This document shows positions 1 through 64,000 of a stretch of 64,000 nt of DNA, in pieces. Every line of letters begins with the position of its first letter. Positions within the stretch are counted from its first letter, which is position 1. The DNA is from Oenococcus sp. UCMA 16435 (GTDB lineage: Bacteria; Bacillota; Bacilli; Lactobacillales; Lactobacillaceae). The position numbers were made by a program, and so were the translations under genes. The stretch is taken from contig CP030868.2 of assembly GCA_004010835.2 (NCBI GenBank), positions 1,798,001 to 1,862,000 on the forward strand, read 5' to 3'. The notes beneath the pieces were generated by a model that saw nothing but the letters and a program-made list of their open reading frames with translations, was not told where the DNA came from and did no database searches.

Positions 1-2079
<2,079 letters not shown>

Positions 2080-2151
2080 AGTAAGTGGTTTGGTTCAATT
2101 GCTTGATTAACAGTGTTAAATTACTATTCGGTTATCAGTGCGCAAGTACTG

Positions 2152-2271
<120 letters not shown>

Positions 2272-2274
2272 ATT

Positions 2275-2297
2275 CACCCCTTTGGGTGTTTTTTTTT
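2275..2297 (+). terminator. Intrinsic terminator of the rRNA operon
   Basis: CACCC at 2275-2279 pairs with GGGTG at 2284-2288, and a run of eight T follows. Confidence 0.88.
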
Positions 2298-2390
2298 GCC
2301 TTCCTTTATTTGCCCTGTGTTAATTATCCTCACAGGATTTGTTTGCCTCAGCTGACGATCAGTATAATTAAGCAGGTATATGAGGGGAAA

Positions 2391-2429
2391 ATGACAGATT
2401 GCCCTTTTAAGGTTATTATCTATACATGA
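2391..2429 (+). CDS. 12-residue leader ORF overlapping the next start codon
   Basis: A strong Shine-Dalgarno run (GAGGGG at 2382-2387) precedes ATG at 2391, which opens a 12-codon frame reading MTDCPFKVIIYT. Its TGA (2427-2429) overlaps the ATG of the PgpA-type gene as ATGA. The downstream gene has only a weak, distant ribosome site of its own, so reinitiation or translational coupling is a reasonable reading. A TATAAT box at 2363-2368 could start the transcript. No homology is claimed for the peptide. Confidence 0.42.
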   Translation: MTDCPFKVIIYT

Positions 2430-2920
2430 GTGATTATTCTGAACTAGCGCAAGCTAGTATTAAAAGACTTCGTAAACGTGGAGTTTCTTTAGATAATATT
2501 TATAGACTGACGGGTGATTTTTTGTTGCAGCATTATCATTTTTCTGCCAAACATGAGCAAATAGTTAAAGCTTTGTCGATCGTTTTAAAACGCGATGAAG
2601 TCAATGATATTATTCTTACGGCTTTGTATATGGACGAATCCGCTGAAACGATGTCGGACGATGAGCCTTTGAAGGCTCGGCTCTCTCGCGATGCTAATGG
2701 ACATAATGTTGATGAAATTCTGGCAATTGGTTTGGCTTCGCAATTTGGTGCAGCAGCAACTGTCCATTATGGCTGGCTTGATAATGAAAAACCGGGTTTA
2801 ATTGGCGTTTTGAATGATAAAACTGATTCTGTCAATGTTTATATCGACGATATTCTTGCTGCATTGGTGGCTTCAAACGCTATGGAATATTTAGAGTTGG
2901 ATGGTGGAAACAAATACTAA
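2426..2920 (+). CDS. Phosphatidylglycerophosphatase A family protein (YutG/PgpA-like)
   Basis: The 164-residue soluble protein matches the short Firmicute PgpA/YutG family. The N-terminal half is helical. The C-terminal half carries the family pattern with the HNVDEILAIGLASQFG stretch, a YGWLDNEKPG segment and the acidic VNVYIDDILAALVASNAME end. Family members remove phosphate from phosphatidylglycerol phosphate in membrane lipid synthesis. The short LAB forms are less well characterised, so the exact substrate is uncertain. The ATG at 2426 overlaps the stop of a 12-codon leader ORF, and no good ribosome site lies just upstream. It precedes thiD by 36 bases, so the two may share a transcript. 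Confidence 0.8.
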   Translation: MSDYSELAQASIKRLRKRGVSLDNIYRLTGDFLLQHYHFSAKHEQIVKALSIVLKRDEVNDIILTALYMDESAETMSDDEPLKARLSRDANGHNVDEILAIGLASQFGAAATVHYGWLDNEKPGLIGVLNDKTDSVNVYIDDILAALVASNAMEYLELDGGNKY

Positions 2921-2956
2921 TTAGGAAGAATAAGGATTTAATAGGTTATAAATTTT

Positions 2957-3775
2957 ATGGGAGCAATATCAATTAATTCATTTCCTCAAGTTGTTACGAT
3001 AGCTGGCTCTGATTCAGACGGATCAGCTGGAGCACAAGCGGATTTGCACGCTTTTTTTTCTCGGCATGTTTACGGTATGTCGATTCTTGTTGCTGCTGTT
3101 GCCGGAAATTCATACGGGATCAGTGCGGGACACAATTTTCCTTTAGATTTTATCGATGCGGAGTTTAAAACTCTGGCTAATGATTTTCATATTAGATCTG
3201 CTAAAACTGGTATGCTTGCCGACAGCGAACTTATTTTGGATATTGTAAAAAATTATCAAAAGGTTAACTTTGGCCCTTTGGTTGTCGATCCGGTTATTAC
3301 AACAAAACACGGAGCAAAATTACTCGAAGATGAAGCGATCGATACTTTAAGAGAAAATTTGCTGCCTTTAGCTGAAGTTGCAACGCCCAATTTTTCAGAG
3401 GCTCAAGTGATTGCTGGTTTTGAACTTAAGAATAAAGACGATCTTGTTAAAGCTGCTGAAAAGATTCAGAAATTTGGTGCTAAGAATGTTGTGGTTAAAG
3501 GTTCACATTTAATCGATTCCGAGCAAAAAACCGTTTCTGACTATGTTTTATTAGAAAATGGCGATGGTTACTTTCTAAGTGAAGATTATGTCGATACAAG
3601 CCATATTAATGGAACAGGCGACACTTTTTCTGCAATTATTGCGGCCGAGATTGTTAAAGGAAAGACTATTAAAAATTCCATAAAAATCGCTAAAAGAGCT
3701 ACTTATCAAGCGATTGTTGAAACGATTGGCGTTGGACACAAATTTGGACCAATTAATCATTGGGCAATTGAATAA
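2957..3775 (+). CDS. thiD: Hydroxymethylpyrimidine/phosphomethylpyrimidine kinase (ThiD-type, pyridoxal kinase-like)
   Basis: This 272-residue ribokinase-fold protein begins with the ThiD/PdxK substrate motif (VTIAGSDSDGSAGAQADL, residues 13-30) and ends with the GTGDTFSA anion-hole and catalytic Asp motif near residue 221. The VVDPVITTKHGAKLL segment in the middle is also typical. The enzyme phosphorylates hydroxymethylpyrimidine in thiamine salvage; close relatives act on pyridoxal, and sequence alone does not settle which. No TPP riboswitch is visible upstream. It sits between the PgpA-type gene and yitT on the same strand, with only a weak ribosome site before ATG 2957. Confidence 0.85.
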   Translation: MGAISINSFPQVVTIAGSDSDGSAGAQADLHAFFSRHVYGMSILVAAVAGNSYGISAGHNFPLDFIDAEFKTLANDFHIRSAKTGMLADSELILDIVKNYQKVNFGPLVVDPVITTKHGAKLLEDEAIDTLRENLLPLAEVATPNFSEAQVIAGFELKNKDDLVKAAEKIQKFGAKNVVVKGSHLIDSEQKTVSDYVLLENGDGYFLSEDYVDTSHINGTGDTFSAIIAAEIVKGKTIKNSIKIAKRATYQAIVETIGVGHKFGPINHWAIE

Positions 3776-3795
3776 CTGGGATATAATCTAATTTG

Positions 3796-4662
3796 ATGGA
3801 TCAATTGAGAAATTATTTATCAAAACACGCTATCGTCGCTCGTGCTGGGGCGGCGATTTTATATGGCGTGTTGGTTGGATTTGCCATGAATTTTTTTTGG
3901 AAGCCGGGAGATATTTATTCCAGCGGTTTTAATGGCTTGGGCCAATTAGTCGGTTTCTTTTTTTCAACCAATCTTTTGCCTGTGGTTATTTTAGCTGTTA
4001 ATATTCCAATGACGATTCTGGCTTGGATCATGATTAGTCACCGCTTGGCTTTTTTTGAGATTTTCGCAATTGCTTGTTCTTCTATATTTATTGATTTGAT
4101 CGTCGCACCGACAAAACCTTTAATTTCCGATCCTTTAATGTGTGCCATTTTTGGTGGGGCTCTTAATGGATTCGCAACTGGTTTTGCTTTAAAAAATGGT
4201 GTTGCAACTGGTGGTCTGGATGTTGTTGAAATCATTGGGAAACATTTGTGGAACATTAAAGTCTTTCCGATAAACGTTGCTTTTAATTCGATCATTATGA
4301 TCGGTTCTGGCTTCCAGCATGGATGGAAATATGCTTTTTACTCAATCATCGGTATCGTTGTTTCTGCTTGGATGACTTCAATTGCTTATACCCAGCAACA
4401 ACAAATGGAAGTTATGATTGTCACTAACAATAAAGATAAAATGATCCAGGAGATTCAATCCCGACTTCGTCGTGGAATTACTGTCGTAGACGACGCGAAG
4501 GGTGGATATTTACATGATTCCAAACACGTAATTTTCACCGTTATTACTCTCGAGGAACGCTATGAATTGCGTGAGGCAATTGAAGCGGCCGATGAAAAAG
4601 CTTTTGCCTCAATGTGGAAGGTTGATCATACTTTTGGTAATTTTTATGAAAAGCAGGTGTAA
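3796..4662 (+). CDS. YitT family membrane protein (DUF161 + DUF2179)
   Basis: About 288 residues. The N-terminal two thirds hold around five hydrophobic segments with glycine-rich turns (SSGFNGLGQLVGFF, LKNGVATGGLDVV), as in the YitT integral membrane domain. The C-terminal ~80 residues form the soluble DUF2179 domain (MIVTNNKDKMIQEIQSRLRRG...). Function in the family is unknown. A TATAAT box at 3782-3787 with a possible TTGGGC at 3760-3765 (16 bp apart) lies only 8 bases before ATG 3796, and no Shine-Dalgarno is visible. The message therefore looks leaderless. TTG 3793 is an unlikely alternative start. It is followed by a shared convergent terminator. Confidence 0.85.
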   Translation: MDQLRNYLSKHAIVARAGAAILYGVLVGFAMNFFWKPGDIYSSGFNGLGQLVGFFFSTNLLPVVILAVNIPMTILAWIMISHRLAFFEIFAIACSSIFIDLIVAPTKPLISDPLMCAIFGGALNGFATGFALKNGVATGGLDVVEIIGKHLWNIKVFPINVAFNSIIMIGSGFQHGWKYAFYSIIGIVVSAWMTSIAYTQQQQMEVMIVTNNKDKMIQEIQSRLRRGITVVDDAKGGYLHDSKHVIFTVITLEERYELREAIEAADEKAFASMWKVDHTFGNFYEKQV

Positions 4663-4709
4663 AAACTACCCAACGACTAATCGGATCTGATTTAATTCAA
4701 ACTGCTTTT

Positions 4710-4766
4710 AATATTAAAAAACATATCTATCCAAGAATGTTCTTAGTCAGATATGTTTTTAATATT
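4710..4766. terminator. Bidirectional terminator between convergent genes
   Basis: AATATTAAAAAACATATCT (4710-4728) pairs with AGATATGTTTTTAATATT (4749-4766) with a single bulged base. A-runs on one side and T-runs on the other let it serve yitT and the opposing ligase gene, whose stop codon lies inside the hairpin. Confidence 0.8.
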
Positions 4767-6315
4767 TATCAATACTTTCGTTACCGATTACTTTATTTTT
4801 TAACGCTGTTCTCTGAATTTTTCCGGTTGCTCCTCGTGGAATATCTTTCATAAAGAAAATATACTGTGGGATTTTAAATTTCTCTTCCTGCAGAGAAACT
4901 ATTTTTCTAATTTGCTTGGCGAAATCGCTTAATTCTTCTTTTTTATTTGTTGAATTTTTTAAAACAATTACAGCTGCAACTGTCTCCCCATATATTTTGT
5001 CCGGATAAGCAATCACAGCCGAGGCATCAACGAAGGCTAATTTATCTATCACGTTTTCAACCTCGTAAGGGCTAATCTTATCACCGGACTTGTTAATCAT
5101 TTCTTTGCTTCGTCCTGCAAGGAAGATAAAACCATCCTTATCTAAGTGGCCAATGTCGCCGGTTCTAAACCATCCGTCGACAAAAGATTCCTGATCGCGA
5201 TTATGAAGATACCCGGTTATTGTATTTGTTCCTTTGATCCAAATCTCTCCGTCTTCCCCAATCGGCAGTTCTTTGGTTAATTTTTTATCAGATATTTTTA
5301 TTGCAATATTAAAAGGTTTTCCTGATGATCCAACCGGGCTACTGAGAGGCGGCATTGGATCTATAGCAATTTGGCTGGGTGCTTCGGTCATCCCATAAGA
5401 ATTTAGGATTGGTACTTTAAAACGTTCCTCAAATTGATTCATCGCTGCAATTGCCAGAGGAGCCGAGGTTGAACGTATGAAACGTAATTTACGTAAATTC
5501 TTTGGATTAATTTCCGTGTTTAACAAAATTAAAATGATTGCCGGAGCGGCCGAGACCCAGGTAACATCTTGATTTTCGACAACCGGCCAAAATTTATGGG
5601 CAGAGAAATGTTTTTGAACGACGATTGAGCCTCCTGAAATCAAAGCTGACATCAAAGCGATATTTTGAGCGTTTATATGGTAAAAAGGAAGCACGATATA
5701 AACACAATCAGCTTCTGTTAGACTATGGCTCTGAACAACGTTATCACCGGCTGTATACATTTGGTCGTGGTCCAATAAGACGCCTTTTGGCTTTCCGGTT
5801 GTTCCGGAAGTATAAATAACAATGCCCGAGTGTTTGGGAATTTCGTCAAAATCGTCAACATTATCAATTGTTTTGATCGAGTCCCAAGAAGTTAATTTAA
5901 TATAATAATCGTCGTAATTGGTTAAAATCTCAGATTTTGGATTTTCGACTGTTTGGTTAAAAAACTCTTGATAATCACCATCTAAAATCGCTGCTTTGTA
6001 ATTTCTTTTTCTAAATTCGTTTTTGGCTTGTTTTTCCGGCATTTTTGGATTCATTGAATAAATAGCCAAACCGGTTCGCATTGCCGCTAAATAACTAATT
6101 GCATAAGCAGTTGAATTTGGCAAAGCCAACAATAATAAATCTCCAACTTTAAGTCCAGCCTCGTCAAATGTTTCAACTGCTTGATCAACGGCTTTTAAAA
6201 GTTGTCCATTAGTTAGCCAAAGATTTAAATCGGCATCATATAGTTTCTTTTTATTTGGATCTTTTTCAATCCATGAAAAAGTCTTTTTAACTAATTTTGA
6301 ATTATATTCTGACAT
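4759..6315 (-). CDS. AMP-forming acyl-CoA synthetase / adenylate-forming ligase
   Basis: This 518-residue member of the ANL superfamily has the P-loop motif YTSGTTGKPKG (about residues 167-177), the NSYGMTEA motif, the GWFRTGDIG hinge region, and the C-terminal GATGKIQR with the catalytic lysine. It should activate a carboxylic acid as an acyl-adenylate and pass it to CoA or another thiol. The substrate is not evident; short or medium-chain acyl-CoA ligase is the default reading. A good ribosome site (AGAGGA) precedes ATG 6315. Its start lies inside the end of the upstream acyltransferase gene (14-base overlap), which suggests coupled translation and a joint role in moving an acyl group. Confidence 0.85.
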   Translation of the reverse strand: MSEYNSKLVKKTFSWIEKDPNKKKLYDADLNLWLTNGQLLKAVDQAVETFDEAGLKVGDLLLLALPNSTAYAISYLAAMRTGLAIYSMNPKMPEKQAKNEFRKRNYKAAILDGDYQEFFNQTVENPKSEILTNYDDYYIKLTSWDSIKTIDNVDDFDEIPKHSGIVIYTSGTTGKPKGVLLDHDQMYTAGDNVVQSHSLTEADCVYIVLPFYHINAQNIALMSALISGGSIVVQKHFSAHKFWPVVENQDVTWVSAAPAIILILLNTEINPKNLRKLRFIRSTSAPLAIAAMNQFEERFKVPILNSYGMTEAPSQIAIDPMPPLSSPVGSSGKPFNIAIKISDKKLTKELPIGEDGEIWIKGTNTITGYLHNRDQESFVDGWFRTGDIGHLDKDGFIFLAGRSKEMINKSGDKISPYEVENVIDKLAFVDASAVIAYPDKIYGETVAAVIVLKNSTNKKEELSDFAKQIRKIVSLQEEKFKIPQYIFFMKDIPRGATGKIQRTALKNKVIGNESIDKY

Positions 6316-7504
6316 TTATTCCTCTTTTATTTAATGGTCTTCCTATTACATAATGTGCGATTGGCGTGTTGTACAGGATCCAGCACAATGCCCCTGAGAA
6401 TCCGATCACAAAAATTGTTGCCAATGGCCATATTAACCAGATATACCAAGAATCGTTGGGTATTGGAATTATTATTATGCGCAAAATCGACAGGGCAATC
6501 GTCTGTGTTAAATATAGACCAAAAGCAATTTTTTGTGCTTTTGAGACAAAAGCAATAAGTTTCGGGTGCTTCTTGCTTTTAACCAAACGATCATAGAGAT
6601 AACCAACATAGAAAACATTGGATATCACAATCAAAGCATAGATTACTATAAGTGGCTGATGAACTTCATAGGCTTTACTGTAGCTTAGCTTAAGAATGTA
6701 AATATTATAAAAATAATAAAATATCATTGTTGGAATACCAATTAAGGTCGCAATGAAAAGCTGTTTTATATGCGAAACGATCCACTTTTCAACTTCGGAA
6801 TAGTGAATTCCTGCCAAAGCACCGGCAATAAAATAACCTTCATAAGTAAGAACAAACATTCCGTAACTTTTAAATAAGTAAGGCCAATTTTCGGTTGAAA
6901 GGTGGGGGAATACAAATTTTGTAAAAATCGTGATTAATAATTGGATTGCAATCGAACAAAAAAAGACCAGCAAATGTTTGCCCTCAGTCTTTTTAAATAA
7001 GAAACGCATTAACGGGTAACAAAGATAAAGTTGCAGCATTACCATTAAAAAATACATATAGTATCCGTTACCGTGAATTAATAAATCCCAATATTGCAGC
7101 CACCAAGTGCTGGTTAAAATTTTTCCAAAATCATGCTCAACCATATGATAAATAAAATTCCAGAAAAAATAGGGTATCAAAACCCAAAAATATCGTCGCT
7201 TCCAAAACTTGATTAAGTGCATTGGCCGATTATAAGAATTTAAAAAAAGAACCAGTCCGGATATAAACATGAAACCCATTCTTGTGAAGTGCATCGGCAT
7301 GTGAAAGGATCCCAAAGCAAGAAAAGGAGCTGATCCAACCTGAAATTTGTATGTAAAGACGGTTGAAGTATGAATTGTTAATACGCCAAGAATAAACAAA
7401 AGCCGCATTAAATCGACACCGTATAAATATTTACGTTTACTAGTGATTTTCTCTGAAGACATCGAGAATATTGTAGGCGTCCGAAAAGCTTTTGAGTGTA
7501 ACAT
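6302..7504 (-). CDS. Acyltransferase 3 family membrane protein (OafA/OatA/YrhL-like)
   Basis: The 400-residue polytopic protein has about ten hydrophobic segments. The N-terminal pattern YGVDLMRLLFILGVLTIHTS contains the conserved Arg and His of acyltransferase-3 enzymes, which acylate sugars or lipids of the cell envelope in the membrane. It overlaps the acyl-adenylate ligase gene by 14 bases, so the pair probably forms an operon in which the ligase supplies the activated acyl group. ATG 7504 has no visible ribosome site. ATG 7462 (residue 15) is an alternative and has a TACAAT box seven bases ahead, so it may be a leaderless start. The C-terminal extracytoplasmic SGNH domain of OatA is absent. 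Confidence 0.8.
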   Translation of the reverse strand: MLHSKAFRTPTIFSMSSEKITSKRKYLYGVDLMRLLFILGVLTIHTSTVFTYKFQVGSAPFLALGSFHMPMHFTRMGFMFISGLVLFLNSYNRPMHLIKFWKRRYFWVLIPYFFWNFIYHMVEHDFGKILTSTWWLQYWDLLIHGNGYYMYFLMVMLQLYLCYPLMRFLFKKTEGKHLLVFFCSIAIQLLITIFTKFVFPHLSTENWPYLFKSYGMFVLTYEGYFIAGALAGIHYSEVEKWIVSHIKQLFIATLIGIPTMIFYYFYNIYILKLSYSKAYEVHQPLIVIYALIVISNVFYVGYLYDRLVKSKKHPKLIAFVSKAQKIAFGLYLTQTIALSILRIIIIPIPNDSWYIWLIWPLATIFVIGFSGALCWILYNTPIAHYVIGRPLNKRGINVRI

Positions 7505-7600
7505 TTTTATTTCAATATGATGACAAAAAGTTAGTTAAATATTATTTTTGTTTTCTTACTAAAAGTTCCCACGAATTCTCTTGTATAATTAACTTATTAA

Positions 7601-7715
7601 ATGAGGGAGTAACGGCGAATTTTTTAGTCCGCGGGAAATCCAAGTTACACGAACAAATTGTTCTGGTGACCCTTAATCAGTGAGACTCATCTTAATTTCT
7701 AAGGGAAGGAGTCTT
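7601..7715 (+). promoter_or_regulatory. yybP-ykoY (Mn2+) riboswitch-like leader with RBS-sequestering alternative stem
   Basis: ATGAG (7601-7605) pairs with CTCAT (7686-7690) as P1. It is followed by GGGAGTAACG, matching the family's conserved GGGGAGUAGC, and P1 is closed by GTGAGACTC, matching the conserved 3' (A)GCNGAGACC. Inside lie GTTAC/GGTGAC and GAACA/TGTTC helices. A TATAAT box at 7584-7589 would start transcription just before P1. GAGACTC (7682-7688) can also pair with GAGTCTT (7709-7715), which contains the ribosome site GGAG and competes with P1. I infer a translational ON switch. The next gene is a P-type ATPase, as in other bacteria with this riboswitch. Confidence 0.72.
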
Positions 7716-7720
7716 TTGTT

Positions 7721-10387
7721 TTGTCCAAAAAAATTTTTTACAACCAGAGCGTCAAGGAGGTAATCGATCAATTTGCTTCCGATAAAAACAAAGGCCTCAG
7801 TCAAAATGTTGCCAGTCAGAAATTAAAAACAGATGGTCCGAATGTTTTAAATAAAGCCAAACGAACTACTTTATTGCAAAAATTTGTTAATCAGTTCAAA
7901 GATTTTATGATTGCGATCTTGGCGGTTGCGGCGATCATTGCAGCAATGACCGGAGAATTGGTCGATGCAATTTTTATTTTGCTGGTTGTTGTTTTAAATG
8001 CAATTTTTGGTGTCTTTCAGGAATCAAAAGCGGAAGACGCAATTGAAGCTTTAAAAAAAATGTCGACCCCAAATGCCGATGTTCGTCGTGATGGCAAAGT
8101 AGTGTCATTACCGGCGACAGAGCTTGTGACTGGCGACATTGTCTTGATAGAGGCTGGCGATATTGTTCCGGCTGATTTGCGTTTAATTGAAGCTAATTCT
8201 TTAAAAATCGAAGAAGCGACGTTAACTGGCGAATCGGTTCCGGTTGAAAAATCATCAGCTGTTTTAAAAGCTAAAAAACCGAGCCTTGGCGATCGCCATA
8301 ATATGGTTTTTATGAACACAAACGTTACTTACGGGCGTGGTGTCGGAATAGTTGTGGCTACTGGAATGACAACCGAAGTTGGTCATATAGCCAGTATGTT
8401 GGAACAGACAAAAGAAACTGCCACACCCCTGCAGGCTAATTTAAAACAGTTGGGTAAAAGCCTAACCTATTTGATTCTTGTAATTTCGATAATCGTTTTT
8501 GCGATTGGAATGATAAAAGGAGCCGAATCCTGGGTCAACATGCTATTAACGGCGATTAGTATTGCTGTCGCTGCCATTCCAGAAGGCTTACCAGCAATTG
8601 TTACGATTACGCTGGCTTTGGGAACTGGTCGTTTGGCAAAGAAAAATGCTTTAATGAGGCGTTTGGCAGCCGTTGAGACTTTGGGATCGACGGAAATCAT
8701 TGGTTCGGATAAAACCGGTACTTTAACGCAAAATAAAATGACGGTTGAAAAGTATGTTGTCAACAATCAAATCGTAGATGCAGACCAATCGATTAAAAAC
8801 AATCCAACAGCCAAAAAATTAGCACTTGTGATGGCTTTGAACAATGACACGAAAATGACTGAAAAGGGTCTATTGGGCGATCCGACCGAAACTGCTCTTA
8901 TTTCGTTTAACGAAAATCAAGATCAGGATTTGAATCGTTTATTCAACAAGATGCCGCGAGTTGCCGAAATACCTTTTGATTCCGAACGTAAATTGATGAC
9001 AACCGTTAATAAGAATTCCAATCAATATATCGTCACTGTCAAAGGTGCTCCCGATGAATTGTTGCGTCGAACTTCTAAAATTGAAATTTCCGGAAAAATT
9101 TCAATCCTGACGGATGAAAATCGTCAAAACCTGTTGGAAATCAATCATCAATTGGCAAAACAAGCTTTGCGTGTTTTGGCTTTTGCCTATCAAAACGTTA
9201 AAGAAGTTCCCGGGAAGTTAACAAGCAAGGCAGTTGAAAAAGACCTTGTTTTTGTTGGCTTTGTCGCAATGATCGATCCAGAGCGTCCAGAAGTTGCCGA
9301 GGCAGTCAAAGAGGCTCGTCAGGCTGGTATTCGGCCGATTATGATTACTGGCGATCACAAAGACACTGCTGCAGCAATTGCGAGACGCTTAGGAATTCTG
9401 ACTGCCGATCAGGGATCCCAGGCTGTGATTACCGGAGCCCAACTAGATCAAATCCCTGACGATCAATTTCAGGACAGCGTCACTCAATACAGCGTATACG
9501 CCCGTGTTGCTCCGGAGCATAAAGTCAGAATTGTCAATGCTTGGAAAAAACGCGGTAAAATCGTTGCAATGACCGGGGATGGCGTTAATGATGCCCCGGC
9601 TTTGAAAACAGCCGATATCGGTGTGGCCATGGGCATTACCGGGACAGAAGTTTCAAAAGGCGCTTCCGATATGGTACTTGCTGACGATAATTTTGCTACG
9701 ATCGTCAATGCAATCAAGGAAGGCCGAACTGTTTTCGCTAACATTCAAAAAGCTTTACAGTATTTGCTTTCTTCTAATTTGGCCGAAGTAATGACTTTAT
9801 TCACTATGACCGTTTTGGGTTGGAAACTTTTTGCACCAGTTATGATTCTTTGGATTAATTTGGTAACCGATACTTTTCCAGCGATTGCGCTTGGGCTGGA
9901 ACCATCGGAAACAGATATTATGAATCGTCGCCCACGTGGAAGGACTTCCAGCTTTTTGTCGGATGGTGTCGGTGTAGCAATTATTTGGCAGGGAATTATC
10001 CAGGCTTTGACAGTTTTGGCAGTCTATGCTTTAGCACTTGCTTATCCGGATCACGCCGGGAATATAAGTCTTGTTCATCGGGATGCCTTGACGATGGCCT
10101 TTATGACACTTGGTCTAATGCAGCTTGTCAATGCGTTTAACGTTAAGTCGGTTTACCAGTCAGTTTTGAGAATCGGGCCTTTTGCAAACAAATATTTCAA
10201 TGGAGCGATTTTGTTTAGCCTTCTTTCGATGGCGATTGTCGTTTTGGTACCGGGTTTCAATGATATTTTTCACGTTTCCGATCTAAATATTCATCAATGG
10301 TTAATTGTTTTGGCTGCTTCTTTTTCGATCATTTTAATTGTTGAAGTAGTAAAATTATTCGAGCGTCTTGTTTTAAAGAAGAGATAA
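7721..10387 (+). CDS. P-type cation-transporting ATPase (type II, Ca2+/Mn2+ exporter-like)
   Basis: An 888-residue type II P-ATPase. The N-terminal cation ATPase domain is followed by the actuator TGES (about 168-171), TM4 with IPEGLP, the phosphorylation site DKTGTLT (Asp at about residue 330), the KGAPDEL nucleotide motif, MTGDGVNDAPAL, and TM6 with NLVTDTFPA. The PEGL and N..D residues fit the SERCA/PMCA Ca2+ group rather than Na,K pumps. The start is TTG 7721 behind AAGGGAAGGAG. The Mn2+-riboswitch-like leader suggests that Mn2+ (with or without Ca2+) is the exported ion, as for related streptococcal and lactococcal pumps. Two small genes follow with 2-base gaps. Confidence 0.92.
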   Translation: MSKKIFYNQSVKEVIDQFASDKNKGLSQNVASQKLKTDGPNVLNKAKRTTLLQKFVNQFKDFMIAILAVAAIIAAMTGELVDAIFILLVVVLNAIFGVFQESKAEDAIEALKKMSTPNADVRRDGKVVSLPATELVTGDIVLIEAGDIVPADLRLIEANSLKIEEATLTGESVPVEKSSAVLKAKKPSLGDRHNMVFMNTNVTYGRGVGIVVATGMTTEVGHIASMLEQTKETATPLQANLKQLGKSLTYLILVISIIVFAIGMIKGAESWVNMLLTAISIAVAAIPEGLPAIVTITLALGTGRLAKKNALMRRLAAVETLGSTEIIGSDKTGTLTQNKMTVEKYVVNNQIVDADQSIKNNPTAKKLALVMALNNDTKMTEKGLLGDPTETALISFNENQDQDLNRLFNKMPRVAEIPFDSERKLMTTVNKNSNQYIVTVKGAPDELLRRTSKIEISGKISILTDENRQNLLEINHQLAKQALRVLAFAYQNVKEVPGKLTSKAVEKDLVFVGFVAMIDPERPEVAEAVKEARQAGIRPIMITGDHKDTAAAIARRLGILTADQGSQAVITGAQLDQIPDDQFQDSVTQYSVYARVAPEHKVRIVNAWKKRGKIVAMTGDGVNDAPALKTADIGVAMGITGTEVSKGASDMVLADDNFATIVNAIKEGRTVFANIQKALQYLLSSNLAEVMTLFTMTVLGWKLFAPVMILWINLVTDTFPAIALGLEPSETDIMNRRPRGRTSSFLSDGVGVAIIWQGIIQALTVLAVYALALAYPDHAGNISLVHRDALTMAFMTLGLMQLVNAFNVKSVYQSVLRIGPFANKYFNGAILFSLLSMAIVVLVPGFNDIFHVSDLNIHQWLIVLAASFSIILIVEVVKLFERLVLKKR

Positions 10388-10389
10388 TT

Positions 10390-10833
10390 ATGAAACCAGT
10401 TAAACCACAACAATTTGCCTTGGGACTTCAAGATTTTTTAAAAACGATTGATCGGATTAATACAAAAGTCAGTCCCTCCTATAGTAAGCTGAAAGAATTT
10501 CTAGATAGTGATCGATTAGCTGACCTTTCCGATAGCGAGTTTAAAAATGTTGCTGCCGAATTTATGGATGCCAATGATCAATATGAGCAGGCTGTTGATG
10601 ATTTGAAAGGTTTGTCGGCCCCTGTTCATTTACTTGGTTTGAAAACGAACCTCGTTTCTTATTTTCAAGATTACGTTGATGCGACAAAAAACATGACAGA
10701 TTCTTTGAATTTAGATAAAAAATCTGTTGACCTTGTTAAGTTTTCTCAATCAGAAAAAGATCAGGACGACTTAATGCACAAGGTTAATCGCAATGTCAAT
10801 CGCATTTTGATGTCTAAAGGCCTTCAGGGCTGA
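10390..10833 (+). CDS. Conserved hypothetical protein, helical
   Basis: A 147-residue, highly charged, mostly helical protein without signal peptide, membrane segment or cysteine. I do not recognise a named domain. It lies 2 bases after the ATPase gene and 2 bases before the SprT gene, so all three are probably co-transcribed and may come under the upstream leader. The ATG is weakly preceded by AAGAAGAGATA. Confidence 0.7.
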   Translation: MKPVKPQQFALGLQDFLKTIDRINTKVSPSYSKLKEFLDSDRLADLSDSEFKNVAAEFMDANDQYEQAVDDLKGLSAPVHLLGLKTNLVSYFQDYVDATKNMTDSLNLDKKSVDLVKFSQSEKDQDDLMHKVNRNVNRILMSKGLQG

Positions 10834-10835
10834 TT

Positions 10836-11318
10836 ATGACGGCAATTTCAAACAGTCAGTTAGAGGCGCTCGTTGAGCGCCTTTCAATTATGTGCTTTCA
10901 TTCTTCTTTTGGGCATACGGTTAAATTTAATAAGCACTTGCGTTCTACTGGTGGACGAGTCGTGTTTCCGAAAAGCGGCCGAAAGATATTGGAAAATAAA
11001 ATCTATATGGAAATCAATCCAAAGCTTGACGACAAAGATCTTCCGGGAATCATTAAGCACGAATTGGCACATTATTATATTTATTTGCATAAAGGTCTTC
11101 ACCGCGAAAATGACCGTGATTTCCAGGCTTTATTAAAAAAACTTGGTGCGCCAAGATATTCGCCGCTTCATTCCAGGCAAAAGTCTTTTTATCTTTATGA
11201 ATGCAAAGCTTCTCACCACCACAAGTATTTACGCAATAGAAGAATAAATTTACGGAAAATGCGCTGCAGTATCGACGGAGCAACTTTGAAACTGGTGTCC
11301 GAGCGCCATTTAAAGTAA
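10836..11318 (+). CDS. SprT-like zinc metalloprotease-fold protein
   Basis: The 160-residue SprT family protein has the zinc site IIKHELAHYYIYLH (HExxH, about residues 71-75), followed by the usual Gly-Ala-Pro-Arg region (KKLGAPRY). SprT proteins are putative DNA-associated proteases. The C-terminal zinc ribbon normally has two CxxC pairs. Here they read CKAS and CSID, so the second cysteine of each pair is missing and the ribbon probably cannot bind zinc. It is the last gene of the ATPase cluster and is followed by a terminator shared with hpf. Confidence 0.87.
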   Translation: MTAISNSQLEALVERLSIMCFHSSFGHTVKFNKHLRSTGGRVVFPKSGRKILENKIYMEINPKLDDKDLPGIIKHELAHYYIYLHKGLHRENDRDFQALLKKLGAPRYSPLHSRQKSFYLYECKASHHHKYLRNRRINLRKMRCSIDGATLKLVSERHLK

Positions 11319-11319
11319 A

Positions 11320-11349
11320 TTAAAAACCAGCTTTCGGCTGGTTTTTAAT
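11320..11349. terminator. Bidirectional terminator between sprT-like and hpf
   Basis: AAAAACCAGC, loop TTTC, GGCTGGTTTTT: a perfect stem flanked by A-runs and T-runs between convergent genes. Confidence 0.88.
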
Positions 11350-11351
11350 TA

Positions 11352-11924
11352 TTATTTGGAACTTTCAACATTTTCTGTTTCGATTAGCCCATATTTTCCA
11401 TCATCTCGTTTGTAGACAATATCCAACTGGTTTGTATCGGAATTGAGGAACAGGAAGAAATCATGGTCAAGCATTTCCATTTGTAATACTGCTTCCTCTA
11501 TGTCCATTGGTTTCAATGATAAAGTCTTTCGACGAATAACGTCGATTTTTTTGTCTTCATTTGTGTCGGAAGGAACCGGATCGATTGCTTCGTTAAAGTC
11601 AATTCCTTTAAAACCTCTTTCTCGAGATTTGCGATTAACTCTTGTCTTAAATTTACGGATTTGCCGCAGCAGCTTGGCAGAAACCAGGTCGACGGCGTTA
11701 TAGAAATCACTTTGTGTCTCTTCGGCACGTAATGTCAGATACGGTAGTGGAATTGTAACTTCGATTTTAAAAGTCTTTTCATTGTATTTCCGAACATTTA
11801 TATGAGCTATAGGATTGTTTTTTTGATCAATATAGTTATTAAGTTTTTCCAAGCGAAGCTCGATGTAGTTATTGATAGCATCCGTTGTACTCATATTTTC
11901 ACCACGAATTTGATATTCAATCAT
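11352..11924 (-). CDS. hpf: Ribosome hibernation promoting factor, long form
   Basis: The 190-residue protein has the N-terminal S30AE/YfiA ribosome-binding domain (IRGENMSTTDAINNYIELRL) and the C-terminal dimerisation domain (VVRRKTLSLKPMDIEEAVLQ-like: IRRKTLSLKPMDIEEA, then LDHDFFLFLNSDT). This makes it the long form that drives 100S ribosome dimers. It has a strong ribosome site (GGAGG) before ATG 11924. In many Firmicutes hpf lies between comFC and secA; here that position (57030) is empty and hpf stands alone. Confidence 0.94.
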   Translation of the reverse strand: MIEYQIRGENMSTTDAINNYIELRLEKLNNYIDQKNNPIAHINVRKYNEKTFKIEVTIPLPYLTLRAEETQSDFYNAVDLVSAKLLRQIRKFKTRVNRKSRERGFKGIDFNEAIDPVPSDTNEDKKIDVIRRKTLSLKPMDIEEAVLQMEMLDHDFFLFLNSDTNQLDIVYKRDDGKYGLIETENVESSK

Positions 11925-12096
11925 AATTTCCTCCTACTTAAATTTTAAACTAGTCTAACACTCAGAGGCTGATTTTTCGATTATTTTAGATTTAATCAGG
12001 TTATTACTGATTTTATTGAATTTAATTGCTAAATTTGACTCTTTTTTGCTTTTTTCCAAGCAGTTCGTCTGTTTTTCTAGTATAATATTTTTGTTC

Positions 12097-12180
12097 GCGG
12101 ACGTGGCGGAATTGGCAGACGCGCAGGATTAAGGATCCTGTGGTAGAAATACCGTATGGGTTCGACTCCCATCGCCCGCA
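12097..12180 (+). tRNA. tRNA-Leu (anticodon AAG)
   Basis: A class II tRNA: acceptor GCGGACG, D-arm GCG/CGC, anticodon stem CAGGA-TTAAGGA-TCCTG with AAG at 34-36, a long variable arm GGTA-GAAA-TACC, T-arm ATGGG-TTCGACT-CCCAT, 3' acceptor strand CGCCCGC and discriminator A. CCA is not encoded. The acceptor stem has an A-C mismatch at the fifth pair. A TATAAT box at 12081-12086 lies just upstream. Confidence 0.95.
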
Positions 12181-12185
12181 TTTTT

Positions 12186-12221
12186 GCTCTTTATCGACAA
12201 AGGTTGATATAGAGCTTTTTT
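12186..12221 (+). terminator. Terminator after tRNA-Leu
   Basis: GCTCTTTATC (12186-12195) pairs with GATATAGAGC (12206-12215) with one mismatch, then a T-run. Confidence 0.75.
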
Positions 12222-12229
12222 GTTGCTTA

Positions 12230-12460
12230 AATGCCTTGACATTAGGTTTTCTAGACTTCTTTTAAGCTCATTTTCCTAGGTTTTAATATAACATCCACCT
12301 ATTTCAGTTCACATCCACTTATAATGCTGGTGACTGAAATGGGCATGTTGATTTAAGCGTAATTACGGACAGTGGTTATAATGGAACGACTACGGCTTCT
12401 ACCGGGGCAACGGGCAACAGCAGTTAATGCAAGCACAATACTCTAAATTGACCAGGAACT
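12230..12460. other. Intergenic stretch with one imperfect inverted repeat
   Basis: No gene is supported here. An inverted repeat (ATTTCAGTTCAC near 12302 against GTGACTGAAAT near 12332) spans about 45 bases and has no T-run, so it is not a plain terminator. A short + strand frame reading YNGTTTASTGATGNSS before a TAA at about 12424 may be the 3' end of a lost surface-protein gene; support is weak. Confidence 0.4.
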
Positions 12461-12463
12461 AGG

Positions 12464-12664
12464 CTACTTGCCAATCGATTTCAAGTTGGGTACAAGGCCA
12501 GTCTTATAAGAAGGTGCGTTAATATCCAGTAACAATGTGCTTTTATCCAACATTGGTTCTTGGATTATTGGTAAGAGCGATGTCGATATTCTAATCACGA
12601 ATACCATGGCTGCTAAGTTAATCACTTCTAATACGACTAATACGACGGATATTATTAATTTCAA
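12464..12664 (-). CDS. Small putative membrane-anchored protein (66 residues)
   Basis: A 66-codon frame begins at TTG 12664, overlapping the TGA of the upstream exporter gene by four bases (TTGA), so it could be translated by coupling. It has one N-terminal hydrophobic helix (MKLIISVVLVVLEVINLAAM) and a short polar tail. I recognise no family. It could equally be the truncated start of a lost gene. Confidence 0.35.
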   Translation of the reverse strand: MKLIISVVLVVLEVINLAAMVFVIRISTSLLPIIQEPMLDKSTLLLDINAPSYKTGLVPNLKSIGK

Positions 12665-14094
12665 TCTTTATATTTTTTTGACTTTTTTACTGACAGAAAC
12701 CAAGCAGGAATAAACATTAATAAAGTAAAACCACATGACCATGCAAATCCTATGTTATAAGAGTTAGCCATCGTTAAGAGAGGAGTCTTTTTAGGATAAC
12801 TAGTGGCAACATTAACAATGATTGTTGAAAGAATAGCAGAACCGGCTGCGCCACCTACTGATTGTAAAATCCTTGTTATAACTGTTGCTTGACCGATTTT
12901 TTCTTTTGGCATACCGATATAGGCAGCGGTCATCAATGGGACACTCATTGCTCCCATACCCAGTCCACGTATAAACAGAACGGAGACTAATAACCAAATA
13001 GCAGTCGAAGTATCGAACCAGACAAAGGGCATAGTTGCTAATAGAGTAATTAACAAGCCAACTATTACGACCCATTTTGGTCCGATTCTATCAGTTAATT
13101 TGCCAGCTTGTGAACGTGTAAAAAACATGCCAATCGCTTGTGAACCCATAATAATTCCGGCGCTTAAGACGCTCTGGCCACGGACTCCTTGAAAATATAA
13201 AGGTAACAACATCATTGGGCCGTTAGTTGTAATGCCAGTTAACATCATCAAGATTGTTGTTAGATTCAAATTTTTATATTTGAAAATATTCAAAGGAACA
13301 ATTGCCTTGTCCGGTTTGATAACTGCGTATAAGACATACATTAATAAGGCTAATACACCCAGAACGATTTCTAGTAAGACATCATCCTGGTTAAATAATG
13401 ATTTGCTGGAGGAATAATTAGAAATTCCAAGGATCATTCCCGCGAAAAATCCTGCTAATAAACCGATCCCCAAAAAATCAATTTTTAGCTTTGGATTAAT
13501 GGCCGGCATAGCTGGAACACCAAAGAAGATTAATAGAAGACCAACTAAAGTCAAGGGAACATTAACCCAAAACATCATATGCCAATTTGCATTACTTATT
13601 ATAAAGGCTCCTAAGACCGGCCCGAGTACCGGGCCAATCATTGTTGGAATTGCGACTGTCGACATAACTGCGCCAATGTTTTTACCGTTTGCGGCTCTCA
13701 TAATTAAGGTCGATAAGGCTGGAATAAGCATACCGGTCCCAGTTCCTTGAATTAATCGACCAATGATTAAAGTTGTAATGGTCGTTGATATCGCAGAAAA
13801 TAATGAACCGATTAAAAACAAAACAAGCGAAAAACTATAAATCCATTTGCCATTAAAACGATCAGTTGCCCAACCTGCCAATGGCACAGTAATACCCATC
13901 ATTAATGTATATCCAGTAATCGTCCATTGCATAACAGAAATCGTCGTGTGCATATCTCTGGTCATGGTCTGGATGGCGATGTTCACCATCGTTGAATCGA
14001 ATATTGGTGCTAATGCACCAAAGGCAAAAATCAAACTGATCCGAAGAAGAGTTGGATCAATTTTTTCTTTTGGTTTAGTTAGTTTTTTCATCAT
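12661..14094 (-). CDS. MFS drug exporter, DHA2 family (EmrB/QacA-like, 14 TM)
   Basis: A 477-residue polytopic protein with the DHA2 pattern: TM1 motif PIFDSTMVNIA, motif A GWATDRFNGKW, motif C region PTMIGPVLGPVLGAFI, and about 14 hydrophobic segments. Such proteins export drugs or dyes in exchange for protons. It is divergent from a TetR-type gene at 14266, which is the usual arrangement for a substrate-inducible efflux pump. The ribosome site before ATG 14094 is weak (AAGGAATTTAAA). Confidence 0.88.
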   Translation of the reverse strand: MMKKLTKPKEKIDPTLLRISLIFAFGALAPIFDSTMVNIAIQTMTRDMHTTISVMQWTITGYTLMMGITVPLAGWATDRFNGKWIYSFSLVLFLIGSLFSAISTTITTLIIGRLIQGTGTGMLIPALSTLIMRAANGKNIGAVMSTVAIPTMIGPVLGPVLGAFIISNANWHMMFWVNVPLTLVGLLLIFFGVPAMPAINPKLKIDFLGIGLLAGFFAGMILGISNYSSSKSLFNQDDVLLEIVLGVLALLMYVLYAVIKPDKAIVPLNIFKYKNLNLTTILMMLTGITTNGPMMLLPLYFQGVRGQSVLSAGIIMGSQAIGMFFTRSQAGKLTDRIGPKWVVIVGLLITLLATMPFVWFDTSTAIWLLVSVLFIRGLGMGAMSVPLMTAAYIGMPKEKIGQATVITRILQSVGGAAGSAILSTIIVNVATSYPKKTPLLTMANSYNIGFAWSCGFTLLMFIPAWFLSVKKSKKYKD

Positions 14095-14108
14095 TTTAAA
14101 TTCCTTTA

Positions 14109-14197
14109 ATTATCGAGACGTTTTGTATCGATAAAACAAAGTCATTGTATATCTTTAAAAAAACAAAAGCAATATAGTTACAAGTTGTTTCGATAAT
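14109..14197. promoter_or_regulatory. Candidate TetR operator elements in the divergent promoter
   Basis: The 170-base gap between exporter and regulator contains the palindrome TTgTATCGATAaAA (14123-14136). It also has two inverted half sites, ATTATCGAGAC (14109-14119) and GTTTCGATAAT (14187-14197), that share the ATCGA core. They are good candidates for binding by the adjacent TetR protein, but no experiment is implied. Confidence 0.5.
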
Positions 14198-14265
14198 TTT
14201 TATTTAAAAGATATTTTTGCTAAAATGATTCTTAAGGATTGGAATAATTACTAATTAATAAAACA

Positions 14266-14856
14266 ATGCAGCGAAGAACAAAACAAGAAATCATTAATTC
14301 GATTTACAAAAGTACGCTAGAAATTTTAAATGATAAAGGCTATAAAGCAACCACTTTCCAAAATGTTGCACATCAGGCTGGTACAGCCAGAGCTGTTTTA
14401 TATCGACACTGGGAATCACCCTTTGAATTAATCAATGCTGCGATGGATAATAGGCTGAAACAAAATGAACAAAATTTTTTTTCGATGTCGTTACCAGGTA
14501 TTAGCCTTAGAGGTGATTTGATCTTTGCTTTATCACATTCATTAAAAATGAGTAAAATTCTTGGTCCGGAATTTTTTAGAGCCTTTCTCTGTGAAGCTGG
14601 TAAAAATAATAATATACAAGAACGCCTAAAACATACTCGTCAACTTAATTTATCGATTATGGGCAGAATTATAGAGAAGGCAAAAGCCCGTGGTGAGATA
14701 AGTCAACCAATTGATGAATATTTACAACTCTTACCTTTTGATATGCTTCGATACGAAGTTTTGATCAATGAGAAATCTTTGACATCTCAATTCATCGAAA
14801 AACTAGTAGACGATGTTGTATTACCGTCTTTTATGAAAGAACAAAAGAATGGTTGA
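14266..14856 (+). CDS. TetR family transcriptional regulator
   Basis: 196 residues. The N-terminal helix-turn-helix (ATTFQNVAHQAGTARAVLYRHW, residues about 25-46) is the TetR DNA-binding domain. The remaining ~140 residues are an alpha-helical ligand domain without an obvious subfamily. It is divergently placed from the DHA2 exporter and is presumably its repressor. No clear ribosome site precedes ATG 14266. Confidence 0.88.
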   Translation: MQRRTKQEIINSIYKSTLEILNDKGYKATTFQNVAHQAGTARAVLYRHWESPFELINAAMDNRLKQNEQNFFSMSLPGISLRGDLIFALSHSLKMSKILGPEFFRAFLCEAGKNNNIQERLKHTRQLNLSIMGRIIEKAKARGEISQPIDEYLQLLPFDMLRYEVLINEKSLTSQFIEKLVDDVVLPSFMKEQKNG

Positions 14857-14911
14857 CTAAACTGTGCTAGCAAAAATATTTTTTTAATCTTTATTGAATT
14901 GATTAATACTT

Positions 14912-15223
14912 ATAGAAATTGCAGAAAAAGAAACTAAAGAAGAAGCAAACATAAAAGTCGAGGCACAAAATCTAATTGCTCTTTTCGATATGGCTAAGCA
15001 TAATTATTCCAAACGGAGTTTTAATTACATTTATAAATGCTTTATAGCTTGTAATATAAAATAACACAATCCAAAACCAGGCCCGGAAACAGAAAAAGTG
15101 GCTTTCTTTAAAGAAGAAGAAATTAAAGGGTTGAATTTATCGACTGCTCGAAATCTTCCTAGTGACATTGAAATGATTTTTAATTATCACAGGTCTCCTC
15201 AATGGACCGCAAGGTTAGACTAG
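14912..15223 (+). pseudogene. NUDIX hydrolase remnant (5' truncated, internal stop)
   Basis: One frame over 104 codons reads as the C-terminal part of a LAB NUDIX protein. It has the end of a degenerate Nudix box (IEIAEKETKEEANIKV), then ALFDMAKHNY, FNYIYKCFIACNI, an in-frame TAA at about 15062, then VAFFKEEEIKGLNLSTARN, LPSDIEMIF and YHRSPQWTARLD before the natural stop. The first part of the gene, including the Nudix glycine, is missing, so the gene is inactive. Confidence 0.75.
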
Positions 15224-15404
15224 TTTTATTTCAATATTAATGTAAACGAATAAGGCATTATTGCTTTCCTATGAATTCCGTTATTATTTCATCGGTGCTC
15301 ACGTAAAAAATAAAAATTTTAAATTTATTAAAAACATCCATTTTTTGATTGGTAGTTTTTTATATCTCTATATGCAAAATGCAGATATCATATATAATTA
15401 CCTA

Positions 15405-15484
15405 TGGATGTCATGGTCGATATCCAATATTTTTATTCATAGTTCACGCTATGATAAGTCCTCGCTTTATGCGGGGATTTTTTT
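15405..15484 (+). ncRNA. Candidate short RNA: 5' hairpin, second hairpin, terminator
   Basis: A TATAAT box at 15393-15398 is followed seven bases later by a hairpin (TGGAT 15405-15409 with ATCCA 15422-15426). A second hairpin follows (CATAG/CTATG, 15437-15452), then an intrinsic terminator (CCTCGC 15460-15465 with GCGGGG 15471-15476, then seven T). No good coding frame lies inside. The architecture recurs elsewhere in the window. Confidence 0.4.
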
Positions 15485-15497
15485 GGCCTTGATAAGT

Positions 15498-15540
15498 AGA
15501 AAGCGCTTTCTTTCTATCTTGAATCATGTTAAACTATACA
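15498..15540 (+). promoter_or_regulatory. Perfect cre-like palindrome next to a promoter
   Basis: AGAAAGCGCTTTCT (15498-15511) is a perfect 14-bp palindrome with the GCGC core of CcpA (cre) sites. It is followed at 15535-15540 by TATACA as a possible -10 box. The -35 position falls at the edge of the palindrome, so CcpA binding would be expected to repress. The transcript it would control is the structured RNA described next. Confidence 0.5.
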
Positions 15541-15544
15541 TAGG

Positions 15545-15761
15545 GTTCAAGGGGATCATAAAGCGTATTCTAGATACTGATGAAGACAAGACCCTGTAAG
15601 GGGCAAAATTGGATCTCGAAGGACCCAAGAGCAGTTCTCTTAGCATTCGTGTAATGAAACATTGAGGCGCAAGTCTCAAAGCTACCTACATTGGGATGTG
15701 AACAGTTAGAGGTATCAGGTAGAACTGATTGACTCGAAACTGTAAAGAGGGCTGTTTTTTT
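15545..15761 (+). ncRNA. Unexplained structured RNA candidate
   Basis: The segment folds into a closed structure. AGCAGTTCTCTT (15630-15641) pairs over 12 bp with AAGAGGGCTGTT (15745-15756, three G-U pairs), and a T-run follows. Inside are TTGAGG/TCTCAA (15662-15679), CTACCT (15682-15687) with AGGTAG (15717-15722), and ACAT/ATGT (15688-15699). Further 5' is CCC/GGG around 15591-15603. It has no tmRNA, RNase P, SRP, T-box or 6S signature that I can see, and no convincing coding frame. Confidence 0.42.
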
Positions 15762-16199
15762 ATTGTATAGCCAAGGCGCTGGGAAGTATAGCTTAATTAA
15801 GTTATTTCCAAAGAGACCCTTAAGCATCAAACACCGGACTTAGTAATAGACTGGTTTTAGCATGATTATCTTGTACCTTAATTGGTACGAGAGAGTATTA
15901 AAATATTTTTTTGCATACACGCACTAGCCTTCTAGGCTGGTGTTTTTTATTATAATTAATTATTCAAACTAGAAATTATTTATATTTTTTATTTATTTAA
16001 ATTCAATTATGCACATAAAGAAAGCATAAAAGTTCCCAATGACCCAGTGTCGAATAATCGATCTTATGTTTGCGTTTCTTATATGTCATAAAGAAAAAAT
16101 TTTAGTTTATAATTTAATATTTTATCAACATTTGTTTGATGATTTTAATAGTTTCATTTTTAGCAATGTCAACATTCAAATCATTACGATCTTTAAATG
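15762..16199. other. Intergenic stretch with one terminator-like hairpin
   Basis: Nothing coding is supported. CTAGCC/GGCTGG around 15926-15942 followed by TGTTTTTTATT is an intrinsic terminator on the + strand that could end read-through from the RNA region upstream. The sequence AAAGAAAGCATAAA at 16017-16030 recurs near 24946. Confidence 0.5.
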
Positions 16200-16887
16200 T
16201 TGTTACATCATTAACGCCACTCGGCAGGTTGGAACATGTTTAGGAATCGCTATACTTGTAACTTTGCTAAATACTCATATTCAAACGGCAAAAGATCAGA
16301 TTAAAAAAACATCTATAAATATAATCACTCAAAAAAATATATCGCCACATGTAAAAAAAGTGGCCAAAAAACAAATTAAAACTCTTTTCAGCACTTCTAA
16401 TTTTAGTGATGACGATAATGTAAAAATTCAACGTAAAATGAATCATTTGAAAGCAAAAATTAAAAAGGCAGCTCTAAAAGAAAAGGGTGTTCCTAAACCA
16501 AAAATTAATAGCAAGTTACGCATGTTATATGATGGTAGTACCCAAATATATACATCTTCTGATAAAATCGCTCAAGCATATCAGCAATTTGAAAAAAATG
16601 CAGCCTCCTTAACGGAATGTTCCAAAGACAAGAACGTTTCGAAAATTGAGAACAACTTGCAGCTTTTGGATGGAGCTAATCAAAAAGTGGCAACGGCTCA
16701 AAGTTTTTTATCAACAAAAATCGCATTATTGGCACAAGCTAATGAAATGAAATCAGGGTTAAAAGATATAAAAGAATACAAAAATCAAAAAATAGCGCAT
16801 GCTTTTAGTCAAACCTATATTTTTGGTTCAATATTAATAATCATTTGTTCCCCAATAGCTTTATGGACGAATAGAAAAAGAATTTAG
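16200..16887 (+). pseudogene. C-terminal remnant of a DHA2 multidrug exporter
   Basis: The reading frame ending at 16887 contains the tail of a DHA2 MFS protein. It has the TM13 motif ATRQVGTCLGIAILVTLLN, a long charged extracellular loop, and a final TM (SQTYIFGSILIIICSPIALW) followed by NRKR. Everything before TM13 is missing. The frame is open further upstream to 16039, but that part does not resemble an exporter and I treat it as chance. It is too short to transport and is probably decayed. Confidence 0.72.
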
Positions 16888-16984
16888 CACAATCATCCTC
16901 GTATCTATTCTTTTTTAAAAATTATCATGAATATTTAATTTGAGTCGACCTGGTTCACCGTTGATTAAGCACTCAAAGGTGTTT

Positions 16985-17395
16985 TTATATTTCTTTGCTC
17001 AATTGCATAACTCTATCTTTAATTTCATCTCTTACCATTTCAAAAACGTGCATTTTCTCTTCTTCTGTTCCGGATGCCCGAGCTGGGTCAATTAATTCCC
17101 AATGAATTTTTTTAATTGAGGCAGGGGTCATTGGGCAACGATCCTTGGCATCCCCACATAAGGTGACGATTAATTGACATTGTTGTAAATAGTTATTATC
17201 AATAAGTTTTGAATACTGCTTGGAAATATCAATATTAAGCTGCTGCATGACTTTAACGGCGAATGGATTGAGACCGTGTTTTTCAACACCGGCTGATTGG
17301 ATTTTCCAGTCCGAACTTAGATATTTCTTTGCAAAGCCTTCGGCCATTTGGCTTCTAGCGGAATTTCCTGTACAAAGGAAATAGATTTTTTTCAT
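16985..17395 (-). CDS. arsC: Arsenate reductase, thioredoxin-coupled LMW-PTPase type
   Basis: 136 residues. The P-loop [13 protein letters not shown] starts at Cys8. Cys80 and Cys87 in [10 protein letters not shown] form the shuttle pair of the thioredoxin-linked ArsC family (pI258 type). The conserved DPARASG motif follows. The enzyme reduces arsenate to arsenite in the cytosol. No arsB, arsR or acr3 gene is nearby, so the gene is an orphan and efflux must be encoded elsewhere, if at all. Confidence 0.93.
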
Positions 17396-17513
17396 GAGTG
17401 GATATTCCTTGTCTATAGATCACGTTAATTATATTCGCAAACGGTCTCTTTTTGCTGAAGACTTTTTTAAATACTATTGAATATATATGGTTTGGTCAGA
17501 GATACTCGAAATG

Positions 17514-18395
17514 CTAATTAACACAGTATTCTTTTTTTACTTCTTGAACAAAGTTGCTCGCTATTTTGGAAAGTTTAGTGTTTTTCTTCCAAATAATTGC
17601 ATTATAAGTGAACAACTCTTTATTGATTATTTGGCAATAATTGATTTTATTTTTATCAACAAACTTCAACCAATCTTTGGGAATTATCGCAATGCCGAGA
17701 TTTTTTTCGGCCAATGAGATCAGGGTAGTCGTATTGTCAATTTTTACTGCGATATTTGGTTTAAAACCATATTTTTGGCATAAATTTTTTATAGTTGTTT
17801 CATATCGTTTGTAAATTAATAAAGGTTTATCTGCAAGTGAAGATATATTTATTTGATTATTTTCCAAGACAAATTGTGAATTTTTACTTGAAATTGCCAT
17901 CATAGGTTCGTTAGACAAATGAATAATTTCAAATTTATCCGAATTTAACGGGGTACAAATAATTCCAATTTCAATCAAGTCGTCCTCTATTGAGGAAAGT
18001 ATTCTAGCGGTTGTGATTTCTTCGATTGAAAATTTTACTTTGGGAAACTTTTCATTGAAGTTGGCTATCCATTCCGGAAGTGCTCCGCTGCCAATTGAGG
18101 AAGTTACTCCGATAGATAACGATCCATTTTTGCCGGTTGATATCTCTGAAATTTCGTTATTAATGCTGGCGTACAGCTTGAGCAACTGTTTGCCGCGTTC
18201 ATAAAGCATTCTTCCCGATTCGGTAAGTTTCATATGACGAGTATTGCGTTCTAACAAAACCGTATTGTATTCTTTTTCAATTTTTTTTAATTGTTGACTC
18301 AAAAATGGTTGAGGCAAACCTAATTTTTGAGCTGCCGTTGAAATACTGAGATTATCAGTAATTTCGATAAAATGTTCTAATTGTTTTATATTCAA
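17514..18395 (-). CDS. LysR family transcriptional regulator
   Basis: 293 residues. The N-terminal LysR helix-turn-helix (MNIKQLEHFIEITDNLSIST, then AAQKLGLPQPFLSQQLKKIE) is followed by a LysR substrate-binding domain from about residue 90. The start is TTG 18395 behind AAGGAGAAGG. It is divergent from the EamA transporter gene, about 140 bases away, and is probably its regulator. The ligand is unknown. Confidence 0.9.
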   Translation of the reverse strand: MNIKQLEHFIEITDNLSISTAAQKLGLPQPFLSQQLKKIEKEYNTVLLERNTRHMKLTESGRMLYERGKQLLKLYASINNEISEISTGKNGSLSIGVTSSIGSGALPEWIANFNEKFPKVKFSIEEITTARILSSIEDDLIEIGIICTPLNSDKFEIIHLSNEPMMAISSKNSQFVLENNQINISSLADKPLLIYKRYETTIKNLCQKYGFKPNIAVKIDNTTTLISLAEKNLGIAIIPKDWLKFVDKNKINYCQIINKELFTYNAIIWKKNTKLSKIASNFVQEVKKEYCVN

Positions 18396-18539
18396 TTTGC
18401 CTTCTCCTTAATATTGCTTCGTATCAATTTATATTTTAAATATTATAAATGTATAAGTAAACTGGCATTTTTATTATAAGAATATTTTGATTATTATTGC
18501 TTATAGTGTTTATGATATTTTGATTGAGGAGTGTTCGTT

Positions 18540-19424
18540 GTGAAAATGAAAAGATCTGTTGCTATTTTGTTATTAGTTTTGGCTAGCCTTTTTTGGGCTG
18601 GTAACTATGTTTTTGGAAAATATATCATAAATTCTTTAAAACCGATTCAGATTAATTTTTTAAGATGGCTGTTAGCCGGAATTATTCTATTGCCTTTATC
18701 TCAAATCCTTGAAAAGCCATCTTGGAAAAAAGTATGGAAAGAGTGGCCAATTCTATTAGTACTTTCAATATTTGGAATTATTGGTTATAACGTTTTATTG
18801 TATAAGGCGCTTTCTTTCACAAGCTCTATTAATGCGGCTTTGATAAATTCTGTTAATCCTGCCCTGATTGCTGTTTTTGCTTCATTAATTCTAAAAGAGG
18901 GTATGAACAAAATTAATATATTGGGAATTTTTATTTCTTTATTGGGAGTCTTATTGGTTTTGACATACGGAAATCTATTAAAGATCTTTTCAATTAGCTA
19001 CAATCAAGGCGATTTTTACATGATTTTAGTGATTGTTTCATGGACAATCTATACTTTGTTAGCCAAAAAAATTAGCTATTTACCGCCAATTGCTTCGACA
19101 AGTGTAATTGTCTTTTTTAGCTTAATTATTATGCTTCCTTTTTTTATAAACTCGAATTTTAATTGGTCGTTTAAAGCACCAACCTTTTACAGCATTATTT
19201 ATTTAGGTTTATTTCCATCGGTAGGTTCGTTGGTGTTTTGGAACAGTGCCGTTCCGGTTATTGGAGCAGGGAAGTCTGGTATCTTTTTAAACCTGATTAC
19301 AGTATTTACCGTCATTATCAGTGTTATTTTAGGCAACAAGGTAACTGCTATTCAAATAATTGGTGGAGCAATTGTAATTTTGGGAGTTTATTTAACTAAC
19401 AAGAAAACTGGCCAACTAAATTAA
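18540..19424 (+). CDS. EamA/DMT family transporter (RhaT-like)
   Basis: About 294 residues with ten hydrophobic segments arranged as two EamA repeats (LFWAGNYVFGKYI at the start of the first; LVIVSWTIYTLLAKKISYLP at the start of the second). These are metabolite exporters of the drug/metabolite transporter superfamily. The substrate is unknown. GTG 18540 is chosen because ATTGAGGAG (18523-18531) sits eight bases upstream; GTG 18531 would overlap that site, and ATG 18546 is possible. It is divergent from the LysR gene. Confidence 0.87.
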   Translation: MKMKRSVAILLLVLASLFWAGNYVFGKYIINSLKPIQINFLRWLLAGIILLPLSQILEKPSWKKVWKEWPILLVLSIFGIIGYNVLLYKALSFTSSINAALINSVNPALIAVFASLILKEGMNKINILGIFISLLGVLLVLTYGNLLKIFSISYNQGDFYMILVIVSWTIYTLLAKKISYLPPIASTSVIVFFSLIIMLPFFINSNFNWSFKAPTFYSIIYLGLFPSVGSLVFWNSAVPVIGAGKSGIFLNLITVFTVIISVILGNKVTAIQIIGGAIVILGVYLTNKKTGQLN

Positions 19425-19700
19425 ATGGAGCTTATTTTAGGGCGTTTCAAATGGTCAGTGGTTTTTAATTCATTTATATGCTAAATGATTACGATTAAAA
19501 AAGTTTTGCCTTTGTAAAAGGACAATGAGCTAATTCGCTACGAAATGATGACTCAGCAAAGGACAATTGGCAAATCATTCATAGAACAATTTGCCGATCG
19601 AGTAGTATTACGATTGATTACGTTTCAAAAAGATTAATAAATTGTTACTTAAATCAAATTGTCTCTTGATCGAACAAGTTTTTATTCTTTTTCAATTAAA
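19425..19700. other. Decayed repeat of the SDR-tail segment, no intact gene
   Basis: Bases about 19465-19540 resemble 23590-23660 (TGGTTTTTAAT...CATTTATATG, then TTGTAAA and GAGCTAATT), the segment just after the SDR remnant at 23596. A 37-codon frame at about 19528-19638 continues from it (TQQRTIGKSFIEQFADRVV) but I recognise no family. This looks like an old duplication or a mobile-element scar. Confidence 0.45.
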
Positions 19701-19717
19701 AGTATTATAATTTTTCA

Positions 19718-19853
19718 CAAGGTACTTTTAATAAGTACCGAGCAACAAAATATTTTAGTTCATATTTAAGTAATCATTCAGTAGTAGGTTTATTGTAAAT
19801 AGATTTTAAATCATGCAAGCACAGGCCAGCCTTTAATCAGGTTGGCTTTTATT
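19718..19853 (+). ncRNA. Candidate small RNA, unit A of a tandem pair
   Basis: A TATAAT box (19706-19711) is followed by a perfect hairpin GGTACTT/AAGTACC (19721-19739), about 85 bases of unstructured sequence and an intrinsic terminator (GCCAGCCT with AGGTTGGC, 19825-19847, then TTTTATTT). Unit B just downstream has the same design and a related 5' hairpin. No coding frame with a ribosome site is present. Confidence 0.42.
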
Positions 19854-19885
19854 TATAGTTAATTAAAAGATTCTATATTTATAAC

Positions 19886-19975
19886 TAAGGTACTAATTAA
19901 AAGTACCGACCACTAACTAATTTAAGTTTTTCATATGTGCTTAACCGTCTCCTAAATGAGGCGGTTTTGTTTTAT
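19886..19975 (+). ncRNA. Candidate small RNA, unit B of a tandem pair
   Basis: After a TATATT box (19874-19879) comes the hairpin GGTACT/AGTACC (19889-19907), then a segment resembling unit A (TACCGA, then TTTAAGTT, CATAT), and the terminator AACCGTCTC/GAGGCGGTT (19943-19965) followed by a T-rich tail. The hairpin sequence and its position at the transcript start match unit A. Confidence 0.42.
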
Positions 19976-19984
19976 TTTTTTAGA

Positions 19985-20480
19985 AAATATTTGATCTTAT
20001 TTTCGTAACTATTATTCAGCTATATTAATTCCGCGGTATTTCATAACGTCGCATCATCTTATAAAGATTGGTGTTTTTGTCATAGTTTATTTAAAACAAA
20101 TCCACTACAAGCACTACAATCAGTCAAGTGCATATAATACCTAAAACATCATTTCTATATTTTTCTTTGAAATTCATGATTTCTATTTTGATCTTTATAT
20201 CTTTTTTCCTTACAAACGTATTCCTAGTTTTATACATACCGAATAATCGATTGATTGCAAAAATGGTAATTAAAAAATATATATGATACTGTCGGAGCCG
20301 TTAAATTATGGAAAATATTGTCGATACTAGGAAAATAAAATTTGATATCGCGCGCATAAGTAAAGAATAATTAGCTATCCAAATAATCAAGATTTTCATT
20401 TACAAAGAGTTAACATGCAACTATGTATTTTTCGATTTGTAAAGATCAAATTAAAGTACGTTTCTAATCAAAAATAATGC
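19985..20480. other. AT-rich intergenic stretch
   Basis: I see no coding region, repeat array or clear terminator here. The sequence ATCAAAAATAATGCT near 20465 recurs near 23263, again beside gene remnants. Confidence 0.5.
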
Positions 20481-20489
20481 TGATCCATA

Positions 20490-20730
20490 TTCTGTGGCGG
20501 GATTGAGAACTGGGCATCTTGTGTTTGATAATGGGGGATGCTCACTTACATTGGCATTTGTTTCCTAGAAAAAAGATTGTATTCCGATTTAAGAACCGGT
20601 TGGTGGCTTAATCGTGGTGTTGTTCAGTGACGATAATCGTCCTTTAAAAGAAGAATTAGAAATTACAAAGAAAAACTAAAGAGAGCACTGGAAAAGGTTT
20701 TAATCAAGGATAAAATAAACAACGCTTAAA
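20490..20730 (+). pseudogene. HIT family hydrolase remnant, frameshifted
   Basis: One frame reads ELGILCLIMGDAHLHWHLFPRKK, which contains the HIT-type histidine motif (HLHWHLFPR). After a frame change, sequence reading EPVGG and then FSDDNRPLKEELEI, KRALEKVLI resembles the C-terminus of LAB HIT proteins. Stops and frame changes make it non-functional. The call rests on the HIT motif and its context; the boundaries are approximate. Confidence 0.5.
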
Positions 20731-20797
20731 ACTCTTTAGACAGCAACTTGATTCTAAAAACTTTTCTTTAATGGCCATAAGGATGAAGCTAATATTA

Positions 20798-21250
20798 TTA
20801 TTTGTCATGAAGATCATCTTCCGTTTTTTTCGCTAATTTAGTGATTGAGTCAATATCTTGCTTAGTTAATTTATCTAGAAAATGTTTCCGAATTTCCTTT
20901 GCGAGGACTGGACGAAGATTATCCAATTCTTTTTTTCCAAAAGATGTAATAACAACATTGATGCCATTACCATGATCCAATGATTTTCTTTGAATAAGTC
21001 CACGTCGCTCCATACGCATTAAATAGTGAGATAGGCGGCTCTTTGTCCAACCCATCAAATCAACTAATTTTTGTTGCCGGAGCTCACCTTGTCCATGATT
21101 AATTAATCGATCTAATATTCCGAAATCATTTTCCGATAATCCAGTCTGTTTAGCTGTGTCCTTGGCAATTTTTCCAAAAATATTTTCAAAAGAGCTTTTC
21201 CACATCCACCATATTTTCATTTCATCTGTACTTAACGTATTGTTATTCAA
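20798..21250 (-). CDS. MarR family transcriptional regulator
   Basis: About 150 residues with a MarR winged helix (QQKLVDLMGWTKSRLSHYLMRM, then RRGLIQR) in the middle. I place the start at TTG 21250, ten bases after CGGGAG; TTG 21271 lies upstream of that ribosome site and only about 14 bases from the predicted transcript start. It is divergent from an SDR gene, and both promoters carry the same palindromic operator, so it very likely represses both genes. Confidence 0.88.
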   Translation of the reverse strand: MNNNTLSTDEMKIWWMWKSSFENIFGKIAKDTAKQTGLSENDFGILDRLINHGQGELRQQKLVDLMGWTKSRLSHYLMRMERRGLIQRKSLDHGNGINVVITSFGKKELDNLRPVLAKEIRKHFLDKLTKQDIDSITKLAKKTEDDLHDK

Positions 21251-21291
21251 ATTATTTTTTCTCCCGACCAACCTGAGTTTATCTATAAAAC

Positions 21292-21364
21292 ACTATAGTT
21301 TGATTGAGTTGATACGTCAACTATATTGTGTTATAGTCTGTGTGAGTTGATACGTCAACTCACA
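21292..21364. promoter_or_regulatory. Divergent promoters with two palindromic MarR-type operators
   Basis: Forward promoter: TTGATA (21309-21314), 17 bp, TATAGT (21332-21337). Reverse promoter: TTGACG (complement of 21315-21320), 17 bp, TATAGT (complement of 21292-21297). Operator 1, AGTTGA-TACG-TCAACT (21307-21322), covers both -35 boxes. Operator 2 has perfect 10-bp arms TGTGAGTTGA and TCAACTCACA around TACG (21341-21364) at the forward start site. Centres are 38 bp apart. Confidence 0.82.
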
Positions 21365-21411
21365 AGGTTATAGTTATTTACTGATGCAATAAAAGAAAGG
21401 GGAATATTACT

Positions 21412-22164
21412 ATGCAAGAAAGAAAGATTGCTCTCATTACAGGAGCCAATAAAGGAATCGGTCTACAAATTGCAAAAGACCTTGTGGATCGCGGTTTGAC
21501 TGTTTTTATCGGTTCACGTAATCTTGAACGAGGAAAATTAGCAGCACAGAGCATCGGGGGAAATGCCACTGCTATTCAATTAGATGTTACTGACCAAGAA
21601 TCAGTTAATGCTGCTGCAAAACAAATTCAGGATGAGGTTAATCATCTGGATGTTCTTGTTAACAATGCCGGTATATTGTTTCCTAATAAACCAAACTTAT
21701 TGCCAGAAGAAATTTCAGCAATAGCTCGCATAGCCACCGCATCTCTTAATGATATCCGTACGGTCTATGAAACTAATGTCTTTGGTGTCATCGCGGTCAC
21801 ACAAGCAATGCTGCCACTTCTCCGTAAATCCTCAGCAGCACGGGTAGTAAATGTATCGAGTGCTGGCGGTTCGTTGACATTGAACTCGGATTCAAAGAGC
21901 ACACTTCGACCAATGTACAGTGTTGTTTACAGTCCCTCAAAAACCGCACTTAATGCCATTACGCTTGCCTTCGCTATAGAACTGGAATCAACAAATATCA
22001 AAGTTAATGCAGTATCGCCAGGATTTACTGCCACTGATTTTAATCATTTCTCAGGTACGCGTACTGTACAACAAGCAGCGCGTGAGCCTGTCCGCTTAGC
22101 TCTTCTTGATGAAGACGGTCCGACCGGAACGTTTTCAGACGAAAATGGGCAAGTTCCGTGGTGA
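21412..22164 (+). CDS. Short-chain dehydrogenase/reductase (carbonyl reductase-like)
   Basis: A 250-residue classical SDR. It has the Rossmann motif TGANKGIG (residues 10-17), NNAG (about 83-86), an active-site Ser in VNVSSAGG and the catalytic YSPSK (Tyr and Lys of YxxxK). The basic residue in SRN after beta-2 favours NADP(H). The substrate is unknown. A strong ribosome site (AAAGGGGAA) precedes ATG 21412. Control by the divergent MarR gene suggests induction by a toxic carbonyl or phenolic compound. Confidence 0.9.
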   Translation: MQERKIALITGANKGIGLQIAKDLVDRGLTVFIGSRNLERGKLAAQSIGGNATAIQLDVTDQESVNAAAKQIQDEVNHLDVLVNNAGILFPNKPNLLPEEISAIARIATASLNDIRTVYETNVFGVIAVTQAMLPLLRKSSAARVVNVSSAGGSLTLNSDSKSTLRPMYSVVYSPSKTALNAITLAFAIELESTNIKVNAVSPGFTATDFNHFSGTRTVQQAAREPVRLALLDEDGPTGTFSDENGQVPW

Positions 22165-22262
22165 TAACTTTTATATGACGAAAAAGTTTTTTTGCAGATT
22201 GCTGGATGCCTGTCATTAAATTACGATAATTGTTCTTAATATACAATTGCTAAAATAGCAAT

Positions 22263-22778
22263 ATGAAAAATAAACGCTTGATTTTCATTGGTGGTCCGAT
22301 GGGTGTTGGTAAAACAACCCTTGGACAATACTTGGTTGAACATAAATTAGACAATGCTGTTTTTTTAGATGGTGATTGGTGCTGGTATATGAATCCTTGG
22401 AATTTTAATGACGAAAATAAGAAAATGGTCGTTAAAAACATTCAGTATCTTTTAAATTCCTTCATAGCTAACAGCCAGTTGGAAAACATTGTCTTTGTTT
22501 GGGTCATGCATCAACAAGAAATCATCGATGAAATTTTAAGAGGGCTTAAGGGCGATTATGATTTTTATTCTTTTTCTTTAATTCCATCAGAATCCGAGTT
22601 AAAGAAACGATTTATCAAGGACGTCAAACTTGGTATCAGAGAACAATCAGCCCTTGATGGGACGATTGTCAGGATTCCAATGTATCAATCCGTGCATTCT
22701 TTTAAAATCAATGTAACAAGTACGGAATACCCGGAAAATGCCCAAAAAATTCTTAAAGTTATTAATAAAACTAAATGA
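22263..22778 (+). CDS. P-loop kinase-like protein (AAA/shikimate-kinase fold)
   Basis: 171 residues. Walker A is GGPMGVGKTT (residues 10-19), followed by an LDGDWCW acidic motif where small-molecule kinases bind substrate. The rest matches single-domain nucleotide-binding proteins often annotated as AAA family ATPase. The substrate is unknown. There is no Shine-Dalgarno: a TAAAAT box at 22251-22256 lies six bases before ATG 22263, so the message may be leaderless. Confidence 0.8.
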   Translation: MKNKRLIFIGGPMGVGKTTLGQYLVEHKLDNAVFLDGDWCWYMNPWNFNDENKKMVVKNIQYLLNSFIANSQLENIVFVWVMHQQEIIDEILRGLKGDYDFYSFSLIPSESELKKRFIKDVKLGIREQSALDGTIVRIPMYQSVHSFKINVTSTEYPENAQKILKVINKTK

Positions 22779-22827
22779 ATTTTCTGATTAATTGTTTTCC
22801 GTTTTGAATAAGGAGTTTATTTTAATT

Positions 22828-23166
22828 ATGATAATGGGTCTTAATCATTCACAGCTTTTGTTAATGCAGCAGGGGACGAAATAGGTTGAAATACGTCTTA
22901 ATGATCGAAAACGTTCCTTTTTAAAAGAAAAATCGCTGATCACTTTCATATATTTAAAGACTGATAAAAAAATTAAGGTAGTGCCTGAAAATATATATAA
23001 ATTTAAAACTTTTCGTGAATTGTATAAGTCTTTTGCCCCAACAGAGATTGGAAGCGCCGCTAATGATTCTTTAGAAAAAATGATTAATAATACTTACGAA
23101 ATATATTCACCAGCACAAAAAAATAATTTAGGCGTTCTCACAATCAGAGTTCAGTTAATTCATTAA
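22828..23166 (+). pseudogene. ASCH-domain protein with a single in-frame stop
   Basis: The frame reads MGLNHSQLLLMQQGTK, stop, VEIRLNDRKRSFLKEKSLIT, and on through FKTFRELYKSFAPTEIG to GVLTIRVQLIH. This is a full-length ASCH (RNA-binding-like) fold of 113 codons. The only defect is TAG at 22882-22884, in the conserved GTK-x-(V/I)EIR motif. A strong AAGGAG site is kept 13 bases before the ATG, so the mutation looks recent. Confidence 0.8.
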
Positions 23167-23428
23167 TTTAATTAAACAAGGAGTTGTTACTTGGTAACGC
23201 AATGTTATAAAAAGGGAATTAATCATGAAAAATAAGTGTGAAATCTGTAGATGAATTCAATTGATCAAAAATAATGCTAATTCATTTTATGGAAATAATT
23301 GCACAACCTGATTGGAATTCGTCCATTAAATGGTATGAGGATCATTACGAATACATAAAAGATTCTATACTTTTTCCAAGAAATGTATGATGACTTATAT
23401 TAATACAGAGAGTACTGATAACATGTTT
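23167..23428. other. Short stretch with fragmentary frames
   Basis: It contains an AAGGAG site without a usable frame and a 33-codon frame (23289-23390, MEIIAQPDWNSSIKWYEDHY) that ends just before the SDR remnant. I recognise no family; it is likely the remains of one or two lost genes. Confidence 0.4.
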
Positions 23429-23596
23429 ATTGATAGAAGAATACGCCTAAACGCTATCTGTCCTGGAGACACAATGACCGGCCTAACCGATGATTTCAAT
23501 GGAGCTTCGAGCCCATCTGGAAATCCTGAAGAAGGAGCTAAGATGGTTAAGGAACTATTTATGGATTATTGGCAGGGAAGGCTTGCTGGTTTTTAA
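23429..23596 (+). pseudogene. SDR oxidoreductase C-terminal fragment
   Basis: The fragment reads IRLNAICPGDTMTGLTDDF, then SSPSGNPEEGAKM, FMDYWQGRLAGF. This is the segment after the YxxxK site in LAB SDR proteins (usual pattern R(I/V)NAICPG.T.TGL). The cofactor and active-site parts are missing, and the normal C-terminal end is cut short. Confidence 0.75.
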
Positions 23597-23677
23597 TCAT
23601 TTATATGTAAAACGGTTACAATTGAAAAGGTTCACATTTGTAAAGGGATAGTGAGCTAATTTAATTTGGAGAGAGAA

Positions 23678-24829
23678 ATGAATAAGCAAAAAAGGCCATT
23701 TTATAGAAAATGGTGGTTTTATATTGCAGTTATATTTATTGGTTTATTTTTAGTGTTGATTGGCGTAGGCATTGGAGATAGCGGAACTGGCAGCGATAAT
23801 AATATTGCAGAGAGCGATAAAGTAGGCAACTATGAAATTTATAAAGTAAAAGTTAAATCTATCAGGATAACCAGCGACCACAACTGGCTTGTTAGTGGAA
23901 CGACAACTGCGCCTGATGGGGCTAAAGTAGTAGCAACTCCTTATAGCGAAAGCAACATGAACTATGCTATGGTTTCGTCGGAGGCGCCTTCCTTTGCAAG
24001 CTGGGAAAAAGTTAATAATAAAAAATTTTCTGTACTTGTAGATCCTGTTGGGTTGACTAATAAAATTAGCCCATCGGCTGGCTATAGAACAAAAACTTCT
24101 ATTTTTGCGATTACCAGTTATCATAAACCATGGACGTCACCAACGATTTCAAAAAAAATCGTTAGGAAAGCAAATAAATTTGGGTACACGACTTTAACCG
24201 TTGATACAAAAATGGCTAATTATATTGCAGATTTAGGCTCCAATAAGAATTCGTCATCCGATAATTCGAGTTCAACAGCTTCGGAGTCTTCTAGTTCATC
24301 AAGCTCAAGCATTTTTTCAACTACTGCTAAAACAACTGATTTGACTACTGGAGATTGGACGGTTGGTACAGATGTTCAACCAGGCTGGTACACCATTACT
24401 TCCAATGGTGGAGAAGGGAATTTAACGTCGAATGACGATAATTTGAACGTTATTCTTGGACAAACTGTCGACGATGATGAAGGCACTGTTGATTCTTATC
24501 GTGCTGATTTAAAAACTGGTGAAACTATTGAAATTTCTGGTTTCACAGGAGCACATTTTGAGGCAATTACTAGTAGAACAGCTGTGGATAGTGGTAATTT
24601 AAGTGCTGGATATTATAAGGTTGGAAAGGATATTCAACCCGGACGATACAAAATTCAGGCTGTTGAAGGTTCTGGAAATTTAATGACGAACGATGGTGAA
24701 GTTAATGAAATTTTGGGAACGACTACCGATGCTGACTCTGGACAAGTAACTAATACAACGGTAAATTTAGTGAAAGGACAAGTTCTTCAAACAGAATTGG
24801 AATCAATTTCCATCACTAAACAACAATAA
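23678..24829 (+). CDS. Membrane-anchored surface protein with two C-terminal repeat domains
   Basis: About 383 residues. A cytoplasmic basic start (MNKQKRPFYRKWWF) is followed by one TM helix (residues ~12-32). Next come an extracellular domain of about 150 residues, a serine-rich linker (~190-215), and two tandem repeats of about 70 residues. The repeats share the pattern W/Y-x-VG-x-D(V/I)QPG-(W/R)Y-x-I with later (E)G(S)GNL and D-GxV. The repeat is a beta-rich module seen in uncharacterised LAB surface proteins; I cannot name it. ATG 23678 is chosen because TTGGAGAGAG precedes it. A terminator follows at 24838. Confidence 0.78.
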   Translation: MNKQKRPFYRKWWFYIAVIFIGLFLVLIGVGIGDSGTGSDNNIAESDKVGNYEIYKVKVKSIRITSDHNWLVSGTTTAPDGAKVVATPYSESNMNYAMVSSEAPSFASWEKVNNKKFSVLVDPVGLTNKISPSAGYRTKTSIFAITSYHKPWTSPTISKKIVRKANKFGYTTLTVDTKMANYIADLGSNKNSSSDNSSSTASESSSSSSSSIFSTTAKTTDLTTGDWTVGTDVQPGWYTITSNGGEGNLTSNDDNLNVILGQTVDDDEGTVDSYRADLKTGETIEISGFTGAHFEAITSRTAVDSGNLSAGYYKVGKDIQPGRYKIQAVEGSGNLMTNDGEVNEILGTTTDADSGQVTNTTVNLVKGQVLQTELESISITKQQ

Positions 24830-24837
24830 AAATAATG

Positions 24838-24868
24838 AAAACTCCCGATCTATTTTAGGAGTTTTTTA
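24838..24868 (+). terminator. Intrinsic terminator of the surface-protein gene
   Basis: AAAACTCC and GGAGTTTT close a hairpin that ends in a six-T run. Confidence 0.8.
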
Positions 24869-24880
24869 TATAATTTTTTT

Positions 24881-25003
24881 GAAAATAGTGCCGTGCGGGC
24901 ATTCATTTTTTCAATTTAATCACATATGCTGTGTAAGCATAAACAAAAGAAAGCATAAAGATTCTCGATAAATTTAAAACCGCCTCTTAAGTGAGACGGT
25001 TTT
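24881..25003 (+). ncRNA. Candidate small RNA with two hairpins and terminator
   Basis: A TATAAT box (24869-24874) is followed by hairpin TGCC/GGGCA (24888-24900), hairpin ATGCT/AGCAT (near 24927-24940), the sequence AAAGAAAGCATAAA that also occurs at 16017, and a terminator AACCGcCTC/GAGaCGGTT (near 24974-24996) with a T-run. No -35 box is obvious. No coding frame is present. Confidence 0.33.
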
Positions 25004-25315
25004 TACGACTCTATTCCTCTTAAATGCATATATTAAACAAAGTTTGTGGATTACGAAACATTATTTGAATTTATTGCTATTTACAATAAATATTTGGATT
25101 AATAAATCATTTCAAAATTAAACTTTTTATAAATAATCTCATACATTATAAAAATTTGGTTTTTAACAAAAACATTTTTATTTACGAAAACGCTTCCTTC
25201 TAATCTGTCTATTAAAAATATAAGTTGAAGTATGGTGATAAAGATAACGATATGAATGTTACAAAAAATATCGGGTTATTAAATATTTAAAGGAAGTTTT
25301 TTATCAAAGTGTTTT
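25004..25315. other. AT-rich intergenic stretch
   Basis: No gene is supported. The strand is very AT-rich. A weak cre-like GAAAACGCTTCC lies at about 25187 without a nearby gene start. Confidence 0.45.
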
Positions 25316-25400
25316 AGACCGTGGCAGATCAAACAGTATTTCGTTGGAAAAGCAAAAAATACGATATTCTTTATCCGAATTGCATTTAACGGTCTTTTTA
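25316..25400 (+). ncRNA. Candidate structured RNA closed by a terminator stem
   Basis: AGACCGT (25316-25322) pairs with ACGGTCT (25389-25395), followed by TTTTATT. An inner GTATT/AATAC helix lies in the 65-base interior. This could be a short RNA or the attenuator-like leader of the gene at 25625. Support is structural only. Confidence 0.3.
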
Positions 25401-25624
25401 TTAAGAAAATAGTTGTTTATAGATATCCGAACAATAATTAATAGTTTTTGAAAAAAAGTTAATAATTAAGGAAAAATTGACTCATAAAAAGCTTAATTTT
25501 CGAATATTGTTCGCATATTTTTAAGACTTGATTAAGTCATCGAAACTGAAATTGTAAAGTCAAACAGTGAAATTACATTTATTCATACAAGAATTATTTA
25601 TTAATAGATTAAGGAAGAAATGAA

Positions 25625-25984
25625 ATGACTGTATTAACAAAACTGGCTGGACAATTAATTGATTTGCAAAACGAGGACGGTATTAGTAGGCAAACTTTAA
25701 CTTGCCAAGAAGTAGATAAATTTAACCGGGAACATGGCTTAAAACAGTTGGCAAACGAAGTTAAAACTATGTGGGAAAAAATGTCCGACAAAAATAGGGA
25801 AAACAAAAATAATATGATCGTACCCGATTTTCTTCAAAGGAAGTCAAAAGCACTCGAGTTATTGGATCAAGGCTTAAGCTATAGGACTGTTTCTTACATA
25901 TTAAAAATAAATTCTTCAAAAGTATTTAGATGGAATTTGGAACACAAACAAATAATATCGGAAGAAAAGGAAACATTGGATTAG
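25625..25984 (+). CDS. Hypothetical protein with C-terminal helix-turn-helix
   Basis: 119 residues, preceded by TTAAGGAAGAA. The N-terminal half is charged and helical. Residues about 75-105 (KALELLDQGLSYRTVSYILK, then INSSKVFRWNLEHK) look like a helix-turn-helix of the kind found in transposase or phage-type DNA-binding proteins. I do not recognise the family. It stands alone, with about 600 bases of non-coding DNA upstream. A hairpin GATGGAAT/ATTCCATC (26040-26069) lies between it and the convergent gene. Confidence 0.6.
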   Translation: MTVLTKLAGQLIDLQNEDGISRQTLTCQEVDKFNREHGLKQLANEVKTMWEKMSDKNRENKNNMIVPDFLQRKSKALELLDQGLSYRTVSYILKINSSKVFRWNLEHKQIISEEKETLD

Positions 25985-26101
25985 CGCAAAAAATAATTAG
26001 ATGAGGAATTTGTCTTGCATTATTTAAGCAGGCAAAAAAAGATGGAATTCTTAAGTTCCATGATTCCATCTTGAAAGATACACGTTATATTTAGTTCTTA
26101 A

Positions 26102-26320
26102 TTATTCAATTCTTCTGAAACTGAGTTTTATATCTGAATAAAAATCAGTGAAGTTTTCATCCGTGATCTGAAAGAAACATAAACCGTTTGACAGGGTATT
26201 TTTGCAAACTTTTGTAGAACCAATAAATTTTTGTTGAATATCTGCTGGCGTTATTAAACGGAGTGATGTCTCATTATTTGGAATATGATAGTGAAAACTG
26301 ATATTTGGTTCTATGAACAC
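26102..26320 (-). CDS. Small hypothetical protein (72 residues)
   Basis: It starts at GTG 26320 behind AAAGGATTGG and has a mixed beta-like composition without signal or membrane segment. It lies about 120 bases downstream of the DUF3892 gene on the same strand. I recognise no family. It could be the remnant of a larger gene. Confidence 0.42.
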   Translation of the reverse strand: MFIEPNISFHYHIPNNETSLRLITPADIQQKFIGSTKVCKNTLSNGLCFFQITDENFTDFYSDIKLSFRRIE

Positions 26321-26441
26321 TTTTATCCAATCCTTTCATTTTATTCACCAATTCACATTGGTTGAACCAATTCTATTATTCAAATCTTAATAAATTCATA
26401 CGTTGTGGGATTCGTTAACTAAAATTAAAGTTTCTAGTCAT

Positions 26442-26729
26442 TTAAAAACGATCCAAACTTAGAAGGTTATCAATCGTTGTGTCGTTGGTTTTGGTTCTTA
26501 TGTAACCTCCATTGGGATTATCCAGATCGACAGCTTCAACTTCGGATTCACGACCATAGTGGTCTGTATAGAAAAAGTGATTTCCTTGTCCAATTTCCAT
26601 GAATAAATCCAAAACTTTGAGTACATCATTTTCTTTAAGCGACCAAACTTGCATTGGCCATTTTAGTTTAACCGCGATAATACTCTGTTCATCTTTAGAA
26701 AACTTAACTGCTATGATTCTATGTCTCAT
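26442..26729 (-). CDS. DUF3892-like small protein
   Basis: 95 residues. The opening MRHRIIAVKFSKDEQSIIAV and the ending GGYIRTKTNDTTIDNLLSL match the pattern of DUF3892 proteins (RI.AV ... yLRt..d.t..DNLd.LP). These are short proteins of unknown function often found near mobile or stress genes. AGAGAGAAGA precedes ATG 26729. Confidence 0.62.
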   Translation of the reverse strand: MRHRIIAVKFSKDEQSIIAVKLKWPMQVWSLKENDVLKVLDLFMEIGQGNHFFYTDHYGRESEVEAVDLDNPNGGYIRTKTNDTTIDNLLSLDRF

Positions 26730-26807
26730 TCTTCTCTCTCTTTTTGCAAATTATAAAGCAAAGAACCACTTTTATAATCTGTCCTGTCAGCAAATTGAAC
26801 ATATATT

Positions 26808-27050
26808 ATGGATTTGACTACCTTGCGGGAAACTACCAACACTGCCAGAAGTACGGTATTGTCTATTTCAAATGCGGCGATGTATTTAGGAGAGACCTTA
26901 GGTGGTCTAGCAGGCGGGATATTAATCACTAAAGTAGTTGGATTTTGGGGCATTAGTATTTTTACTGTGATTCTTGCGATTATTTCATTGATTATGTATT
27001 TTTTTGGTGGCCTTTTTAAAAGAGTTATGTCTGGAGGAAAAACAGATTGA
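26808..27050 (+). pseudogene. C-terminal remnant of an MFS transporter
   Basis: The frame reads NTARSTVLSISNAAMYLGET, then LGGLAGGILI, VVGFWGISIFTVILAIISLI. This matches the last two or three TM segments of a 12-TM MFS efflux protein (pattern RGtvlSl.naa.ylG..iGg). The first ~300 residues are missing. Confidence 0.68.
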
Positions 27051-27262
27051 ATAGAAAAGATGTTTGGATCGAACCTAATGTTATTGTAAAAAAATCCGTA
27101 TGTGGAAATCATAATTGGATTCGAAGTTTTTCAAACATAATAAACACTTCCATTATGAACGATGTATTCGTGGGATATTCCTGCAGTATTAGATATGCCA
27201 ATATTCAAAGCTACGTACAAATCGCGGGAAAAGTAGTAATTATTGGGGAAGCGTTCAAGTAG
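27047..27262 (+). pseudogene. Fragment of a hexapeptide-repeat acyltransferase
   Basis: A 71-codon frame beginning at TTG 27047 (overlapping the stop before it) reads WIEPNVIVKKSVCGNHNWIR, NIINTSIMNDVFVGYSCSIRYA. This looks like left-handed beta-helix turns of an O-acetyltransferase. It breaks off inside the 3' end of the antiporter gene and lacks the catalytic His region, so it is probably a fragment. Confidence 0.45.
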
Positions 27263-28388
27263 TTGGCACGGATCGGAACTTTTTTAATAAAAATGGTGCC
27301 ACCAGTGTGCAAACAAAGATAGCACTGATGACAGCTGAATAACGATCAACGGATAGAAGGCGACTTTGAAAGCCAATTTGAGCAATGATTAAAGCCATTT
27401 CACCTCTTGATACCATACCGAATCCAATCATTAAAGAAGATTGATTAGAAAAACCGAATAATTTAGCTCCGGCACCAGCACCAATGGTTTTACTTATGAT
27501 TCCAACAATGGTTAAGATGATAAATAAAAGAAAATCATCAATAATTCCTTTAAAGGTGATATTTAATCCAATACTAATAAAGAAAACCGGAATAAATAAT
27601 CCATAGCCAATCGGCTGAATACCTTTGTTGATCATCTTTTTATAATCAGTTTGTCCAACTGCAATTCCGGCAAAAAAGGAACCAATTACGGTGCTGAGGC
27701 CCATTAAATCAGCTATGTAACTTAAGCCAAAGCATAGCATTAAAGCCATAATAATTTCGGATACCGGAATTTCAAAAATAGCACTAAGATCCATTAGCTT
27801 AGGGATAATCCAACGAATACTGACTAACAAAATAATAAAAAATAGGATTTGCAAAGCCAGTGTCGATCCAATCTTGCTTGAAGTCATGCCGCTGGTAACC
27901 ACGCTTAACAGAATAACCGAAAAAATATCGTCAGCAACTGCTGCACCAAGGATTGTGATGCCTTCTTGACTAGCCAGCTGATTCATTTCTTTTAAAACTT
28001 CGACTGTAATGGAAACCGAAGTGGCTGCAAAGATTACTCCTAGAAAAATACTTTCTTTGTTATTTAAATTAAATAACAGGCCGATAAAATAAAAGCTTGC
28101 TAACGGCAACAGCATTCCCATGGTTGCAACTAATATGCTTGGTTTAATAAAGCGCAAAAGGAGATGAAGGTCGCTTTCTAAACCGGCCATAAACATGAGA
28201 ATTATAACGCCAATCTCTGAAAAAATTTTAATAAAATCATTGGCTTGAATTAAATTCAAAAAAGCCGGTCCTAGAATAACTCCTACCAAAAGTTGACCAA
28301 TCACAACCGGGAAATTCAACTTTGCGCTTAAATGGCCAACCAGCGTTGTTGCTATAAGAATTAAACAAATCATTCCTAAAAAATTCAC
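27255..28388 (-). CDS. CPA2-family Na+(K+)/H+ antiporter (NapA/KefB-like)
   Basis: About 377 residues with 12 or so hydrophobic segments and the double-aspartate motif AAVADDIFSVI in the middle, where two acidic residues mark electrogenic CPA2 Na+/H+ exchangers. FAATSVSITVEVL is the unwound TM4 motif. There is no C-terminal RCK/TrkA domain, which favours NapA over KefB. GTG 28388 is chosen because TTGGAG lies six bases upstream. It may help pH and salt homeostasis in acid. Confidence 0.87.
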   Translation of the reverse strand: MNFLGMICLILIATTLVGHLSAKLNFPVVIGQLLVGVILGPAFLNLIQANDFIKIFSEIGVIILMFMAGLESDLHLLLRFIKPSILVATMGMLLPLASFYFIGLLFNLNNKESIFLGVIFAATSVSITVEVLKEMNQLASQEGITILGAAVADDIFSVILLSVVTSGMTSSKIGSTLALQILFFIILLVSIRWIIPKLMDLSAIFEIPVSEIIMALMLCFGLSYIADLMGLSTVIGSFFAGIAVGQTDYKKMINKGIQPIGYGLFIPVFFISIGLNITFKGIIDDFLLFIILTIVGIISKTIGAGAGAKLFGFSNQSSLMIGFGMVSRGEMALIIAQIGFQSRLLSVDRYSAVISAIFVCTLVAPFLLKKFRSVPTT

Positions 28389-28692
28389 TTTTTTCTCCAA
28401 TTCCTAATAATTAAAAAACTGTTACTTCAAAAATTCCTAACAACCCAAAATAGGAACTAATTCTTGAAAGCAACAGCTTCAACCAGTTAATATTTATTTA
28501 TTAATTATATTTACTATAACATTTAGGATATTGTTATTTTTTTACTAGTTCGAACAGTTTTCCACACAATTGTTTTATACAAAATGAACGGACTATTTAT
28601 CCAGATTTAATAACTAGTATCGGTCTCTGACCGTTTCGTGTTTTTTTGGTTCAATGACTTTTTTGTCTATACTAAATGGCAAAGGTTATCTG

Positions 28693-29220
28693 ATGTTGGC
28701 ATTAAAAAATAATCAAATTAATTTGTTTCCTTTAAGAATTCAAGAAGCAAAAAATTAGTATGAAATTTTTAAGAATCCCAAATTGTTTATTTATACAAAA
28801 AGGCAGGCTTTTAAAAACGTTCAGGAGGCTGAAGCTTTCATTAATAGGCATAATCATATGCCTAACTTTTTTGGGATTTATTTGAACCAGGGACAGAAAT
28901 TGATAGGGAACTGCCAATTGAGTATTGATAAAAACCAACGAGAAGGAGAGATTGCCTATTCGATCGACAAGCTTTATTAGGGAAAAGGAATTGTGACCGA
29001 AGTAGCTGAATGTTTGCTTAAATTAGGCTTTTCATCTCAGTTCCTTAATAAGATTTCTGCTTCTTGCGTACCGGATAATATTGGGTCGAAGAAAGTTCTC
29101 GAAAAAAATGGCATGCGTGACATTGGAATTACCAAAAAAGCTTTTAAAAAGAATGGAACTGCTTTTGATCTCGAGAATTTTGAAATAACAAAAGAAGTAT
29201 ATTTGAAAAAGGATGACTAA
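28693..29220 (+). pseudogene. GNAT acetyltransferase (RimJ-like) with two in-frame stops
   Basis: A single frame of 176 codons carries the RimJ/RimL-type pattern. It reads FIYTKRQAFKNVQEAEAFI, IGNCQLSIDKNQREGEIAYS, then GKGIVTEVAECLLKLGF, SCVPDNIGSKKVLEKNGM. It is interrupted by TAG at 28756-28758 and TAG at 28978-28980; the second stands where the family has Trp or a similar residue before (G/R)KG. No frameshift is needed, so decay is by point mutation. Confidence 0.8.
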
Positions 29221-29318
29221 GGAAAACAAACGGCATTATTAGTTGTATTGAAGATAAGCAATTTATAGTCAGACTAATTATATAGAAGCTTAGCCATATT
29301 TGGGGAAGGTTTGTAAAG

Positions 29319-29765
29319 GTGGAACAATTTAAATTTTTTAAATTCAGAACAGATGATCAAGAATATTATCATGAAAATCTGATTTTGAGAAACGAAGTTT
29401 TAAGGAAAACGATTGGAAAAGATATTTTCGATGATGATCTCGAGATTGAGAAAAATAATCTTTTTTATGGTATCAGTATACATAACCACCTGATAGCAAC
29501 TTTTAGTCTTTTCGATGAGGAATTATTGACTGCTTATTTGGTAGCCTTCGCTGTCAAACGAGATTTTCAAAAACAGGGTTTGGGATCTCTACTTCTCAAA
29601 TATGCAATAGACGATTTAAGGCATAGTGATTATAAACAAATCAAAACCGATGCAAGAGTTAGTGCTCACGGGTTCTATCTTAAAAATGGTTTTAAGGACC
29701 TCGGGCCACGTTACCATAATTCCAGACTAGGTATTGATGATTATTCGATGGTGTATGTTTTGTAG
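29319..29765 (+). CDS. GNAT family N-acetyltransferase
   Basis: 148 residues. The acetyl-CoA motif reads VAFAVKRDFQKQGLGSLLL (pattern V...R..G.G..L), followed by DARVSAHGFYLKNGF, the usual motif B. The substrate is unknown. The start is GTG 29319 with GGGGAAGG about 12 bases upstream. It lies between two broken GNAT genes and is the only intact one. Confidence 0.83.
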   Translation: MEQFKFFKFRTDDQEYYHENLILRNEVLRKTIGKDIFDDDLEIEKNNLFYGISIHNHLIATFSLFDEELLTAYLVAFAVKRDFQKQGLGSLLLKYAIDDLRHSDYKQIKTDARVSAHGFYLKNGFKDLGPRYHNSRLGIDDYSMVYVL

Positions 29766-29858
29766 CTAATTATTCAAAGCTATCCAAATTTTTTAAGCTT
29801 GATGCATTAGAATTTATTTTAAATAAAGCCATATTGAACTAGGATATTGGTTTTTGCC

Positions 29859-30350
29859 TTAAATTTTTTTATTAAGAAATATAAGGTCCGTCCCTGGTTG
29901 AATATTTTGACTTTCGTCTTTGATAACTTGGTACCCACATTTCAGATATAAATGGACAAGTTTACTTTCTTGCTTGATTGTGTCGACATATCAAGTTTTA
30001 ATACTGGGAAATAGATTTTCTATGACAAGCAGTGAATTTTGAGCAATCTTTTGTCCCTGAAACTTCGGTAAAACCAATAAAGGAGAAAGCTTGGCAGAAT
30101 TTTCCTTTGCATCGATTATCACCCTAATTAAGCCGACTTTAGAACGATTCAAAATAATGAAGAAAAAGAAACTGTTATCTTGCAGTATTTTTCTTTTAAT
30201 TACTTCTACGGGTTCTTTATAAGGGCTTGTCTTTTCATCGTGGTAACGATCATATAATTCCTTGAAACTATCTCTATACATAGAAACAATTTGTTCAAGA
30301 TCATTTTCTGAAGCTCTTTGAAAAGATAACTTTTGATTGTTTAAAGACAT
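29859..30350 (-). pseudogene. GNAT acetyltransferase with one in-frame TGA
   Basis: From ATG 30350 the frame reads FQRASENDLEQIVSMYRDSF, KLSPLLVLPKFQGQKIAQNS, FPSIKT, then TGA at 29993-29991. It continues in frame as YVDTIKQESKLVHLYLKCGY to a normal stop at 29859. Family members have Trp at the stop position (W-x-x-TI-x-QE), so a TGG-to-TGA change explains the defect. Without it the gene would be full length (163 residues). Confidence 0.8.
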
Positions 30351-30527
30351 AGTTCTTATACTCCAGTAATGCCAATTTATTGTTTTTAATTGTAGACTTA
30401 TTAAGAAAAAATCAGAAATCAAAAATTATGAGTTTGATCGGGTTTATTAATCAGTAAATACTCATTTTAAGTTTTCGAATAATGTAATCCAAGTCATGAA
30501 TGTTTTCCAATATTTATTTAGTTTATA

Positions 30528-30591
30528 TTGACAAAACTAACTAATAAGTATAGGATTTATTTTGTTAGAAAATAGAAAACTAACTAATTAG
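30528..30591 (+). promoter_or_regulatory. Promoter with paired direct repeats upstream of the MarR-ABC genes
   Basis: TTGACA (30528-30533), 17 bp, TAGGAT (30551-30556). AAAACTAACTAATAAG (30533-30548) overlaps the spacer, and AAAACTAACTAATTAG (30576-30591) lies downstream of the start site. The two near-identical copies, 43 bp apart, are candidate binding sites for the MarR protein encoded next. Confidence 0.68.
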
Positions 30592-30610
30592 ATAAATAGC
30601 GAGGCAGAAA

Positions 30611-31222
30611 ATGAATAACAAGGAGATATTTGAAGAACTGACAACTTTAGCACGTCAACCGGCAATTTGGTTTGCGGCACGGAGCTTGTATGGCCATGGT
30701 GGCAATCAGCGACCGGATAATAGTCGACGCTTACTGAAAGTTTTAGCAGAAACAGATAATGATTTAACCGCGGGTGCAATCGCTGATATTTTAGCAATAC
30801 GGCCGGCATCGGTTACGCAAATTATCAAAAAACTAGAAAGCAACGATTATATTCAACGCGTTAGAGACGAAAGCGACGCGCGAGTGGTCCGCGTGAAAAT
30901 AACTTCCAAGGGGCGTAAGCAGTTAGAGACGTTAGAAGATAAACAAAGCGATTTCCAGACCGAGTTATTCGATGTTTTTGATGATGATGAGCGCCAACGT
31001 TTCGGTGAAAGTTTACGTAAATTAAACGAACACGTAATGTCGGAAAAGTATCTCGACAATATGCGCAGCAAAATGGATAAACATATGCGATTCGGCTTCG
31101 ATCATTTTGTTAATATTACCAATGCGCGTAAATTTCATGAAAATCAAACTGGGTATCTTAAAAAAATGCGCGAACATCAGCAACAAAATACTTTCGATCA
31201 CGATGATAACGAAAGTTTTTAA
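30611..31222 (+). CDS. MarR family transcriptional regulator
   Basis: 203 residues. The winged helix (LTAGAIADILAIRPASVTQI, then IKKLESNDYIQRVRDESDAR) matches MarR, with a helical and unusually long, His-rich C-terminal part (about 60 residues after the wing). It lies about 145 bases before the ABC exporter gene on the same strand and probably autoregulates this unit through the direct repeats in its promoter. Confidence 0.87.
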   Translation: MNNKEIFEELTTLARQPAIWFAARSLYGHGGNQRPDNSRRLLKVLAETDNDLTAGAIADILAIRPASVTQIIKKLESNDYIQRVRDESDARVVRVKITSKGRKQLETLEDKQSDFQTELFDVFDDDERQRFGESLRKLNEHVMSEKYLDNMRSKMDKHMRFGFDHFVNITNARKFHENQTGYLKKMREHQQQNTFDHDDNESF

Positions 31223-31366
31223 AAATGGAAATGCATAAGCAAAAAACGAACAGGCTATTTTATTGAATATAGATGGAAACAATAACCGTCGAATTTGATG
31301 AGCTCTAGAAATGGCAAACATTTGTCTTAGCCGATTTTGTTTAGAAGAATAAAGGAGAAGAAACTA

Positions 31367-33166
31367 ATGTCGGAAAGAACACTTAGTACGCGTGCAACGT
31401 TTAATACTCGCAAAAGTGAAAAAGCGCCAAAAGCGAAGGTTTCAGGCCTTTGGAAAATTATTAAAATAGCGCATCCACAATTCAAGTGGATGATATCGGG
31501 CCTCTTGTTTTCAATTATTGGCGTGGTTTTCAATTTAATGACACCGAAATATTCGGGAAAATTAATTAATTCCTTTAGCGGCCAAAGTTTAAAGAATATT
31601 CATCTTAATGGGACGATCATAGCACTTGTTTTGATCCTGTTTATTGGTGGCGCCATTGTATCGGCTATTGGCAATTTTTTGACCGGTGTGGCAGGAGAAC
31701 AATTGGTGCGTAATTTACGCCAAATCGTTTGGGATAAATTGGTTATTTTCAAAATGCCATATTTTGATAGTGTAAAATCTGGAGAAACAACTTCCCGTTT
31801 AACAAGTGATACTTCGCAGGTGAAAACATTAGTTGCTAATACATTGCCAAACTTTTTGACAAGTATGATTTCAATGGTTGGTGCGGTTATTTTGATGTTC
31901 ACAACTGATTGGCACATGGCAATTTGGATATTTATTGCTGTACCGGTTACAGCTCTATTAGTAGCACCGGTCATGGTTTTGGGTTCAAAAGTAGGTCGTG
32001 GTACTCAGGATGCTATGGCTGATTTTACTGGTGGATCGCAAGAAACTCTTGCTGAAATGCGTTTAGTGAAATCTTCCGGTGCTGAACAGCATGTTTTAAA
32101 ACGTGGTGTTGATCAAATTCAAAATTTGTTTAAATTCGGTCGACGCGAAGCTATCGTCGACGGTGTAATGGGACCAATCATGACAATGGTAATGATGGGC
32201 TTGTTCGCCTTAATTTTAGTTGTTGGTTCATTACGTGTTGCTAAAGGTGAATCGTCAATGGGTACACTATTTAGTTTCATCATGTACTTGTTTCAGATTA
32301 TGCCTGCTCTGGTAAGCGTTGGTACCTTTGGCTCAACTTTTGCTAAGACACAAGGTGCAACACACCGCTTGATTACTTTGTTGGATGAACCGGTTGAAGA
32401 GCTTAACAAAGGAGAAAATATTGATGTTGAAGGACTCACTTTAACAGCTGATGACGTTGATTTTGCCTATGAAAGCGATCAACCGATTTTACACAATGTA
32501 TCCTTTGAGGCAAAACCTAACACGATTGTGGCATTTGCCGGTCCTTCAGGTGGCGGTAAATCAACAATATTTCAGCTGCTCGAACGTTTTTACAATCCTA
32601 CTAGGGGAACTATGAGGATTGGGAATCACGATGTTAAAGATATTTCACTCAACTCATGGCGCTCGCAAATCGGCTTTGTATCGCAGGATTCATCAATTAT
32701 GGCTGGTACAATTCGCGATAATTTGACCTATGGATTAAAAAAAGAATTTTCTGATGAAAGATTGTGGGAAGTTTTGCAATTAGCCTATGCAGATAAATTC
32801 GTTGACAACATGCCCAACAAATTGGATACACAGGTTGGCGAAAGAGGCGTAAAGGTTTCTGGTGGCCAGCGTCAACGTTTGGCAATTGCTCGTGCTTTCT
32901 TGCGGGACCCTAAGATTTTGATGTTGGATGAAGCAACAGCAAGTCTGGATTCGGAATCCGAAGCAATGGTGCAACGCGCGCTTGAACAATTGATGCGAAA
33001 TCGTACGACCTTGGTTATCGCGCATCGTTTGTCGACAATTGTTGATGCCGATAAAATCTATTTCATTGAACATGGCGAAGTGACTGGTTCGGGTACTCAT
33101 CGAGAATTGTTAAAAAGTCATAAGTTGTATGCAGAATATGTTTCTGAACAATTTGTCACTAAATAA
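31367..33166 (+). CDS. ABC multidrug exporter half-transporter (LmrA/OmrA type)
   Basis: 599 residues. The TM domain has six helices (residues ~45-330), followed by a nucleotide-binding domain with Walker A GPSGGGKST, signature VSGGQRQRLA, Walker B ILMLDEATASLD and the H-loop IAHRLSTI. It works as a homodimer exporting hydrophobic compounds. It resembles LmrA/HorA, and O. oeni is known to have such a protein (OmrA) linked to stress tolerance; whether this is that gene cannot be settled here. ATG 31367 is chosen because AAAGGAG lies nine bases upstream. Confidence 0.9.
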   Translation: MSERTLSTRATFNTRKSEKAPKAKVSGLWKIIKIAHPQFKWMISGLLFSIIGVVFNLMTPKYSGKLINSFSGQSLKNIHLNGTIIALVLILFIGGAIVSAIGNFLTGVAGEQLVRNLRQIVWDKLVIFKMPYFDSVKSGETTSRLTSDTSQVKTLVANTLPNFLTSMISMVGAVILMFTTDWHMAIWIFIAVPVTALLVAPVMVLGSKVGRGTQDAMADFTGGSQETLAEMRLVKSSGAEQHVLKRGVDQIQNLFKFGRREAIVDGVMGPIMTMVMMGLFALILVVGSLRVAKGESSMGTLFSFIMYLFQIMPALVSVGTFGSTFAKTQGATHRLITLLDEPVEELNKGENIDVEGLTLTADDVDFAYESDQPILHNVSFEAKPNTIVAFAGPSGGGKSTIFQLLERFYNPTRGTMRIGNHDVKDISLNSWRSQIGFVSQDSSIMAGTIRDNLTYGLKKEFSDERLWEVLQLAYADKFVDNMPNKLDTQVGERGVKVSGGQRQRLAIARAFLRDPKILMLDEATASLDSESEAMVQRALEQLMRNRTTLVIAHRLSTIVDADKIYFIEHGEVTGSGTHRELLKSHKLYAEYVSEQFVTK

Positions 33167-33184
33167 TCAAAAGAGGCAATCAAA

Positions 33185-33832
33185 ATGAAAGAAGAAACAC
33201 AAAAACTAACAAAATTAGATCCACGAATTACAGAATTCCAAGATTCTCTTCGAGAAAAATATGCTGAGGAGAATAAAACGGCTAAAAAAGGGCAGATTGA
33301 CTTTGTTGGCTCATCATTAATGGAAATTTTTCCAATTGATAAAATGCAAAAAGATTATGACCTTGGTTTGAATAAAATAATTTATAATCGCGGTGTTCGT
33401 GCCACAACGACAGCGGATTTGCTTCAACACATCGATACGCTCATATTTGATTTGGCACCCAGCAAAATTTTTATCAACATCGGATCAAACGACATCGGGT
33501 TTAACTTACTGGAAAAAACTTTTTTAAAAAACTATGATAATATCTTAAAACAAATCAAAGAAAAACTGCCAGACACCAAAGTATTTGTGATGGCTTATTA
33601 TCCGATGTCAGGCACTGGTGCTGATTTCGACGACAGAAGTAACAGCGACCTGCAAACAGCAAATGAAAAAGTTCGTCAGTTGGCAAAAAGAAATGGCTGC
33701 CAGTTCATCAATGTCAACGAAGGTTTAACTGATAGTGAGGGTAATTTACGAGCAGAATTAACTTTTGACGGAGTACACATGTTGCCAGCCGGATTTAGGA
33801 TTGTACTTAAGAATTTGATGCGCTATATATAA
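33185..33832 (+). CDS. SGNH/GDSL-type esterase family protein
   Basis: 215 residues. Block I is degenerate (VGSSLME, the Ser in place of GDS), block III is INIGSNDIG (Asn of the oxyanion hole), and block V is FDGVHMLPAG (Asp and His of the triad). There is no signal peptide, so it is cytoplasmic. Related LAB proteins are annotated as lipase or esterase and may deacetylate sugars. It starts 19 bases after the ABC gene and is probably in its operon. Confidence 0.84.
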   Translation: MKEETQKLTKLDPRITEFQDSLREKYAEENKTAKKGQIDFVGSSLMEIFPIDKMQKDYDLGLNKIIYNRGVRATTTADLLQHIDTLIFDLAPSKIFINIGSNDIGFNLLEKTFLKNYDNILKQIKEKLPDTKVFVMAYYPMSGTGADFDDRSNSDLQTANEKVRQLAKRNGCQFINVNEGLTDSEGNLRAELTFDGVHMLPAGFRIVLKNLMRYI

Positions 33833-34336
33833 AATAACTCGAGGAGAAATACGGATAATCACTTCTTTATGCTTGATGTGATACGCTTGAGATTATTGTT
33901 CATCTGATTAAATATTAAAAAACTCGCAATCTTAATTCTTATTAGCAAATTTATCTATTGTTTTTTTAAAATCCTTATCAAAAAACGTAATTGAGCAAAG
34001 CTTGAATTATTTGAAAGTGTTGGTTATATGCTATTTTTTGAAGAAGTTTATCATTTCAATAAGAGTGTTACGAAATTTATCGAAAATTAATTTAAATAAA
34101 TTAAAAATCATTTCCTAATTGAGATGATTTTTTGTAATAGTTTATCCGACCTATATATATCTAGAAAACGGAAACCAAGCAAACATTATATTTTATAGTA
34201 TTGGAAATTAATAACCAATAATAGGCATGCAATAAGAAATCGTTGTTTTTATTTTGCCCTTTATTTAAATAATCATCTTCTGAAAACCTTTAAATTTAAT
34301 TTTGATCACGGCCTAAAAAAGTTTGTGAAGTTATTT
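33833..34336. other. Intergenic stretch with one terminator
   Basis: AAATCATTTC (34105-34114) pairs with GAGATGATTT (34121-34130) and a T-run follows, which is an intrinsic terminator on the + strand. No supported gene is present between the esterase gene and the trehalose promoter. Confidence 0.6.
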
Positions 34337-34417
34337 TTGCAAGCGCTTTATGTAAACGCTTGCAAATAAATAGATTATTGATTATGATTAAGAAGTAGAT
34401 CAATGTTGTACGTACAA
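34337..34417 (+). promoter_or_regulatory. Trehalose operon promoter with double cre and TreR-type operator
   Basis: Two cre boxes overlap by one base: TGCAAGCGCTTTAT (34338-34351) and TGTAAACGCTTGCA (34351-34364). Together they form TTGCAAGCG/CGCTTGCAA arms. The promoter is TTGCAA (34360-34365), 17 bp, TATGAT (34383-34388), so CcpA would block the -35 box. The perfect palindrome TTGTACGTACAA (34406-34417) just after the start site resembles the B. subtilis TreR operator TTGTATATACAA. Confidence 0.83.
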
Positions 34418-34432
34418 GTTAAGGAGGTAACG

Positions 34433-34921
34433 ATGCTAGGTTTCGGAAAAAAGAAAAAAGAATTAGTTGACGATCAAAAGCTATATGTTCCTGTAAACGG
34501 CAAGGTTGTTGATTTAGCAACTGTTTCCGATCCTGTTTTTGCCCAGAAAATGATGGGCGAGGGTTTTGCTGTCGAGCCCGAAGATAGCATGGTTGTGGCG
34601 CCCGTCGCTGGTGAAGTCACCGTTCTTCAGCCACATGCCGTCGGATTCAAAAGGGCTGACGGTTTGGAAATTTTGCTTCACATGGGCATTGATACCGTTA
34701 GCATGCACGGGAAACCCTTCAAACTTTTTGTCAAAGTAGGCGATATTGTTTCCGGTGGCGATAAGATAGCCGACGTTGACTGGCCGGTAATAAAGGAGGC
34801 TGGTTTTCCTTTAACGACGATGGTTTTGATCACCAATTCCAAAGATTTGCTCGATCACTTTTCTGTTGATTATGGAGAGGCCAATCATGGAACAGCTATT
34901 GGTTGGGCTAAAAGCAAGTAA
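34433..34921 (+). CDS. PTS glucose-type EIIA component
   Basis: 162 residues of the Crr/PTS EIIA-1 family: VAPVAGEV, then the phosphorylation His in LEILLHMGIDTV, with the partner His in LQPHAVGFK. ATG 34433 follows AAGGAGG by five bases. It is the first gene of the trehalose unit and would phosphorylate the EIIB domain of the next gene, which lacks its own EIIA. In other bacteria a general glucose EIIA does this job; here the operon has a dedicated one. Confidence 0.9.
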   Translation: MLGFGKKKKELVDDQKLYVPVNGKVVDLATVSDPVFAQKMMGEGFAVEPEDSMVVAPVAGEVTVLQPHAVGFKRADGLEILLHMGIDTVSMHGKPFKLFVKVGDIVSGGDKIADVDWPVIKEAGFPLTTMVLITNSKDLLDHFSVDYGEANHGTAIGWAKSK

Positions 34922-34941
34922 TTTTTATTTGAGAGGTTATT

Positions 34942-36453
34942 ATGGCAAAACAAGATTATAAAAAACTGGCTGCCGATATTATTGATGGTGTTGGCGGACC
35001 AGATAACGTTGACAAAGTTATTCATTGTATTACTAGATTAAGATTTTATTTAAAAGACGAAAAGAAAGCCGACACGGAAAAAATTTCCAATTTGCCTGGT
35101 GTGGCCGGAGCTGTTTACAATGCGGCGCTGGGCCAATACCAAATTGTGATTGGCCCCGCTGTTACAGATGTCTATGATCAAGTGATTGCCCAATTGGGTG
35201 CATCGGTTGTCGACGAGAATGCAACTAACCAAGCGATTGCCGACACACAGGCTTCAGCAGCTAAGAAACGGCCAACCAATCTTTGGGGCTGGATAGTTTA
35301 TGGTTTTCAATTATTAATCGGTACGATTACCGGTTCAATGATTCCAATTATCGGTTTGTTAGCAGCTTCTGGTATTTTAAAAGGTTTTTTGACCCTTTTT
35401 ACATTCAACTTAGGATGGATTGATGTAAAGTCAACGACTTACATTTTGATTAATGCAATGGGTGATTCAACCTTTTATTTCCTACCGATTTTAGTCGGTT
35501 ACACAGCTGCTAAACAGTTGAAATCAGATCCTATTACGGTCGCAGCCATCGGTGGCGTCCTTGTACATCCAACGGTAGTTGCAATTGCAGTCGCTTCAAC
35601 AAAAGGCATAAATAGTTTATTTGGAATTCCTTTGAATGCAACCTTCTTTGGTTTACCAATTCACATTCCGAATTATTCTTACACAATTTTTCCAATTATT
35701 TTTGCGGCCTGGTTGGCACGTCCGGTTGGCAACTGGTTGAAAAAAGTTTTGCCGCTTAGTTTGCGCTCGATTTTTCAACCCTTATTTACACTTTTTATCG
35801 TTACGACTGTTGTCGTAGCTGTGGTTGGCCCGGTTATTTCTCTTATTTCGGCTGGTTTAGCCGCTATTATCAACTTCTTGGTTACTTCTAACGAGGCGAT
35901 TGCCGGATTAGTTATTGGAGCTTTCTATCAGTGCTTGGTTATCTTTGGCTTGCATTGGATGGTCATTCCACTTATTTCAAACGATATTGCCTCAACCGGG
36001 CATTCCGTTTTAAACGGATTGGTTAACTTCACAATGATTGCACAAGGTGCCGGTGCATTAGGCGTTTGGGCAAAATCAAAAAAGGAAGATATTAAAAACT
36101 TGGCCTTTGCCGGTGCCTTATCTGGTTTTGCTGGTGTAACGGAGCCAGCAATGTACGGTATTAATTTGAAATACGGACGTGTTTTCTGGATGGCAAGTAT
36201 CGGTAGCGCTGTCGGAGCATTCACTGCCGGCTTAATGAAAATCAATATGTATGGATTTACGGGATCATGGATCGGTTTTCCTTCATTCTTCTCTAAGACG
36301 AATCCGAATAATATTTGGATTTTCGTTATAGCAAGTGTTGTAACGACGATTGTTTCATTCTTGGCTGTTTACCTCTGGGGATTTAAGGACAGTGATGTCG
36401 ACAAAGTAAGAAATGTTGAGAGAAAGAATGTCTTCAAGGAGGCAGTTAACTAA
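34942..36453 (+). CDS. treP: PTS trehalose-specific EIIBC permease
   Basis: 503 residues. The N-terminal EIIB domain has the phosphocysteine motif VIHCITRLRF (Cys28). From about residue 110 an EIIC domain with about ten TM segments follows, including a GALSGFAGVTEPAMYGI motif typical of the sucrose/trehalose/beta-glucoside class. It imports trehalose as trehalose-6-phosphate. The assignment to trehalose comes from the neighbouring phosphotrehalase and TreR-like genes. It has no EIIA domain. Confidence 0.87.
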   Translation: MAKQDYKKLAADIIDGVGGPDNVDKVIHCITRLRFYLKDEKKADTEKISNLPGVAGAVYNAALGQYQIVIGPAVTDVYDQVIAQLGASVVDENATNQAIADTQASAAKKRPTNLWGWIVYGFQLLIGTITGSMIPIIGLLAASGILKGFLTLFTFNLGWIDVKSTTYILINAMGDSTFYFLPILVGYTAAKQLKSDPITVAAIGGVLVHPTVVAIAVASTKGINSLFGIPLNATFFGLPIHIPNYSYTIFPIIFAAWLARPVGNWLKKVLPLSLRSIFQPLFTLFIVTTVVVAVVGPVISLISAGLAAIINFLVTSNEAIAGLVIGAFYQCLVIFGLHWMVIPLISNDIASTGHSVLNGLVNFTMIAQGAGALGVWAKSKKEDIKNLAFAGALSGFAGVTEPAMYGINLKYGRVFWMASIGSAVGAFTAGLMKINMYGFTGSWIGFPSFFSKTNPNNIWIFVIASVVTTIVSFLAVYLWGFKDSDVDKVRNVERKNVFKEAVN

Positions 36454-36471
36454 TTTATGAAGGAAGGAATT

Positions 36472-38118
36472 ATGTCGGATTTTGCAAATAAAGTCGTTTA
36501 TCAAGTTTATCCAAAATCATTTAAAGATAGTAATAATGATGGCGTTGGTGATTTGCAAGGAATCATTGAAAATTTACCGTATTTAGCCAAATTAGGTATT
36601 GATTATTTGTGGCTTAACCCGATTTTTCCTTCTCCACAACGTGATAATGGATATGATATCAGCGATTACCGTACAATTGATCCAATTTTTGGAACAATGG
36701 ACGATTTTAAGGAACTTGTTTCCAAAGCGGCCGAACTTAAGATCAGTATCATGATGGACATGGTGTTTAATCACACTTCGATAGCTCATCGATGGTTTCA
36801 AAGAGCCTTGGCCGGCGATAAAAAATATCAGGATTACTATATTATTAGGCCAAAAAAAACCGACGGTTCAGCTCCAACCAACTGGCAGTCTAAATTTGGC
36901 GGCAGCGCTTGGGCTTCGTTTGGGAATAGCAACTTGGATTATTTGCATCTATATGATATTTCTCAAGCAGATCTGAACTGGCGAAATCCGGAAGTTGTTT
37001 CCGAGTTAAATGATATTTTAAAATTTTGGCTGAATAAAGGAGTAAAAGCTTTTCGTTTTGATGTAATCAATGTAATCGGTAAAGATCAGCAATTATTAGA
37101 CGACCCGACCGGTGGAGACGGCAAGCCTATGTATACCGACAAACCGATCGTTCATGATTACTTGCAGAACATGTATCAAGATGTTTTTGCAAAGGAACAG
37201 GAGATCGTAACAGTTGGCGAACTTAGCTCAACAACAGTCGAGAATGCAATCGAATATACAGCGCCAAACCGTCACGAACTATCAATGGCTTTTACTTTTC
37301 ATCACTTGAAAGTGGACTATCAAAATGGTGATAAATGGACTAAGATGCCCTATGATTTTCAAAAGTTGCGTCAAGTTCTTCATCAGTGGGGAAAAGGATT
37401 ATCCGATGGAAATGGGTGGCCGGCTTGGTTTTGGAATAACCACGACCAACCACGTGCAATCAATCGCTTTATTTCCAATCCAAAATATTACTGCTTGGGA
37501 GCAGAAATGTTGGCAGCTGTCGTTCATTTGAATCGGGGCACGCCTTATATATACATGGGTGAAGAAATCGGTATGACCAATCCTGATTTCAAATCTATTG
37601 ATAGTTACGTTGATGTAGAATCTCATAATGCTTATGAAAAATTGCTGCAAAAGGGCATTTCGGTTAGTGAGGCCTTTGAAATCATCAAAAGCAAGTCGCG
37701 TGATAATTCTAGAATCCCGATGCAGTGGAATTCAGAAAAATATGCCGGTTTTTCGCAACACAAACCATGGTTGGCTAATGGAAATTATAAAGATATTAAT
37801 GTAGCAAAGGATTTAACTGATCCAAATGGTTTGTTTCATTTCTATCAACGACTTATTTCATTAAGAAAACAGGAAAAGGTTATTTCCAAAGGAGATTATC
37901 AACCGGTTTTTGATGATATTCCCGAAGTAATTGCTTTTAAACGCCAATTCCAGGGACAATCGCTGCTTGTTATCAATCATTTTGGCGAAAAAGAAATTGC
38001 TTTGTCATTACCGTTGGAAACTCTTACTGGAAAAATTATATTATCGAATTATTCGGATGCAAAAATCGCCGAACGAATAATTCTCAGGCCGTATGAAACG
38101 CTCGCAATTAAATATTAA
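36472..38118 (+). CDS. treA: Trehalose-6-phosphate hydrolase (alpha,alpha-phosphotrehalase, GH13)
   Basis: About 548 residues. The GH13 regions are MDMVFNHTS, AFRFDVINVI (nucleophile Asp), VGELSS (acid/base Glu) and WNNHDQPR. The N-terminal VVYQVYPKSFKDSNNDGVGD is characteristic of TreA/TreC rather than maltase. It splits trehalose-6-phosphate to glucose and glucose-6-phosphate in the cytosol. ATG 36472 is chosen because AGGAAGG lies five bases before it; ATG 36457 is possible. It is followed by a terminator and the convergent treR. Confidence 0.9.
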   Translation: MSDFANKVVYQVYPKSFKDSNNDGVGDLQGIIENLPYLAKLGIDYLWLNPIFPSPQRDNGYDISDYRTIDPIFGTMDDFKELVSKAAELKISIMMDMVFNHTSIAHRWFQRALAGDKKYQDYYIIRPKKTDGSAPTNWQSKFGGSAWASFGNSNLDYLHLYDISQADLNWRNPEVVSELNDILKFWLNKGVKAFRFDVINVIGKDQQLLDDPTGGDGKPMYTDKPIVHDYLQNMYQDVFAKEQEIVTVGELSSTTVENAIEYTAPNRHELSMAFTFHHLKVDYQNGDKWTKMPYDFQKLRQVLHQWGKGLSDGNGWPAWFWNNHDQPRAINRFISNPKYYCLGAEMLAAVVHLNRGTPYIYMGEEIGMTNPDFKSIDSYVDVESHNAYEKLLQKGISVSEAFEIIKSKSRDNSRIPMQWNSEKYAGFSQHKPWLANGNYKDINVAKDLTDPNGLFHFYQRLISLRKQEKVISKGDYQPVFDDIPEVIAFKRQFQGQSLLVINHFGEKEIALSLPLETLTGKIILSNYSDAKIAERIILRPYETLAIKY

Positions 38119-38122
38119 AAGC

Positions 38123-38150
38123 AAACCCGGTTTCAACAAAGCGGGTTTTT
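38123..38150 (+). terminator. Terminator of the trehalose operon
   Basis: AAACCCG (38123-38129) and CGGGTTT (38142-38148) with a following T-run, just after the phosphotrehalase stop. Confidence 0.83.
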
Positions 38151-38151
38151 A

Positions 38152-38874
38152 TTATCTTTTTTGACGCCGAGAAAATTCATTAAATTGAAATTTGTCAGGA
38201 CGATGTCTGCTGATTGTGTGCTGAAAATAAGTTGTATCAGCTAAATGGACGCGACTTTCAATTTGGATTAAACGATTTTCTCGTTCGGGAAGATTGGGCA
38301 TTAGCAAACGGTCTCTCTCAGTTACTAATTCAGCCGTAACTGATTTTTCAGCATAGGAAATAGAGAGTCCTTCTTTATTTTCCAAATATTCATAGATCGA
38401 GCCACCGGCAATTTTGACTGTTAGGTTATGAATCACGCTCCGATCGAAATAATCCTCGTCGATGACACTGGCCAAGCCGTTAATATAACGAACACGAATA
38501 ACATGATATAACCTGGCTTTGATCGGAAAACCAGTTTTTTGGTGATTCATAGCTGTTGACTGCAGTTTCTCAAATAGCACCACTTTTGTGTTTGCATCCA
38601 ATCCTTGGACTTGTTTTAGTTCTTGAAAACTGGTTAAACCGGAAATCGGAAAGTTGATTAAGCTGTGTTGCAGCACCTGTGAACCGCGACCATGCTGTTT
38701 TTGAATAAAACCGTCTTCCTCCAGATGCGATAAAGCTTTGCGCACGGTATCTCGAGAACAAGAAAATTGATCGGCTATTTTTGCTTCACTTGGCAAAAAA
38801 GAATTGGCGGGATACTTTTCTTGAATGATGTCTGTTTTGAATTGTTGATAAATTTCAATATAGCGTGCTGTCAT
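38152..38874 (-). CDS. treR: GntR family regulator, TreR-like
   Basis: 240 residues. The N-terminal GntR winged helix (LPSEAKIADQFSCSRDTVRK, then ALSHLEEDGFIQKQHGRGS) is followed by a UTRA ligand domain (residues ~85-235) as in HutC/TreR repressors. Its place opposite the trehalose genes and the TTGTACGTACAA operator support TreR, which senses trehalose-6-phosphate. It has its own TATAAT box (complement of 38916-38921) with a cre site overlapping the -35 region. Confidence 0.88.
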   Translation of the reverse strand: MTARYIEIYQQFKTDIIQEKYPANSFLPSEAKIADQFSCSRDTVRKALSHLEEDGFIQKQHGRGSQVLQHSLINFPISGLTSFQELKQVQGLDANTKVVLFEKLQSTAMNHQKTGFPIKARLYHVIRVRYINGLASVIDEDYFDRSVIHNLTVKIAGGSIYEYLENKEGLSISYAEKSVTAELVTERDRLLMPNLPERENRLIQIESRVHLADTTYFQHTISRHRPDKFQFNEFSRRQKR

Positions 38875-38927
38875 ATGGGATTTCGTATTTCATTAAGAAC
38901 TATAATTGCTGCACCCCATTATACTTG

Positions 38928-38942
38928 AAAACGTTTTTCAAA
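38928..38942 (-). promoter_or_regulatory. cre-like site in the treR promoter
   Basis: TGAAAACGTTTTTCA matches the cre consensus (TGWAANCGNTNWCA type), in the -35 region of treR. Confidence 0.6.
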
Positions 38943-39186
38943 GATTTATCGCGGGCAGAACAGGCAAATCACATAACATTCAATTTAGGCGGCTAACAAG
39001 GGTTTTAAAACTTTTTTGCTTTTAAAATTGTTTAATTTGGAATTTTGACACTGATGTTTGGCATAATTAGAATTAAAGCTTTCAACTTAGATATAGTAAA
39101 AAAGAGGACCAATTTTAACTAAAATCATTAAATTTATACTTCAAAATTTTTCCAACGAATTTTTAAGAGAAACATCATTTATATTC

Positions 39187-39714
39187 TTGATCATCATCGT
39201 ATTTGTTTTCATCGCTTTTTCATTCAATCGGTTACCGGTATTCAAGGGAAGACTGCTCGTCAAAAACGGTAAAATATCGAAAAGACGTTTGAATGGTGAC
39301 GATAAAGGAGAGGCAAACTACATAAGGGTTGTTTTGAAAAAGGAAAAGGGTGTTCCAATTCTTTTTGATAGACTCTATTTAATTGTCGATCCAAGATTGG
39401 AAAGCAAAAAAATAATTCCAAAAAATAAAATAGCTTTAAATATCAGGACACTTCTTATTGAAGGCGAACGTTTCAACAAGACTGGTAATAAAATAGTTTA
39501 TTTTCCGTTTTCATTAGATGGTTTGGATAGCTTTTTTGTGGATATCGGCTTTTCAACGGTTAGGAAATCTATTTCAACAAAGTTTTCTAGTTTAGACTAT
39601 TCAAAAACAAACTTTGTTTTTATAGCTCGTTTAGTCACTGGAGAAATAATTTATTCTAATAAATTCAAAATTAATATTGATAAACGTTTGCTATATTCTA
39701 TGTTTGAAAGTTAA
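39187..39714 (+). CDS. Hypothetical membrane-anchored protein
   Basis: About 175 residues from TTG 39187. One N-terminal TM helix (FLIIIVFVFIAFSF) precedes a basic beta-rich domain of about 150 residues. I recognise no family. The frame stays open back to 39100, and an AAGAGGA site (39102-39108) lies upstream, but no ATG, GTG or TTG follows it before 39187. An ATT at 39112 or 39127, or a lost start codon, are alternatives. The protein may thus be about 20 to 25 residues longer. Confidence 0.58.
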   Translation: MIIIVFVFIAFSFNRLPVFKGRLLVKNGKISKRRLNGDDKGEANYIRVVLKKEKGVPILFDRLYLIVDPRLESKKIIPKNKIALNIRTLLIEGERFNKTGNKIVYFPFSLDGLDSFFVDIGFSTVRKSISTKFSSLDYSKTNFVFIARLVTGEIIYSNKFKINIDKRLLYSMFES

Positions 39715-39854
39715 TAGATCTGCGAAATTTCAGATACTTATCAAAACTAACACAGATTTAAAAAAACAATAAAAATTAAAAAAGATGAAACAATTTCAAT
39801 CTCAAATAATTATCGTTGAATAAAAAGTATCAAGCATGCTTAAAATGCCTGCTT

Positions 39855-40019
39855 TTAGGACATATTGTCTAAGTCTTTTTTAAACATTCTCACAAGTTCC
39901 ATTATGTCGTTTTCTCTTGTCGATTCGATTGAATCATATTTTTGTTGAAAGTTAGAATTGAGATTCATCAATGCAATTGCAAGTTCGATCGCACGATCCA
40001 GGTTTATATTTTTGTCCAT
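39855..40019 (-). CDS. Small conserved-looking protein (54 residues)
   Basis: The frame ATG 40019 to TAA 39855 encodes MDKNINLDRAIELAIALMNL, then NSNFQQKYDS, and an acidic/basic helical tail ending FKKDLDNMS. The composition is that of a real helical protein, and a hairpin with a weak T-run (near 39832-39853) ends the unit on the minus strand. The ribosome site is weak. Function unknown. Confidence 0.5.
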   Translation of the reverse strand: MDKNINLDRAIELAIALMNLNSNFQQKYDSIESTRENDIMELVRMFKKDLDNMS

Positions 40020-40217
40020 TCAACACCCGTTCTCTTTTTTTCGCTAATTATTCATAAGTTCAATTATGAAGTATTTCTCGTTAATAATTTTATTTATCTT
40101 TGAGCAACAAACATAGCAACTTTAATTTTAACCAATATAAATTATTTTATTAAGAAAAATAAAAATATTTAAATAAATATCATTCACAATCTATCTTTAG
40201 ATCATGAATATTTCTTT

Positions 40218-40257
40218 GTGATATATTTATCACGGATAATACAGATAGCATTATCCG
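40218..40257 (+). promoter_or_regulatory. Two adjacent palindromes upstream of the Fe-ADH gene
   Basis: GTGATA-TATT-TATCAC (40218-40233) and CGGATAAT-N9-ATTATCCG (40233-40257) touch each other about 25 bases before the ADH start. The first resembles Rex sites but its spacing (8 instead of 6 between GTGA and TCAC) does not fit. They may be operators; the second could also form an RNA hairpin in the leader. Confidence 0.42.
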
Positions 40258-40281
40258 AACTAGAAAGAAGGATTCAGAAAT

Positions 40282-41454
40282 ATGGCAGAGCGTGCATATG
40301 ATTTTTTGATGCCCAGTGTTAATTTCTTTGGTCCGGGAGTCATTTCAAAAATTGGCGAACGTGCAAAGATGCTGGGAATGAATAAACCAGTTATTGTAAC
40401 TGATAAGTTTCTTGAGAATTTGGAGAATGGTGCTGTTGCTCAAACGCTGGCTTCTTTAAAAAAAGCTGGTGTCGATTATGTGGTTTATAACGGAGTCGAG
40501 CCAAATCCAAAAATTCATAATATTAAAGAAGTTAAGAAATTATATGAAAAAGAGGGTGCTGATTCAATTATTACGGTTGGCGGTGGATCAGCCCATGATA
40601 CCGGAAAAGGTGCCGGCATCATTATGACAAACGGTGATGATATTACAAAATTAGCCGGAATCGAAACCTTGAAAAATCCACTACCACCCTTGATTGCTGT
40701 TAACACAACTGCCGGGACCGGTTCGGAGTTAACCCGGCATGCAGTTATCACCAATGAAGAGACCCATTTAAAGTTCGTTGTGGTTTCGTGGAGAAATATT
40801 CCTCTTGTGTCGTTTAACGATCCAACGTTAATGTTGGATATTCCAAAAGGATTAACGGCTGCAACGGGGATGGATGCTTTTGTCCAAGCAATTGAGCCTT
40901 ATGTTTCAGTTGACCATAATCCAATCACTGATTCGCAATGTATTCAGGCAATTAAATTAATTGAAGGTAGTTTGCGCGAAGCCGTTGCTAATGGTCACAA
41001 TCTTGAAGCTCGAACCAAAATGGTTGAAGCGGAGATGCTGGCGGGAATGGCTTTTAATAATGCCAATCTTGGTTATGTACACGCAATGGCTCATCAGCTA
41101 GGCGGCCAATACGATGCACCACATGGAGTTTGCTGTGCTTTGCTGCTTCCCTATGCTGAAGAATACAATCTAATTGCAGATCCAGAACGTTTTGCGGAGT
41201 TGGCACGGATTATGGGCGAAAATACTCATGGTTTGTCAACCAGAGATGCCGCTGAACTATCAATTAAGGCAATGAAACAGCTATCCGAAGACGTTGGAAT
41301 ACCACATTCGATTAAAGATATCGGTGCAAAACCCGAAGATTTTGCTTTAATGGCAGAAAATGCTTTAAAAGATGGCAATGCATTCTCCAATCCACGTAAA
41401 GGTACTAAAGAGGATATCGTTAAAATATTCCAAGAAGCTTATGATGCAAAATGA
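40282..41454 (+). CDS. Iron-type (group III) alcohol dehydrogenase, one metal ligand replaced
   Basis: A 390-residue member of the Fe-ADH family with the NAD motif GGGSAHDTGKGAG, TTAGTGSE, and a C-terminal helical domain. The metal ligands expected are Asp, His, His, His. Here they are Asp198, Gln202 (in DAFVQAIEPYVS, where the family has DALTHAIE), His267 (with His271 near) and His281. The His-to-Gln change may alter metal binding. The likely role is aldehyde/alcohol redox balance (for example 1,3-propanediol or butanediol-type substrates); the substrate is not certain. AGAAAGAAGG precedes the ATG. Confidence 0.88.
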   Translation: MAERAYDFLMPSVNFFGPGVISKIGERAKMLGMNKPVIVTDKFLENLENGAVAQTLASLKKAGVDYVVYNGVEPNPKIHNIKEVKKLYEKEGADSIITVGGGSAHDTGKGAGIIMTNGDDITKLAGIETLKNPLPPLIAVNTTAGTGSELTRHAVITNEETHLKFVVVSWRNIPLVSFNDPTLMLDIPKGLTAATGMDAFVQAIEPYVSVDHNPITDSQCIQAIKLIEGSLREAVANGHNLEARTKMVEAEMLAGMAFNNANLGYVHAMAHQLGGQYDAPHGVCCALLLPYAEEYNLIADPERFAELARIMGENTHGLSTRDAAELSIKAMKQLSEDVGIPHSIKDIGAKPEDFALMAENALKDGNAFSNPRKGTKEDIVKIFQEAYDAK

Positions 41455-41579
41455 ATAAATTAGCTTCACAAAGATCATTGCTTTTTATAGTATGGTCTCT
41501 TTTTCTTAATGTCGTATACGATTCGATAATAAAAAAATTGGCTTTGATTTAAAGATTAATGAAAACGAATATATAAGAT

Positions 41580-41680
41580 AAAAAAACTCCTGATCCAAGT
41601 AATCAGGAGTTGTAATTAGTTACAATCCAATAAGAGTATTAATATAACTACGATCTTTATCATCAATAGTAGCTATTTAA
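41580..41680 (-). ncRNA. Candidate small RNA on the minus strand
   Basis: AACTCCTGAT/ATCAGGAGTT (41585-41611) is followed by a T-run only on the minus strand, so it terminates leftward transcription, yet no minus-strand gene lies to its right. A possible minus promoter (TTGATG, 18 bp, TATTTT) would start near 41680, and a hairpin AGCTAC/GTAGTT comes directly after it. The design is like the other candidates. Confidence 0.33.
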
Positions 41681-41730
41681 AATAGAGAATTACAAATTCA
41701 AACATCAAGTAATTTGAAATCGAAAGAAGA

Positions 41731-41774
41731 TGTAAGCAACATTGTTGTATGCGCTTACATTTATGTATTATAAT
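41731..41774 (+). promoter_or_regulatory. Split-cre inverted-repeat promoter, copy 1
   Basis: TGTAAGC (41731-41737) and GCTTACA (41753-41759) are the halves of a perfect cre-like palindrome separated by 15 bases (AACATTGTTGTATGC). The promoter TTGTAT (41745-41750), 18 bp, TATAAT (41769-41774) overlaps it. Copy 2 at 42900 has the same halves, the same 15-base gap and the same distance to its -10 box. Confidence 0.6.
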
Positions 41775-41780
41775 AAATTT

Positions 41781-41870
41781 CGGCGTTGATAACAACGTTC
41801 TTGTATAAGTTCTTCTCCTAAAATTTATTTTTTTAAAAAATAGCAGCCTTTAACAAGGCTGTTTTTGTTT
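41781..41870 (+). ncRNA. Candidate small RNA from the copy-1 promoter
   Basis: Transcription from TATAAT 41769 would begin near 41781. CGTTG/CAACG (41783-41797) forms a hairpin at once, and CAGCCTT-TAAC-AAGGCTG (41844-41861) plus TTTTTG terminates it after about 85 bases. There is no ribosome site with a usable frame. Confidence 0.45.
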
Positions 41871-42002
41871 TCTGTAAATGAACTTGATAAAATTCATTTT
41901 TGACATATTTGTTTCTTACTGGATATTTTCCGATGAAAACATTGATATTAAAATCATCGAAATTTTATTAGTAATTTTTTTGTTTAACGTTATATAATTT
42001 AT

Positions 42003-42180
42003 ATAGGCATCAAATTGATTGATGCCTGCAACGAAGAAGCTACCAAGTATATTTTTTAACACTTTTTAATCATCATATTTTTAAACATCAGGTATTTTGG
42101 TTATTAGTATATTTTTCAACTAATACATTTCATGGATTCGGGATGCCAACTTCAATCGTGAGCTGGTGTCTTTTTATTTA
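42003..42180 (+). ncRNA. Candidate small RNA with strong 5' hairpin
   Basis: A TATAAT box (41993-41998) is followed by the perfect hairpin AGGCATCAA-ATTGA-TTGATGCCT (42005-42027), about 115 AT-rich bases, and a terminator (GATGCCAACT with AGCTGGTGTC, near 42141-42171, one mismatch and two G-U pairs, then TTTTTATTT). No coding frame with a ribosome site is present. Confidence 0.42.
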
Positions 42181-42372
42181 AGAATTAATGTTTATAGCCA
42201 CTACATAGATTGATTATTAAGTATTAAAAATCATATGGGCCTTCATTTGCTATCAGCTTTGTCAATTAATTAATAATTATTCAAGAACAAAGTAATTTAC
42301 GATTCAGTTTTATGATTGATTTTATATATGTATATTTATTTTTTGTATAATTATTAAGATTATTTTTTTCCA

Positions 42373-42636
42373 ATGAAAATTAAAGTATTAAAAAGAAGTT
42401 TCAAATATAGTTTTTTTATTGTCACACTATTAATGATTTTAGATGCGTCGCGGCACCTGTTATTTGATTACGATGAAATACAGGATACATACACCTTGCT
42501 ACTAAAAAATAACGATGTTTGGGTCTTTATTGTTTCGATCATTTCTCTCTATTTGCTTCTTATTTTACTTGCAACTGTCATGATTTATCTTTTTTTCGAT
42601 TTCACTCACAAACTGTTATTCAGAAGGTCTCGCTAG
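42373..42636 (+). CDS. Small membrane protein with two TM helices (87 residues)
   Basis: MKIKVLKRSFKYSFFIVTLL begins a first TM helix (residues ~11-30). A charged loop follows, then a second helix (~50-75, VFIVSIISLYLLLILLATVM) and a basic tail. There is no recognised family. A TATAAT box lies at 42346-42351, but no ribosome site precedes ATG 42373. It stands alone among candidate RNAs. Confidence 0.55.
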   Translation: MKIKVLKRSFKYSFFIVTLLMILDASRHLLFDYDEIQDTYTLLLKNNDVWVFIVSIISLYLLLILLATVMIYLFFDFTHKLLFRRSR

Positions 42637-42899
42637 GAATTTAGATTTTTTGTTAACTAAAAGCATTTCGCGTTTCTAGTGAATAAATCCGCATAGACAA
42701 AGGCTGGTTGGCCAAGCCGGTTTTTATCAAGGAATTTCTCTTTCAATAATATTTATATTGTCTACTAATATTTGTTTATAAGTTAGGGATAGATGTTTGC
42801 AAACAATTATTCACGTATTTTTGAGTCAAAAAAATACCCCCGAAACGAGGGTATAAACGTTTTTTGATGTAAACATAAAAAATCGAAAGTGTAAACTAT
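42637..42899. other. Intergenic stretch with a minus-strand terminator
   Basis: ATACCC/GGGTAT (42834-42854) is followed by a T-run only on the minus strand, so it would stop leftward transcripts starting near the copy-2 inverted repeat. AGGCTGG...CCAAGCCGG around 42700 may terminate the small membrane-protein gene. Confidence 0.5.
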
Positions 42900-42943
42900 T
42901 GTAAGCAACATCGTTGGATGCGCTTACGTCCAATAATTATAAT
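42900..42943 (+). promoter_or_regulatory. Split-cre inverted-repeat promoter, copy 2
   Basis: TGTAAGC (42900-42906), a 15-base gap (AACATCGTTGGATGC), GCTTAC (42922-42927), then ten bases to TATAAT (42938-42943). TTGGAT (42914-42919) is 18 bp from the -10 box. Spacing is identical to copy 1, and 26 of the first 28 bases match. Confidence 0.6.
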
Positions 42944-42949
42944 AATTTC

Positions 42950-43080
42950 AATTGCATATTACAATGCCAAATAATTAAACTATTTTTCTTTAGACAAAAA
43001 TTAATTTTTAATTTTCACGGCATTATTGATCTGATTTTTGGCAATGAAAATAGGACTCTTAGGCACGAGCTCTTTTTTTG
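42950..43080 (+). ncRNA. Candidate small RNA from the copy-2 promoter
   Basis: The segment downstream of copy 2 contains no supported gene for 320 bases. A weak hairpin (GACTC with GAGcTC) followed by seven T near 43052-43077 could end a transcript of about 130 bases. This is weaker than the copy-1 case. Confidence 0.3.
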
Positions 43081-43274
43081 TGTGATCTATTAAATTATTT
43101 GATATCAAAGGTTTTTAGACAATTTGTTCTTCAAATTTTTTTTATAAAAAGTTCAATTTTATCGAAGACAACAAAATAATTTTAAAAAAATACTTAACGA
43201 TTTCTTTTAATATTTTTTTAATTGGTAGAAGCTTGTAGTAGCCTATTTAATTAGAAAGAACGGTTCGGCAAATT

Positions 43275-43892
43275 ATGGGTAAATTAAAAAAAATATTTTC
43301 ATGGATTTTTCCAATAACAATTGGTTTACTACTTGCCTTTGTTATTCACTCTTTTTTTCTAGTTCCAGTTAAAGTCGATGGCGACTCAATGTTGAATAAC
43401 CTTCAAAACGGCCAAAGGGTTTGGGCTTTTAAGCTGGCAAAAATACATCGTGGTTCTGTAATTATTTTCAATGCAAAAAAGGAAGACCCTGGAATTAAAG
43501 CTGGGGAGAAATATTATGTCAAACGCGTAATTGGTGTACCGGGAGATCGAATTAAAGCTTCTAATGGAAATATCTATGTTAATGGCAAAAAGATATCTCA
43601 AACATATATTTCTCGCTACAATCGGACCACGGGAACCGGTAACTGGGACCTGTCATATCTGTCATCCGGAAAATCGACTTTTGTTTCCGGAAAATCTCAT
43701 TGGATTGATGGAAAAGCTATTAAAGTGCCAAAAAATAATTATTTTGTCTTGGGAGACAATCGATCGGTTTCCGAAGACAGCAGGTACTTTGGTTTTGTCA
43801 AGAAAGCACACGTTCTTGGCGTTGCAAAGATTTTCCCTTGGGATGAAAAGTCTAAAGAAGTTAACGATGTTTGGAAGAGCTTTTTTAATTAA
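43275..43892 (+). CDS. lepB: Type I signal peptidase
   Basis: 205 residues with one N-terminal TM helix (~10-30). The motifs are DGDSMLNNL (box B with the catalytic Ser), YYVKRVIGVPGDR (box D with the catalytic Lys) and GDNRSVSEDSR (box E). The enzyme removes signal peptides on the outer face of the membrane. The ribosome site is weak (GAAAGAACGG). It is monocistronic, before the kdsA pair. Confidence 0.94.
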   Translation: MGKLKKIFSWIFPITIGLLLAFVIHSFFLVPVKVDGDSMLNNLQNGQRVWAFKLAKIHRGSVIIFNAKKEDPGIKAGEKYYVKRVIGVPGDRIKASNGNIYVNGKKISQTYISRYNRTTGTGNWDLSYLSSGKSTFVSGKSHWIDGKAIKVPKNNYFVLGDNRSVSEDSRYFGFVKKAHVLGVAKIFPWDEKSKEVNDVWKSFFN

Positions 43893-44109
43893 AAAACGCT
43901 TACTATAAGTTTGTTTACGCTATTAAGGAATGTTCTCTGAGTTTTTGATTCGATTAAATCTTTCGTGAAATCTTATAGTAATTTTGGTAATTTTCATTTA
44001 ATCTTCTTTTTGTATACTTAAAAGAAGCTGACAATTTCATACTGTTTTTCATTTTCCTTCAAATTGAGGGAAAGACCATCTTTTTAAATTTCATTCTAAG
44101 GAGAAGTTT

Positions 44110-44964
44110 ATGACAGAAAAAATTTCTACCGTTTTTAAAGATTTTGCTTTTAAAGATTCGCAATTGACTCTCTTAGCGGGGCCTTGTGCAATTGAATCAT
44201 ATGAAACTTGTGCTCAAGTTGCCGAGAAATTAAAGGAAATTACTGAAAAGCTCCATATTAACTATGTTTTTAAGTCTTCCTTTGATAAAGCCAATCGGAG
44301 TTCTGCTGATTCTGATAGAGGCAGTGGCTTGGAAAAGGGCCTTGCAATTTTGGAAAAAATCAAGAAAGATTTTGATTTACCAATTGTGACAGATGTCCAT
44401 GAATCATACCAATGCGAACCGGTTAGCAAAGTTGCCGATGTTCTTCAAATACCAGCGTTTCTGAGTCGACAAACTGATCTGCTATTGGCGGCTGCGAAAA
44501 CCGGTAAAGTCGTTAACATAAAAAAAGGTCAGTTTATGGCACCTGAAGATATTAAATCAGCGACTTCGAAAATCAATTCTATTACATCAAAGATTTTGAT
44601 AACCGAGCGGGGAAGCAGTTTTGGTTATCATCGTTTAATTGTTGATATGACTGGCTTGATTGAGATGAGGGAAGCTGGTTTTCCAATAATATTTGATGCG
44701 ACCCATTCCGTTCAAGTGCCTAGTGCTCATGGGAATCATTCCGGTGGCAACCGGGATTATGCTTTTCCATTGATGCGAGCTGCTTTGGCAGTTGGTGTTG
44801 ACGGCATTTTCGCGGAAGTTCATCCAAATCCACCAGAGGCTATATCTGATGCTGATAATCAGATATATTTAAGTAAGATTGAACCAATTTTGGAATCCGC
44901 CAATCATATTTATCAGGAACACTTGGATAGCCAAGAAGAGAGGTCTGCTGATGGCCTACTATGA
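44110..44964 (+). CDS. kdsA: 3-deoxy-8-phosphooctulonate (Kdo-8-P) synthase, metal-dependent class
   Basis: 284 residues along the whole KdsA pattern: LLAGPCAIES, FKSSFDKANRSS, TDVHE, LQIPAFLSRQTDLL, KKGQFMAP, ITERGSSFGY, FDATHSVQVP, EVHPNPPEAISDADNQ. The metal ligands Cys26, His199, Glu236 and Asp247 are all present; E. coli KdsA has Asn in place of the Cys, so this is the metal-dependent class. It condenses arabinose-5-phosphate and PEP to Kdo-8-phosphate. This is unexpected in a Gram-positive without lipopolysaccharide. AAGGAG precedes the ATG, and the next gene overlaps by 14 bases. Confidence 0.93.
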   Translation: MTEKISTVFKDFAFKDSQLTLLAGPCAIESYETCAQVAEKLKEITEKLHINYVFKSSFDKANRSSADSDRGSGLEKGLAILEKIKKDFDLPIVTDVHESYQCEPVSKVADVLQIPAFLSRQTDLLLAAAKTGKVVNIKKGQFMAPEDIKSATSKINSITSKILITERGSSFGYHRLIVDMTGLIEMREAGFPIIFDATHSVQVPSAHGNHSGGNRDYAFPLMRAALAVGVDGIFAEVHPNPPEAISDADNQIYLSKIEPILESANHIYQEHLDSQEERSADGLL

Positions 44965-45904
44965 GATCGCTCGTGATGTGTTTGCTAAGGAATCGGCCGA
45001 ACTTGCAAAAGTGGCTGAACGTTTGGATGATAAATTTGATCAATTAGTCACCTTAATTAATGACACGAAAGGCCGAATCGTATTCATTGGGATTGGTAAG
45101 TCACAGATTATTGCCGAAAAAATTTCAGCTTCGCTTTCATCAGTTTCAGTGCATAGCTTTACAGTTGATGCCGGAACAGCTTATCACGGAGATCTTGGTC
45201 GAATATCAGATGAGGATTTATTGATTTTCGTTTCAAATAGCGGAGAAACACAAGAGGTTGTTCAGACTCTTTTTGCATTGCAAACGATTTATCCGAAGGG
45301 TATTAGAAGTGTTTCTCTTACCGGAAATTTGGATTCGACTCTTGCGGTTAACACTGACTTGGCTTTTGATCTTGGCGTCTCCAAAGAAGCTGATATTACA
45401 GGGTTGGCTCCGACTAGCTCAACGACGGCAACACTTGTTTTTGGGGATGCTTTGCTGGCAGCCTTGGAAAAAAGTATTTCCTTTAACAGAAATCAATTTG
45501 CTTTATATCATCCTGGTGGGACAATTGGAAAACTCTTGCTTCAAAGGGTCAAACATGTTATGCACAGCAAAGTTCCTTATGTTAACGAAGATACGCCAAT
45601 TAATGAGGTTATTTATCAAATCAGTGATTATGGTATCGGAATGACTTTGGTTAAAGATAAAAACAGTGGCAAGGCAATTGGAATTGTCACCGATGGAGAT
45701 ATTAGAAAAAAATTCTTATCGGTCCAATCTGTTAAAAAATCAGTTGCCTCTGATTATATGACGAAGGGCTTTGTCAGTATTAATCAGGAAAGAAGGAATA
45801 GAACTGCCTGGCAGTTAATGGCCAATCATGGAATTTCGAACTTAGTTGTTATCGATAATGATGAAAATGTGGTTGGTGTTGCAACCGTCCATGATGTTTT
45901 GTAA
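44951..45904 (+). CDS. kdsD: Arabinose-5-phosphate isomerase (SIS + two CBS domains)
   Basis: 317 residues. The SIS domain (residues ~30-165) has GIGKSQIIAEKISASLSSV, HGDLGRI and FVSNSGET, and is followed by two CBS domains (~195-317), the standard KdsD layout and length. It converts ribulose-5-phosphate to arabinose-5-phosphate, the substrate of KdsA. ATG 44951 lies inside the end of kdsA after GAAGAGAGG, so the two are translationally coupled. It supplies the first step, and no kdsB or kdsC lies in the window. Confidence 0.92.
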   Translation: MAYYEIARDVFAKESAELAKVAERLDDKFDQLVTLINDTKGRIVFIGIGKSQIIAEKISASLSSVSVHSFTVDAGTAYHGDLGRISDEDLLIFVSNSGETQEVVQTLFALQTIYPKGIRSVSLTGNLDSTLAVNTDLAFDLGVSKEADITGLAPTSSTTATLVFGDALLAALEKSISFNRNQFALYHPGGTIGKLLLQRVKHVMHSKVPYVNEDTPINEVIYQISDYGIGMTLVKDKNSGKAIGIVTDGDIRKKFLSVQSVKKSVASDYMTKGFVSINQERRNRTAWQLMANHGISNLVVIDNDENVVGVATVHDVL

Positions 45905-45947
45905 AAAACTTATAGGAAAAATGATTTTTAAGATATCTATTTGGAGG

Positions 45948-45976
45948 GACTAATCTTGTGATTAGTTCTTTTTTTA
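45948..45976 (+). terminator. Terminator after kdsD
   Basis: GACTAATC, loop TTGT, GATTAGTTC and a long T-run. Confidence 0.83.
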
Positions 45977-46150
45977 AACTTTTTTGACTGGTCTCTTATT
46001 TTCTAAATTTTAATACTTATGGTCTTTACTCTTTTTGATTAATGTTATATATGATGTGTATGTATGGATTGCGAAGCTTGATCCTGAAATAAATTCGAGC
46101 TGAAGTAAGTTTATTGATGGCTTATATTTTAAAAAAAGAGGTTACGATAT

Positions 46151-47236
46151 ATGAAACCTGAAAATATTATTAGTTCAAAAAAATCTATCGATGTTATTGA
46201 TTCTGAAAAAATTCCCAGCGAAATGCGGGCATGGGAAGTGGTTAACCCGGCACCAATTGATAGTTCGCCTTCTCCGATACGCTTTACAAAGCGTTCCGTT
46301 CCAGTTCCCAAGACTGGCGAAGTGCTGGTTCGGGTTATTTCATGTGGCATTTGCCATACTGATCTTCATGTTACCGAAGGCGATCTTCTGGTTCACCACT
46401 CTCATGTAATTCCTGGACATGAAATTATTGGTCGGGTCGTAGCTAACGGCCCGCAAACAAATCGTTTTAATTTAGGCGATCGAATTGGAGTCCCTTGGCT
46501 GCGTTGGACCTGTGGCGTATGCGCTTATTGTCGGGCCGGCAAAGAAAATCTTTGTCCTAATTCGCTTTACACCGGTTGGGATCACGATGGTGGCTATGCT
46601 GAATATGTGACTGTTCCTGAAGGATTTGCATACCGAATTCCTGCTGAGTTCAACTCAATAACCGCTGCACCGCTCCTTTGTGCCGGTATCATCGGTTATC
46701 ATGCCTTTCGTCGGGCAAACATTCCGGCCGGTGGCCGCTTAGGCCTATATGGTTTTGGCGGATCGGCTCATTTAGCAGCCCAGATTGCCATTGCTCAGGG
46801 TATTGAAGTTCATGTGTTCACTCGTGGCAAAGATGCACAGCGTTTTGCTTTGGAACTTGGTGCAGCCTCGGCACAGGGTGTTTATGATTTGCCACCATTT
46901 CCTTTGGATTCATCGATCCTTTTTGCTCCGGTTGGCGATATTGTGCCAAAAGCTCTTGAAGGCTTGGCGGCTGGAGGAACATTAGCTCTTGCTGGTATTC
47001 ATTTAACTGATGTTCCTTCACTTAATTATCAGAAACATTTGTTTCATGAAAAAGTTCTTACGAGTGTTGAGAGCAATACTCGCCGCGATGGCGAAGAATT
47101 CTTAACTTTGGCCGATCGGTTGAAGATTCATCCAAAGACCACTGAATATCCCTTTGAACATGCCGACCAAGCGCTTCGCCATTTGTCGCATGGCGATATG
47201 CAGGGCGCCTGTGTTTTACGAATTAGTGAAGGCTAA
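46151..47236 (+). CDS. Zinc-dependent alcohol dehydrogenase (MDR family)
   Basis: 361 residues. The catalytic zinc ligands lie in SCGICHTDLH and GHEIIGRVV. The structural zinc lobe is CGVCAYCRAGKENLC (four Cys), and the Rossmann motif is GLYGFGGSAHLAAQIA. It belongs to the AdhP-like branch that often has an acyl-independent alcohol/aldehyde range. It starts with about 25 extra residues before the usual N-terminus. A GAGGTTACGATAT stretch gives a moderate ribosome site. It is monocistronic. Confidence 0.9.
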   Translation: MKPENIISSKKSIDVIDSEKIPSEMRAWEVVNPAPIDSSPSPIRFTKRSVPVPKTGEVLVRVISCGICHTDLHVTEGDLLVHHSHVIPGHEIIGRVVANGPQTNRFNLGDRIGVPWLRWTCGVCAYCRAGKENLCPNSLYTGWDHDGGYAEYVTVPEGFAYRIPAEFNSITAAPLLCAGIIGYHAFRRANIPAGGRLGLYGFGGSAHLAAQIAIAQGIEVHVFTRGKDAQRFALELGAASAQGVYDLPPFPLDSSILFAPVGDIVPKALEGLAAGGTLALAGIHLTDVPSLNYQKHLFHEKVLTSVESNTRRDGEEFLTLADRLKIHPKTTEYPFEHADQALRHLSHGDMQGACVLRISEG

Positions 47237-47405
47237 ATCATCGCTTGAGAAAATTATTAATTAAAAAATCGAATGAATCAACAGCTCGAATATTCATAAA
47301 AGGTGTACTAATGCTATAACTAGTATGCATTATATAGGTGGATGGGTTATTCTTGTGATATCGCAATCTAATTTTTGATTAATAATCTTTATGGAGCTAA
47401 TTAGC

Positions 47406-48035
47406 ATGGATTTTACAAAACGACAAACTCACATTATTAATATGCTGAAACAAACTAGTCCGTTAACGAGCGAAAAAATTGCAGGTAATCTGGATCTTAG
47501 TGTTTCGACCATTAGACCGGATTTGCGTTTCCTAACCTCGGTCGAAATTTTGAACGCCCGTCCAAAAGTAGGTTACGAGTTTAAAGGCAATCAATTATTG
47601 GACTTTGATTATGATCGCGTTTATAAAACGCCTATTTCAGACATTTTGCTTCCAACAACTGAAATCAAGGCTAACGACACTCTTCAAGCTGCTGTCAGCA
47701 AACTATTTTTAAAAGATGTTGGTTCACTATACGTAGTGAACGAAAAAGGCGACTTGGTCGGTTTGATTTCTCGAAAAGACCTTTTACGAGCCAGCCTGAA
47801 TAATAGCAATGTTCAATCGATGATGGCCAGTATTGTAATGACGAGAATGCCGAATATTATTACAGCGACTCCTGATATGTCGGTTATTGCAGCTGGCCGA
47901 CTGTTGTTGCTTCATAAGGTTGATTCTTTGCCTGTGGTGGAAAAGAAATCGAGCCGTCACGCGATTGGGAAAATAACCAAAAACAGAATTTTCCAACATT
48001 TCATCGAAATTGGTATGAAAACAACAAATAACTGA
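47406..48035 (+). CDS. CcpN/YqzB-like regulator (HTH + two CBS domains)
   Basis: 209 residues. The N-terminal HTH (LTSEKIAGNLDLSVSTIRPD) is followed by two CBS domains (~75-200). This is the layout of CcpN, the B. subtilis repressor of gluconeogenic genes and sRNA SR1. ATG 47406 is chosen because GGAG lies nine bases before it; ATG 47391 would overlap that site. In many Firmicutes it sits beside a PPDK regulatory protein and ppdK; here ppdK follows directly and no regulatory-protein gene is between them. Confidence 0.87.
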   Translation: MDFTKRQTHIINMLKQTSPLTSEKIAGNLDLSVSTIRPDLRFLTSVEILNARPKVGYEFKGNQLLDFDYDRVYKTPISDILLPTTEIKANDTLQAAVSKLFLKDVGSLYVVNEKGDLVGLISRKDLLRASLNNSNVQSMMASIVMTRMPNIITATPDMSVIAAGRLLLLHKVDSLPVVEKKSSRHAIGKITKNRIFQHFIEIGMKTTNN

Positions 48036-48056
48036 ATTTAAATTTAAATAAAAAAC

Positions 48057-48080
48057 GGGACGTGTTTTGTTCCTTTTTTT
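48057..48080 (+). terminator. Terminator of the CcpN-like gene
   Basis: GGGAC/GTTCC hairpin and seven T. Confidence 0.68.
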
Positions 48081-48198
48081 GTAATATTTATAATATTATT
48101 TTTTATAAAATACGTCATATTTAAAAAGATCATAAAAGCAATAGCTATGTTCTTTTGAAAGGCAAAGCCGGTTTACGGGCATTTATATGTAAATTTAA

Positions 48199-48234
48199 TG
48201 TAAGCGCTTGCTATTTTTTAAAATATATTATACA
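48199..48234 (+). promoter_or_regulatory. cre site and promoter of ppdK
   Basis: TGTAAGCGCTTGCT (48199-48212) is a near-perfect cre. The -35-like TTGCTA (48208-48213) overlaps it, and TATACA (48229-48234) is a -10 candidate. Glucose repression of ppdK would follow. Confidence 0.62.
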
Positions 48235-48284
48235 TTATATATCGAACCAATAATACGTACTATTTGTTCAAAAGGAGCGAATAT

Positions 48285-50927
48285 ATGACTAAACAAATAT
48301 ATGACTTTTCAGAAGGCAATATGAAAATGCGTGACTTGTTGGGAGGAAAAGGCGCCAATTTGGCCGAAATGACTAATATGGGTCTGCCGGTTCCACATGG
48401 TTTTACCATTACAACCGAAGCGTGCCATGATTACCAACGAAGACAGGAATTAAGCGATCATCTTTTGGCGGAACTTAATCAGGCACTCAGTGCTTTGAGC
48501 ACACTAACCGACAAACAATTTAACGGATCCAATCATCCGCTGCTGGTTTCGGTTCGTTCGGGCGCGGCTATTTCGATGCCTGGAATGATGGACACAATTT
48601 TAAATATTGGCTTAAATGATCAAACTGTTCTTGCACTGGCAGAATTAACCGGTAATGAAAGATTTGCTTATGATAGCTATCGGCGTTTACTCGCTATGTT
48701 TGGAAATGTTGTCTATGGAATCCCAGAAGATTCCTTTGATCAAATATTGACAGATGCAAAAATTGTCAATAATTATCAATCTGACCTGGATTTAACAGTT
48801 GATGATTTAAAAGAAATTGTAGCCAAGTTCAAGAATCTTTATCAGACTTCCGACCATGGCGATTTTCCTCAGGACCCAAAAGAACAGCTATTAGCAGCGG
48901 TTAATTCGGTTTTTGATTCTTGGAATAATCATCGGGCACAAATTTACCGTCGCCAAAATAATATCTCAGAGAATCTTGGAACTGCAGTAAATATTCAAGA
49001 AATGGTTTTTGGCAACTATGGGGAAGATTCAGGGACAGGAGTTGCTTTTACTAGAAATCCATCAACCGGGGAGGAAGGCTTATTTGGAGAATATTTGCTT
49101 AATGCTCAAGGAGAGGATGTCGTCGCGGGCATTAGGACACCAAAATCTGTTGCTGTTTTAAAAGAATCGATGCCGGTATTATATGAGCAATTATTGGATA
49201 TCGCAAAAAAACTCGAAAATCATTATCGTGATATGCAGGACTTGGAATTTACGATCGAGAACAGCAAAATGTATTTGCTTCAGACCCGTAGCGGTAAACG
49301 AACGCCAACTGCAGCTGTAAAAATTGCTGTCGATCAAGTTAACGAAGGTTTGGTTAGCAAAAAAGAGGCTTTGCTTAGAGTTGAACCCGAGTCTGTTTCA
49401 AAAATGCTTCATCCAGAATTTGAAAAGAATGATCTTCAACAGCATGATATCTTAACAACTGGGTTACCGGCTTCTCCAGGTGCTGCAACCGGACAAGTTT
49501 ATTTCACTGCTGAAGATGCAAAGCTGGCTAGTGACAATAATAAAAAAGTTGTTTTGATGCGTGCTGATACCTCTCCGGAAGATATCGAGGGGATGATTGT
49601 TAGTCAGGCAATTGTTACTTCACGTGGAGGCATGACATCACATGCAGCCGTTGTAGCGCGTGGGATGGCTTCGACCGGTGTTGTTGGAGCCCACGAACTG
49701 GAAGTCGATTATCAAAAGAAGGTTGCAAAAGTGAAGGATCGGTTGATTCACGAAGGCGATTGGGTTTCGGTCGACGGGACAACCGGGAATTTGTATTTAG
49801 GCAGAATCAAGACTACTGATGCAACGATTAGGGGTGAACTTTCTGTGTTGCTTGCATGGGCAAAATCAATTAGTAAAATGGGTGTTTATACAAACGCTGA
49901 TACACCGAAAGATTTTCAAAAAGCTTTGGACTTTGATGCCGATGGTATTGGTTTGACACGAACCGAGCACATGTTTTTCAAACCGGAACGCTTGTTACAA
50001 ATGCGCCGTTTGATTTTAGCTGAAGACGCCGAAGGCCGGAAGGATCCTCTGAAAAAACTTTTGCAAATGCAACAGGGTGATTTTTATGAAATTTACAAAT
50101 TAGCCGGCGACAAAGAGGTTACGATCAGATTATTGGATCCACCGCTTCATGAGTTCCTGCCTCACGATGAAAAGGAAATTCAAGCTGTTTCCGAACAAAC
50201 GCAAATTAGTTCGGAACGACTCAAAGACCGGATTGATTCCTTAAAAGAATTGAACCCTATGCTTGGGCATCGTGGAGATCGTCTGGCCGTTACTTTTCCG
50301 GATATTTACGAGATGCAGGTTCAGGCAATTATGAATGCTGTCGTTAGACTTCATAACGAAGGAATTGAGGTTCAACCTCATATTATGATCCCATTAACCG
50401 ATTCGAAACAGGAAATGGCCTGGGTTCGGAAACTGGTTGTTAAACAAATTGATCAAATATCTGCAGAAAATGATATTGCTGTTAAATATACAGTTGGAAC
50501 AATGATGGAAATGCCACGTGCGTGTGTGACTGCTGATGCAATCGCTGAATGTTCTGATTTCTTCAGTTTTGGTACTAATGATTTAACACAATTGACTTTT
50601 GGATATTCTCGAGATGATGTCGGTTCTTTTATGCCGGCATATATTAAAGAAGGAATTCTACCTGTTGATCCGTTCCAGACTGTCGATGTCGAGGGTGTTG
50701 GTGAACTGATGAAAATTGCCGTTATCAAGGGACGCAAAACGAAAAAGGATTTGCCAATCGGTGTCTGTGGTGAAGTTGGTGGCGATCCAAAATCAATCGA
50801 ATTTTTTGAGGAAATTGGTGTAACTTATGTTTCTTGTTCACCATATCGAGTACCAGTTGCACGTCTGGCCGCTGCACAAGCACATATCCGGAGTGTTTCG
50901 AGTGAACCTCAATTGGAAAAAGTTTAA
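48285..50927 (+). CDS. ppdK: Pyruvate, phosphate dikinase
   Basis: 880 residues in the usual order. The N-terminal nucleotide-binding domain begins GGKGANLAEMTNMGLPVPHG. The central phosphohistidine domain has SRGGMTSHAAVVARG (His453). The C-terminal TIM barrel has GVCGEVGGDP with catalytic Cys828. It interconverts pyruvate, ATP and phosphate with PEP, AMP and PPi. ATG 48285 lies nine bases after AAAGGAG. Its neighbour (CcpN-like) and the cre site place it in gluconeogenesis or PEP supply. PEP is also the co-substrate of KdsA. Confidence 0.95.
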   Translation: MTKQIYDFSEGNMKMRDLLGGKGANLAEMTNMGLPVPHGFTITTEACHDYQRRQELSDHLLAELNQALSALSTLTDKQFNGSNHPLLVSVRSGAAISMPGMMDTILNIGLNDQTVLALAELTGNERFAYDSYRRLLAMFGNVVYGIPEDSFDQILTDAKIVNNYQSDLDLTVDDLKEIVAKFKNLYQTSDHGDFPQDPKEQLLAAVNSVFDSWNNHRAQIYRRQNNISENLGTAVNIQEMVFGNYGEDSGTGVAFTRNPSTGEEGLFGEYLLNAQGEDVVAGIRTPKSVAVLKESMPVLYEQLLDIAKKLENHYRDMQDLEFTIENSKMYLLQTRSGKRTPTAAVKIAVDQVNEGLVSKKEALLRVEPESVSKMLHPEFEKNDLQQHDILTTGLPASPGAATGQVYFTAEDAKLASDNNKKVVLMRADTSPEDIEGMIVSQAIVTSRGGMTSHAAVVARGMASTGVVGAHELEVDYQKKVAKVKDRLIHEGDWVSVDGTTGNLYLGRIKTTDATIRGELSVLLAWAKSISKMGVYTNADTPKDFQKALDFDADGIGLTRTEHMFFKPERLLQMRRLILAEDAEGRKDPLKKLLQMQQGDFYEIYKLAGDKEVTIRLLDPPLHEFLPHDEKEIQAVSEQTQISSERLKDRIDSLKELNPMLGHRGDRLAVTFPDIYEMQVQAIMNAVVRLHNEGIEVQPHIMIPLTDSKQEMAWVRKLVVKQIDQISAENDIAVKYTVGTMMEMPRACVTADAIAECSDFFSFGTNDLTQLTFGYSRDDVGSFMPAYIKEGILPVDPFQTVDVEGVGELMKIAVIKGRKTKKDLPIGVCGEVGGDPKSIEFFEEIGVTYVSCSPYRVPVARLAAAQAHIRSVSSEPQLEKV

Positions 50928-50945
50928 AAATTTATCGTAATTTAA

Positions 50946-50985
50946 AAATCGTTGCTGGAAAAATTCCGGTAACGATTTTTTATTA
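50946..50985 (+). terminator. Terminator of ppdK
   Basis: AAATCGTT-GCTGG pairs with CCGGT-AACGATTT and a T-run. Confidence 0.85.
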
Positions 50986-51001
50986 AAGCTATTTTAAAAG
51001 A

Positions 51002-51895
51002 TTAATTTTGTTTTTCATATACCTGTGCAAATAGTCTTGCAAAATCTTTCATTTTCGTTGTTCCCAATTTTGGTTTATGAGCTCGATAATCAGCATAAAA
51101 GTCACTTTTTCGTATGCATTTTGTCATTTTTGCCAATTCTCTGGCAATTTTTTCCGGAATTCCTTGATTAGTTAATATTTTTAACATTTTATTATCACTG
51201 ATTTGCGAAGATTTTAAATTTGGATTTCCAATTTCTATTCCAATAATCTTGGCTATTTCTTGATAAGAAATTTCATCGCTTGCTACATATTGAATGTTTT
51301 TACCAGTTTGTTTGCTTGTTAAAGCCGCGGCAACAACTGGTGCAATATCTTCCGGAGCAACCCATGATTGGGTTTGATTAATATCGGCACTGGTTATGAT
51401 TTTTCCCTGTTGTTTAATATCCGCTAGACTGCTAAACAAGTTGTAATACATTGCAGTTGGCCGAATAAATGTGATGTTCACATCGTCTAATTTATTCAAT
51501 ATTTTTTCAATGACGTGGTACAAATAGAGGGCACCTGATTCACGACCTAGATTGGCACCGACACTACTCAAATTAACAACATGTTTAACATTTGATCGAT
51601 GAACAGCACCTGAATAAATATTTGCTTGTTTTTCGGCGATTTTCTCAATTCCATCTTCGGGATTAGCATTTGTTAAAGTGACCATCAGATAAACAGCATC
51701 TGCACCAGTGAAGGTTGTTGCGAGAAAGTTTTCATCGGCGATACTTCCGACGGCCGGAATTGCTTCTAATTTTTCGATATCTTTAACATGCTCGGCATTA
51801 TGTGTGATTACTGTAACTGAATGTCCTTTATCAACTAATTCTTTTGTTAAGGGAAGATTGATGTGTCCTAATGAACCCGTTAAAACGATTTTCAT
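51002..51895 (-). CDS. NmrA-like NAD(P)-binding protein (atypical SDR)
   Basis: 297 residues. The N-terminal TGSLGHINLPL takes the place of the Rossmann glycine motif, then VVNLSSVGANL and RPTAMYYN follow. NmrA-like proteins are quinone-oxidoreductase-like reductases or redox sensors; the function is unknown here. It has a strong ribosome site (AGGAGG) before ATG 51895. It is divergent from a TetR gene with two palindromes between them, so TetR control is likely. Confidence 0.83.
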   Translation of the reverse strand: MKIVLTGSLGHINLPLTKELVDKGHSVTVITHNAEHVKDIEKLEAIPAVGSIADENFLATTFTGADAVYLMVTLTNANPEDGIEKIAEKQANIYSGAVHRSNVKHVVNLSSVGANLGRESGALYLYHVIEKILNKLDDVNITFIRPTAMYYNLFSSLADIKQQGKIITSADINQTQSWVAPEDIAPVVAAALTSKQTGKNIQYVASDEISYQEIAKIIGIEIGNPNLKSSQISDNKMLKILTNQGIPEKIARELAKMTKCIRKSDFYADYRAHKPKLGTTKMKDFARLFAQVYEKQN

Positions 51896-51917
51896 AATCT
51901 TGATGCCTCCTGCTTAC

Positions 51918-51975
51918 ATTAATAGAGATAGATCAATCTCTATTAATAGAAAACTATAAAGATAATACTATCTTT
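51918..51975. promoter_or_regulatory. Two long palindromes between the NmrA-like and TetR genes
   Basis: Palindrome 1 has perfect 12-bp arms ATTAATAGAGAT (51918-51929) and ATCTCTATTAAT (51936-51947) with a 6-bp spacer. Palindrome 2 is AAAGATA-ATAC-TATCTTT (51958-51975). These are candidate TetR operators in the divergent promoter region. Confidence 0.68.
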
Positions 51976-52037
51976 TGTCAATACATATACGAATGTTGAT
52001 TGACAAGGATAAAACCATCTTTTATCATATAGACAAT

Positions 52038-52646
52038 ATGAATATTAAAGACCCGAAAAAGCATGATAAAATTCTCAAAGCGGCAACTAAATTGATCGTT
52101 TCAAATGGCTTGGCCGATATTTCAACAACTGCAATTGCCAAAAAAATCGGAATTGCTCAATCCAATATTTATTTGTATTTTAAAAACAAACGAGATTTGT
52201 TGCAGCAGGTTTATTTGGTTGCTGTAAATGAATTGAGTTTATACGCCAATCGGCGTGTTGCTGAAGATTCTTCGCTTTTGATAAAAATGGAGCAGTATAC
52301 AAGGGCTTTATATGATTTTTCAATCGAACGACCAAATACGATTTCTGTAATTGATATTATTCAACGCTCTTCGAATATTAAAATTGGTTTAACGGAATCA
52401 CAAAAGGGTTTGGCTAATCAAAAGATCCAAAGATTACTTCGCGAAAGTGCTTCTTCTCAAATTTTACGAACAAGTACAGTCGAAGTTCCTCGTGCGTTGA
52501 TTTTTAATACGATTTACTTTTATGCAAAAGGAATAACCAATCGAACAATAGATCAGAAAGATACTTCTTTAGATACAGTGGTAAAGATGATTATGGCAGC
52601 AATTTTAAAACCGGAATCCAATAGTGAATGGCTAAAAAATGTCTAA
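52038..52646 (+). CDS. TetR family regulator
   Basis: 202 residues. The HTH (ISTTAIAKKIGIAQSNIYLYFKNK, in two stretches) is typical TetR. The promoter TTGACA (52000-52005), 17 bp, TATCAT (52023-52028) predicts a start at about 52035, two or three bases before ATG 52038. Upstream in-frame codons would not be transcribed, so the message looks leaderless. It probably represses the divergent NmrA-like gene. Confidence 0.85.
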   Translation: MNIKDPKKHDKILKAATKLIVSNGLADISTTAIAKKIGIAQSNIYLYFKNKRDLLQQVYLVAVNELSLYANRRVAEDSSLLIKMEQYTRALYDFSIERPNTISVIDIIQRSSNIKIGLTESQKGLANQKIQRLLRESASSQILRTSTVEVPRALIFNTIYFYAKGITNRTIDQKDTSLDTVVKMIMAAILKPESNSEWLKNV

Positions 52647-52785
52647 GGGATTAGAGGTTTTTTATTTGTCTTTTTTTAAAAGGATATAGTTATTAAATTT
52701 TGTTATCTAGTTTTTGTAAATTTATTATAAGTTTCGGAATTAAAATTATTCGGAATGCTTTTCATTGTTTTGAGCGATAATTATA

Positions 52786-52815
52786 ATTGTTTTTTAACAA
52801 TTGTTAAAAAACAAT
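52786..52815. repeat. Perfect 30-bp palindrome
   Basis: ATTGTTTTTTAACAA (52786-52800) is followed by its exact reverse complement (52801-52815). It lies about 58 bases before the surface-protein gene and 140 bases after tetR. It could be a strong terminator with no loop to speak of, or a protein-binding site. Confidence 0.8.
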
Positions 52816-52873
52816 AGAGAGATTTTTATGTTAGGAGAGCGAGCTATTTAAAAAATAACCCGATTTATTTGGA

Positions 52874-53845
52874 GTGGCTAAAAATAAGAATGATTTTGGT
52901 GATTTTAAAAAATGGATCAATAAGAATATTTTGATTGTAAAATCACATTTTGAAAATAATAAAAGTTTAAGGGATTCGGAAAATAAATTAAAAAATTGGA
53001 ATTCAAAAAATATTCCAGACGTTTTTTTGAAACGGTTTAATCGTATTTTTTCGACAAAGAAAGCAAAAAGAATTGGTATCTCTATATCGATTTTATTTTT
53101 CTTTCTTTTTCTATTCTCATTTATGGGGTCAGGATCTTCCAAGCAATCAAGCCAGATGGCCGATTCTGTTAAGTCTGTTAAATCGATTGAAAAGAATAAA
53201 CAAAAAGTTTCCAAAGCTAAGAATAATAAGAGCGTAAGCTCAAAAAAACATAAAAAGTATGATTTCAAAAAATTATCTTTAGGAATGACTAAAGATTACG
53301 TTATTAAGCTTTTGGGGAAACCGACACGCGAAACAGGCAATTCTTTATATTATGGAAAACAAAATTTATCCTTTAAGAATGGCAAATTAGTTAATGGAAC
53401 ACCTCAATATATTCTTGAACTTGTTAGTGCTCAAAAAGCTTCAATATCAGTAAGCGAAGAAAGCAGTTCTTCTCAAGCAGCGTCAATATCGGCGGCTTCT
53501 TCCAGCGCAGCATTTTCTCAATCAGTTGCGGCTTCTGTTGCAGCGTCTTCTCAGGCTGCCGCGGCCGCGGAAAGCGCAAGATCTTCTCAAATTCTTGCGG
53601 CCTCAAGGTATAGAGCATCTTCTCAAGCGGCTGCGACCGTGGCTGCAAACCAGAATAATGGCGAACAGGTTTACGAAGATGCAAATGGCCAAGGAACTAT
53701 TCTAGGTGTAATTAATGAAGAAAGGGGAACTAAGATTTATCACTTGCCGGGTGATCCTTATTACAACAGAATTAAGAATGTTGCAGCCAGATTTAAAACG
53801 GTTCAAGAAGTTATCGATGCCGGGTATAGGGCATCGGAAAGATAA
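52874..53845 (+). CDS. Membrane-anchored protein with BamE-like and PGD-type C-terminal domain
   Basis: 323 residues. A basic cytoplasmic N-terminus precedes a TM helix (~75-92), a Lys/Ser linker, and a small domain (LSLGMTKDYVIKLLGKPTRE, the pattern of SmpA/BamE-like LPxT-free folds). A Ser/Ala-rich stretch (~195-260) follows, then a C-terminal module (ILGVINEERGTKIYHLPGD, then YYNRIKNVAARF, DAGYRASER) similar to the end domain of LAB surface nucleases. GTG 52874 lies right behind GGAG, too close for an ideal ribosome site, so the start is uncertain. Function unknown. Confidence 0.75.
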   Translation: MAKNKNDFGDFKKWINKNILIVKSHFENNKSLRDSENKLKNWNSKNIPDVFLKRFNRIFSTKKAKRIGISISILFFFLFLFSFMGSGSSKQSSQMADSVKSVKSIEKNKQKVSKAKNNKSVSSKKHKKYDFKKLSLGMTKDYVIKLLGKPTRETGNSLYYGKQNLSFKNGKLVNGTPQYILELVSAQKASISVSEESSSSQAASISAASSSAAFSQSVAASVAASSQAAAAAESARSSQILAASRYRASSQAAATVAANQNNGEQVYEDANGQGTILGVINEERGTKIYHLPGDPYYNRIKNVAARFKTVQEVIDAGYRASER

Positions 53846-53872
53846 ATTATTTTAAATTAAAAAAACAAACTA

Positions 53873-53920
53873 AAACCGCTCTAGCTTCCTTGACTAACAA
53901 AAGGATAACTAGAGCGGTTT
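53873..53920. terminator. Bidirectional terminator
   Basis: AAACCGCTCTAG (53873-53884) pairs with CTAGAGCGGTTT (53909-53920), with inner CTTCCTT/AAGGATAA partial pairing, between convergent genes. Confidence 0.85.
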
Positions 53921-53936
53921 TGCACCGCTTTAAAAA

Positions 53937-54860
53937 TTATTTCATACTTTCTGCATACTTATTTTTAATATAATCTGCTGAGATTTGCAGTTTTTTTGAT
54001 TCTTCTTCAGTTAAATTAAGGTGTAGCTGTTCAGCGATACCATCACGACCGACAATTGCTGGATACGATAAGTAGGATTGATATTCTTCTCGGTAATTCG
54101 AAACTGGCATTTCAGTCATTGAATTACTGACAATTGCTTGATACAAAGCAACTGCAGCACTAGCGATTCCGTAATTAGTGTATTTTTTAGCGTGGAAGAC
54201 TGTGTAACCGCCGATTTTGGCTTCCTTGTTAATTTCATCCAGATCCAATTTTTTATTAACCGCGATCTCGCTGATCTTTTTGCCGAGAACCCGAACCGTT
54301 GACCAGGCTGTAAACTGAGAATTTCCGTGTTCTCCGAGATTGTAGCCGACCACTGAACGCGGGTCGATCTTCAGTCTTTTAGCCACTGCTCGTTTCATCC
54401 TTGCAGAATCCAACAGAGTCCCGGTTCCAAGAACATGTTTTTTCGGCAGGCCAGTGATTTTTTGATAAATTGAAGTAATTACATCAACCGGATTTGTAAT
54501 AGCGATAATTTTTCCATTAAAAGCAGACGCTTTTATTTTTTCGGCAACGTTAACAACCGCCTTACTCGTGAAGGGCAGTTCGGCAAAACGGTCATCGTTG
54601 GCATTATCTTGAAGCTTGATATTTCCAAGAGCCGAAATAATTACATCGGTATCCTTTAATTCAGCATAATCGTTGACAAAAATATTTGTATGATAAGGCA
54701 AGTTAGCCATTGCATCCTCAAAATCAAGTGCGTCGGCTTTGACTTTTGCTTCATTAGTATCGATTAAGACCAAATCATCAGCCAAACCAGTGCTGACAAT
54801 CTGATGAGCAACCGTTGATCCAACATGGCCTAAGCCGATGATTGCAAGTTTACGTGACAT
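53937..54860 (-). CDS. L-2-hydroxyisocaproate dehydrogenase (L-LDH family)
   Basis: 307 residues. The Rossmann motif GLGHVGSTVAHQ, DTNEAKVKADALDFEDAM, ITNPVDVIT, GTGTLLDSARMKR, and GEHGNSQFTAWSTV (catalytic His) match the Weissella/Lactobacillus L-HicDH group more closely than plain lactate dehydrogenases (GNIKLQ instead of the LDH AG.. loop). It reduces branched-chain 2-oxo acids with NADH. A strong ribosome site (AGGAGG) precedes ATG 54860. It contributes to redox balance and aroma compounds. Confidence 0.9.
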   Translation of the reverse strand: MSRKLAIIGLGHVGSTVAHQIVSTGLADDLVLIDTNEAKVKADALDFEDAMANLPYHTNIFVNDYAELKDTDVIISALGNIKLQDNANDDRFAELPFTSKAVVNVAEKIKASAFNGKIIAITNPVDVITSIYQKITGLPKKHVLGTGTLLDSARMKRAVAKRLKIDPRSVVGYNLGEHGNSQFTAWSTVRVLGKKISEIAVNKKLDLDEINKEAKIGGYTVFHAKKYTNYGIASAAVALYQAIVSNSMTEMPVSNYREEYQSYLSYPAIVGRDGIAEQLHLNLTEEESKKLQISADYIKNKYAESMK

Positions 54861-55048
54861 AATAACCTCCTAGTTAAATTATTCACTTTTTTTATTAAGT
54901 AGCATTAATCTAACGCTTTGTTGAACCTTTATCAAGCTTTTTTAGAATAATGTTTATTAAGCATTAATAATTTTTACTAATTGTTAATTTTGATAAAAAA
55001 ATATTATTAAAATTTTGTTTTTTCTCAAAAAATTCGTAATAAAAACTT

Positions 55049-56356
55049 GTGGAAGATATTTCTAATTATTATGGTCGGCTTGTTTTGAAATTTCGTTTTG
55101 AGAGTGTTGAGGATCAACGAATAAAAGTATTACCGTCTTTTGATAAAAATGGTCGATGTCAACGTTGCAGGCAACGGACTGTTTGCCCTTTACCGAATCA
55201 AGAATATTTTTGTACCACATGCTTAAAAATGGGTCGAAATTCGAGTTTAAACTGTTTTTGGTACGCTGAGGATATTTGTGGCGAAGAACAAAAGAGCTGT
55301 CTGGATTGGGATGGACAGCTAACCAGTCAGCAGCAGAAAGTTTCTGGCGAGATAATTGCTTCGATCAATAATAAAACTAATCGATTAATTTGGGCAGTGA
55401 CGGGCGCTGGAAAAACAGAAATGATTTTTCCGGCGATCGATCACGTAATTAAAAAGGGTGGTCGTGTTGCAGTTGTTTCTCCAAGAATTGATGTTATTTT
55501 AGAACTTGCGCCGCGTTTAAGAAAGGCTTTTTCCAAACTTGATTTGGTGCTTTTATATGGAGATACACCGGAAGAATATCATTATACAAAATTAGTTTTA
55601 GCAACGACTCATCAATTACTTAAATTTTCGCATGCCTTTGATTTATTGATTATTGATGAAGTTGATTCTTTTCCTTTTCGTGGTGATTCGATATTGGAAT
55701 CAGCTGCTTTTCGTGCAAGAAAGAAGATCGGATCGACGATCTATCTGACGGCAACACCGACAAAAAAATTAATTGATGCTTATCAAAAAAATCAGTTGAA
55801 TACTTCTTTTCTCCCGTTGAGATTTCACCAGCATCTCCTGCCTGAATTAACTTTTTCACGAGTCGGTGATTGGCGCAAGCAAATAATGAAAAATCATTTG
55901 CCAAGAAAATTGAAGATCCAAATCAAGAAATATCAAAAAAATGGTCAACGATTTTTGCTATTCGTGCCAAAAGTTAATGATTTAAAAAATACTTTAAAAG
56001 CTATTGAAAGTTTTTTTGCAATTAAGGGTCTTTTTGTTCACGCATCCGATCCCGATCGAAAAAACAAAGTTCAGCAAATGCGAGACAAAAAAATCCAATT
56101 TCTTGTTACGACAACAATTCTTGAACGTGGGGTAACTTTTCCGGGAATTGACGTAATTATTCTTGGTGCCGACAATCAAATTTTTTCGATCAATGCAATT
56201 GTTCAAATTGCCGGACGGGTTGGTCGCAATAGGGACCGTCCAAGCGGCTTGGTTTTAGCTTTGATCGAAGAGAAAACGCAAGTTTTAACACAAGCGGCTC
56301 GACAGATTCGTTTCATGAATAAAAAAGGTCTAAAACAGCTTAATAATGCTCAATAA
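55049..56356 (+). CDS. comFA: ComFA DNA helicase/translocase of competence
   Basis: 435 residues. The N-terminal zinc finger has CQRC and CTTC (four Cys in a C..C-x-C..C pattern), Walker A is AVTGAGKTEM, the Walker B box is DEVD, motif III is YLTATPT, and the C-terminal helicase motifs end in GRVGRNRD. It drives single-stranded DNA through ComEC in transformation. GTG 55049 follows a TTGTTT, 16 bp, TAATAA box by only seven bases and no Shine-Dalgarno is visible, so it may be leaderless. It overlaps comFC. Confidence 0.93.
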   Translation: MEDISNYYGRLVLKFRFESVEDQRIKVLPSFDKNGRCQRCRQRTVCPLPNQEYFCTTCLKMGRNSSLNCFWYAEDICGEEQKSCLDWDGQLTSQQQKVSGEIIASINNKTNRLIWAVTGAGKTEMIFPAIDHVIKKGGRVAVVSPRIDVILELAPRLRKAFSKLDLVLLYGDTPEEYHYTKLVLATTHQLLKFSHAFDLLIIDEVDSFPFRGDSILESAAFRARKKIGSTIYLTATPTKKLIDAYQKNQLNTSFLPLRFHQHLLPELTFSRVGDWRKQIMKNHLPRKLKIQIKKYQKNGQRFLLFVPKVNDLKNTLKAIESFFAIKGLFVHASDPDRKNKVQQMRDKKIQFLVTTTILERGVTFPGIDVIILGADNQIFSINAIVQIAGRVGRNRDRPSGLVLALIEEKTQVLTQAARQIRFMNKKGLKQLNNAQ

Positions 56357-57026
56357 TTGTTTAGTATGCGACAATTTGTTTCATGATGATCGCTGTTTTT
56401 CTGATTTAATCTGGCCAAATTTAAACGTTAATCCTTTGTGTCGAGACTGTCGTAATAAAATCGAATTACTTTCCGGCAAAAAATGTGAAGATTGTGGCCG
56501 AATTTCAGCGGCGCAAGTTTACCAGGATTGTTTATATTGGCGAAAAAAATTTGATTTCAATTTATCCAATCGTTCTTTGATTTGTTACAACGATTGGATG
56601 AAAGAATTTATGCATCAGTATAAATTCGTTGGCGATTATAGGTTACGGCTAGTTTTTTTAGAAAAATTGGCTGATAAATTTAAAAAGCAAGTTGTCAAAT
56701 CTGATTTTGTCATTCCGATTCCAATCAGTGAAAAGACATTAAAAACACGAGGATTTAATCAAGTGACAGGCCTTTTTGATTTTGCCAAAAACGAAATGGC
56801 AACTGGGATTCTTCAAGTTAAACCAAAAGAACAGGTTTCGAAATTAAATCGACATCAACGTTTGGAAAAAGAAAATTTATTTTACCTTGATGAAGTTTCC
56901 ATCAAAAATAAATCGGTACTGCTGCTTGATGATGTTTATACTACCGGAATGACTCTTCACCAGGCCGCTATGGTTTTATATAAGGCCGGGGTGAAAAAAG
57001 TTACTAGTATTACTTTGGCCCGTTAG
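56346..57026 (+). CDS. comFC: ComFC phosphoribosyltransferase-like competence protein
   Basis: 226 residues. The N-terminal zinc-binding region has CLVC, C..C and CEDCGR, followed by a PRTase fold with VLLLDDVYTTGMTLHQAA. It helps DNA uptake together with ComFA. The ATG overlaps the comFA stop by 11 bases, so both are translated together. In many Firmicutes hpf follows; here secA does. Confidence 0.92.
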   Translation: MLNNCLVCDNLFHDDRCFSDLIWPNLNVNPLCRDCRNKIELLSGKKCEDCGRISAAQVYQDCLYWRKKFDFNLSNRSLICYNDWMKEFMHQYKFVGDYRLRLVFLEKLADKFKKQVVKSDFVIPIPISEKTLKTRGFNQVTGLFDFAKNEMATGILQVKPKEQVSKLNRHQRLEKENLFYLDEVSIKNKSVLLLDDVYTTGMTLHQAAMVLYKAGVKKVTSITLAR

Positions 57027-57095
57027 AATATTTATGTCTTAGTTGCTATAATATTTATCAGTGAAATTATGTCTTTTTTAGGCAGAGGAGTTAAT

Positions 57096-59462
57096 TTGGT
57101 TAATCCAGTTAAAAAGTTAATTGAAAATCCAAAACGTCAGTTGCATAGATATGAACATTTAGCTGATTTAACAGAGGCGCATGCCGATGAAATGGCTACT
57201 TTATCCGATAAGCAGTTGCAAGCTAAAACTGATGAATTTAAAAATCGTTACAAAGAAGGAGAAACACTCGACCAGCTTTTACCAGAGGCTTTCGCAGCAG
57301 TTCGCGAAGCCGATAAACGAGTTTTAGGCCTTTATCCATTTAGGGTCCAGATTATTGGTGGAGCTGTTTTGCATGGCGGTAATATTGCCGAAATGAAGAC
57401 TGGTGAAGGTAAGACCTTAACCGCAACGATGCCGGTTTATCTTAATGCTTTGCCGGGCGATGGCGTCCATGTTGTTACTGTTAATGAGTATTTGACTCAA
57501 TATCAAGCCGAAGAAATGGGGCAGGTATATAAATTTATGGGTCTCTCGATCGGCGTTAACTTAAACGACATGCCAAATGATGAAAAACGGGCCGCTTTTG
57601 CTTGTGATATTACCTATACGACTAATTCGGCTATTGGTTTTGATTATTTGCGTGATAATATGGCTCAGACCATGAAAGAAAGGGTTGTTCGTTCCTTGAA
57701 TTATGTCTTGATTGATGAGGCTGATTCTATTTTGATTGATTCGGCCCGTACACCTTTGATTATTGGTGGTTCTTCCGATAACGTGAATATGCTTTATCAA
57801 AGAGCCGATCGTTTTGTTAAGACCCTTGACGAGGGAGAAGATAAAGATTATACGGTTGATGAAGAGCAGAAGACCGCTATGCTGACTAACCAGGGAATTC
57901 ATAAGGCTGAAATTTTCTTCAATATTGATAACCTATATGATGATAAAAATGTTGCATTGGCTCATTTTATTGAAACGGCTTTACGTGCTAATTATTCCTT
58001 CTTTCGCGATAAGGATTACGTGGTTCGTGATGGCGAGGTCAAGTTAATTGACCAATTTACTGGCCGTATTTCCGAGGGAACTCGAATGTCCGACGGCCTT
58101 CATCAAGCTTTTGAGGCCAAAGAAGGAGTCGAGATCCAAGGCGAAGGTACGACTCTGGCTTCGATCACTCTGCAGAATTTCTTTAGAATGTATAAAAAAA
58201 TCTCTGGTATGACCGGAACAGCTAAAACCGAAGAGGAAGAACTAAAAGAAATTTATAACATGGAAGTTGTTCAGGTTCCGACTAACGAACCAGTCAAGCG
58301 AGTCGATGAACCGGATGTTCTGTATTTTAATTTGCGTGGCAAGTTCAATGCTGTTGTTGACGAAATTGATCAGCTTCATAAAAAAGGCCAACCGGTCTTG
58401 GTGGGAACTGTTTCGGTCGATACTTCCGAGCTTCTCTCACAGATGCTTGATAAAAAAGGTATTCAGCATAATGTTTTGAATGCCAAAAATAATGCCAGAG
58501 AAGCGGAAATTGTTGCTCAAGCCGGCCAACGCGGTGCTGTAACGATCGCAACCAACATGGCTGGGCGTGGAACTGATATTAAATTGGGTCCCGGAGTGGC
58601 TGATCTTGGTGGATTAGCCGTTATTGGAACCGAACGTCATGAGTCTCGTCGAATTGATAACCAGTTGCGTGGACGTTCCGGACGTCAGGGAGATCCTGGA
58701 TTTTCTCGTTTTTATCTAAGTTTGGAAGATGATTTAATGGTTCGCTTCGGTGCCGACCGAATTAAACAGATGATGCAGCGGATGAATCTTGACAATGATG
58801 ATTCAGTCGTTAAGAATCGGATGATTTCTCGTTCAATCGAATCGGCCCAAAAACGGGTTGAGGGGAACAATTACGATACTCGTAAGCAAGTCCTTCAATA
58901 CGATGATGTTATGCGTCAGCAACGGGAAATTATCTACGATGAAAGAACTGAAATCATGAAGTCGACTGAATCGTTAAAGAGCATTTTTTTGCCAATGGTT
59001 TATCGGACGATTGATCGGGTTGTCAACGCTCATACGACTGGTCAAGAAAAAGATTGGGACCTTTTGTCAATTGTTGATTTTGTTGATAATGCCCTAGACA
59101 ATTCCGGAGAGGTGACAGTTGTTGATTTGAACGATAAAAGTTTGAATGAGATTAAGGATTTATTATACGATTTAGCCAACCGCGAATTTTTTGCAAAGCA
59201 AGATGCGTTGTCTGATAAAGAACAAATGGTTAATTTTGAAAAAACGATTATGTTACGTGCAATCGATCAACACTGGATGCAGCATATTGATGATATGGAT
59301 CGTTTGCGTCAATCGGTCATGATTCGTTCTTATGGACAATATAATCCACTGATTGAATACCAAACAGCAGCTTTTAGTACCTACAACAAGATGATCGATG
59401 ATATCGAGTATGATACGACTCGTTTGTTTATGAAAGCTCAAATTCGTCAAAATTTGAATTAA
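57096..59462 (+). CDS. secA: Preprotein translocase ATPase SecA
   Basis: About 788 residues. The Walker A region is [26 protein letters not shown] is Walker B, and the motif GRGTDIKLG and the end of the helicase domain ([13 protein letters not shown]) follow. The C-terminal zinc tail seen in many SecAs is absent, as often in LAB. TTG 57096 is chosen because AGAGGAG (57084-57090) lies just upstream; ATG 57069 has no ribosome site. It powers protein export through SecYEG. A terminator follows. Confidence 0.95.
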
Positions 59463-59476
59463 AGAAGAATAAATAA

Positions 59477-59501
59477 AAAGCGGAATTAATTTCCGTTTTT
59501 T
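59477..59501. terminator. Terminator shared by secA and the convergent gene
   Basis: CGGAA, loop TTAA, TTCCG with A-runs and T-runs on both sides. Confidence 0.8.
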
Positions 59502-59782
59502 TGTTGACCTGAATTCATTAATTTATATAGCTGGTAAAGAAAACTCCAGGCAAAAATCATACTTAAGATTGCACAAATCAATAAAATAATTCGATTCCCG
59601 AAAAAAATTCCGGCAATCGTAATTACTCCCAATATCAACAGAACCAAACCGTTGTAAAGAGTTATTTTTTTGATCTGCGGATAGCTTTTTGCTTCCCAGA
59701 GCAATAATTTTTTTTGTTGAGTTAATAAAAAGGATCCCAAAACCAGATCGACCCCTGCTAAGATGATTCCAATAATGTTCAT
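59486..59782 (-). CDS. Small membrane protein (98 residues, DUF3784-like)
   Basis: It has three hydrophobic segments (residues ~3-20, ~42-62, ~65-88) with short basic loops and an N-rich tail. It resembles the small DUF3784-type membrane proteins of LAB, but the match is weak. A TAGAAT box lies seven bases before ATG 59782 with no ribosome site. Its stop lies inside the terminator of secA. Confidence 0.62.
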   Translation of the reverse strand: MNIIGIILAGVDLVLGSFLLTQQKKLLLWEAKSYPQIKKITLYNGLVLLILGVITIAGIFFGNRIILLICAILSMIFAWSFLYQLYKLMNSGQQKNGN

Positions 59783-59807
59783 AAATTAAATTCTACATTT
59801 TGCGTAT

Positions 59808-60014
59808 AAAAAAAGCACCCGTCAAGCGGATGCCGACACCGATGCTGCCGTTAGCTGACTTGCAGATTTTGACCCCTGAATAAAAGGTGGGAACCAAGAT
59901 CATGCTGCGGGCGTCCAAATGAAAAGGCCTGCCTTAGACAATCACCGCTATTCCCTGGTCAATAGTTGTAAGGCAAAAACTGATAGTTAAGTCCAACGCG
60001 TACAGCCAAGTGCT
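59808..60014 (-). ncRNA. ssrS: 6S RNA (RNA polymerase regulator)
   Basis: On the minus strand a promoter (TTGATG, 15 bp, TATAAT, complement of 60022-60027) starts a ~207-base RNA. It has the Firmicute 6S pattern: AGCAC at the 5' end pairs with GTGCT at the 3' end, and GGTTCCCACCT followed by GGGGTCAAAATCTGC lies on the downstream strand of the central bubble. It ends in a T-run. It lies next to yigZ and rarA, the known 6S neighbourhood in Firmicutes. It binds the housekeeping RNA polymerase like an open promoter. Confidence 0.82.
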
Positions 60015-60084
60015 TATTCATATTATATCAGCTGTTTATTTTCATCAAGCAGCGATAACTTTTTTATTAAGATATCTCAAAAAT

Positions 60085-60723
60085 TTATTCATTCTCGATT
60101 ATTGATGGTCGGAGTTCTTCATCTATCTTTTTTGCTTTTATTTTTCCGGAAAATAAATTCCTTAGCTGTTTTTGAAAATCTTGACTGTCTTTTGATTCAA
60201 CTAGTATAACTGCTTCGACTTTTGTTTGGTAGCCAGTCTCTAGAATTGTCGCTCTTTGTTTTTCTATAAAATATTTAAGTTTGTCGATTGAAGAGTAGTC
60301 AAAAATCAATTGAAGTCGATCATACTTTACTAAAGTGACCAGTTTTGCAATTTCGATGGCTTGAGAAGCTGACTGGGAATAAGCACGAATCAAGCCACCG
60401 GCTCCCAATTTGATTCCGCCAAAGTAGCGGGTAACAGTTATTAAAACATCAACCAAATTATTTTTTGCGATCGAATCTAAAACCGGTTTTCCAGCCGTTC
60501 CAACAGGTTCACCGTTATCGGACATTCTTTGGATTTCCTGATTAAGACCAATTGTATAAGCAAAAACGATATGATTAGCATTTGGATTTTTTTGTCGGGT
60601 ACTTTCGATTAACTTTTTAGCTTCTTGTTCTTCTTTTACCGGATATATATCAGAAATAAAGCGTGACTTTTTAATTGTTAATTCTTTTACGGAATGTTGC
60701 TTTGCTGTAATCAACTGTTTCAA
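60085..60723 (-). CDS. YigZ/IMPACT family protein
   Basis: 212 residues. The UPF0029/IMPACT N-terminal domain has IKKSRFISDIYPVK, ANHIVFAYTIG, SDNGEPVGTAGKPVL and TRYFGGIKLGAGGLIRAYS, and a C-terminal DUF1949 domain follows. Function is unknown in bacteria; related proteins bind nucleic acid or regulate translation. The start overlaps the rarA stop by four bases. Confidence 0.92.
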   Translation of the reverse strand: MKQLITAKQHSVKELTIKKSRFISDIYPVKEEQEAKKLIESTRQKNPNANHIVFAYTIGLNQEIQRMSDNGEPVGTAGKPVLDSIAKNNLVDVLITVTRYFGGIKLGAGGLIRAYSQSASQAIEIAKLVTLVKYDRLQLIFDYSSIDKLKYFIEKQRATILETGYQTKVEAVILVESKDSQDFQKQLRNLFSGKIKAKKIDEELRPSIIENE

Positions 60724-62009
60724 TTTTTTAGGCCGCTCTGTTGATTTTCTTTTAATTTATTATATGTTTCGGATAAGATTTGTTCGAATTTAGAATTTCC
60801 TTTGGCAGCGAAATATCTTTTATCCTTTATCTTGTCGGGTAAATATTGTTGGGCTATCCAGTCGTTTGGATAATCGTGTGGATATAAATAATCTATTTGC
60901 TGATCTTTTGTTTTTCCCCAATTTCTTGTATTCTTCAAGTGAATTGGTACTTCACCGGTATTACCCTTTTCGATGTCGCTAATAACACTGTTGATAGCTC
61001 CATAAGCTGAGTTTGATTTTGGCGACAATGCTAATTCGATGACCGCATTGGCTAGAGGAATTCTTGCTTCCGGGAGGCCGAGTTGAAGAGCAGCGGTGAC
61101 GGCCTGGACAGTGTGTGCAGCTGCATTTGGATTAGCTAGACCGATATCTTCATAGGCAATCACTAAAAGCCTGCGAGCAGCAATTACTAAATCACCGGCT
61201 TCGAGGATTCTTCCAAGATAATAAATACCGGCATCTGCATCTGATCCACGAATTGATTTTTGAAAAGCCGAAATAACGTCGTAATGAGCATCTCCGTTTT
61301 TGTCCCCGGACATCGATTTGCGTTGAATCGTTTCTTCGATAATTGGCAGACTGATGTGAATTTCTTTATCTTTTCCATTTGCTTTGGTGGATAGAACAGC
61401 TAATTCCAAACCGTTTAAGGCGCTTCTTAAGTCGCCGTTGGTTGCAGTTGAAAGATGATTTTTTGCCTGACTATCCAATTTGATATTATAATTTCCCAAT
61501 CCATTTTCTTTATCTGATAAAGCACGATCGATTGCAGTTTTGATATCTTTTTCTGAAAGCGGTTCAACGTGAAAAATTTGTGTTCGCGATCGAATTGCGG
61601 GTGTGACTGATAAATAGGGATTTTCAGTAGTTGCACCAATTAAAATAATTCTTCCTGATTCCAAGTGGGGTAGAAGGAAATCTTGTTTTGTTTTATCCAA
61701 TCGGTGAATTTCATCGAGCAGTAAAATAACCGAACCCGACATTTTGCCTTCTTCAGCGACTTCTTGAAGTTCCTTTTTTCCATCCGTTGCAGCATTTAAG
61801 ATCCGAAATGACAATTCTGTCGAGCCGGCAATCGCTGAAGCGATTGATGTTTTTCCGGTTCCGGGTTCGCCATACAGTATCATAGAAGAAAGACGGTGAG
61901 CCTGTACCATCCGCCAAATTATTTTTCCTTTACCTATTAACTGCTGTTGGCCAACAACGTCTTCAATTTTTTTCGGCCGCATTCGATAGGCCAAAGGTTG
62001 CTTGTTCAT
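60720..62009 (-). CDS. rarA: Replication-associated recombination protein A (RarA/MgsA)
   Basis: 429 residues of the AAA+ ATPase family. It has RPKKIEDVVGQQQLIG, Walker A GEPGTGKTS, Walker B LLLDEIHRL, sensor 1 IGATTENPYLS, then a C-terminal oligomerisation domain with SMSGDKNGDAHYDVISAFQK, DADAGIYYLGRIL and YPHDYPNDW. It acts at stalled replication forks. A TAAAAT box lies six bases before ATG 62009, without a ribosome site. It is followed by yigZ and the 6S gene on the same strand. Confidence 0.93.
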   Translation of the reverse strand: MNKQPLAYRMRPKKIEDVVGQQQLIGKGKIIWRMVQAHRLSSMILYGEPGTGKTSIASAIAGSTELSFRILNAATDGKKELQEVAEEGKMSGSVILLLDEIHRLDKTKQDFLLPHLESGRIILIGATTENPYLSVTPAIRSRTQIFHVEPLSEKDIKTAIDRALSDKENGLGNYNIKLDSQAKNHLSTATNGDLRSALNGLELAVLSTKANGKDKEIHISLPIIEETIQRKSMSGDKNGDAHYDVISAFQKSIRGSDADAGIYYLGRILEAGDLVIAARRLLVIAYEDIGLANPNAAAHTVQAVTAALQLGLPEARIPLANAVIELALSPKSNSAYGAINSVISDIEKGNTGEVPIHLKNTRNWGKTKDQQIDYLYPHDYPNDWIAQQYLPDKIKDKRYFAAKGNSKFEQILSETYNKLKENQQSGLKN

Positions 62010-62080
62010 ACATTTATTTTAGGTTAAAGTATTCGATATTAAAAATATCTATTTTCTTGCCGGTCGGTCTTTGATTACTG

Positions 62081-62244
62081 TTGACGGTTCGCCGGGGATG
62101 TTATACACTATTTACGTGCTTTCTTGCGCTTTTGTGCGGTTAAAAGCATTTTTTAAAGTCCAATTTGGGACACGCCTGGTACTGTGGACAGGTCATAAAA
62201 AAAGCAAGAGAAACCCAGTATTATCAATTATTTAGGAGAAATAT
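62081..62244 (+). promoter_or_regulatory. str operon promoter and leader
   Basis: TTGACG (62081-62086) is followed by TTATACACT around 62101-62109 (17 bp to TACACT). The leader is about 130 bases with several G/C-rich stems. Whether one of these is a ribosomal-protein autoregulatory site cannot be said. AGGAGA precedes rpsL. Confidence 0.62.
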
Positions 62245-62658
62245 ATGCCAACTATTAACCAATTAGTTCGCAAGCCTCGCAAGCCAAAGACATTCAAGTC
62301 TAAGGTTCCAGCTTTGAACTTTGGATATAATTCTATGTCCAGAAAACAAACCAACAATACCGCCCCACAAAAGCGTGGTGTTGCTACCCGTGTCGGAACA
62401 ATGACGCCTAAAAAGCCCAATTCGGCTCTTCGTAAGTACGCTCGTGTTCGTCTTTCAAACCAGTACGAAGTTACTGCTTATATTCCAGGAATTGGTCATA
62501 ATCTTCAGGAACATTCTGTTGTTTTGATCCGTGGTGGACGTGTCAAGGATCTTCCTGGTGTTCGTTACCATATCATTCGTGGTGCCCTTGATACTGCCGG
62601 AGTTGAAGGCCGTATGAATGGACGATCAAAATACGGCGCAAAGCGGCCAAAGAAGTAA
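62245..62658 (+). CDS. rpsL: 30S ribosomal protein S12
   Basis: 137 residues, the full S12 pattern: [33 protein letters not shown] with the streptomycin loop (Lys at the KPNSALRK motif, wild type), and [15 protein letters not shown]. It is part of the decoding centre. It is the first gene of the str operon, 12 bases before rpsG. Confidence 0.98.
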
Positions 62659-62670
62659 AGGAGTAGACCA

Positions 62671-63141
62671 ATGCCTAGAAAAGCTTATACAAAGCAACAA
62701 GAAGTGTTGCCAGACCCAATTTATAATTCAAAACTTGTTAGTCGTTTAATCAACAAGTTAATGCTTGATGGAAAACGTGGAACCGCTTCATCTATCCTCT
62801 ACAAAGCTTTCGATCGTATTCAGTCCGAGACTGGTAATGATCCGGTGGAAGTATTTCAACAAGCAATGGAAAATGTTATGCCTGTCCTTGAAGTTAAGGC
62901 TCGCCGTGTTGGAGGCTCGAACTATCAGGTTCCTATCGAGGTTCGTCCCGAGCGTCGGACGACTTTAGGCCTTCGCTGGATTGTTCAATATGCGCGTTTG
63001 CGTTCTGAACGGACAATGGAAGAGCGTCTTTCAAAAGAAATCATGGATGCAGCCAACGGCACCGGAGCTTCAGTGAAGAAACGCGACGATACTCACAAAA
63101 TGGCCGAGGCTAACCGTGCCTTTGCCCATTATCGTTGGTGA
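62671..63141 (+). CDS. rpsG: 30S ribosomal protein S7
   Basis: 156 residues: [59 protein letters not shown] and the C-terminal [18 protein letters not shown]. It nucleates assembly of the 30S head. A ribosome site AAAGGAG precedes it. fusA follows after 16 bases. Confidence 0.98.
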
Positions 63142-63157
63142 TTAAGAAGGAGATTAT

Positions 63158-64000
63158 ATGGATACTCGTGAATTCCCTCTAGAGAGGACCCGCAATATTG
63201 GAATTATGGCTCATATCGATGCCGGTAAGACGACAACGACTGAACGTATTCTTTATTACACGGGAAAAATTCATAAAATTGGTGAAACCCATGATGGTGC
63301 TTCGCAAATGGATTTCATGGATCAGGAAAAAGAACGTGGAATTACTATCCAATCAGCTGCAACCACTGCTATTTGGCATGGTTTCCACGAGCAATGGAAA
63401 GATACTCCATACCGTGTTAATATCATCGATACCCCTGGCCACGTTGATTTTACGATTGAAGTTGAACGTTCGTTACGTGTTTTGGATGGGGCGATTGCTG
63501 TTTTGGATGGAGCTGCCGGTGTTGAGCCGCAGACTGAAACCGTTTGGCGTCAGGCAACCACTTATGCTGTTCCACGTCTGGTTTTTGTTAACAAGATGGA
63601 CAAACTGGGAGCTGACTTCCAAATGTCGGTTGATTCACTTAAGGAGCGACTCGATGTTAATGCTAAAGCCATTCAATGGCCAATTGGTGCCGAAGATGAT
63701 TTCGCTGGTGTAATCGACTTGATTCAGCGTGAAGCCTGGTATCCTGACGATAAATTGGGAACCGAATGGGAGAAGCGTCCAATCCCTGATGATTTAAAGG
63801 ATTTAGTTGAAGAGAAGCGTGATGAATTAATTGAAGCGGTTGCTGATGTTGATGATCAACTAATGGAAAAGTATCTTGGTGAAGAGAATATTTCCATCGC
63901 TGATTTAAAGGCGGCTATTCGTCGCGCAACGCTTGCTTTGAAATTCTATCCAGTTTTGGCTGGATCAGCCTACAAAGATAAAGGCGTTCAGCTTTTATTG
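63158..64000 (+). CDS. fusA: Elongation factor G, 5' part (runs off the window)
   Basis: ATG 63158 with AAGGAG eight bases upstream. The first 281 codons read through with G1 [14 protein letters not shown]2 [10 protein letters not shown]3 DTPGHVDF and G4 NKMD. The frame is open to the last base of the window, so the 3' part is missing from the data, not from the genome. EF-G drives translocation and ribosome recycling. Confidence 0.97.

Follow-up and report, generated by a model that had tools for sequence, protein, structure and literature searches.

The stretch of DNA analysed here (the window; 64,000 nt) belongs to a genome of Oenococcus sp. UCMA 16435 of 2.03 Mb in two contigs. It carries two adjoining genes, kdsA and kdsD, whose features are as follows:

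43991..44018, + strand: promoter-like block, TTTTCA, 16 nt, TATACT (promoter scan and Oenococcus alignment)
44098..44103, + strand: AAGGAG, ribosome-binding site of kdsA, 6 nt 5' of the ATG (read from the sequence)
44110..44964, + strand: kdsA, 3-deoxy-8-phosphooctulonate (Kdo-8-phosphate) synthase of the metal-dependent class, 284 aa (family models)
44951..44964, + strand: 14-nt overlap of kdsA and kdsD, candidate for translational coupling (direct reading)
44951..45904, + strand: kdsD, arabinose-5-phosphate isomerase of the KpsF/GutQ type with a SIS domain and two CBS domains, 317 aa (family models and Pfam)
45943..45972, + strand: terminator-like hairpin of 13 pairs followed by a T run, -13.8 kcal/mol

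The initial annotation of two intact genes overlapping by 14 nt was confirmed in coordinates and reading frames, the start of kdsD being the ATG at 44951, inside kdsA. The G+C content of the pair (39.3%) is close to that of windows of equal size (mean 36.3%, sd 4.0), and the pair is thus not foreign-looking. The promoter scan alone proves nothing, since it returned 7 sites around the pair against 6.9 expected. Within the promoter-like site, ATTTAATCT and TGTATA are alike in the four aligned Oenococcus upstream regions, and the remaining upstream sequence has mostly diverged, least of all between the window and its closest relative (L135). No second copy of the block was found in the window with a search pattern derived from the site itself. 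The downstream hairpin had been described as a strong terminator; this is upheld only in part, since the 13 pairs and the following U run are there, but 13 out of 200 shuffled sequences folded equally well (z = -1.66) and the hairpin is absent from the output of the consensus terminator scan. Another hairpin, with a T-rich tail, lies between the promoter-like site and the start codon of kdsA (44052-44074) and is also visible by eye in L135. No RNA family scored above threshold in the region 43880-46160.

Identity of the two enzymes

KdsA exceeded the cut-offs of TIGR01362 (365.2 bits, cut-off 314) and NF003543 (385.6 bits, cut-off 242), and did not reach that of a third model, NF009109 (285.9, cut-off 457). 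It contains the Pfam domain DAHP_synth_1, and its best PDB relative is 1fwn, a 2-dehydro-3-deoxyphosphooctonate aldolase (E 8.8e-86) that heads the KDO8P synthase group. Its closest named relatives are both from Oenococcus, O. sicerae (87% identity) and O. kitaharae (83%), and another relative is 95% identical. In an alignment of 106 KdsA sequences, comprising 32 from lactic acid bacteria (LAB) and 74 others chosen as the best among the matches listed, the residues C26, H199, E236 and D247 are identical throughout, which upholds the assignment of these four positions in the initial annotation; we take them to be the metal ligands of the metal-dependent class. K55, K60, A61, N62, R63, K138 and R167 are likewise identical in all 106 sequences. 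Position 64 is serine in LAB and mostly threonine elsewhere, position 65 is mostly serine, and the KANRSS motif, which presumably takes part with other residues in the binding of phosphoenolpyruvate (PEP) and arabinose-5-phosphate, is kept in the LAB proteins. The predicted activity of KdsA is the condensation of arabinose-5-phosphate with PEP.

The proposed architecture of KdsD was borne out by Pfam matches to a SIS domain and two CBS stretches and by a score above the cut-off of the KpsF/GutQ subfamily model TIGR00393 (224.4 bits, cut-off 203.7). The protein is filed in this subfamily and not as an E. coli-type equivalog, because it remained below the cut-offs of both GutQ/KdsD models (NF008141, 223 against 505; NF008581, 207 against 481). 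Its PDB relatives are 5uqi, a phosphosugar isomerase and the nearest of them, 2xhz, 3k2v and 3fna. Residues K50, E102, E146 and H187, each conserved in at least 90% of 31 LAB sequences and of 36 others, were matched to K59, E111, E152 and H193, assumed here to be the active-site residues of the E. coli enzyme in that numbering. The same comparison revealed changes fixed or nearly fixed in LAB, including C148D, close to an active-site glutamate, R253K, which falls in the CBS pair within the TDGD[IL]R motif, and L282R.

The initial annotation had considered that KdsA might act as another DAHP-like synthase. That KdsA stands in for a DAHP synthase otherwise lacking from the shikimate pathway would agree with profile searches of the window's genome, which found neither another PF00793 protein nor any PF01474 protein, yet two chorismate synthases. 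However, DHQ synthase (PF01761) is absent from all five KdsA-bearing Oenococcus genomes examined, three of which also lack chorismate synthase, so that DAHP would lead nowhere and KdsA fills no gap in the pathway. Moreover, Leuconostoc gelidum (G022) possesses KdsA together with a separate DAHP-synthase-like match, and the pairing with kdsD points to arabinose-5-phosphate. The absence of DHQ synthase, the preserved KANRSS motif and the scores of DAHP-synthase models far below cut-off (119.7 against 267.75 for TIGR01361) led to the rejection of this role, which is hardly credible.

Two aroC-aroA-aroK sets occur in one genome (L171 and L172; C1, 74-92 kb and 1244-1262 kb). An MFS protein is encoded upstream of both; aroK is in both sets a best match below cut-off, and the first set adjoins trpD and other trp genes, the latter named by eye. 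The proximity of both sets to MFS transporters suggests shikimate uptake and, given that no DAHP synthase and no DHQ synthase were found, Oenococcus may live on imported shikimate. One study of O. oeni describes the over-expression of chorismate synthase and shikimate kinase after acid shock (PMC5572241).

Distribution, context and evolution of the gene pair

The pair is not special to the window's genome. Of 397 Lactobacillaceae genomes drawn evenly from a larger group, 30 had a KdsA above the TIGR01362 cut-off; these represent 8 of 40 genera, and the other 367 genomes gave no match. A sample of 398 Bacilli genomes, drawn in the same way, contained five carriers, the window's genome included. 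Named carriers are Oenococcus, Leuconostoc, Weissella, Lentilactobacillus, Ligilactobacillus ubinensis and Schleiferilactobacillus; ten named LAB loci coincide with ten of the 30 genomes, so that the two sets cannot be counted as independent. Within Oenococcus, five of seven genomes encode KdsA, and the two without it are only 65% and 68% complete. With at most six candidates per genome scored, the KdsD model (E 1e-25) matched 40 of the 397 Lactobacillaceae genomes, namely the 30 with KdsA and ten others, in which no more than the SIS part is matched, roughly the first 155-165 of the model's 268 positions. No full-length KdsD of the KpsF type was matched outside the 30 KdsA genomes in this sample, and two of the 30 gave partial matches (G360, positions 30-267; G370, positions 1-242). 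Among 50,697 phage records, four matched KdsA, all with less than 60% identity, and none was a named LAB phage.

The initial annotation had also held that the pair would not be new if it proved widespread among other Lactobacillales and its product there were known. It does recur in other genera, but no known product, and no account of the function of kdsA-kdsD in LAB, was found in the literature searched (titles and abstract openings, mostly without subscription journals). A term search of papers on O. oeni stress, on the pan-genome, on O. kitaharae and on Leuconostoc metabolism likewise returned none of the chosen Kdo terms.

The gene order is strictly conserved, kdsD following kdsA in 33 of 33 LAB loci (30 genomes, one of them represented twice as L037 and L141, and two plasmids). 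Counting each genome once together with the plasmids (32 loci), the genes overlap through an ATG in the kdsD frame in 31, by 14 nt in 11 loci and by 17 nt in 20, and in some of these 31 a second ATG in that frame would give an overlap of 20-35 nt. The exception is L159 of genome G360, where kdsA is intact, the kdsD frame is interrupted with a short ORF between the genes, and the first kdsD start is found 180 nt downstream of the kdsA stop codon. By genus, G360 is grouped with Leuconostoc gelidum.

The flanking genes, by contrast with the pair, vary between genera. In flanking stretches that extended at most about 10 kb and were in some cases truncated, no family besides kdsA and kdsD occurred in more than 10 of the 33 loci, and no polysaccharide family common to the genera was seen among the recurring neighbour families. 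The proposed link to the neighbouring gene of pyruvate phosphate dikinase (PPDK), whose product PEP is a substrate of KdsA, is not conserved: a family model confirms the PPDK gene at 48264-50927, but PPDK neighbours the pair in just 3 of 33 loci, each of them from Oenococcus. A CcpN-like regulator (200 bits, below the cut-off of 260) precedes PPDK in the window (47391-50927); CcpN occurs near the pair in 4 of 33 loci, and the CcpN-PPDK unit was seen near it only in Oenococcus loci. GlsB-like genes neighbour the pair in 8 of the 33 loci, and a link to general stress genes is a tentative lead.

Two mobilizable plasmids, of Leuconostoc citreum and L. mesenteroides, also carry the pair. On both Leuconostoc plasmids (L133 and L134), kdsA-kdsD lies beside an IS30 element, and a stress block of SDR, CorA, DUF1345, Asp23/Gls24, AmaP and GlsB genes, common to the two, is located near the pair.

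The dN/dS ratio (Nei-Gojobori, both genes) was 0.017-0.102 in the 18 of 20 comparisons yielding a value, with dS saturated in two comparisons and above 1 in several others, and with some frames beginning upstream of the likely start. As judged by these ratios, kdsA-kdsD is under purifying selection. In the tree of the 106 KdsA sequences, the 32 LAB proteins form one side of a single branch (support 100/99) with a stem of 0.73 changes per column, although other long branches meet next to this clade and the outside sequences are the best among the matches listed. The KdsA proteins of four other Bacilli fall outside the LAB clade, scattered among the non-LAB sequences, and the nearest non-LAB protein among the matches listed is 66% identical (Paludibacter).

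Comparison with known Kdo systems

Lactic acid bacteria are not expected to have an outer membrane. With the Gram-negative route KdsD-KdsA-KdsC-KdsB-WaaA they share the first two enzymes, with intact domain architecture and intact KdsA active-site residues. The LAB genes differ in overlapping as a unit of their own and in lacking recognised partners for the later steps. PF02348, the family that holds KdsB, had no match in seven KdsA genomes, including the whole genome of the window. Over all 30 KdsA genomes it produced 15 weak matches (19.6-25.5 bits), with 9 genomes above the cut-off of 22.6; fourteen are GlmU-like, three having been scanned as GlmU and 11 more aligning to that GlmU over about 450 residues, and the last is IspD/TarI-like, being nearest to the models of IspD and ribitol-5-phosphate cytidylyltransferase and just below their cut-offs. 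No CMP-Kdo synthetase (KdsB) was found by PF02348 in any of the 30 KdsA-positive Lactobacillaceae genomes. For KdsC (TIGR01670), none of seven genomes had a match above cut-off; weak matches occurred in all seven, the best with 37 bits against 107, and one of them, when scanned, proved to be a Cof-type HAD protein. The absence of kdsB and kdsC, first noted for the window, therefore extends to the whole genome, and the end of the pathway is open as proposed, without a recognisable KdsB in 30 genomes and KdsC in seven. Since neither is recognisable, the product is not CMP-Kdo made by the usual route, nor lipopolysaccharide (LPS).

The CBS pairs of such isomerases bind CMP-Kdo. The changes C148D and R253K fixed in the LAB proteins could alter the substrate or ligand, though a clade with so long a stem would show such changes anyway. 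A loss of feedback by CMP-Kdo would fit the absence of KdsB, as would clade-specific drift.

Kdo genes with kdsA near kdsD are also found in some other Gram-positive Bacilli. In the four genomes outside the Lactobacillaceae (L191-L194), kdsA has three neighbours within about 3 kb, namely a gene for a PF02348 protein, one resembling kdsD and one for a KdsC-like HAD protein; the first and the last of these, and the position of KdsA outside the LAB clade, set them apart from the LAB pair. The cytidylyltransferase of L194 passes the KdsB cut-off and that of L191 is a strong PF02348 match; in L192 (11824-13116) and L193 (7376-8668) it forms one protein of 431 aa with an RraA-like domain and is a candidate KdsB only. 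The phosphatase of L191 passes TIGR01670, and those of L192-L194 were called KdsC-like by size and a Hydrolase_3 match. ABC-2 permease genes are located near the kds clusters of L191, L193 and L194, and none was seen at L192; L191 also has a Capsule_synth gene and ABC-exporter genes.

An arabinose-5-phosphate isomerase has reportedly been described from another Gram-positive bacterium, Clostridium tetani, by Cech et al. in 2017 (J Bacteriol 199:e00246-17); in LAB, by contrast, the full-length isomerase was found only beside Kdo-8-phosphate synthase. Among 70 loci of Bacteroidales and other phyla (L040-L109), some incomplete at their ends, 34 have a KdsD-like match listed, 26 of them no more than 100 nt downstream of kdsA. 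The KdsD proteins of this group share 34-41% identity with the window's KdsD, and the KdsA proteins of LAB form a separate, long-stemmed clade.

Possible role of the pair

The identity of the two enzymes and the conservation of the pair are well supported by the comparisons above. It is probable, on the sequence evidence, that kdsA and kdsD constitute a working module leading from ribulose-5-phosphate to Kdo-8-phosphate and ending before nucleotide activation, which is maintained by selection and goes back to what was probably a single entry. In this two-enzyme module, probably translationally coupled, KdsD would convert ribulose-5-phosphate to arabinose-5-phosphate, and KdsA would condense the latter with PEP to Kdo-8-phosphate and phosphate. 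The module would have entered the Lactobacillaceae probably once, travelled at times on plasmids, and been kept by selection. Its most plausible fate is that a soluble acidic C8 metabolite would itself be the useful product, either Kdo-8-phosphate or the Kdo that a general Cof-type HAD phosphatase might release from it. The lack of a KdsB homologue would still be compatible with an unrelated activating enzyme. We tentatively suggest that this LAB branch might make Kdo-8-phosphate or Kdo without a need for CMP-Kdo and outside LPS or capsule, the product being used as such or through an as yet unknown activating enzyme.

It is rather unlikely that the pair supplies Kdo for an envelope glycan or glycolipid, with an activating enzyme unrelated to KdsB and a general phosphatase in place of KdsC. 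The retention of both genes implies a demand for the product, and in the four other Bacilli kdsA is accompanied by genes for a cytidylyltransferase of PF02348, for a KdsD-like protein and for a HAD protein resembling KdsC, with Capsule_synth and ABC-exporter genes in L191 and a nearby ABC-2 permease gene in L193 and L194. The closest published precedent is a Kdo island of Bacillus coahuilensis m2-6 that comprises kdsA, kdsB, kdsC, kdsD and kpsC and that its authors called unexpected for Firmicutes (PMC4744853). However, the four Bacilli lie apart from the LAB clade in the KdsA tree, no KdsB was found in any of the 30 genomes, and no polysaccharide family shared by the genera was seen among the recurring neighbours. 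A Kdo polymer of the usual kind, the product envisaged in the initial annotation, is disfavoured by the same absence of KdsB and by the lack of any third family in more than 10 of 33 loci.

A tie to the phosphoketolase (obligate heterofermentative) lifestyle, in which the pair would drain ribulose-5-phosphate and PEP or recycle phosphate and Kdo-8-phosphate would be a waste or buffer, is improbable. 6-Phosphofructokinase (PFK) is indeed absent from 25 of the 30 KdsA genomes, against 14 of 28 KdsA-negative genomes of the family, but those 14 lack PFK without having KdsA, 23 of the 25 come from three genera, so that relatedness may explain the count, and by genus the association is weak (five of the eight KdsA genera without PFK, three with it). 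Even less probable is that the pair lacks a function and persists as a selfish or neutral remnant on plasmids. The two mobilizable Leuconostoc plasmids, the patchy distribution and the one interrupted kdsD might be read in that way, but dN/dS values of 0.02-0.10 for both genes, the presence of the pair in five of seven Oenococcus genomes, with incompleteness of the other two, and the promoter block conserved in Oenococcus all argue for a retained function. The module producing Kdo-8-phosphate short of nucleotide activation thus remains the preferred reading.

Kdo is widely regarded as a mark of the Gram-negative envelope. PMC4744853 treats it likewise. The occurrence in food bacteria of a KdsA-KdsD pair that is conserved, selected, sometimes plasmid-borne and without a recognisable KdsB calls for a use of Kdo-8-phosphate other than that of the textbook. 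The pair is accessible to testing in species that are both tractable and harmless, for example of Leuconostoc, and metagenomic calls of 'LPS biosynthesis' made from kdsA alone can stem from lactic acid bacteria.
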